From an uncultured Oscillospiraceae bacterium (lineage in GTDB: Bacteria > Bacillota_A > Clostridia > Oscillospirales > Oscillospiraceae), in NCBI GenBank assembly GCA_900754605.1, contig CAAEDK010000249.1:1-25149 (forward strand): DNA of 25,149 nucleotides, in the 5' to 3' direction. The notes under the pieces were generated by a model, which was not told the DNA's origin, searched no databases, and saw only the letters and a program-made list of their open reading frames with translations. Made by a program: the position numbers and the translations under genes. Positions 1-25,149 of the stretch are shown here, piece by piece. How positions within the stretch are numbered: position 1 is the stretch's first letter; every line of letters starts with the position of its first letter.

Positions 1-1
1 G

Positions 2-1198
2 AACTGGGACAAGACCTACATCAGCAAAGTGAGCCTGGGCTTTGAATTTCTCTCCCGGTGGTATCGGCGAGAGGACAGCGTCCTGGTGGCGCGGCCCTCG
101 GATCAGGCGGTCAAAAGATTTGAGAACAGCCTGGAATCCTTTATCCTGGGCCACAAGGGATCCCAGCAGGCTCTGATCGAACGGCTCAACCGGAAGCTGA
201 ACGGCTGGGGCAGCTACCACCGGGTCACCGACGCCTATGACGCCTTCCGCCGGATCGACAGCAGTGTACAGGCGCTTCTAATTAAGAAGATGCGCCAGCT
301 CCACCCCAAGCGGAAGTGGAAGACCATCCAGGATACGTACTGGTATGAGCAGGACGGGCGCCATATCTTCGCCCTGCGGTACAACAAAACTGTGCGGGTG
401 GCCCGCCTTGCCGAACTGGAGATCACGGAGCACAGGCCCATCCGTCTCTCTTTCCATCCCTATCTGGACCAGGACTACTATGTCTGGCTCCAGCGCCGGC
501 GGGACGATCAGAAGGTCAGCGGCGCCAAACGGCGGGGGATCTGGCGCAGACAGGCCGGGCGCTGCCATTACTGCGGACGGCCTATGCTGCCGGACCAGGA
601 GATCCAACTGGTGGAGCTTGTTCTGGGCCGGGGGCGTACCGTCTCCAATCTGGCCTACATCCACCGGAGCTGCACCTATGATGTGGTCATCAAGGGCAAG
701 GAGGGGGGCGCCGCCGGTCTGGATGTGTTCGCTCTGCTGGATGGAGTCACGGAGCCTGTTCGTGGGCTGGAGGACCCCTACTGGGCCCTGCGGGAGTTCT
801 TCCGGCTGTGCAGGCAGCCGTCTGTGACACTGACTTTCCAAGAAATTGAGCGGATCATCGGCTTTGAACTGGACTGGGAGGCCCGTTACTTCCAGGCGTT
901 CTGGTTTGACGAGGCCCCGGCCTATGTGGGCAGCCAGTGGGAGAAAGAGTTCCCATTTCACGCCGTAGAGCCCTCCCGGCAGGCTGCGGAGTACGTGATC
1001 GCCGACGCCTGGCGCAGCCAGGGCTACCGCATCCAGCGGCTGGACCTGACCCACGGGAAGGTGGTGTTCCACCGAGAGGTCTACGGGACTGTGGGCCTGA
1101 CCATCCCGCCGGTGCTCCTGCAAGGCCGCATCTCAGAAAATGCAGCCCATGAGGCCACGACTTTTTTCGCTTATCTGATTAAAAAGTATGGATTATAG
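2..1198 (+). CDS. Reverse transcriptase/maturase C-terminal part with degenerate HNH and a DUF7662-like tail (5' partial)
   Basis: The frame is open to the left edge, so the gene begins outside the window; a GTG at 29 is an internal codon. What remains starts at the last part of the RT fold (KVSLGFEFLSRWY, the usual 'KVS-GF-FL' motif), followed by a group II intron maturase (GIIM/X) domain with the signature LNGWGSYHRVTDAYDAFRRID. Next is an HNH-type zinc module: the first Cys pair (CHYCG) and a later IHRSC are present, but the His-His pair normally between them is replaced, so nuclease activity is doubtful. The last ~150 residues contain VTLTFQEIERIIG, then AFWFDE, AWRSQGYRI and KVVFHRE, matching the small DUF7662 domain. 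This fusion is unusual. No group II intron domain V was seen in the 110 bases after the stop, so it may be a free-standing RT or a truncated intron. Confidence 0.88.
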   Translation, partial: NWDKTYISKVSLGFEFLSRWYRREDSVLVARPSDQAVKRFENSLESFILGHKGSQQALIERLNRKLNGWGSYHRVTDAYDAFRRIDSSVQALLIKKMRQLHPKRKWKTIQDTYWYEQDGRHIFALRYNKTVRVARLAELEITEHRPIRLSFHPYLDQDYYVWLQRRRDDQKVSGAKRRGIWRRQAGRCHYCGRPMLPDQEIQLVELVLGRGRTVSNLAYIHRSCTYDVVIKGKEGGAAGLDVFALLDGVTEPVRGLEDPYWALREFFRLCRQPSVTLTFQEIERIIGFELDWEARYFQAFWFDEAPAYVGSQWEKEFPFHAVEPSRQAAEYVIADAWRSQGYRIQRLDLTHGKVVFHREVYGTVGLTIPPVLLQGRISENAAHEATTFFAYLIKKYGL

Positions 1199-1248
1199 AA
1201 TAGATTCTCTTGGCGTAGGCGTATGCGCTAAAATGCGGAATATGTATA

Positions 1249-1277
1249 TTGACAATGTAAATAAAAAGATATACAAT
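1249..1277 (+). promoter_or_regulatory. Sigma-70 promoter of the toxin-antitoxin operon
   Basis: TTGACA at 1249-1254 and TACAAT at 1272-1277 are separated by 17 bases, close to consensus. The antitoxin ATG follows about 30 bases downstream after an AAAAGGAG ribosome binding site. DinJ-type antitoxins normally repress their own promoter; I did not identify a clear operator palindrome. Confidence 0.8.
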
Positions 1278-1309
1278 GAATATAATAGAGCAGAAAAGGA
1301 GTTGTTATT

Positions 1310-1591
1310 ATGGCTAACACAAATATCAATATCCGTATGGACACGGATTTGAAAAAGCAGTTTGAAGCGTTCTGTGCAGACATGGGAATGACTATGACAA
1401 CGGCCTTTAACATTTTTGCAAGGAAGGCTGTCCGGGAGTATAGAATACCCTTTGAAATCAGCGGTGATGTGCCGAACGCTGAAACTGTCGAAGCAATCCA
1501 AGAGGTAAAGAGAATGAAAGCCAATCCGAGCCTCGGCAAGACCTATTCCGATGTCGATCAGATGATAGAGGAGCTGCTTGCCGATGTATAA
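1310..1591 (+). CDS. RelB/DinJ-family antitoxin
   Basis: This 93-residue protein has the ribbon-helix-helix N-terminus of the DinJ/RelB family (ININIRMD-like beta strand, then LKKQFEAFCADMGMTMTTAFNIF) that dimerises and binds the operon promoter. The C-terminal part (about residues 55-93) is acidic and flexible and would wrap the toxin. The ATG start has a good AAAAGGAG site. The end overlaps the start of the downstream toxin by 8 bases, the standard coupled arrangement. Family and pairing are clear; the name DinJ is by similarity of motifs only. Confidence 0.9.
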   Translation: MANTNINIRMDTDLKKQFEAFCADMGMTMTTAFNIFARKAVREYRIPFEISGDVPNAETVEAIQEVKRMKANPSLGKTYSDVDQMIEELLADV

Positions 1592-1856
1592 CATAAGACC
1601 GACCACAAAATTTCAGCGGGATTTGAAGCGCGTAAAAAGGCGTGGCTTTGATATTTCGCTGTTGACTGACATTATTAAAAAGCTAGCGGCGGGAGAGCCA
1701 CTGCCAGAGAAGAATAGGGATCACCAGATGTCCGGGGATTATGCAGGGTGTCGTGAGTGCCACATTACCCCGGATTGGCTCCTCATTTATGAAGTGGACG
1801 GGAACGAGCTGATTTTATATCTCACCCGGACGGGATCGCATAGCGACTTATTTTAG
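1584..1856 (+). CDS. YafQ/RelE-family mRNA interferase toxin
   Basis: I place the start at the ATG at 1584 (MYNIRPTTKFQRDLKR), giving 90 residues; a TTG two codons earlier is possible but the ATG has an AGGAG at a suitable distance. The protein has the RelE-fold signatures of the YafQ branch: KFQRDLKRVKRRGFD, then LPEKNRDHQMSGDYAGCRECHI, PDWLLIYEVDGNELILYL and a terminal RTGSHSDLF. In this family the C-terminal His and Asp/Glu residues act in ribosome-dependent mRNA cleavage, and the final His-Ser-Asp-Leu-Phe is conserved here. It overlaps its antitoxin and should be neutralised by it. The pair probably stabilises the element. Confidence 0.9.
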   Translation: MYNIRPTTKFQRDLKRVKRRGFDISLLTDIIKKLAAGEPLPEKNRDHQMSGDYAGCRECHITPDWLLIYEVDGNELILYLTRTGSHSDLF

Positions 1857-1874
1857 GGGGAGGAGGAAAGGTTT

Positions 1875-1985
1875 ATGAGCTGGGATAAAGAGAGGATTGC
1901 GCAGATACAGCTTCCCGATCCGGCAGACAGAGAGCCGCACCCCCGTCTGCTCCTGGAGGGGGATGGCGTACACGCCGGGATTTGA
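1875..1985 (+). CDS. 36-residue small ORF, probable stub of a truncated gene
   Basis: An ATG with a strong AGGAGGAAAGGTTT leader opens a 36-codon frame (MSWDKERIAQIQLPDPADRE to GVHAGI, then TGA). The ribosome site is one of the best in the window, yet the protein stops at what looks like the beginning of a domain (LLLEGDGVHAG resembles the start of a small beta-rich domain). I infer that it is the surviving 5' end of a gene cut by insertion or rearrangement, though a genuine micro-protein cannot be excluded. It lies directly behind the toxin gene and could be on the same transcript. Confidence 0.4.
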   Translation: MSWDKERIAQIQLPDPADREPHPRLLLEGDGVHAGI

Positions 1986-2434
1986 GGATGTATGTCCTAT
2001 TGGCCTGTTTGTGCAGGTATGAAATGGCCTAGTATTCTTCTGGACGGATTCAGGGCTTGCGAGGACCAGAACTAAACGGGAAACGGCCTCCCTTGAAAGG
2101 GGGCCGTTTCTCTTGCATTTTGAATTTCTACATTGATATAAAAGGCCCTGTCCCCTTGCTGGTAATCTACATCTTCATGGCTTCCATGATGCTCAGTGAA
2201 TGGAATATTTCTTTGATATGCTATGGAGGAGGAAACTACGATAACAGAAACCGCAGGAACATCGTGTCCTGATACCAGGCAAGAATGTTCTGTCCGAACA
2301 TGATTCGGTATATTCTCCGCACACAACAAAATAAACTGATACCGGTGAAGCTCTGGAGGAATCATGCGAGTCTCTAGGCTTCAGTTTAAGAATTGTGTAT
2401 TTGCACATATATTATTAAAAGACTCTTAAAAATA
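1986..2434. other. Intergenic stretch with remnants, no convincing gene
   Basis: This is about 450 bases between the stub ORF and the peptidase promoter. It contains a strong stem-loop (annotated separately) and a 26-codon plus-strand frame from the ATG at 2223 beginning MEEETTITETAGTSCP, whose ATG has no separate good ribosome site. The minus-strand frame across 2072-2365 has no domain signature and reads through the stem-loop. It is best read as decayed sequence between two insertions. Confidence 0.4.
2081..2109 (+). terminator. Stem-loop, probable terminator after the toxin-antitoxin unit
   Basis: Arms AAACGGCC (2081-2088) and GGCCGTTT (2102-2109) are perfect complements. Inside, CCCT and AGGG extend the stem around a TGAA loop, with T2089 bulged. 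The downstream stretch is pyrimidine-rich (CTCTTGCATTTT) rather than a pure T run, so termination may be partial. Confidence 0.6.
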
Positions 2435-2463
2435 TTGACATTTTATGCAACTCCGTATATCAT
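2435..2463 (+). promoter_or_regulatory. Sigma-70 promoter of the secreted peptidase unit
   Basis: TTGACA at 2435-2440, a 17-base spacer, then TATCAT at 2458-2463. The ATG at 2514 follows with AGGAGGAATTTTG, giving a 5' leader of about 45 bases. The promoter overlaps the in-frame ATG at 2445, which argues that the longer N-terminus is not translated. Confidence 0.75.
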
Positions 2464-2513
2464 ATTACTGTAATAACTTTACAGTCCGTCTTATTATACG
2501 AGGAGGAATTTTG

Positions 2514-3683
2514 ATGAAAAAGTTATTTACACTGCTGCTTTCGTTGGCGATGCTCGTGTCACTTGCTGTTCCTGCTTTTGCTACAGAACTAGAGGGGGCT
2601 TATACTCAAGAGGAAATCAATGCTATCAACGAGGTCAATATTGCAAAGTATGCTAAAAGTTTTGTTGATGCGGTCAGTGATGATCCAGACCTTGAATCAG
2701 GGGATGTTCTCACTATCTATAGTGAGAATGACAAAATCTCCGGATATTGTATAGACATTGTTAAAAACAGTTTGCCAAATGGCTATGTGGTTGTTAAGTT
2801 TTCGAATAATGAACCTGTTGTATCGGAATTTTCGCTGGGAGCTGGCGTTCAAAATCCGTATGAGGTGATCATGGAGAGGGATAATATTGGAACGGAAGAT
2901 GCGATTTTTTATAGTATTGGTTCCAATGATTATCAAGTTCTTGATTTGAAGCATGAAGTAATGGCTTCCAGTGATACTACAGAGCTTGTCTCCGAAAAAG
3001 AATTTATGACATATAAAGAGGATGCGAAGGAGATAAAACAGGCTGAATTACAAACGATTACTGATTCAGATGACGGACTTAATTATTCGGATTTAGATGG
3101 ATGGTCAGTTGTATCGGACAACTACGAAGGAACCGTGAAAAATGGTATGGAGCATACAATTACTGGGGCAGACGATATAGACTTGTGGTACTGTGGGGAT
3201 CATGTAGAAAATAATAATAGGACGTATGCATGCTCGGTCGTTGCACTCTGCAATTTGGCAAAATACTATCGTGAAAATGGTTATGATAAGATAAGCAGGT
3301 CGTTTACTACGTTGTACGATACTATGTGGGATTATGCTGGGACGAATGACGAAGGAACTACGAGTAATGGTAGAGAGGCTCCAGCAGCTCAGCGATATTT
3401 GAATGAGCTAGGGTATAAATGTACTTATAGCAGCTATTTATTTGATAATTATGGAGACTTTACAAAGGATTTAGATAAAAACAAGCCTTGCATTTTTTCC
3501 TATGGAGCTAAATTTGGTAATAAAAAGGGTGGACATGCTGTTTTTGCTGTAGGTTACGTGGAAACGACTGAATACCAGTATCTGCAAATTGCTGATGGAT
3601 GGAATGACTATCTAAGATATATTAACTTTAACGGGTATGACTATACTAGAACGGATGGTTGGTCATTTAGTGTTTCAAAATGA
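2514..3683 (+). CDS. Secreted papain-like cysteine peptidase (C39-like)
   Basis: The start at 2514 is set by AGGAGG and by the signal peptide it opens: MKKLFTLLLSLAMLVSLA followed by VPAFA, with a likely cut after Ala23. The 389-residue product has an N-terminal pro-region (about 25-215) with the phrase NGYVVVKFS seen in secreted clostridial C39/C10-type proteins. The catalytic domain (about 220-389) has Cys240 in YACSVVALCNLAKYY, His341 in GGHAVFAVGY and an Asp/Asn in IADGWN near 361-364, which together form a plausible papain-type triad. It probably acts on extracellular peptides or protein substrates. The coding sequence is clearly more AT-rich than the genes on both sides, which suggests separate acquisition. 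The stop overlaps the next gene. Confidence 0.82.
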   Translation: MKKLFTLLLSLAMLVSLAVPAFATELEGAYTQEEINAINEVNIAKYAKSFVDAVSDDPDLESGDVLTIYSENDKISGYCIDIVKNSLPNGYVVVKFSNNEPVVSEFSLGAGVQNPYEVIMERDNIGTEDAIFYSIGSNDYQVLDLKHEVMASSDTTELVSEKEFMTYKEDAKEIKQAELQTITDSDDGLNYSDLDGWSVVSDNYEGTVKNGMEHTITGADDIDLWYCGDHVENNNRTYACSVVALCNLAKYYRENGYDKISRSFTTLYDTMWDYAGTNDEGTTSNGREAPAAQRYLNELGYKCTYSSYLFDNYGDFTKDLDKNKPCIFSYGAKFGNKKGGHAVFAVGYVETTEYQYLQIADGWNDYLRYINFNGYDYTRTDGWSFSVSK

Positions 3684-4174
3684 TGATTACAGTAAAGAAG
3701 CTTTTCCTGTGTGGTGGAGTTTTTCTTATTGTAGTTATAATTCTTATGATGATAATGACCAAAGGCCAACCGTCAGGATGGTTGAGACTAAATGAAGTTG
3801 AGGCGTACGAAAACATACTGGATAGCAAAATTTCTGAGATTACATTACGGAAAACTGTAGATTCAGCAAACTGGGTTGTTTTCTCGGACGACGATTTGAT
3901 TAAAATATGGATAGGTTGCCTGAAAGACATGGAAGTTAGACGGGCAAAAAACTTCGCCCCATATCGTTATGAAGAGAATGGTGGAGGTGGTTCCGTAGTT
4001 GAAATAGAAACGGAAACAGAAAAATATAGTTTAGTATTCCGTAATATGTCTGGCACTACTCAACTCGAAATTGGTGGTATTCTGTATGATATTCGTGAAC
4101 CAGAAAATATTCCATTTGAAGAGACATACGATATGGCCGTTGAACGGCATGGGGTAAGGACTCCATGGGATTGA
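3680..4174 (+). CDS. Membrane-anchored protein coupled to the peptidase, function unknown
   Basis: The first ATG overlaps the peptidase stop by four bases (ATGA); a second ATG follows immediately. The 164-residue product has one N-terminal membrane segment (about residues 6-26: LFLCGGVFLIVVIILMM) and then an extracytoplasmic domain of about 135 residues. That domain looks beta-rich, with a run of glycines (NGGGGSVVEIETETEKYSLVF) and a NMSGTTQLEIGGILYDI segment. I do not recognise the family. Translational coupling and the shared AT-rich composition suggest that it works with the peptidase, for example as an immunity, inhibitor or anchoring protein; this is inference. Confidence 0.75.
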   Translation: MMITVKKLFLCGGVFLIVVIILMMIMTKGQPSGWLRLNEVEAYENILDSKISEITLRKTVDSANWVVFSDDDLIKIWIGCLKDMEVRRAKNFAPYRYEENGGGGSVVEIETETEKYSLVFRNMSGTTQLEIGGILYDIREPENIPFEETYDMAVERHGVRTPWD

Positions 4175-4283
4175 TTAGTAAGGTACAATATACAGTATAT
4201 TTAGAGGGATTGGAGGGAGAGACGGCTGGGAGCCGAGGAAAATAAAGTGGCCGACAGTTCCGCCAATCTCCCGCGAGAGCGCG

Positions 4284-4391
4284 CAAAAGCACTTTCATAC
4301 TGCCAGCCCCAACGGGGCGGCGGTGTGAAAGTGCTTTTGTTCCTTTCTCCCCGGAGAAAGGAACAAAGAGGGGTTGCCCCCTTGCGGGGGC
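4284..4391. repeat. Three consecutive hairpins, candidate oriT or regulatory structure
   Basis: First hairpin: 14-bp perfect arms at 4284-4297 (CAAAAGCACTTTCA) and 4326-4339, enclosing an inner GCCCC-aac-GGGGC stem (4306-4318). Second: 14-bp perfect arms at 4337-4350 (TTGTTCCTTTCTCC) and 4353-4366, sharing TTG with the first so that the two compete at the edge. Third: GCCCCC/GGGGGC at 4376-4381 and 4386-4391. No gene covers this DNA. Dense inverted repeats beside a mobile-element gene block are typical of transfer origins, but no nic site can be asserted from sequence alone. Confidence 0.5.
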
Positions 4392-4475
4392 TATGGCAAG
4401 ATGGGACCTGATCCATCCAATACCCTATCCCGGAAAACGAACGCGTCCAGAAATTTAAGGCCAAGTTTGCTTTAT

Positions 4476-4513
4476 AAAGGATAACCGCCACCTTATGGCA
4501 GCGGCTATCCTTT
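4476..4513 (-). terminator. 17-bp stem-loop closing the large minus-strand gene block
   Basis: On the minus strand, AAAGGATAGCCGCTGCC pairs with its complement (several G-U pairs) around an ATAA loop, giving about 17 base pairs. It lies 170 bases past the stop of the last minus-strand gene. T-rich sequence follows on the plus strand (TTTCAATCTTTT), so it may work in both directions. Confidence 0.6.
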
Positions 4514-4636
4514 CAATCTTTTACTTATTTCCCTGGTCTATCTTGACAAGGGCAGATCAATCCGTCTCCCGGCTTTTGCAGTAAATGCTGGTGTGCCTCG
4601 GGGTTTCTCTGGGAGACTCCATACAGCATATTATTT

Positions 4637-4682
4637 CTTGAGTACCTGATGAGTCCGGTGGATGCCGGACTTGTACTTCAAG
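4637..4682. other. Nested inverted repeat next to a possible C-terminal coding remnant
   Basis: Outer arms CTTGAGTAC (4637-4645) and GTACTTCAAG (4673-4682) pair with one bulged base. They enclose CTGATGA and an inner perfect GTCCGG/CCGGAC stem (4653-4658, 4665-4670). On the minus strand the same DNA reads as a plausible protein end (NRLKYKSGIHRTHQVLKK, then TAA) in a frame different from the gene ending at 4687, so it may be a gene fragment, a folded element, or both. Confidence 0.35.
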
Positions 4683-4686
4683 CGGT

Positions 4687-4899
4687 TTATGATTTCGGCG
4701 TGTCTGGAATGATTACAAAACTGACTCCTTCGGTGAGCAGGACCGTCCCGCCGCCCTTGGGGTCGTAATCCAGCATTGTTTTACGCCCAATCCACTCCGA
4801 GGGGAAGTCCCCTTTCCGGAATTCGTACAATTCCTGTGTCCACATACCCTTGTAGCACTCAGGTATGCTGTTCCATTCTGACTGTGTGATTTGTTTCAA
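4687..4899 (-). CDS. Small hypothetical protein, last gene of the minus-strand block
   Basis: This 70-residue frame starts at a TTG preceded by AGGGGG seven bases upstream, 11 bases after the vWA gene stop. The product (MKQITQSEWNSIPECYKGMW at the start) is soluble, aromatic-rich and contains GRKTMLDYDPKGGGTVLLTEG, which looks like a compact beta domain. I recognise no family. It is probably cotranscribed with the vWA gene. A different frame just downstream also looks coding, so a frameshift joining the two cannot be excluded. Confidence 0.6.
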   Translation of the reverse strand: MKQITQSEWNSIPECYKGMWTQELYEFRKGDFPSEWIGRKTMLDYDPKGGGTVLLTEGVSFVIIPDTPKS

Positions 4900-4910
4900 G
4901 CTGCGCCCCC

Positions 4911-6506
4911 TTATGCGATCCGGCTGGACACCAGACGCTCTGCGATCTGCTCTCTGGTCAGTTCACTGGTGCGGATGATCTCGTCACAAAAAGCGGCAAG
5001 GCTGAATTCAAACGCGCCGCTATCCTGGTCCAGCAGTACGCCAGTAATGTGAAAGCCGCGCTTTGCCTGTTCCTGAGACAGCCGTTCCCGGAATTTCGAG
5101 GGGAGCTCACATGCGCCGTCTGTGATAAAGACCATATCCGCATTCTCAAATCCACTTTCCTCCATCAAGCGCAGGGCCTCCTGGAGCGGAGTTTCGTAAT
5201 TCGTACCTCCGCTCAGAAACAGCTCTGCGGCGCGCAGGACATCTTCCTGATCGTATTGCCGCGGGATGAAAAGATCCGTCTTAAAATGCCCCTTGCCTGA
5301 AAAGTGGATCATGGCGAAACGGCGTTGGTCCCGCATGGCAATATCTAAGAGAGCCAGCGCCACCGCTTTACACCACGGGGCCGCCTCCTCTGCGGAGTCC
5401 GACTCATCCAGCATACAAATTATATCTCCGCTGCCTTTGCATATGGCCTCCCGGCGCTGGTACTGCTTGAGGCCCTTTTTCTGGAGCTTCCGCAGAAACA
5501 AGGGTGTGGTTTCCGGAAGGGCCAGGAGAACAAATTCTGAAGCCAGCGCACGGCTCAGATCCGCGCCAAGCTCCAGGGTGTACTTCTCTCCGCGACCGTA
5601 AGCATAGCCGTTTTTCCGTTTCCCTTCCATCAGCTCCTTCAGACGCCCTAAATACCTGGCGACCTTCATCAGCGTATCGTTCTGCTGGACGCGATGCACC
5701 AATTCTGTATCGGCGGCTATGCTTTTGGGATCGCTGTTATCCGGCCCCGTGCCCCAGGACATCAATGTGAGCTGTACGTCTATGGCCGTCTGCGCGGCCG
5801 CCTCGGAAGCCTGTTTTACAAGCAGGGTAAGCTCGCCGCTGTGCTTCTGCAGGTTTTCCTGGACTATGCGGCCCACGGCCTCCACCTGATTGCTCTGGCT
5901 TTGTGCGGTGTTCGCCGCCTTGATGAGCTGTGTTTCCAATGCCGGAGTGGCGCCAGACTGCTCCATCTGCTCTATGAGCTTTTGCAGGCGCTCCATACTT
6001 TGGTCCCGTTTTTCTTCCAGATGTTCCAGCGTTTCCAATGCGTTTTTCTGCCCGCCTGCCTGCTCCATCAGGCTGTCCAGATTGTCCGCCACCTGAGAGA
6101 TAAACTCTCCCGCGGCCTCATAAGCCGGGATCTGCCGCCCCTCACAGGCCGCCTTTATGGTGGGATAGGAGTCCCCGTCCATCAGCTCTTTCAGGATAGG
6201 GACATTAAAGCGCCGCGAGGGCGCGGACAGGGATTCCTCTTCACGTTTTCTCACGCGGAGCGAGTAGAAGCTCTGGTAAATGTCCCGGCTGAGCGCGGAG
6301 AAGGTGGAGAGCTTTTCCGTGCAGCTCTGCTCCAGCGCAATCAGCTCGTCATCGCCTTTGTGGAGGCCCTGATAAATCATGTCCTCCAGTTTGGTGGACT
6401 GTAATACCCGGTCTTGGCGGGCTGCTTTGTCCCGCCGCAGGGCGTTTACCGCCGCCACAATGGGAGAGGCCAATACATCGGCCAAACTGCGGAAATATTT
6501 GCGCAT
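4911..6506 (-). CDS. vWA-domain protein, ViaA-like partner of a MoxR ATPase
   Basis: The start at 6506 (MRKYFRSLADVLASP) has AAGGAGG eight bases upstream; an in-frame ATG 21 codons earlier lacks this. The 531-residue protein has a long helical N-terminal half, probably coiled coil around 160-240, then a segment (SRALASEFVLLALPETTPLF...KQYQRREAICKGSGDIICML) that resembles the ViaA lead-in, and a C-terminal von Willebrand A domain. The MIDAS metal site is complete: DESDS (Asp367, Ser369, Ser371), Thr435 in SGGTNYET and Asp463 in FITDG. In known RavA-ViaA and related pairs the vWA protein is the substrate adaptor of a MoxR AAA+ ring; the matching ATPase is in the same block at 10636-12021. The target here is unknown. 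Confidence 0.85.
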   Translation of the reverse strand: MRKYFRSLADVLASPIVAAVNALRRDKAARQDRVLQSTKLEDMIYQGLHKGDDELIALEQSCTEKLSTFSALSRDIYQSFYSLRVRKREEESLSAPSRRFNVPILKELMDGDSYPTIKAACEGRQIPAYEAAGEFISQVADNLDSLMEQAGGQKNALETLEHLEEKRDQSMERLQKLIEQMEQSGATPALETQLIKAANTAQSQSNQVEAVGRIVQENLQKHSGELTLLVKQASEAAAQTAIDVQLTLMSWGTGPDNSDPKSIAADTELVHRVQQNDTLMKVARYLGRLKELMEGKRKNGYAYGRGEKYTLELGADLSRALASEFVLLALPETTPLFLRKLQKKGLKQYQRREAICKGSGDIICMLDESDSAEEAAPWCKAVALALLDIAMRDQRRFAMIHFSGKGHFKTDLFIPRQYDQEDVLRAAELFLSGGTNYETPLQEALRLMEESGFENADMVFITDGACELPSKFRERLSQEQAKRGFHITGVLLDQDSGAFEFSLAAFCDEIIRTSELTREQIAERLVSSRIA

Positions 6507-6635
6507 AGATGCGCCTCCTTCTTGACTGCGTGTAGTGCACATGAGCGCGCACCCGCTGAAATGGTCCATTTATTTGTGACGAAGCACAGCCGTTTGCCGC
6601 CGCCGGTCTTGAAGAGTACCGCCAGGCCGGACGAC

Positions 6636-6851
6636 TCAGCGTTTTTCCTGGCCGGGAGCCAAAATCAGCTCATAGGACTGGGCCTGACCGGGGAAAAGGG
6701 CCTGTTCGTATTCGATATAGCCCCACGCTTCACGGCCAATCTCCCCGCAGAACACCCGGGCGTCAAAATTACGGATCTCCACAACCGGATTTCCCGCAGG
6801 CTTCGGGTAACTGCCTGGCATGATGGGGCGCTGCGTACTGTAATACCGCAT
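6636..6851 (-). CDS. Small conserved element protein, possibly DarA-related antirestriction protein
   Basis: This 71-residue protein begins MRYYSTQRPIMPGSYPKP and continues with NPVVEIRNFDARVFCGEIGREAWGYIEY. This layout (short N-terminal RY-S-RP-PG-YP motif, then NFD, then EIGR-AWGY) matches from memory a family of small proteins of clostridial conjugative elements annotated as related to the DarA defence-against-restriction protein. If correct, it would help protect incoming DNA from host restriction. The ATG at 6851 has AGGAAG upstream. I am confident that the gene is real, less so of the function. Confidence 0.65.
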   Translation of the reverse strand: MRYYSTQRPIMPGSYPKPAGNPVVEIRNFDARVFCGEIGREAWGYIEYEQALFPGQAQSYELILAPGQEKR

Positions 6852-6875
6852 TGTGATCGCACTTCCTTTTCTTAT

Positions 6876-7460
6876 TTATTCCATGCGTAAAAGCTTTCCA
6901 ACGGCCAGCTTGCAGATTTCTTCATGGTACCGTCTGTATTTCTCTCCGCTTTGATCCACACGGAGGTCACAGGCCACTTCAACCCCAGAAGGCAGGCGGC
7001 TCAGGCTGTATGAGCCGATAGTCTCGGCCTCCAGCCAACGAAGCAGCTCATGGCCGCTCATGGCCTCAAAATAGCCCAGGCTGTCCTCCACAGGGAAGGC
7101 GCTGTAAATATTGATCCCTGTATAAGCCTCCGCAGCCCGGAACAGATGGAAGCCGTCCGGATCCAGTTCGGGCGACAAAAGTGTGTAAACGGCCTCGTAG
7201 TCAGCCGATGCCAGCACGGCCAGCGCCCTGCGCAAAGCCACCAGCTCTACATCTGCCGAATGAAGCTCCGCTTCCCGCTGCTGTAAGTGGATTGCCTGCC
7301 TGCGGTTTTCTTCCTGCTCTGCGCTGAGGCGGCGCTGAAGTTCCTCTGCCTCCGCCCACGCAGCTTCCGCCTCATCCTGAAGCGAAAGCGCCTTCGGCGG
7401 CCTGTTTCGGCGCAGGCGGCGGGCGCGAAATGGCCGCCGGATCAATTCAAGCAGTCTCAT
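6876..7460 (-). CDS. Coiled-coil protein of unknown function
   Basis: I chose the ATG at 7460: it has GGAG seven bases upstream and overlaps the stop of the preceding small ORF (ATGA), so translation is coupled. The 194-residue protein opens with an Arg-rich basic stretch (MRLLELIRRPFRARRLRRNR), followed by a charged helix (about 30-85, AEAAWAEAEELQRRL...) likely to form a coiled coil, then a globular C-terminal domain with SADYEAVYTLLSPELDPDGFHLF. The basic head could bind nucleic acid or membrane. I recognise no family. It sits between SSB-side genes and the DarA-like gene. Confidence 0.75.
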   Translation of the reverse strand: MRLLELIRRPFRARRLRRNRPPKALSLQDEAEAAWAEAEELQRRLSAEQEENRRQAIHLQQREAELHSADVELVALRRALAVLASADYEAVYTLLSPELDPDGFHLFRAAEAYTGINIYSAFPVEDSLGYFEAMSGHELLRWLEAETIGSYSLSRLPSGVEVACDLRVDQSGEKYRRYHEEICKLAVGKLLRME

Positions 7461-7594
7461 ATGGAAGCTCCGGCGCCTTTCAAGAAGCCGTGTTGGCCGC
7501 GCCAATCGCTTTCAGCGCCTGGCCAAACGTGCTCTCCAGCCAATGGGGGCTTTGCCCCTGCGGAGAGGATTTCGTTCGCGTTTTGATTCATCAT
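7457..7594 (-). CDS. 45-residue small protein coupled to the coiled-coil gene
   Basis: ATGATG at 7594 follows AAAGGAGCGTTA, a strong ribosome site. The frame runs MMNQNANEILSAGAKPPLAG to GFLKGAGASI and ends in TGA inside ATGA with the next gene's ATG at 7460. No alternative frame fits this gap, and the spacing and coupling are typical of real short genes. The sequence is Gly/Ala/Pro-rich without a membrane segment; function unknown. It is easily missed by gene callers because of its length. Confidence 0.6.
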   Translation of the reverse strand: MMNQNANEILSAGAKPPLAGEHVWPGAESDWRGQHGFLKGAGASI

Positions 7595-7690
7595 TAACGC
7601 TCCTTTGCCCATTTTATTTTTCATCCAAGCTGGCCTTTCGAGGTGGACTGGCGTCCCCTGGATCGCCGGAATTTACCCGTTCCACGCAGT

Positions 7691-8302
7691 TCAGGCATGG
7701 CCGGCAGGCTGTTGGAGGAACACGGGAACGCCGGAAATGGTATAACTCAGGTACAGGCTTTCCACCCCCGCGTCCTTTGCCTCGTAGGAAAAACGATAGC
7801 CGTCGATCAGGCGCTCCACATGGGAGAGCACGACCGGGATCTCATAGGTGTCCAGATCCTCCCGCATTTTACGCAGCACAAGGCCCATATCGTTGGAAAG
7901 AGCCAGTGTCTGGGCGTTGCAGCCGCAGTCGCTGTCGTAGAAGCAGGTGAGGGAAAGAAGCCTGCCGTCCTCCGCCGGCATGCGCTCCGGAAGCGGCTCC
8001 AGCATGCTGGGCGCCAGGATCACACAGTCCAGTCCCAGGTCCTCCAGATGCTTTGGGTGTCTAAACCGTGCAGAAAACCGCTCCTGGATGTCCTCGACCA
8101 TCGCCCTAGATTCAGGCGGCTGAAAGGCGCAGCAGATGTCGGGGGCGCCCTGTTCCGCACACTGGTCCGGCCCGGTGCGGATCTCCGTTACCGTGCCGAA
8201 AAGGCCCTCATAGTCGCAGGCGTGATTGGCGAATACCTCTCCGCCGACGGTAAAGACTTTGCCGCTGTCAAGCACTGTATCGCCTTTTTTCTGGTATAAC
8301 AT
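7691..8302 (-). CDS. Conserved hypothetical protein of clostridial elements
   Basis: The 203-residue product starts at ATG 8302 (MLYQKKGDTVLDSGKVFTVG) with GAGGAG upstream. The N-terminal part (about 1-60) resembles a small beta-barrel (VFTVGGEVFAN..YEGLFGTVTEIRTG), the middle is acidic and Cys-containing (CAFQPPESRAMVEDIQERF), and the C-terminal part contains SYTISGVPVFL. I have seen this organisation in proteins of Firmicute conjugative elements, but I know no function. It follows SSB in the transcript with a GC-rich stem-loop in between. Confidence 0.72.
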   Translation of the reverse strand: MLYQKKGDTVLDSGKVFTVGGEVFANHACDYEGLFGTVTEIRTGPDQCAEQGAPDICCAFQPPESRAMVEDIQERFSARFRHPKHLEDLGLDCVILAPSMLEPLPERMPAEDGRLLSLTCFYDSDCGCNAQTLALSNDMGLVLRKMREDLDTYEIPVVLSHVERLIDGYRFSYEAKDAGVESLYLSYTISGVPVFLQQPAGHA

Positions 8303-8339
8303 GGCTCATATCTCCTCGTACATGGAATGTGGATCAGAA

Positions 8340-8364
8340 CGGGCGGGGAATTGCTCCCCGCCCG
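8340..8364 (-). promoter_or_regulatory. GC-rich stem-loop between SSB and the next gene
   Basis: A 10-bp perfect stem, CGGGCGGGGA (8340-8349) with TCCCCGCCCG (8355-8364), lies just after the SSB stop and 38 bases before the next start. No T run follows on the minus strand, so a role in mRNA processing, stability or attenuation fits better than classical termination. Confidence 0.55.
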
Positions 8365-8372
8365 AACATAGC

Positions 8373-8915
8373 TTAAAAACCTCCTGGGTATTCGTCCGGC
8401 CCAGCGCCAGGTACAGGGCCTTCATAAGCCCCATAACCATCAGCCGGGGGGAATTGCCCCTGCTGGTTTGCCGGAGGATAACCGCCATAGGCTGGGCATC
8501 CACCATAGCTGCCATCCTGTGCCGGATATCCGCCGTAGTCCCCGCCGGAGGCGGGGTATCCCGTCTGGCTGTTCTGGCCATTCTGGCTGTTCTGGTTTGG
8601 CCGGCTGTCTCCGAAGTAGACATTGTCGGCAACCACCTCTGTGGCAAAGCGCTTATTGCCGTCTTTGTCCTCCCATGGACGGATCTGGAGCCGCCCGTCA
8701 ACTGCGATCACGCGCCCCTTTTTGAAGTAGTTGGCTACAAATTCAGCCGTAGAGCGCCACGCCACAATGTCAATAAAATCCGTTTCTTTCTGATCTCCCT
8801 TTTTATAGTCGCGGTCCACCGCAATGCGGAAGGAGCAGACGGAGAGATTGCTGGCTGTGCTTCGCAGCTCGGGATCTGCAACCAAGCGGCCCATAAGTGT
8901 GACTCTGTTTAACAT
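8373..8915 (-). CDS. ssb: Single-stranded DNA-binding protein
   Basis: The start at 8915 (MLNRVTLMGRLVADPELR) is set by GGAGG eight bases upstream; the ATG 15 bases earlier overlaps that site. Residues 1-102 form a standard OB-fold SSB domain (FRIAVDRDYKKGDQKETDFIDIVAWRSTAEF, GRLQIRPWEDKDGNKR, VVADNVYFG). The linker (103-165) is Gly/Tyr/Pro/Gln-rich with GGYP-type repeats. The tail ends DEYPGGF rather than the usual acidic D-D-D-I-P-F, so interaction with host SSB partners may be altered. It binds ssDNA during replication or conjugative transfer, in line with helicase and clamp genes in the same block. Confidence 0.95.
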   Translation of the reverse strand: MLNRVTLMGRLVADPELRSTASNLSVCSFRIAVDRDYKKGDQKETDFIDIVAWRSTAEFVANYFKKGRVIAVDGRLQIRPWEDKDGNKRFATEVVADNVYFGDSRPNQNSQNGQNSQTGYPASGGDYGGYPAQDGSYGGCPAYGGYPPANQQGQFPPADGYGAYEGPVPGAGPDEYPGGF

Positions 8916-8979
8916 ATCCGATACCTCCAAAAAATCATATTGGGGTTTTGCCTGTGCGACATCGAAAATACCGATCGGC

Positions 8980-9556
8980 TTACCAGCCGGTGTCTCCCTG
9001 ATTTGCGAGGCTGCGCAGCATAGTACGTACCTGCATCAGCGCAAATCCAAGCAAATTAAGGCCCCTCCAGTTTCCTGGGTCTTGAATGCCGGACTGGTAT
9101 TTTGACATGCCGATCCCCCATATCCTGTCATAGGGATTGGCCTCCACCAAAATGCGGTCACCAGTCTGTAAAAGAAAGGACCTCAAAGGGGGATTCTGCA
9201 AAAATTTTTGAAAATTTCCGCACAGTACGATCTGTTCACGGACCTGGCGCCAGCTCTCCTCCTGAAAGCCTGATACCATGCGTCCCAAGGCTTTGCAATC
9301 CCCCGGGAGTGCAGGCGCTCAGGATTCTGGCGTGAGTGCGGTAATCCCCAAAATACGCGGCCTTCTGAGCCATCATGTACTGCTCCATAGATTGGTACAA
9401 GATCCCATCTGCTTCAAAAATGCAGGGATACCATTGACTCAGGCAGCTTTCGGTTGCGCTCCCATCAGAAGGGAGCTGATGTCCATAAAAGAAGAGAAAA
9501 TCCACGGTTTCTCCGCCCTGATGCATCTGGCGGAGCGAATCTGCGGTGTAAAACAT
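8980..9556 (-). pseudogene. NADAR (YbiA-like) protein interrupted by one frameshift
   Basis: Two overlapping frames make one protein. The first (from ATG 9556, AGGAGG eight bases upstream) carries FLFFYGH, SQWYPCIFEADGILYQSMEQYMMAQKAAYFGD and ILSACTPGGLQSLG. The second continues GRMVSGFQEESWRQVREQIV, GNFQKFLQNPPLRSFLLQTGDRILVEANPYDRIWGIG and ends at 8980. Together they give about 190 residues with the NADAR glutamate (SMEQY), tryptophan (ESWRQ) and aspartate (NPYDRIWG). The break is at a GGG run (plus-strand CCC at 9284-9286): removing one G gives AGC CTT GGA CGC ATG and restores the frame. NADAR enzymes hydrolyse ADP-ribosyl or related ribosyl adducts. A recent mutation, a sequencing error or recoding are all possible. 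Confidence 0.85.
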
Positions 9557-9571
9557 AAACGATTCCTCCTG

Positions 9572-9595
9572 GCGCCCCGGGTTTGCCCGGGGCGC
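9572..9595 (-). promoter_or_regulatory. Perfect 10-bp GC hairpin ahead of the NADAR ribosome site
   Basis: GCGCCCCGGG (9572-9581) and CCCGGGGCGC (9586-9595) pair perfectly around a 4-base loop. On the minus strand the stem ends two bases before AGGAGG of the NADAR gene, so it is placed to protect the ribosome site or to punctuate the transcript after the preceding gene. Confidence 0.55.
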
Positions 9596-9659
9596 ATATA
9601 CCGTTTTTCTCCGAGCGCGATATATGCCCCCCGCACTTTCGTCCGCTCAAAGTCCGTAC

Positions 9660-9932
9660 TCAGCCCTGGACAGGCTGCTGCGGCCCGTCCAAAATGGATG
9701 TCTGCGGAACGGCGGGCTCCTCCTTCATCTGATCCAGATGCTTTATAATGGCCTCATGGTCAAACGACCGAATGATGCCCGCATCTTTGCAGAAACAAAG
9801 GAAATGACGGATCATCCGATATGCCGCACGGTATTCGCTCTCGCTCACCGGCTGATACTGGCGTAAGGCATCCAGACAGTCGAGCAAATCACAGCATGTG
9901 TTTTCAAAGCGGCAATCACCCATATTCGACAT
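9660..9932 (-). CDS. Small Cys-containing hypothetical protein
   Basis: The 90-residue product starts at ATG 9932 with GAGGAG nine bases upstream; its first 17 bases overlap the end of the sigma-like gene, so the two are coupled. It reads MSNMGDCRFENTCCDLLDCL, with five cysteines in the first half, then a helical region (SEYRAAYRMIRHFLCFCKDAG) and a Pro-rich tail. A zinc site or helical-bundle regulator is conceivable. I recognise no family. Confidence 0.7.
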   Translation of the reverse strand: MSNMGDCRFENTCCDLLDCLDALRQYQPVSESEYRAAYRMIRHFLCFCKDAGIIRSFDHEAIIKHLDQMKEEPAVPQTSILDGPQQPVQG

Positions 9933-10485
9933 AGCAAATTCTCCTCAAGCCGCACGGGGGGGCATCCCCAATATAGACTTCCAGGATGCTTCTTTTGGCG
10001 CCCTCCATTTCCAGAGCGACCACTTTATAGGGGATACCGCAGATGGCGGAGATTTCCCGGTCAGAGTAGCCAATGTCGCGGAGCTCCGCGATCCTTTGCT
10101 GCAGCGGGGTGAGTGTGCTGGTGTACGCCTCAAATTGGATCACATTATCCACGCTCTCTGTGACGCTGTCCCGCAGGTCGTCCGCATTTTGATCATCATT
10201 CAGTGTCTGCACAATGCGCCCGCACCGCTTGCCGCGAAGCCAGTATTCACGTGAATGATGCACGTCACAGCTCATGGCGCGAAACGCGATCGTTGAAAAC
10301 TGGTATGCTCTCAGTTCCGGGCGGGCCAAATACTTCCGTACGGCGCGCAGATAGCCAAAGACCGCTATATCATAGAATTCATCAAAATCAAGCCTGGCCT
10401 TTTTCAAGTAAGAGAGGAGCAGGTGATGGTGTTCCGCGGCGAAGGCGGATTCTTCAGCAGTCAGCGGCGTATTATAATTCAACAT
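9916..10485 (-). CDS. Sigma-70-like RNA polymerase factor
   Basis: I chose ATG 10485 (MLNYNTPLTAEESAFAAEHH), which has AAAGGAG eight bases upstream. The 189-residue protein has a region-2-like helix set (LDFDEFYDIAVFGYLRAVRKYL, then YQFSTIAFRAMSCDVHHSREYW) and a C-terminal region-4 helix-turn-helix (LTPLQQRIAELRDIGYSDREISAICGIPYKVVALEMEGAKRSI). The length and two-domain layout fit a small alternative sigma factor of the kind found on Firmicute elements. It could switch on part of this block or its transfer genes. No anti-sigma partner was recognised; the short downstream gene overlapping its 3' end is the nearest candidate. Confidence 0.75.
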   Translation of the reverse strand: MLNYNTPLTAEESAFAAEHHHLLLSYLKKARLDFDEFYDIAVFGYLRAVRKYLARPELRAYQFSTIAFRAMSCDVHHSREYWLRGKRCGRIVQTLNDDQNADDLRDSVTESVDNVIQFEAYTSTLTPLQQRIAELRDIGYSDREISAICGIPYKVVALEMEGAKRSILEVYIGDAPPCGLRRICYVEYG

Positions 10486-10525
10486 GGTAAAAACTCCTTT
10501 GTCCATTTTTTTGATCTGCCGAGGT

Positions 10526-10553
10526 ATGCGGACCGGCAAGGGCCGGCCCGCAT
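10526..10553 (-). promoter_or_regulatory. Stem-loop in the leader of the sigma-like gene
   Basis: ATGCGG (10526-10531) pairs with CCGCAT (10548-10553), and CCGGC (10533-10537) with GCCGG (10542-10546), with one A/C mismatch between. It lies in a 150-base gap between the MoxR stop and the sigma-like start. I saw no consensus promoter in the gap. Confidence 0.5.
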
Positions 10554-10635
10554 GCTCCGATTTTTGGGGAGGAGGGCTTAGGCGGATGTCCAGTCTAAAC
10601 GCATTCCTAGGCCCCCTGTTTTGTTCCGCTGGGGA

Positions 10636-12021
10636 TCAGTTCGCTTTCAGAAGATAAAGTTCTTTCAGAGGAACGTAGGAGAACACTCCGGATACTCCGT
10701 CCTCTGAAAAAGCCTTCTTGTTGAAGGCTTCCAGATCCTCCATACAGGCGTCTACTTTCTGTCTCCCAATGTCATCCTGAGCTTCCGCTCTCATCGCAGA
10801 CAGCTTTTCGTACAGCATGAGGTACTCTTCCCTCAGCTTTCCGATGCGGCGGGCTGGCGCTGCGCCGGAGTCATCTTCAAACTCCTGGTAGCTCTCCTGC
10901 GCTGCGGCAAGGATACCATCCAACCGGTTTTTGAACGGATCGCTGCACATCTGCACCAGGGCAGATTGGATGATGGCACGCTCCTCCGGCGCGGTCCAGA
11001 GATAGTGGCGAAGGATGATCAGATCAGCCGGGGCCACGGTATCCCGGCCCTCCAGCCACGCTTTCGCTTGCGCGACAGGAGCATAGTTGAAATATTTTCG
11101 ATCTGAGATATGAATCCCCTTTTCACGCAAAGCGCAGAGCACATCGTCCATCAGCTCATTTATGCTGTCCAAGATATGGACCTGGCGTACATCATCCTGC
11201 ATGGCCTCCAATTCTTCCAGGGTGATGGGAGCCGCAGGGGCCTGCGCCAGATGGGGGGCCGCCTGTTTCTGCTTTAGTATCTTCAGGCGTGCGGCCCGGT
11301 CTTCCACATATTCCGTGACCACCTTCAGTTCAAACCGGTCATAGAGCGGCTTGAGTATCTTCTCCTCGGGATTGGTGAAATTTGGTATTTCGTTGGAGGC
11401 TGAAAAGAAGGAAATGGTCGGGATGTGGATGGTTTTGCCCTCGTTGGTATAACGCCGTTCATTCAGGGCGGTCAAAAGAGCATTGAGGATGCCATCGGAC
11501 GCCTTAAAAATTTCATCGAGAAAAACGATGTGACTGTCCGGGAGCTTGCCCTTCGTAATGATGCGCGGCTCCCCGCCATGCAGTTCGGAGAGCGCTTTCC
11601 GGTACCGTTCCAGCTCTGTGGTCGCCAGTTCCAGCTGCTGTCCGAACGACGCATCGCCGCGGCGGTAGTTCAGCACCAGGGTCTCCAAATCGCGGCGCAT
11701 CTCCTGGTAAAGAGCATCCTCCTCCAGAATCTCCTCCGGCACTCCGCCGGGGATCAAGCTGGAGAGGTCCAGACGCCCAAACAGAGCCTCCTCATCGGCC
11801 TGTTTGGACATCAGGCGCTCAAACTGCCTAGCCCCGGTGAGCCCATCGCGGAACAAGTTGATGACAGCGCTTTTGGCTTGTCCGGTGTCGCCCAGGACAA
11901 AGACATTTTTTCGTGTCAGCAGCGCAATGGCAATCACCTCGATCAGCTCATCGCGTTCTGCCACCTGCGTCTGGACCTCCCGCATGCGGGCACACATTTT
12001 GTCTCTCAGTGCTTGATCCAT
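10636..12021 (-). CDS. MoxR-family AAA+ ATPase, RavA-like
   Basis: The 461-residue protein starts at ATG 12021 with GGAGG upstream. Motifs: Walker A GDTGQAKS (44-51), Walker B HIVFLDEIF (164-172), sensor 1 SASNE (207-211), a likely arginine finger in LYDRFELKV (Arg229), then a C-terminal helical region with QAKAWLEGRDTVAPADLIIL typical of RavA. The Walker A to B spacing is about 50 residues longer than in RavA, because of a helical insert (about 80-150, LYQEMRRDLETLVLNYRRGD...). RavA-like ATPases form hexamers that work with a vWA protein, here the gene at 4911-6506. Its clients are unknown; replication, phage or defence complexes are all conceivable. Confidence 0.9.
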   Translation of the reverse strand: MDQALRDKMCARMREVQTQVAERDELIEVIAIALLTRKNVFVLGDTGQAKSAVINLFRDGLTGARQFERLMSKQADEEALFGRLDLSSLIPGGVPEEILEEDALYQEMRRDLETLVLNYRRGDASFGQQLELATTELERYRKALSELHGGEPRIITKGKLPDSHIVFLDEIFKASDGILNALLTALNERRYTNEGKTIHIPTISFFSASNEIPNFTNPEEKILKPLYDRFELKVVTEYVEDRAARLKILKQKQAAPHLAQAPAAPITLEELEAMQDDVRQVHILDSINELMDDVLCALREKGIHISDRKYFNYAPVAQAKAWLEGRDTVAPADLIILRHYLWTAPEERAIIQSALVQMCSDPFKNRLDGILAAAQESYQEFEDDSGAAPARRIGKLREEYLMLYEKLSAMRAEAQDDIGRQKVDACMEDLEAFNKKAFSEDGVSGVFSYVPLKELYLLKAN

Positions 12022-12044
12022 CGTGTCATTCCTCCGTTCAGATT

Positions 12045-12377
12045 TTATCGAAGCCAGACCCGGAGCCTGCCGGGGGTAGCCGACAGCATAGCGTCCGAAA
12101 TCGGAACTCCCGCGTTAAGTAGGGCTCGAAGGCCGGCATCTTCCATGATGAAGCTGCCGGAACGGTAAGAGGCCGGGTGGTGTGAGGGCCTTGCCCACTC
12201 CGGCATTTGTGTGTCGATATACGTCTGGGCATCTTCATAGGTGCGGAATTTCCTGGCATGGGCGGCGGTGTCGTAGCCAACCGCGTCCGGAACGCCGCAC
12301 TTTTCTCCGTGCTCCGCATAGTAGCACATTCCGCCCGACATATGATCGCATTGAATCAGGTAAAGATCATGCTCCAT
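12045..12377 (-). CDS. Small hypothetical protein
   Basis: The 110-residue frame starts at ATG 12377 with AGGAGGG upstream and overlaps the previous gene by 11 bases. It opens MEHDLYLIQCDHMSGGMCYYAEHGEKC, with Cys/His residues that could bind a metal, followed by FRTYEDAQTYIDTQMPEW, a pattern common in small proteins that have a YEDA-type helix. Function unknown. It directly precedes the MoxR gene. Confidence 0.7.
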   Translation of the reverse strand: MEHDLYLIQCDHMSGGMCYYAEHGEKCGVPDAVGYDTAAHARKFRTYEDAQTYIDTQMPEWARPSHHPASYRSGSFIMEDAGLRALLNAGVPISDAMLSATPGRLRVWLR

Positions 12378-12627
12378 CGGCGGCCCTCCTGCAAAGCGTA
12401 AGGATCTTCCCAGCGGGAAGGCGTTTGAATCCTTCCTGCCGGCTCACAGGGAGCGCTGCGCACAGCTGGCATACCAGATTGGCTGTGACAGCATCTAAAA
12501 AGACCCACTCTCCGGACGGGTCTGTGTAGGGCGGCTTCAAATCATACTGCCCTGTTGCTCCGCGCCTTGGGCGGATCAGCTGCAGGCCATCCCTGCGTAC
12601 AGTTTCACAGCACTCAAAAAAGGTCAT
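12367..12627 (-). CDS. Small hypothetical protein
   Basis: The 86-residue product starts at ATG 12627, overlapping the preceding stop (ATGA), with only a weak ribosome site, so it probably depends on coupled translation. Sequence: MTFFECCETVRRDGLQLIRP, then YTDPSGEWVFLDAVTANLVCQLCAALPVSRQEGF, a short helix that could be part of a helix-bundle or DNA-binding fold. No family recognised. Confidence 0.68.
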   Translation of the reverse strand: MTFFECCETVRRDGLQLIRPRRGATGQYDLKPPYTDPSGEWVFLDAVTANLVCQLCAALPVSRQEGFKRLPAGKILTLCRRAADGA

Positions 12628-13142
12628 GGTAAAAACCCCATTTCTTCCCGTATTTGAGAAAATGCGTTTTCTCTATTTGGGCTTTGGCTTCCGGAGTACC
12701 TTCCATCCTGGAACAAATACTGATGCAGGGTCTCACGCCCCTCAAAGAAAGGGGAGCCCCCGTCCCGCACAAGTGTGGCCAGCTGGAAGGCAAGACTTGG
12801 ATAATCATGGGACACAACCCGGAAAAAGTTCTTCGGCAGCGGCTCCGGCACAAAAAAGCGGTATTGTCTTCGCCCAAGCGCCCGTCTGACCTGCATATCC
12901 AGCAGGTCATCGCTGGATTCCCAGTACTCTTTGCACCACAGGCGCCCCGCGGCATCAAAGCCGCGGCGCTGAACAGCCTCCGGAACTGGAAACAGCGCAT
13001 GGAATGAATAATGGGCGGTATGGGAACGGGGCCGGTCAGACCATTGCGGGCCATATCCGCTACGAAAGATTTTGTCAAATGTATTTAGGGATACGGTTTC
13101 TCCTGTGACGAGGAGCAGACATTCTTCATAGGTGTCACCCAT
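12624..13142 (-). CDS. Hypothetical protein, 172 residues
   Basis: Start at ATG 13142 (MGDTYEECLLLVTGETVSLN) with AAGGAGG seven bases upstream. The product has many aromatic and basic residues (SGYGPQWSDRPRSHTAHYSFHALFPVPEAV, RRALGRRQYRFFVPEPLPKNF) and no membrane segment. I recognise no domain. Overlaps at its 3' end and a 38-base gap at its 5' end keep it in the block. Confidence 0.7.
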   Translation of the reverse strand: MGDTYEECLLLVTGETVSLNTFDKIFRSGYGPQWSDRPRSHTAHYSFHALFPVPEAVQRRGFDAAGRLWCKEYWESSDDLLDMQVRRALGRRQYRFFVPEPLPKNFFRVVSHDYPSLAFQLATLVRDGGSPFFEGRETLHQYLFQDGRYSGSQSPNRENAFSQIREEMGFLP

Positions 13143-13180
13143 TGCGGACCTCCTTGATGTTCCGATGGGCGCATGACGCA

Positions 13181-14044
13181 CTATGGCGTATGCAGCACCC
13201 ATCTTACTTTATCGCCGGAGGGATACCGTCTGGTACTGCGCGGGCGCGAGGGGGCGTTCCAGCCTCCGGATGGGCTGTGAACGACCCCGTCCACCTGGAA
13301 TCCGACCGCCCGCAGGCTGCTTCCGCTCTCCTCCGGCAGGGTATAGGTCAGAAAGCGGGTGTAGCCCATCTCCCGGCCGATCCGGATCGTGCGGGCATAG
13401 AGGTTGCTGCACACGTCCGCATAGCGTGGGTCGGCGCAGCAGCGGTTGATCTCCAGCGTCAAGCCATCCATCTGACAGCGGGCCTTGGGTATGCTGGCAA
13501 TCGCCACGCCCACCGGCTCCGCCTCTCCCGGCGCCCGGAGGCAGAGGGAGAATTTGTGGAACTTCGGTCCGGCGTTGTGGCGGTGGTGGGCTTCCACATA
13601 GGCGCTGGCCTCCTGAAGCGTGATGGGGCACGCCTCCAGCCTGACGATCAGGCTGGAGGTGATTCCATCCACATGGTATAGCCGGCCGTAGCCGTCCTCC
13701 GTTTCCGCAAGCGCATAGTCGCCATACTTGCTGCGTACGGAAAGCGTCTGCTTCCGCCGCTTGTCCTTGAGACGCATGGGCGCCGCAGGGGCTGTGAACA
13801 GCACAGCTTCCAGCGGCGCCGAAAACTCCGGCATGGCCCGCAGCACGGGATTTGCCGCCGCCGTCTCCGGACTCGAACAGTGAAAGGCCCGAAGATGGTA
13901 GGGCATTCTCCAGTTGAGTGCGTCCATCACGCAGTCAAAGGCCGCCTCGCTCAGCAGTCCGGGACACCGGCAGCTCTGCGGGCCCAAATGGACGATGAAC
14001 GTATGAAGTCCCGCCCATGGCGTTGTGTGTGGCTCAGTGTACAT
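13181..14044 (-). CDS. XF1762-family GNAT-like protein with an extra N-terminal domain
   Basis: The 287-residue product starts at ATG 14044 with GGAAGG upstream. Residues about 140-265 match the XF1762 type of acetyltransferase-fold protein known from phages and mobile elements: ITLQEASAYVEAHHRHN, EPVGVAIASIPKARCQ, LTLEINRCCADPRYADVCSNLY, GYTRFLTYTLPEESGSSLRA and a final WNAPSRPR. Residues 1-130 are a different domain with Cys residues (HLGPQSCRCPG, FDCVMDALNW) that I do not recognise. A role in modifying a nucleotide, DNA base or protein to escape host defence is possible but not shown by the sequence. Confidence 0.78.
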   Translation of the reverse strand: MYTEPHTTPWAGLHTFIVHLGPQSCRCPGLLSEAAFDCVMDALNWRMPYHLRAFHCSSPETAAANPVLRAMPEFSAPLEAVLFTAPAAPMRLKDKRRKQTLSVRSKYGDYALAETEDGYGRLYHVDGITSSLIVRLEACPITLQEASAYVEAHHRHNAGPKFHKFSLCLRAPGEAEPVGVAIASIPKARCQMDGLTLEINRCCADPRYADVCSNLYARTIRIGREMGYTRFLTYTLPEESGSSLRAVGFQVDGVVHSPSGGWNAPSRPRSTRRYPSGDKVRWVLHTP

Positions 14045-14068
14045 TTCCTTGACCTTCCTATCCCTCCA

Positions 14069-14410
14069 TCATAGTTCCAGGTGAAGGCTGAATGTTCGTA
14101 CCTTGCTGACATCCTCCCGGTGCTCAAACCGGGAGCGCCGGTGCCGGCGGGCCAGCTCGTTATAGGCGTCCAGCAGATCAAAATGGCTCTGCTCCGCATG
14201 TGCATCCGGCCCGGGACTCTCCGTTTCATAGATATAGTGGGAGACCCTGACCTCCACCGATTCTTCCAGCAGCTCCGCCGCTTTACGATAGCGCGCATCG
14301 CGAGTGATCAGCTCCCAGATGTCATATTCGTCCGGATGACCGCTTTCCCAGTAGGTCAGGACCTCTCCGCCGGGGGCGGCAACGAGGACCGTGGAAAAGA
14401 ACAGCTTCAT
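14069..14410 (-). CDS. Hypothetical protein, 113 residues
   Basis: Start at ATG 14410 with GAAGGAGG seven bases upstream and a 4-base overlap with the preceding stop. It opens MKLFFSTVLVAAPGGEVLTYW, which is beta-rich rather than a signal peptide, and continues with charged helices (ARYRKAAELLEESVEVRVSHYIYE, LLDAYNELARRHRRSRFEHRED). No family recognised. Confidence 0.7.
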   Translation of the reverse strand: MKLFFSTVLVAAPGGEVLTYWESGHPDEYDIWELITRDARYRKAAELLEESVEVRVSHYIYETESPGPDAHAEQSHFDLLDAYNELARRHRRSRFEHREDVSKVRTFSLHLEL

Positions 14411-14730
14411 ACTGCCGCCTCCTTCCGGGACAGTAGATCCTCCAAATATTCAGCCATTTCCCGCTGATTTTGGAAGGCCCGCCTGGTATGGCTCTCATGA
14501 TAAGCCCGGCTGTCGATGGGCAGCGCGGAGTTTGCGGTTGTCACCGACAGAGTGCCGAATTCATGCGTGACCCACATTTTCAGATGAAGCCTGGGGACTT
14601 CGGCCACAAGCCAGAGCGGACGTTGGCCGGCAATCCAATTGTCGGAACTATTGGCGCGCCAGCCGCTTTGATCAAGGTCGATTCTGGCGCCGCCAGTTTG
14701 CAGCGCGTCATAGATTTTTTGGTACTTCAT
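14407..14730 (-). CDS. Hypothetical protein, 107 residues
   Basis: Start at ATG 14730 with GAGGTGG upstream; it overlaps the next gene by ATGA. The product begins MKYQKIYDALQTGGARIDLD and contains ANSSDNWIAGQRPLWLVAEV and LKMWVTHEFGTLSVTTAN, an alternating pattern that suggests a beta-sheet domain. No family recognised. Confidence 0.68.
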   Translation of the reverse strand: MKYQKIYDALQTGGARIDLDQSGWRANSSDNWIAGQRPLWLVAEVPRLHLKMWVTHEFGTLSVTTANSALPIDSRAYHESHTRRAFQNQREMAEYLEDLLSRKEAAV

Positions 14731-14739
14731 ACAGCCACC

Positions 14740-15246
14740 TCAAATATTTTTGGAATCCAGATCCCGCAGAAGGTTTTCCTGTGCGATCCGTCTGGCTTCC
14801 CGGTGCATTCGGGATACTTTTTCGTCATACGCTGCGACGTTTTCTCCATACGCGTCCCAGATGGCCCGGGCGGCCAGCTCCAGCATCTCAACGACACGGT
14901 CTTTGTAGGGGCCGGCCTTTTGGACAGACTGCGCCCGCAGCTCCCAAAGCTCCATCAGGCGGTCATATTCTGTTTCCGTAATCATTTCATAGCCGTAGGC
15001 ATTCTGAATATCCACCTGGGAGTCATACTCCTCCAGGGGGCGGAATATATCTTCTGAGTTGGCTTTGGCCTTGCTGCAGGTACGCAGTTTGGCTTTCCGG
15101 TAGCGCGAAACAGCATCCTGAATGCTGTCCTGTGCCGTCTGAATATCCTTTTTCAGCGCTTCAATCGCTCTGCGCTCGACCTTGGCTTCCGGCGTCTCGT
15201 TTCGTGCCCAAAGGTCAAGGATTTCATCCGCGGTTGTCAGGCTCAT
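14740..15246 (-). CDS. Helical hypothetical protein, 168 residues
   Basis: I use ATG 15246 (MSLTTADEILDLWARNETPE), which overlaps the preceding stop by ATGA and has AGAAGGG upstream; the longer in-frame extension overlaps the previous gene by 130 bases and is unlikely. The product is nearly all helical and highly charged (VERRAIEALKKDIQTAQDSI, RAIWDAYGENVAAYDEKVSR), probably with coiled coils. No family recognised. Confidence 0.72.
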   Translation of the reverse strand: MSLTTADEILDLWARNETPEAKVERRAIEALKKDIQTAQDSIQDAVSRYRKAKLRTCSKAKANSEDIFRPLEEYDSQVDIQNAYGYEMITETEYDRLMELWELRAQSVQKAGPYKDRVVEMLELAARAIWDAYGENVAAYDEKVSRMHREARRIAQENLLRDLDSKNI

Positions 15247-16151
15247 GCTGTCCCTTCTTTCTGTCCGCCGCAAGCCTGCATTCTGCGAAGCTCGGCCTCT
15301 AATTCGCGCTTTGGTGTATAACGGTGCAGGTTTTCGTTGACATACCTTGTCGTGTGATACATCAGTATGCCGCACAACTGCCCCATCAGGCGGCCGGCAT
15401 CATTGTCCTGACGCAGTGTTTTGAAGGTGCCGATCGTGCAGCGGTTGGTACCAGAATCATCAAAGTTGCCTTCAATGGCTAGGTCAACAAAAATACCCTC
15501 GCATCCGTAGCTGATATTAGCGATTGCGGAAAACTGATAGTTGGTCAGATAGCTGTCCATATCCGAAGACAGCGGCTCCTGCTCGGTTGGAAGGTAGTAG
15601 TCCAAAATGGGCTCAATTTCCCGCAGATCGCCGCAGGCTCTGGCCCGCTCCAGCACAGCGTACAGCAGTGCGCTCTTTCGGTCCCGCCGCGGGGCGGTAT
15701 AGGGCTCCTCGGCGTGGCACCGGCTGATCCAATCCTCAACCACGCCCTGGTCTTCCGCATGGAACAGCTTGAGGAACTGAGCGTTCTTCGCGCCAAGGGT
15801 GAGGTCGTCCTGTTCCATGTACCAATAGGCACGCATTGATAGAGACGTGCGGTACGCACCGCCGTCGAAACGTTGATCAAACGGACGGCAGGACTCCATC
15901 TGGTGGTAGATCTGCTCCAAAAGGGCATCCCCGGTAAGCTCGCCTGGGATATTAAACTTTTTCCCGAGTTGTCCGCCGCAGTGCAGGCACACGCCGGTCA
16001 GATAGAGGGCCCTGGCCGCTTCCGGCTGATCCAGACAGGTATATTCCAGATTCCAGCCCGCGGGGATAAAGTTTTCCTCATAGTGCTCTTTACTTTTTTG
16101 TGTGTCTCTTGTCCGTGCGCCAACGCAGGCGCAGATTTTTTTCTCATTCAT
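15243..16151 (-). CDS. Cys-cluster protein, larger paralogue of the gene at 16979-17383
   Basis: ATG 16151 is preferred to ATG 16157, because AGGAG lies seven bases before it and only one base before the other. The 302-residue protein starts MNEKKICACVGAR and has a CxC near the N-terminus and a TGVCLHCGGQL motif at about residue 55, together able to bind zinc. NAQFLKLFHAEDQGVVEDWISR follows. The C-terminal half (SSDMDSYLTNYQFSAIANIS...NRCTIGTFKTLRQDN) is a second domain absent from the paralogue. It resembles proteins of clostridial elements but I can assign no function. Its first bases overlap the upstream gene's end. Confidence 0.72.
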   Translation of the reverse strand: MNEKKICACVGARTRDTQKSKEHYEENFIPAGWNLEYTCLDQPEAARALYLTGVCLHCGGQLGKKFNIPGELTGDALLEQIYHQMESCRPFDQRFDGGAYRTSLSMRAYWYMEQDDLTLGAKNAQFLKLFHAEDQGVVEDWISRCHAEEPYTAPRRDRKSALLYAVLERARACGDLREIEPILDYYLPTEQEPLSSDMDSYLTNYQFSAIANISYGCEGIFVDLAIEGNFDDSGTNRCTIGTFKTLRQDNDAGRLMGQLCGILMYHTTRYVNENLHRYTPKRELEAELRRMQACGGQKEGTA

Positions 16152-16431
16152 GTTCATGCTCCTTCAGCAGTCCGTCTTTCCGCAAAAGAGCTTCAACCGC
16201 CCGAGGTGATTTGAATTTTTCCAGGTTGTAGTTTCTCACCCAGTTTTGTGGAACGGGCGTATTGAAATCCAGGCTGCGGAAACAGGTCTTTTCAAATACC
16301 TTGATTTTGCGGCCATTCGTAAAAATGGCGATTTTGCAGGGGGTGTCATACATTCCGGGGATAACCGCGTTCAGGATCTTATCAAGCCTCATACGCGGCT
16401 GGCCCCCTGAATCACTGTGCTGTCTGCTCAT
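16144..16431 (-). CDS. Small basic hypothetical protein
   Basis: The 95-residue frame starts at ATG 16431, overlapping the preceding stop by ATGA with only a weak ribosome site of its own. The product is basic and begins MSRQHSDSGGQPRMRLDKIL; it contains IAIFTNGRKIKVFEKTCFRSLDF and WVRNYNLEKFKSPRAVEALL. It ends in EHEHE, within a stretch that also holds the ribosome site of the next gene. No family recognised. Confidence 0.68.
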   Translation of the reverse strand: MSRQHSDSGGQPRMRLDKILNAVIPGMYDTPCKIAIFTNGRKIKVFEKTCFRSLDFNTPVPQNWVRNYNLEKFKSPRAVEALLRKDGLLKEHEHE

Positions 16432-16946
16432 TGGCTGGTCTTACGCTCCATGCCGAACGCCTTCGCCGGGAAAACGGTCGCTTGATTATAGACATAGAAA
16501 AAATAGGGGGCTAATCCGTCGTCGATCTCAATGAGCTCCCCGTTCTGTACCGGGACGCCGTTCAGGATCTCATCCACCGTCTGCTCCTGGGCCGCGGTAT
16601 AGAATTGCTCCGCGGTCAAGCCAAGGGAGATCTCCTGCCTCACCTGGTAGCGGTGGCTCATGGGGAAATACCAGCCCACCTTTGCCGGATCTATGGACAG
16701 CCACTCGTCGAAAGCCAGCCTCTCCTGAAGCGCATCCCGGAAGCCGTAAATCCGGCATACAGGTGAAGTCAAGCGGAGCGGGCACCATATCGGCGGTTTG
16801 AGCTTGGAATCCTTTTTCAAAAAGCGCTTTCCCTTTTTCCCTTTTTTCATGCAATAGTGCGTCTCGTTGAGCAATGAGCCAACGGTCTTGAAGTGCGGGC
16901 AGCTATAATGGCAGCTTGGCTCAGGGAATGAAATCTTTTTTGACAT
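16428..16946 (-). CDS. Cys/Lys-rich protein with a possible zinc site
   Basis: ATG 16946 has AGGAG upstream. In the 172-residue product the first 60 residues hold a Cys/His cluster (SCHYSCPHF, HYCMKK, IWCPLR) within a strongly basic segment (KKGKKGKRFLKKDSKLK), which would suit nucleic-acid binding. The C-terminal part (DEWLSIDPAKVGWYFPMSHRY, LTAEQFYTAAQEQTVDEILNG) is globular. No named family recognised. It lies between the two paralogous Cys-cluster genes. Confidence 0.7.
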   Translation of the reverse strand: MSKKISFPEPSCHYSCPHFKTVGSLLNETHYCMKKGKKGKRFLKKDSKLKPPIWCPLRLTSPVCRIYGFRDALQERLAFDEWLSIDPAKVGWYFPMSHRYQVRQEISLGLTAEQFYTAAQEQTVDEILNGVPVQNGELIEIDDGLAPYFFYVYNQATVFPAKAFGMERKTSQ

Positions 16947-16978
16947 TCAGCTACACTCCTTTTCTGATTTGCGGCGCG

Positions 16979-17383
16979 CTACTGCGCATCCTGGGTTTCA
17001 GTCCGCTCCAGCCAGCCCTGCGCCAGCTCCTGATCCTCCTTGTGGAACAGGCTCACGAATACCGTGCGGAAGTCCCGCTCATCTTCTGCAGAGCGAAAAC
17101 CTTCTACCATCCACAGATGGAGGCACCAGTGGTAGATAGCGGCCAGCAGGCATTCCGGCGCTTCATGCTCCGGAAGTTCCACTCCATAGCAAAGGCGCTG
17201 TCCGCATTGGCGGCAGATACCAGTCATGCACAGCCGCCGCCCTTTTTCCGGCTCCAGGCTGTGATAGGCAAGCTCAAAGTGATCAAGCTGCAAATTCTGA
17301 CGCATATGCCTCAGAAGCTGGTCGGTAGTCATATTCTTTGAGCAGATGCACAAAGGGCGGGAGGAACTGCAAGATTCCTGCAT
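16979..17383 (-). CDS. Cys-cluster protein, smaller paralogue of the gene at 15243-16151
   Basis: ATG 17383 (MQESCSSSRPLCICSKN) has AAGGAG eight bases upstream; the longer in-frame extension overlaps the DUF3268 gene. The 134-residue protein has the same order of features as its larger paralogue: a CxC pair near the N-terminus, LEPEKGRRLCMTGICRQCGQ, an AIYHWCLHLW helix, and FRTVFVSLFHKEDQELAQGW. These align by eye with DQPEAARALYLTGVCLHCGG and FLKLFHAEDQGVVEDW. A zinc-binding domain duplicated within the operon is the simplest reading; function unknown. Confidence 0.72.
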   Translation of the reverse strand: MQESCSSSRPLCICSKNMTTDQLLRHMRQNLQLDHFELAYHSLEPEKGRRLCMTGICRQCGQRLCYGVELPEHEAPECLLAAIYHWCLHLWMVEGFRSAEDERDFRTVFVSLFHKEDQELAQGWLERTETQDAQ

Positions 17384-17409
17384 ATGATCGCTCCTTTCTG
17401 CGGCGGAGC

Positions 17410-17784
17410 TTACGCCGCTTTCCTCTTCTTTGGCTGTGTCAGACACAAGCGGATGACCCGTTCACACTCATCCATCTCCATCAGTCCGATGTGTGCGTCC
17501 TGTTCCGGAATATTCAGGCTGCGCGCCAGCCAGCGGTAAGCCGCGCTCCGGCTCCACCCCTGGTTTTTCCAGAACTGATCGAAAATGCGGTGTGTCTCCT
17601 GACGCTTCAGGCGGAGAACGGTGTTGGCCACCTTTCCCATCGGTCGGCCATCCGGATAGCACCCGACATAGGCGTTGCAGTTGACGCATAAGTAGATCGG
17701 CTCACGCCCCTTGGGATAGAGGGCGCGGGTCGTGGACTTGATGATCTTCCCACCGCAATAGCGGCAGATGCTTGGAATTTCCAT
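17410..17784 (-). CDS. DUF3268-family zinc-finger-containing protein
   Basis: The 124-residue product has an N-terminal zinc finger (ICRYCGGKI, then YLCVNCNAYVGCYPDGRPMG) followed by ANTVLRLKRQETHRIFDQFW, SRSAAYRWLARSLNIPE and HIGLMEMDECERVIRLC. This is the full signature of the DUF3268 family found on phages and conjugative elements of Firmicutes. The start ATG at 17784 lies 21 bases after the clamp stop and has GGAGGG upstream. The biochemical role of the family is not known to me. Confidence 0.85.
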   Translation of the reverse strand: MEIPSICRYCGGKIIKSTTRALYPKGREPIYLCVNCNAYVGCYPDGRPMGKVANTVLRLKRQETHRIFDQFWKNQGWSRSAAYRWLARSLNIPEQDAHIGLMEMDECERVIRLCLTQPKKRKAA

Positions 17785-17805
17785 GGAAGATGCTTCCCTC
17801 CATTC

Positions 17806-18930
17806 TCACGCAGCCTTTCCACCTGCGGCTTGCTTTGGCGCACGCATCGGGGACTGAAGGTAGCGTGTCTCGCCTGGACGGATCGCAAGCAGGCCGTTTT
17901 GATCAAATTCCAATGTGATCCGTCCGCGCAGCTGCTTGAGATACCGCATTAGCTGTTTGAAATCGTAATAAAAGGGATAGGGCGACGGGCTCAGGATCAG
18001 GGCCTTGACGGGCACGCTGGCCCTCCCGTCGGAGGTTTCCGCACTGACAACCATTTCGTGCTCTCCGAACATGATCTCTCCGCGGCCGGAGGAATCCTTA
18101 TCAGCAGACGCCAGGGATGTAACCGTGTCTACTGCGGCGTATAGTTCAGCAGCTTCTATCGAGGCGCTGTATGCGCCCTGAATACGGTCCAGAAGCCCAT
18201 CTGTGTCCGGGTAGCTGCCGTCAATCAGGTGCGTACAGAACATCGTTGTGCCATTCCAGAAGGCCAGGCCCTCGCGGGTCAGGCCCATTTGGTAAACATC
18301 GCTGTCCAGGGAGATGGCTGCCAAAATGGACAGGGAGCGGGCTGGGACTAAAATGCAGGTTTCCGAGGCCGCGACACAATTTTTATCCCCGGCTGCCTCC
18401 GCAATGCAAAAGCCGTTGCTGCTCGTGGCCTTCAGGCCGTATGGCCCTACTTTCAAACGCACAGTCTTAAGAATATTTTGTTGGTCGCCGGCCGCGGCCG
18501 CGAACAAGGTCTGGCGGGCCAGGGAGCATATCCCGCTGACCGGGATGGTGTCTTCCAGAAAGGGGACCTCCGGAAGCGGGTACTTAGCGGCGTCTAAGAT
18601 GTTGAGCCTGTACTCCGCATAGCCGGAGCCGATGTGGATGATACCAGGGCCTACCGTAGAAAAGGAAACCTGATCTCCCGGAAGCCGCTTCAGAATGTCC
18701 GGCAGCAGATCTGCCGGAATGACAGCGCTTCCGCTCTCCTCCACCGCAGCGGGCATGGAGGCACGGATGGAAACCTCCTGATTGGTTGCCGTCATGGTCA
18801 GCATAGCCAGCCGTGCGTCTGCTTCCATGTGGATACCTTTCAGTTCCGGGATGGTTGTGATTTTCGGCACTGCTTTGGATGCTTGGGCGGCCAGGACCAG
18901 CGCCGAATCACGGTTTGCATGTACGCGCAT
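17806..18930 (-). CDS. dnaN: DNA polymerase III beta subunit-like sliding clamp
   Basis: This 374-residue protein has the usual bacterial beta-clamp length and motifs: IPELKGIHMEADARLAMLTM and TATNQEVSI in domain 1, VIPADLLPDILKRLPGDQV, then SSNGFCIAEA, LVPARSLSIL and HLIDGSYPD in domain 2, and a C-terminus RYLQSPMRAP resembling the usual Y-L-V-M-P-M-R end. It is divergent, as expected for an element-borne clamp. It would encircle DNA and tether a polymerase, probably the host's, since none is encoded here. ATG 18930 has AAGGAAGG upstream and lies 17 bases after the helicase stop, so the two are cotranscribed. Confidence 0.88.
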   Translation of the reverse strand: MRVHANRDSALVLAAQASKAVPKITTIPELKGIHMEADARLAMLTMTATNQEVSIRASMPAAVEESGSAVIPADLLPDILKRLPGDQVSFSTVGPGIIHIGSGYAEYRLNILDAAKYPLPEVPFLEDTIPVSGICSLARQTLFAAAAGDQQNILKTVRLKVGPYGLKATSSNGFCIAEAAGDKNCVAASETCILVPARSLSILAAISLDSDVYQMGLTREGLAFWNGTTMFCTHLIDGSYPDTDGLLDRIQGAYSASIEAAELYAAVDTVTSLASADKDSSGRGEIMFGEHEMVVSAETSDGRASVPVKALILSPSPYPFYYDFKQLMRYLKQLRGRITLEFDQNGLLAIRPGETRYLQSPMRAPKQAAGGKAA

Positions 18931-18947
18931 GATGTTTACCTTCCTTT

Positions 18948-21900
18948 CTATGCAATTTGGAATAGGAGAAGCTGATCTTCATCGACTTCCCCTTTTTTCC
19001 GCTTGTGCTCAGCTTTCGCCGTCTCAAAAAAGACGGGGGAATCCTGCGGAAGAACTGCGGCCTGTGGAACCGTCCTCTCCTCCGTACCAAAGGTGAACTC
19101 CAATATGGATGGAGAACTGCGCCCCAACACAGCGCTGTCCGTTTTCCGCACCTCGTCTGAAAAAATGGACCATGCCGCCGTCTGAGGCTTCAGCATAGCC
19201 ATCCGCTTGAACGTAGCCGCAAGGTCTTCCACGCTGTCTTTGATGCCCATCATCAGCTCACGGGCCATCAGAGTCGTCATATCCTCGCATTCCGACATGG
19301 CGGACAGGCCCTCTTCGCTGAAGGAGCCCTCGATCATGCCGGCAGCGGCCAGCTTGGAGGCCATCAGCTTGATTGCCTTATGCTGCATTGTGCCTGCGTG
19401 ATAGAGCATGTAGACCTCTACCCGGGGTGCAGACTGGTTGATCCGCCAGCTGCGCAGGCTGGCTTGACGCAGCGTAAAAAGCTTGTAGCCCGTATCATAG
19501 AAAATCAGCGTTGTGAAGGCATTCAGGTCCAAGCCGGTTTCCACAAGCGAGGGATTTCCGATCAGCACCTGAAGGCCATGGTCAAGGCGATCCTGCACCC
19601 AGTCCTCCCGGGCCTCCGGTTTCACTTTTGCCTCCAGGATCGTGGCGTTCCAGCCGCGCTCTGTCACAAGCTTCAGGAGCCGCTTTGGAGTATCCAGACG
19701 GGTCCAGTTTGTATAAATGAGCACCTTCCCGCCGGCCGCGATTTTTTCCTCCGCGATTTTCAGCACCATTTGATCCTTCGGCATGATGGCGCCAGGCGGC
19801 ATCGTGTCCTTGGGTTTGACAATATCGTAGCCATCGAAAGGGTGCTTGATTGCGGGCTGGCCATAGGGTTGGTCTGGATGAGCGGTCAGAAGATTCATAT
19901 ATGAGGACAGGATTTTTTTACATGCCTTCTTATCGCTTTTCATCACATGCTTCAGCGCATCTTCAAGCCGCTTGTATTCCTTCCGCACTTCCGGCGCCAT
20001 CTCAATCGGCACTGGGATCTCCTCATACTCAGGCAGGACCTTTCCCATGTCTGTCAGATTCAAAAATGCGGTACAGTCCAGCAGAAAGCGTGTATAGACC
20101 AGCGGCGAAACACCCGGCTTCAGACGGCTGCCCTTTTTACTCCGTACAGTACGCCGGTTTGAGTTGTAGGCGCCTTCCCGCTCTTCGTAAATATTCTGTA
20201 TCACACCGTATTCTGTGTCGAATTTTCTGCTGTCCCTATAGGGTTTTCCATCCTGGCACATGCGGCGCGGGGCAATCCGGTAGAGGAGATAGAACAGTCC
20301 GGAGCTATACCCGTTGACAAGGGTGGCGGTCATACCGACCACCTTCTTTGCCGCGCTCAAGAGCTCCTGCATAGCGTCCCCTTGTCCGGAATTGTTGTTA
20401 TACTGGTGCAGTTCATCTGCGATCAGTGCAAAAATTTTTCCTTTGTAGGCGCGCTTGATGTAGCTGCTGAGCGGGAACGTCCGATAGGCTCCCCGGATTG
20501 GAAACGGTATGTCAGGACAGTTTTCCAGCTTGGTTATCCGATCCCGTATGGCTTCGTTTGGAATATCCTCCCGGTATTCGTTCAGGAGCGGGCGGAACAC
20601 AAATCCATAGCTCCCGAGCTTTGCCCACTGTGTCTGTTGATTCCACAGCGTTGGATTGAGAGCAGTCCACAGGGAACTTCCGCAGATCTTGCACTTGTGG
20701 TTTTCCCGATTCTCACTTCTGAAAAAACGGGGGCCAGCCGGCACACAGTAGGCGACCCCATCTTTGCTGATATTCTCCATGATGACCGCCCCGCAATCCG
20801 GGCAGCAGAACACGTGCCGAAGGGGACTGAATCCGACCGCGGGCATCTCCTCGTTGGCGCGAGGCCGGGCAATATTCAGCCCCTCACGATTCCATTTTCG
20901 GAAAATCACAGCGGGCGCCCGCATATAGCCGTCCCTGGCCTTTTCCTTAGAGATGATGGCAAAGCAGTTCCGGCTCCCCTGCTCGTACAGCTTGTAAAGA
21001 AGATCAAACTCACTGATACTCCTAACAACTGCGGCAAAGGTGTTTGGGATGCTTTCTTCGATTTCCCGCACCCACTTTTTTGTGACGTGGGCAGGGCAGA
21101 GGACAATGCTGAAGGTTTTTGAGTGGCCCGCGCTTATCTGATGGGACTGTAACCCGGCGGCCGCAACTGCAACGCTTCCGATCTTGGTCTTTCCGGTCCC
21201 GCATCCGGCTACGATCAGGGCGACCTTACTTTGGCCGAGCTTACGTTTGATCGATTCAGCGACTGCGAGCTGGGCGTCATAAAGGGAATATCCGGCGTGA
21301 GCCCGGATATACTCATTGATGTCTAATACTTCTTCAGAGAGCGGTTCAGTGGCCGGATCGAACAGGGGAACAAACAGCTTCTTGATCCGCTCTGCCACGG
21401 CAACACCAAAGGTGTTCAGATAGTCTGTTACGGAGTGAACTCCATCCAGCAGAGAGGGCCCCGGGGCTGCGCCCGGAATTTTGATCTTGCCCTGCTTCAG
21501 GCCGTCCTCCATGACCTTGACCAGATTTTGATCCTTCGCTTCACAGCAGAGCTTCCATGCCTCCAACTCCTGATACAAAGAGCGCACCCTGAGAGGGCGG
21601 AGGATTCTGCGCCGCTTTAGTTCCGCGAGAACATAGTCCTGATATTCCGGGATCATGGGCACATAGGATTTCTGGTCAATGGCCTGGAACAATTCATCCT
21701 CATTTCCAGGGTGGCAGAAAATATAGCAGATGTGCGCTGGAATGTCCTGCTGAGGCACATTGTCATCAAACAGGTCGTCTTTCTGCGCGTGCTTGCTGCT
21801 TTTCTCGTCCTGGCTTTTTGAACTTTCCTGGATCTCATCTTCCGCAATCAATGTGGCTTCCGCGTACAATCCCTCATGGCTCACCTCCCGGTGGTATTGC

Positions 21901-22136
21901 TTGGAAAGCGATTTCAGCGTGAGGAGGCTGCCGTCAGCATCCTCGATTTCGATGGTAGCTCCGCCATAGATGGCGTCCGTAAGCCCCCGCACGACTTCGG
22001 CATAGCCGCCGAATCGCAGTCCGGCTAATGTCGGGGAAGGATCTTCGCTCCAGATCACGGCATCTGCGTATGCGTTCAGCCGTATCCCTTTTTTGAGATC
22101 CTGATAGGTAACTTTCATGAGCCTTTTGGCTTCCAT
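18948..22136 (-). CDS. Large SF2 (SNF2/DEAH-like) helicase with internal zinc ribbon
   Basis: The 1062-residue protein shows motif I AGCGTGKTK (310-318), motif Ia LCPAHVTKKWVREIE (346-360), a zinc ribbon with CxxC pairs at 445/448 and 482/485, motif II DELH (574-577), motif III GMTATL (601-606), and a C-terminal RecA lobe with KVLIYTNW, GNPSLVETGLDLN and motif VI RQASLRSWRINQ (890-901). This is the order of SNF2-like translocases of phages and plasmids. The N-terminal 280 residues are a separate acidic region. I use ATG 22136; AAAGGAG lies 13 bases upstream, so ATG 22118 (MKVTYQ) is an alternative. It leads the long block and is preceded by a structured RNA and terminator. Likely role: DNA unwinding or remodelling in replication or transfer. 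Confidence 0.9.
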   Translation of the reverse strand: MEAKRLMKVTYQDLKKGIRLNAYADAVIWSEDPSPTLAGLRFGGYAEVVRGLTDAIYGGATIEIEDADGSLLTLKSLSKQYHREVSHEGLYAEATLIAEDEIQESSKSQDEKSSKHAQKDDLFDDNVPQQDIPAHICYIFCHPGNEDELFQAIDQKSYVPMIPEYQDYVLAELKRRRILRPLRVRSLYQELEAWKLCCEAKDQNLVKVMEDGLKQGKIKIPGAAPGPSLLDGVHSVTDYLNTFGVAVAERIKKLFVPLFDPATEPLSEEVLDINEYIRAHAGYSLYDAQLAVAESIKRKLGQSKVALIVAGCGTGKTKIGSVAVAAAGLQSHQISAGHSKTFSIVLCPAHVTKKWVREIEESIPNTFAAVVRSISEFDLLYKLYEQGSRNCFAIISKEKARDGYMRAPAVIFRKWNREGLNIARPRANEEMPAVGFSPLRHVFCCPDCGAVIMENISKDGVAYCVPAGPRFFRSENRENHKCKICGSSLWTALNPTLWNQQTQWAKLGSYGFVFRPLLNEYREDIPNEAIRDRITKLENCPDIPFPIRGAYRTFPLSSYIKRAYKGKIFALIADELHQYNNNSGQGDAMQELLSAAKKVVGMTATLVNGYSSGLFYLLYRIAPRRMCQDGKPYRDSRKFDTEYGVIQNIYEEREGAYNSNRRTVRSKKGSRLKPGVSPLVYTRFLLDCTAFLNLTDMGKVLPEYEEIPVPIEMAPEVRKEYKRLEDALKHVMKSDKKACKKILSSYMNLLTAHPDQPYGQPAIKHPFDGYDIVKPKDTMPPGAIMPKDQMVLKIAEEKIAAGGKVLIYTNWTRLDTPKRLLKLVTERGWNATILEAKVKPEAREDWVQDRLDHGLQVLIGNPSLVETGLDLNAFTTLIFYDTGYKLFTLRQASLRSWRINQSAPRVEVYMLYHAGTMQHKAIKLMASKLAAAGMIEGSFSEEGLSAMSECEDMTTLMARELMMGIKDSVEDLAATFKRMAMLKPQTAAWSIFSDEVRKTDSAVLGRSSPSILEFTFGTEERTVPQAAVLPQDSPVFFETAKAEHKRKKGEVDEDQLLLFQIA

Positions 22137-22166
22137 TCATGGACGTACTCCTTTCGTTTTTTGCAC

Positions 22167-22212
22167 AAAAAAAGCCGCAGTCCCCTATGAAGTGGGTAAC
22201 TGCGGTTTTTGT
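22167..22212 (-). terminator. Intrinsic terminator in the helicase leader
   Basis: On the minus strand, CCGCAGT and ACTGCGG (plus positions 22199-22205 and 22175-22181) form the stem around a 17-base loop with an inner CCC/GGG, and a run of seven or more T follows directly (plus A run 22167-22173). It ends about 30 bases before the helicase start, so it must be read through for expression. The 5' side also has an A run, so it could act on both strands. Confidence 0.75.
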
Positions 22213-22223
22213 GTCGATGTTAG

Positions 22224-22307
22224 GTATTTAGGATGTGGACAAGTCTCCACAGGCCCCAAGGGACCCATGGGAGCAATCTCCGACCTGGCGAAATCTGGCC
22301 TAAATAC
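22224..22307 (-). ncRNA. Structured leader RNA ahead of the helicase operon (candidate)
   Basis: On the minus strand a 9-bp perfect closing stem (GTATTTAGG, plus 22299-22307, with CCTAAATAC, plus 22224-22232) encloses several hairpins: GGAG/CTCC (22270-22281), GGTCC-CTTG-GGGCC (around 22252-22266), and TGTGGA/TCCACA (22234-22251). A multibranched fold followed by an intrinsic terminator and then a ribosome site is the layout of a riboswitch or protein-responsive attenuator. The plus-strand frame that crosses it has no domain signature. I do not recognise the class. Confidence 0.55.
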
Positions 22308-22383
22308 AAATAGAGCATACCATATCAGAATCTGTTTGGACAGTTGCGGTTTTCTCCATGATGAGCGCTGCCTGTACGTTGAA

Positions 22384-22411
22384 CTTATAAACAATGTCTT
22401 TTGTCTGGCGA
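22384..22411 (-). promoter_or_regulatory. Weak candidate promoter for the helicase leader
   Basis: On the minus strand TCGCCA (plus 22406-22411) and TATAAG (plus 22384-22389) are 16 bases apart. The -10 is good, the -35 weak. Transcription from here would include the structured RNA at 22224-22307. An extended -10 (TGGTATGCT, plus about 22313-22321) closer to the RNA is an alternative. Confidence 0.3.
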
Positions 22412-22437
22412 GAGCGGGAGGGGAAAGAGACGGGGCC

Positions 22438-22461
22438 CAACAGCGATCGAGCCAGCCGTTG
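22438..22461 (-). terminator. Weak stem-loop after the winged-helix gene
   Basis: On the minus strand CAACGGC (plus 22455-22461) pairs with GCTGTTG (plus 22438-22444), one G-U included. A pyrimidine-rich stretch (GTCTCTTTCCCCTCCC) follows a few bases later, without a pure T run. It could partly end transcription of the regulator gene before the helicase leader. Confidence 0.35.
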
Positions 22462-22499
22462 TCTCTGCAAGTGCTTCCGATTTTGTGTTTCTGGATGGG

Positions 22500-22946
22500 T
22501 CAGTTCATCTCCTGACGATCAATTAAAAGGTATCCGCGTCTCTTTACAGATTTCAGAATATACCGGCTCGTCTCTGAATCCAGACATAATTTCTTTCTGA
22601 GGTTTCGCATATAATTACTGGATTCTGTTAAGGTCGCCGGCTTTCCGTTTCTCTCTTTGGTGATGATTTGAATGATCTCCGAATGCGATACGAGCTGTCC
22701 TTCATAGGCCGCCAACAGATGAAGCAAATGAAATTGTGCCCGGGTAAGCGTGTATTGTATTCCATCCATAATGACCTTTCTCCGCGCTGGATAAAATCTG
22801 ATTCCGAAAGCCTCCGTGACAGGCTCAAACCCATGGGTCATTAAGAGATTTCCTGTGCTGCCGGCGTGTTCTATAATGGACTGTATATTTTCCAGCATGT
22901 TTTTTTCTTCTTCCTGGCCTTCCGATACAAATGCGAATACCTTCAT
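22500..22946 (-). CDS. Stand-alone OmpR/PhoB-type winged-helix regulator
   Basis: ATG 22946 is chosen over GTG 22952 because GGAGG lies eight bases before the ATG and only two before the GTG. In the 148-residue product, residues about 50-145 form a Trans_reg_C winged helix: VIMDGIQYTLTRAQFHLLHLLAAYEGQLVSHSEIIQII, then SSNYMRNLRKKL and YILKSVKRRGYLL. There is no receiver domain; the N-terminal 45 residues are short and unfamiliar (MKVFAFVSEGQEEEKNMLEN). It probably regulates this control region, either its own promoter or the helicase block just downstream. Confidence 0.85.
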   Translation of the reverse strand: MKVFAFVSEGQEEEKNMLENIQSIIEHAGSTGNLLMTHGFEPVTEAFGIRFYPARRKVIMDGIQYTLTRAQFHLLHLLAAYEGQLVSHSEIIQIITKERNGKPATLTESSNYMRNLRKKLCLDSETSRYILKSVKRRGYLLIDRQEMN

Positions 22947-22993
22947 AAACACTTCCTCCGTATATTATTTTCAGGCAGGCATCAATACAATCA

Positions 22994-23022
22994 ATTATAC
23001 TAATTTATATTTCGTTAAGCAA
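22994..23022 (-). promoter_or_regulatory. Promoter of the winged-helix regulator
   Basis: On the minus strand TTGCTT (plus 23017-23022), a 17-base spacer and a perfect TATAAT (plus 22994-22999). The start codon lies about 48 bases downstream of the -10. The direct repeat ATCAAT-ACA-ATCAAT (22981-22995) overlaps the -10 and could be a binding site. Confidence 0.7.
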
Positions 23023-23133
23023 TCATTTTTCTGTTGATTTTTGACGGAAAATGCTGCCTTTCAACTTTCCTTTGGACTCCATAGCAGCCTGGTTTTTATC
23101 ATCTTTAACCGACTATGCCCGTTGCTTGGTAGA

Positions 23134-23161
23134 TTGTTCGCTTTTATAGCACACATATAAT
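23134..23161 (+). promoter_or_regulatory. Candidate promoter of the first XRE gene
   Basis: TTGTTC (23134-23139), 16-base spacer, then a perfect TATAAT (23156-23161). It points away from the winged-helix gene promoter, giving a divergent control region, and is followed by the inverted repeats annotated separately. Confidence 0.55.
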
Positions 23162-23213
23162 TATAGGTGATTAAAGCTAAAAACTATGTAATACAAAACA
23201 TAGAATTATATGT
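23153..23213. promoter_or_regulatory. Nested inverted repeats, probable operator region
   Basis: Outer arms ACATATAATT (23153-23162) and AATTATATGT (23204-23213) are perfect complements; the left arm contains the -10 box. Between them CTATGT (23184-23189) and ACATAG (23198-23203) form another perfect pair. Such nested symmetry at the promoter of an XRE gene suggests autoregulation by that protein. Confidence 0.55.
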
Positions 23214-23239
23214 ATGCTATTTTATCAAAGGGTGTTGCA

Positions 23240-23602
23240 ATGAAAAGTGTGATGGAATTGCTGTATGAGCTTCGTGTTGATCATGATCTGACCCAAGCAG
23301 AAGTAGGTGCGGTGCTGGGGATCTCCCAACAACACTACTCCAAATATGAAACGGGTGAATATGAGCTTCCACTCCGCCATTTTGTTTCACTGGCAAATTA
23401 TTATCAGGTTTCCGCCGACTATCTGATCGGACGCCATCACAATCTGGAGCTGAAAGAGGAAGACATGGTTTACCTGACCGCTCAATACAGCTGCGGAAAT
23501 CTGCTCCGTGATGTGATGGGCCTCAGTGCGAAAGGCCGGCAGGCTGTTTTGGAATATGTACATTTGTTGCAATTAAAGGAACAGAGCAAAAATGCGGATT
23601 GA
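23240..23602 (+). CDS. XRE-family helix-turn-helix regulator
   Basis: The ATG at 23240 has AAGGG eight bases upstream; an in-frame ATG at 23210 lies inside the inverted repeats and is unlikely. The 120-residue protein has an N-terminal HTH_3 domain (about 5-62: LRVDHDLTQAEVGAVLGISQQHYSKYETGEYELPLRHFVSLANYYQVSADYLIG) and a short helical C-terminus (SAKGRQAVLEYVHLLQLKEQ) of the type used for dimerisation. It is divergent from the winged-helix gene and is likely a repressor of the shared region. Confidence 0.9.
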   Translation: MKSVMELLYELRVDHDLTQAEVGAVLGISQQHYSKYETGEYELPLRHFVSLANYYQVSADYLIGRHHNLELKEEDMVYLTAQYSCGNLLRDVMGLSAKGRQAVLEYVHLLQLKEQSKNAD

Positions 23603-23646
23603 ACTGGTTGCCCGCATGAAAAAAGCGCAGAATTGGAGCATGAATA

Positions 23647-23670
23647 GTCCGTCCGGATGGGCGGGCTTTT
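23647..23670 (+). terminator. Intrinsic terminator after the first XRE gene
   Basis: GTCCGTCC (23647-23654) pairs with GGGCGGGC (23659-23666), including G-U pairs, around GGAT; TTTTC follows at once. It lies 45 bases after the stop and falls within an unsupported plus-strand frame (23592-23822) that I do not annotate. Confidence 0.72.
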
Positions 23671-23848
23671 CTTGTGCATACATAGAAATTTTGGTGACTG
23701 GAACACTTTCCCGTTGGAAAATTGTCGAGAAATATCTAAAAAGGATATTTTACATCTATTCTAGTCAACATTATATCAGGTTTCATTGTAAAATCAATAA
23801 ACTGGATAAAAAACATCTGTAGTAGATAGGTGTAGGTGAGTATATAAA
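23671..23848. other. AT-rich intergenic region ahead of the second XRE gene
   Basis: There is no gene with support here. It probably contains the promoter of the next gene; TTGTAA near 23787 and ATAAAA near 23808 are weak candidates only. With the terminator and the tail after the first XRE gene, the non-coding gap is about 245 bases. Confidence 0.4.
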
Positions 23849-24106
23849 GTGGGAAAGAATTTGTTTCTGATCCGAGGCAATATATGCGCGGAGCGCGTCC
23901 GGCTGGGCCGGGCGTTGCAGAAGCCTCCGATGACGCAGGACGACCTCGCACGTAAAATACAGCTATTGGGGATGGAGATGACCCCTTTAATTATCTCCCG
24001 AATTGAGAAAAACCAGAGGCATGTCTGTGACGCGGAGCTGCGCACCCTTGCAAGGGCCCTTTCTGTATCTATGGATTGGCTGTGTGGGGATACAGATGCG
24101 CTATAA
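23849..24106 (+). CDS. Second XRE-family helix-turn-helix regulator
   Basis: This 85-residue frame starts at GTG 23849 with AGGTGAG upstream; no ATG precedes the HTH, so the GTG is needed. The protein is a bare HTH domain: NICAERVRLGRALQKPPMTQDDLARKIQLLG, then MTPLIISRIEKNQRHVCDAELRTLARALSVSMDWLCG. The recognition helix region is slightly longer than usual. It is convergent with the PBECR4 gene. Likely a regulator of the element or of the neighbouring nuclease-like gene. Confidence 0.85.
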   Translation: MGKNLFLIRGNICAERVRLGRALQKPPMTQDDLARKIQLLGMEMTPLIISRIEKNQRHVCDAELRTLARALSVSMDWLCGDTDAL

Positions 24107-24195
24107 ACACAGGTACAGCAAAAGAAAAATGGGTGTAACGCTGGAGCGCTGCGCCCTCGTGATAAAACCACAATCTTTATCCGCATATGAGAACT

Positions 24196-24798
24196 TTAGG
24201 CGCCTTCTTTAGGGCCCTGTCTCGGTGCCAATCTATCGTATTGGATGATAGTGTCTCCGGTCTGTAGATTGAGTTTTTCTTTTTTCAGCAAGGTATAACG
24301 CGGCTGACCCTCGGCATAGTCCTTTTCCGATTTTGGGAAAAAGGTACGGCATACCTGCGTGTCCTCGCCCATACGCCGTGCCAGAAATAAGTATACCGGT
24401 GTACCCTCGAAACTGTTTTGCAGCAGGTAGTCCGCCTGAATCGCTGAAAAAGCATGTACCTTGGAATTATAGCGGAAAACAATCTCGTTGCTATCCAGAA
24501 ATTCTTCCAGATGGGCCAGCGGCTTCAGGCGCGGCTCCATCTGTTTGAAAAAAACACTCCGCTGGGCATGGGAAAGTGTAAGATTTCCAGATAGGATTTC
24601 CTGCATGATATTTGCTCTTTTCCCGGTTAGAAAACGGACATTATCTGTCAGCTTATGCAGGCCGGCCAGGTGATGAAAATCTGATGGATCAAATGAGATT
24701 GTAAAATCTATGGTCCGTCCCTTCCTGCCCGCAACAATATGATATTGGTAGGTAAGCAGTTGATGGAAACCAACCGCACATGTTTGAAGTAAATCCAT
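24196..24798 (-). CDS. PBECR4-type nuclease-fold protein
   Basis: ATG 24798 has AAAGAGGA upstream, 22 bases after a terminator. In the 200-residue product, the N-terminal half contains ISFDPSDFHHLAGLHKLTD, the hallmark of the PBECR4 class (phage-Barnase-EndoU-ColicinE5/D-RelE-like nuclease fold), and TGKRANIMQEILSGNLTLS. Later segments (EFLDSNEIVFRYNS, GTPVYLFLARRMGEDTQVCRTFFPKSEKDYAEGQPRYTLLKKEKL) complete the fold. BECR proteins usually cleave RNA and often act as toxins or as factors delivered with element DNA. No separate antitoxin gene is adjacent; the upstream structured RNA could control it. The family call rests on motif memory. Confidence 0.72.
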   Translation of the reverse strand: MDLLQTCAVGFHQLLTYQYHIVAGRKGRTIDFTISFDPSDFHHLAGLHKLTDNVRFLTGKRANIMQEILSGNLTLSHAQRSVFFKQMEPRLKPLAHLEEFLDSNEIVFRYNSKVHAFSAIQADYLLQNSFEGTPVYLFLARRMGEDTQVCRTFFPKSEKDYAEGQPRYTLLKKEKLNLQTGDTIIQYDRLAPRQGPKEGA

Positions 24799-24820
24799 CC
24801 TGAATCCTCTTTCATGTAGC

Positions 24821-24995
24821 AGAAAACCCCGCCGTAAGGCGGGGCTTTCTGGTGCATTTTCTTTCGGCTACTCAAAGCCTACGCCGGTTTGAGGTTTCGC
24901 TGCACAACCCCTCCTGAAAGCTCCATAAGACGATGCCGACCGGCGCACCCTCCTACTTCAACGCTTGGACAGACACACGCCGTTGCCTGTCTTAC
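24821..24995 (-). ncRNA. Candidate 175-nt structured RNA with its own promoter and terminator
   Basis: On the minus strand a consensus promoter is followed, from about 24995, by GC-rich non-coding sequence that ends in a terminator at 24823-24844. Possible helices: GACAG/CTGTC near the 5' end; GGGGTT with AACCTC around a loop containing GTGCA; that loop can pair with TGCAC downstream (a pseudoknot); CTCAAA with TTTGAG; and a long-range 7-bp CGCCGGT with ACCGGCG. I saw no open frame of note. I do not recognise the class; it does not have the 6S-like closing stem. Confidence 0.62.
24823..24844 (-). terminator. Intrinsic terminator between the structured RNA and the PBECR4 gene
   Basis: CCCCGCC (24827-24833) and GGCGGGG (24838-24844) form a perfect 7-bp stem around GTAA. 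On the minus strand TTTTCT follows directly. The PBECR4 start codon lies 24 bases further on, so that gene depends on read-through unless a promoter is hidden in between. Confidence 0.8.
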
Positions 24996-25001
24996 ATTAT
25001 T

Positions 25002-25030
25002 ATAATACGCAGTATTTCAGAATATGTCAA
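25002..25030 (-). promoter_or_regulatory. Near-consensus sigma-70 promoter of the structured RNA
   Basis: On the minus strand TTGACA (plus 25025-25030), a 17-base spacer and TATTAT (plus 25002-25007). It is among the best promoters in the window and fires toward the structured RNA and the PBECR4 gene. Confidence 0.75.
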
Positions 25031-25149
25031 TATATTTTTGGCTAGTTGTGTTGCTTCAAATGGGACCATAGCATGACATTGCGGTGGTCGCTCTTCTTGC
25101 AAACTCCAGGATTATAGGATAGAATATGATTGATAATCTCCAATTATCC
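25031..25149. other. Right end of the window, no feature seen
   Basis: This is AT-rich sequence upstream of the minus-strand promoter. I saw no open frame with a ribosome site and no repeat; it may be the flank of a gene beyond the window. Confidence 0.4.

Follow-up and report, generated by a model that had tools for sequence, protein, structure and literature searches.

The RNA known as drum (Rfam RF02958) is probably an antitoxin-like partner of a predicted BECR-type ribonuclease of the PBECR4 family, a reading that we hold, from comparison of sequences, with a probability of about two in three. The window, the whole 25,149-nucleotide stretch of an uncultured Oscillospiraceae bacterium analyzed here, carries on its minus strand, in the region 24820-25030, a complete small-RNA gene directly ahead of a PBECR4 gene. 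Along that strand come, in order, a promoter, a leader hairpin, a full-length drum RNA, a terminator hairpin, and the PBECR4 gene. That drum and PBECR4 are partners is well supported by the comparisons described below, and by analogy with known systems drum is perhaps the antidote of the nuclease. Drum was reportedly discovered by Weinberg et al. in 2017. It has been listed as an Rfam example (PMC7779021) and used as an example of covariation (PMC7657543), and FRET has shown its k-turn to fold in response to magnesium and to bind an L7Ae protein in vitro (PMC8191799). In the accessible portions of these three papers, no function or gene partner is named for drum, and the name PBECR4 was not found in the literature searched. 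New here for drum are its link to PBECR4, its setting between a promoter and a terminator, and a shorter variant on plasmids.

The promoter is of the sigma-70 type (25002-25030, minus strand) and consists of a -35 box TTGACA (25030-25025), a 17-nt spacer, and a -10 box TATTAT (25007-25002), which together match 11 of 12 consensus positions. Taken alone, this near-consensus promoter is weak evidence because a scan of the region found 2 promoter-like sites where 2.0 were expected. Among the 61 drum loci covered by a promoter survey, which are a part of all drum loci, 53 have a site matching at least 9 of 12 positions within the 110 nt ahead (19% in shuffles) and 44 have one matching at least 10 of 12 (3% in shuffles); in 41 of the 53 loci with a site, it ends 28-37 nt before the drum RNA. 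With transcription starting at about 24995, a position placed from the -10 box, the predicted transcript reaches to 24820 and is 176 nt long with 57% GC. Its predicted fold has an energy of -73 kcal/mol (z -3.58), and none of 200 shuffles was equally stable. The leader (24967-24995) falls outside the Rfam drum model and is predicted to form an 8-bp hairpin in which GACAGGCA (24991-24984) pairs with TGTCTGTC (24975-24968). At the other end, a predicted 13-bp GC-rich hairpin followed by TTTTCT (24821-24850, minus strand) makes up the terminator. The general terminator scan lists this hairpin on the plus strand only (1 found, 1.2 expected), and a purpose-written scan with other limits found it on the minus strand. 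A terminator lies in the 160 nt ahead of 52 of the 56 drum-type PBECR4 places, as against 32 of 208 other genes in the same loci. The first-pass annotation of this DNA had described the TTGACA-17-TATTAT promoter, a GC-rich non-coding stretch of about 175 nt, and a terminator 24 bases before the nuclease; the promoter is present, the predicted transcript agrees with the stretch in length and composition, and the predicted hairpin is there too, with a distance of 22 nt between its end and the ATG at 24798.

The core of the RNA (24849-24966, minus strand) matches RF02958 over the full length of the model (1-112) with 89.5 bits, twice the gathering cut-off of 43. Rfam assigns the family the type 'Gene; sRNA'. 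Drum matches once in the window and is the only family over its own cut-off there, which disposes of another RNA class as the identity of this RNA; rnk leader, BSnc120, isrJ, RsmY, and sroH also gave matches, all five weaker and below their cut-offs. In the RF02958 alignment, helix P1 is made up of 24966-24963 and 24921-24918. It is followed by a k-turn, with the bulge strand GUUGAA (24962-24957; together with the 5' strand of P1, 24957-24966) opposite UGGAG (24925-24921). This k-turn (24963-24956 with 24925-24921) has C:G, A:G, and G:U at its diagnostic positions, the same pairs that are given for drum in Table 1 of PMC8191799. The arms of P2 lie at 24956-24945 and 24936-24925, and the P2 loop holds GCCGGU (24939-24944), the 5' strand of pseudoknot 1, which pairs with ACCGGC (24883-24888) in the strand after AACC. 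The short hairpin GGUU (24909-24906)/AACC (24896-24893) presents in its loop GUGCA (24901-24905), the 5' strand of the loop-tail helix P3, whose 3' strand UGCAC (24852-24856) comes after GAAAGAAAA. Between them, the alignment and the covariation analysis also place a hairpin P4 at 24866-24879, formed by GGCU (24879-24876) and AGCC (24869-24866); judged by eye, the drum-like RNAs on plasmids of Enterococcus and S. suis lack it.

Across 38 copies of drum, 31 of 35 pairs changed on both sides, the covariation score was 0.660 against 0.232 for shuffled and at most 0.139 for slid alignments, and 85.8% of cells were paired against 61.1% and at most 41.3%, respectively; the measure that counts pairs with both-sided change was reached by 3 of 500 shuffles. 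Together with the Rfam match, this covariation rules out a chance RNA-like sequence. All six pairs of pseudoknot 1 (helix 3 of the analysis) changed on both sides, with 87.4% of cells paired, and this is a fair test because the alignment model did not include the pseudoknot. P3 (helix 6) behaved similarly, with both-sided change in 5 of 5 pairs and 78.7% paired; the GGUU/AACC hairpin is conserved and showed no covariation in the drum alignment. Pseudoknots had been suspected from the letters of the window, and a search of Rfam and a covariation analysis had been proposed as checks. The search returned a curated family whose members prove tied to the PBECR4 gene, the relatives covary strongly, and the suspected pairing is both perfect in the window and covarying in all its pairs.

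The gene that follows (24196-24798, minus strand) encodes a 200-aa protein with a PBECR4 domain, a predicted BECR-type ribonuclease, which matches PF18813 over residues 4-189 with 141.2 bits against a curated cut-off of 27. A histidine at position 43 is found in 99 of the 99 PBECR4 relatives with a residue there, and position 152 is serine or threonine in 96%. In an AlphaFold2 model of the window protein (pLDDT 90.7), position 152 sits in the strand 148-155 and H43 in a short helix (40-44) that is not the first helix. The Pfam name PBECR4 is one that we take to derive from Iyer et al. 2017. Phages and mobile elements carry PBECR nuclease domains, some of them as solo versions (Iyer et al. 2017, PMC5512222). 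The window protein is like these in its conserved His and Ser/Thr and in its apparent mobile-element location, and differs in that they are mainly described as domains of polyvalent proteins likely injected into the host; the accessible part of that paper gives no RNA partner for PBECR domains. A relationship to ToxN was considered and dropped, as a Pfam scan of the protein gave PBECR4 alone at E≤0.001 and no PF13958. Among sequences of known structure, the best match had an E of 0.018, and Foldseek against a viral library turned up two matches at E≤0.001, both unnamed. Four PBECR4 proteins run through PADLOC had no match to a listed defense protein, tblastn with the protein gave no match among phages, and an alignment query on viral contigs gave none that was confirmed.

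The association with RNA was followed from the protein by classifying 125 PBECR4 places. Ahead of 56 stands a drum-like RNA, ahead of 31 a second RNA described below, and ahead of 38 neither. At the 87 places with either RNA, RNA and nuclease share a strand and 51-184 nt separate the RNA from the domain match. These counts are partly non-independent, as many of the sequences used to build the three models R1, R2, and R3 (27, 12, and 38 sequences) came from loci later searched. One piece of a frameshifted gene already counted (G749:C20:1717-1947) is left out of the 125. Among the 87, the weak cases are L109 (R2, E 0.074), which the tree places with class 4 and which may be class 4, and L107, L146, L147, and L167 (R1, E 0.0014 to 0.085), four loci that afterwards went into R3; a further five, L144, L128, L165, L150, and L166, were found by R3 only (E 5e-9 to 0.002). 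An R1 match in L079 (E 0.43), which is not ahead of a PBECR4 gene, is not counted. The drum model, searched over 83 sources (291 kb), gave 28 matches at E≤1, and all 28 are directly ahead of PBECR4. Loss of the RNA from PBECR4 loci, which the earlier reading had named as a test of its proposal, is thus not general, with drum or the second RNA at 87 of 125. PBECR4 is also found in 21 plasmid records, and the four that were examined each have a drum that has diverged (E 3.5e-8 to 7.4e-6) and, by eye, a terminator. Three of these genes are from Enterococcus, two of them nearly identical, and one is from S. suis; they are 31-36% identical to the gene of the window. On the Enterococcus faecalis plasmid pKUB3006-2 (L171), a gene of the AbiH family (3305-4492, plus strand) directly follows PBECR4. 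Two RNAs of other kinds, DUF3800-XI (L071, 2378-2425, minus strand) and DUF3800-VIII (L111, 1361-1423, plus strand), lie close to PBECR4 genes.

The reverse direction, from RNA to protein, was followed in three genome samples, one across the phylum (398 genomes) and two of single orders (392 and 189 genomes), in which drum occurs at E≤0.001 in 3, 20, and 24 genomes, respectively. These samples hold 55 distinct drum loci, 48 of them above the Rfam cut-off, and a PBECR4 profile built from relatives of the window protein has a same-strand downstream match at 46 of the 55. The 48 copies are defined by Rfam's own model and omit seven matches below its cut-off (L024, L025, L029, and L049-L052), two of which, L025 and L029, appear on inspection by eye to be false. 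With a broader profile, 34 of the 48 are directly followed by an intact PBECR4 gene, one that covers at least 80% of the profile, 8 by a broken one, and 6 by none, so that 14 of 48 copies stand beside a broken or absent nuclease. The truncated or frameshifted genes are those of L013, L016, L018, L027, L030, L034, L043, and L044; L015, one of the six without a match, keeps the first residues of a PBECR4 gene by eye. Genomes with drum also have PBECR4 in 17 of 20 cases in the first order (PBECR4 in 55 of 392; Fisher p 2e-13), in 20 of 24 in the second (38 of 189; p 5e-13), and in 2 of 3 in the phylum sample (4 of 398; p 2e-4), counted by hand from genomes at E≤0.001 and with p values that ignore relatedness. 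Two drum patterns searched on viral contigs hit 0 and 2 contigs, neither of which matches the drum model at E≤0.1.

Across deeply split relatives, the class of RNA follows the tree of the nuclease. A tree of 100 PBECR4 proteins, which omits 30 of the 125 (shorter than 130 aa or with a stop) and adds those of the window and the four plasmid genes, splits at a fully supported branch into sides of 63 and 37 rows. The larger holds 52 with drum, 8 with class 5, and 3 with none, and the smaller holds 27 with the second RNA, 5 with class 4, and 5 with none, the labels of classes 4 and 5 being assigned by eye. The RNA label changes 11 times on the tree, as against 42.9 in shuffles, none of which (0 of 200) was as low. 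When PBECR4 is clustered at 40% identity, drum alone is found in 18 of 33 clusters. Both the tracking of the tree and the number of such clusters argue that the pairing is old and not the recent spread of one element.

The second RNA is about 130 nt long and conserved, and it lies ahead of PBECR4 genes without drum, in the other deep PBECR4 clade. An example is L061:2167-2293 (minus strand), and it is also found at L062-L065, L069, L071, L072, L076, L079, L080, L082, L085, and other loci. It is made up of three hairpins with A-rich linkers, contains two repeat-like units, and has ring-like loop-tail pseudoknots. Each loop pairs with a tail: that of hairpin one with the last, that of hairpin three with the first, and that of the middle hairpin with its own. 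In 12 sequences, 96% of cells are paired, 19 of 35 pairs changed on both sides, and the covariation score is 0.364 against 0.171 shuffled; of the five measures used, the one for further pair types was equaled in 57 of 500 shuffles. Rfam has no match over this RNA (17 loci at E≤0.1; one locus at E≤1). Its pattern was found on four viral contigs, all of which match the model of the second RNA and three of which have PBECR4 downstream. On the contig IMGVR_UViG_3300025117_000251 (L174, 9627-9716, minus strand), a copy that scores 62 bits and is cut at the end of the slice is followed by a phage-like structural frame that is not a PBECR4 match. This copy is possibly an antitoxin mimic, comparable to the pseudo-ToxI of phage PhiTE (PMC3475682). 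Extra copies not ahead of a detected PBECR4 gene occur at L132 (2314-2444, plus strand) and L115 (2837-2971, plus strand), and at L125 (2491-2634, minus strand) a second copy lies farther upstream; these three copies are left out of the counts above.

Further RNA types, classes 3 to 5, were recognized by eye and partial alignment ahead of 24 other PBECR4 places. Class 3 is found at L131, L136, and L143; class 4 at L121, L126, L127, L133, L135, L151, L108, L112, and L155; and class 5 at L114-L116, L154, L156-L162, and L168. Rfam gave no match at E≤0.05 at these positions. A loop-tail pseudoknot with an A-rich linker shared by all PBECR4 RNAs was considered, and the tail counts do not bear it out: tails of at least 4 are found in 2 of 56 drum RNAs, 23 of 29 second RNAs, 6 of 35 others, 8 of 180 control genes, and 10 of 600 shuffles, and tails of at least 5 in 1 of 56, 0 of 29, 3 of 35, 1 of 180, and 3 of 600, respectively. 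A broader idea, that PBECR4 nucleases form a large class of RNA-partnered toxins with several unrelated antitoxin RNAs (drum, the ring-pseudoknotted RNA, and classes 3 to 5), has in our judgment an even chance of being right.

It is by analogy with type III loci and with AbiF_Cd/RCd22 that drum is proposed to hold PBECR4 in check. The strong promoter would supply much drum RNA, and the terminator would let a small share of transcription read on into the nuclease gene. Folded drum, with P1, the k-turn, P2, pseudoknot 1, and P3, would bind the nuclease and keep it off. If the supply of RNA dropped, for example through transcription shut-off by a phage or loss of the mobile element, the nuclease would be freed and would cut RNA, to the presumed harm of the cell. 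Type III loci (ToxIN, CptIN, TenpIN, and AbiQ) share the order of RNA, terminator, and endoribonuclease as well as a pseudoknotted RNA, and in them the terminator ensures that there is more RNA than toxin mRNA (PMC12373285). Drum and PBECR4 are thus proposed to work like type III, yet are not filed there, since the protein has no match to the ToxN family (PF13958) and drum is a single unit and not a tandem array. In Clostridioides difficile, RCd22, an RNA of Rfam-type motif that is likewise encoded ahead of a toxin gene, neutralizes AbiF_Cd by direct interaction, according to the same paper. That system differs in its Abi_2/AbiD/F family protein and in an RNA with two abiF motifs; neither an Abi_2/AbiF protein nor an abiF RNA motif was matched in the window, where PBECR4 alone is found at E≤0.001 and drum alone over its cut-off.

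The first-pass annotation had left a choice between an abundant small RNA and a regulatory leader. The evidence leans toward the former because drum has its own promoter and terminator and because 14 of 48 copies lack an intact nuclease, a count that also fits what is expected of an antidote. Drum acting only in cis, as an attenuator or autoregulatory site at which PBECR4, or a protein that binds k-turns, sets how much transcription runs on into the nuclease gene, with no action of the RNA on the protein in trans, would account for the position of drum ahead of the gene with a terminator between, and the in vitro binding of its k-turn by L7Ae (PMC8191799) suits such control; the same promoter, terminator, and solitary copies speak against this, and we consider it unlikely.

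Rather less likely still is a working ribonucleoprotein of PBECR4 and drum, with the RNA as activator or guide of the nuclease, in the way that RNAs derived from RAGATH-18 serve IS607 TnpBs. RAGATH-18 comes from the same discovery set as drum (PMC8191799) and turned out to yield guide RNAs (PMC11061315), and an RNA class that follows the nuclease tree is what such a complex would predict, but no variable segment resembling a guide stood out in drum, the drum transcript has a terminator as its 3' end, and copies of drum exist without the nuclease. The least probable of these readings, with a very small chance in our estimate, makes drum a small RNA with its own targets on mobile elements and PBECR4 a frequent neighbor. 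Its Rfam type and the 6 of 48 copies without a PBECR4 match downstream are in keeping with that, yet at L015, among those six, the beginning of the gene can still be read by eye, the association runs both ways, and 18 clusters at 40% identity hold drum alone. The earlier proposal, which linked a structured RNA to the PBECR4 gene by position, is supported by the two-way association, the covariation, and an RNA class that follows the tree.

Elsewhere in the window, a RelB/YafQ type II toxin-antitoxin pair is encoded at 1310-1856 (plus strand) and a NADAR-domain gene at 9236-9556 (minus strand). The surroundings look like a mobile element because of a group II intron maturase domain (29-1198, plus strand) and, on the minus strand, SSB, MoxR ATPase, DNA polymerase III beta, and helicase domains (8373-8930, 10636-12021, 17806-18930, and 18948-22136, respectively). 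If the proposal is true, drum would gain a function and the predicted PBECR4 nucleases a partner, and one nuclease family with at least two RNA classes would join the short list of proteins restrained by RNA. With copies on plasmids and in a window that resembles a mobile element, the module could serve in defense or in maintenance of the element.
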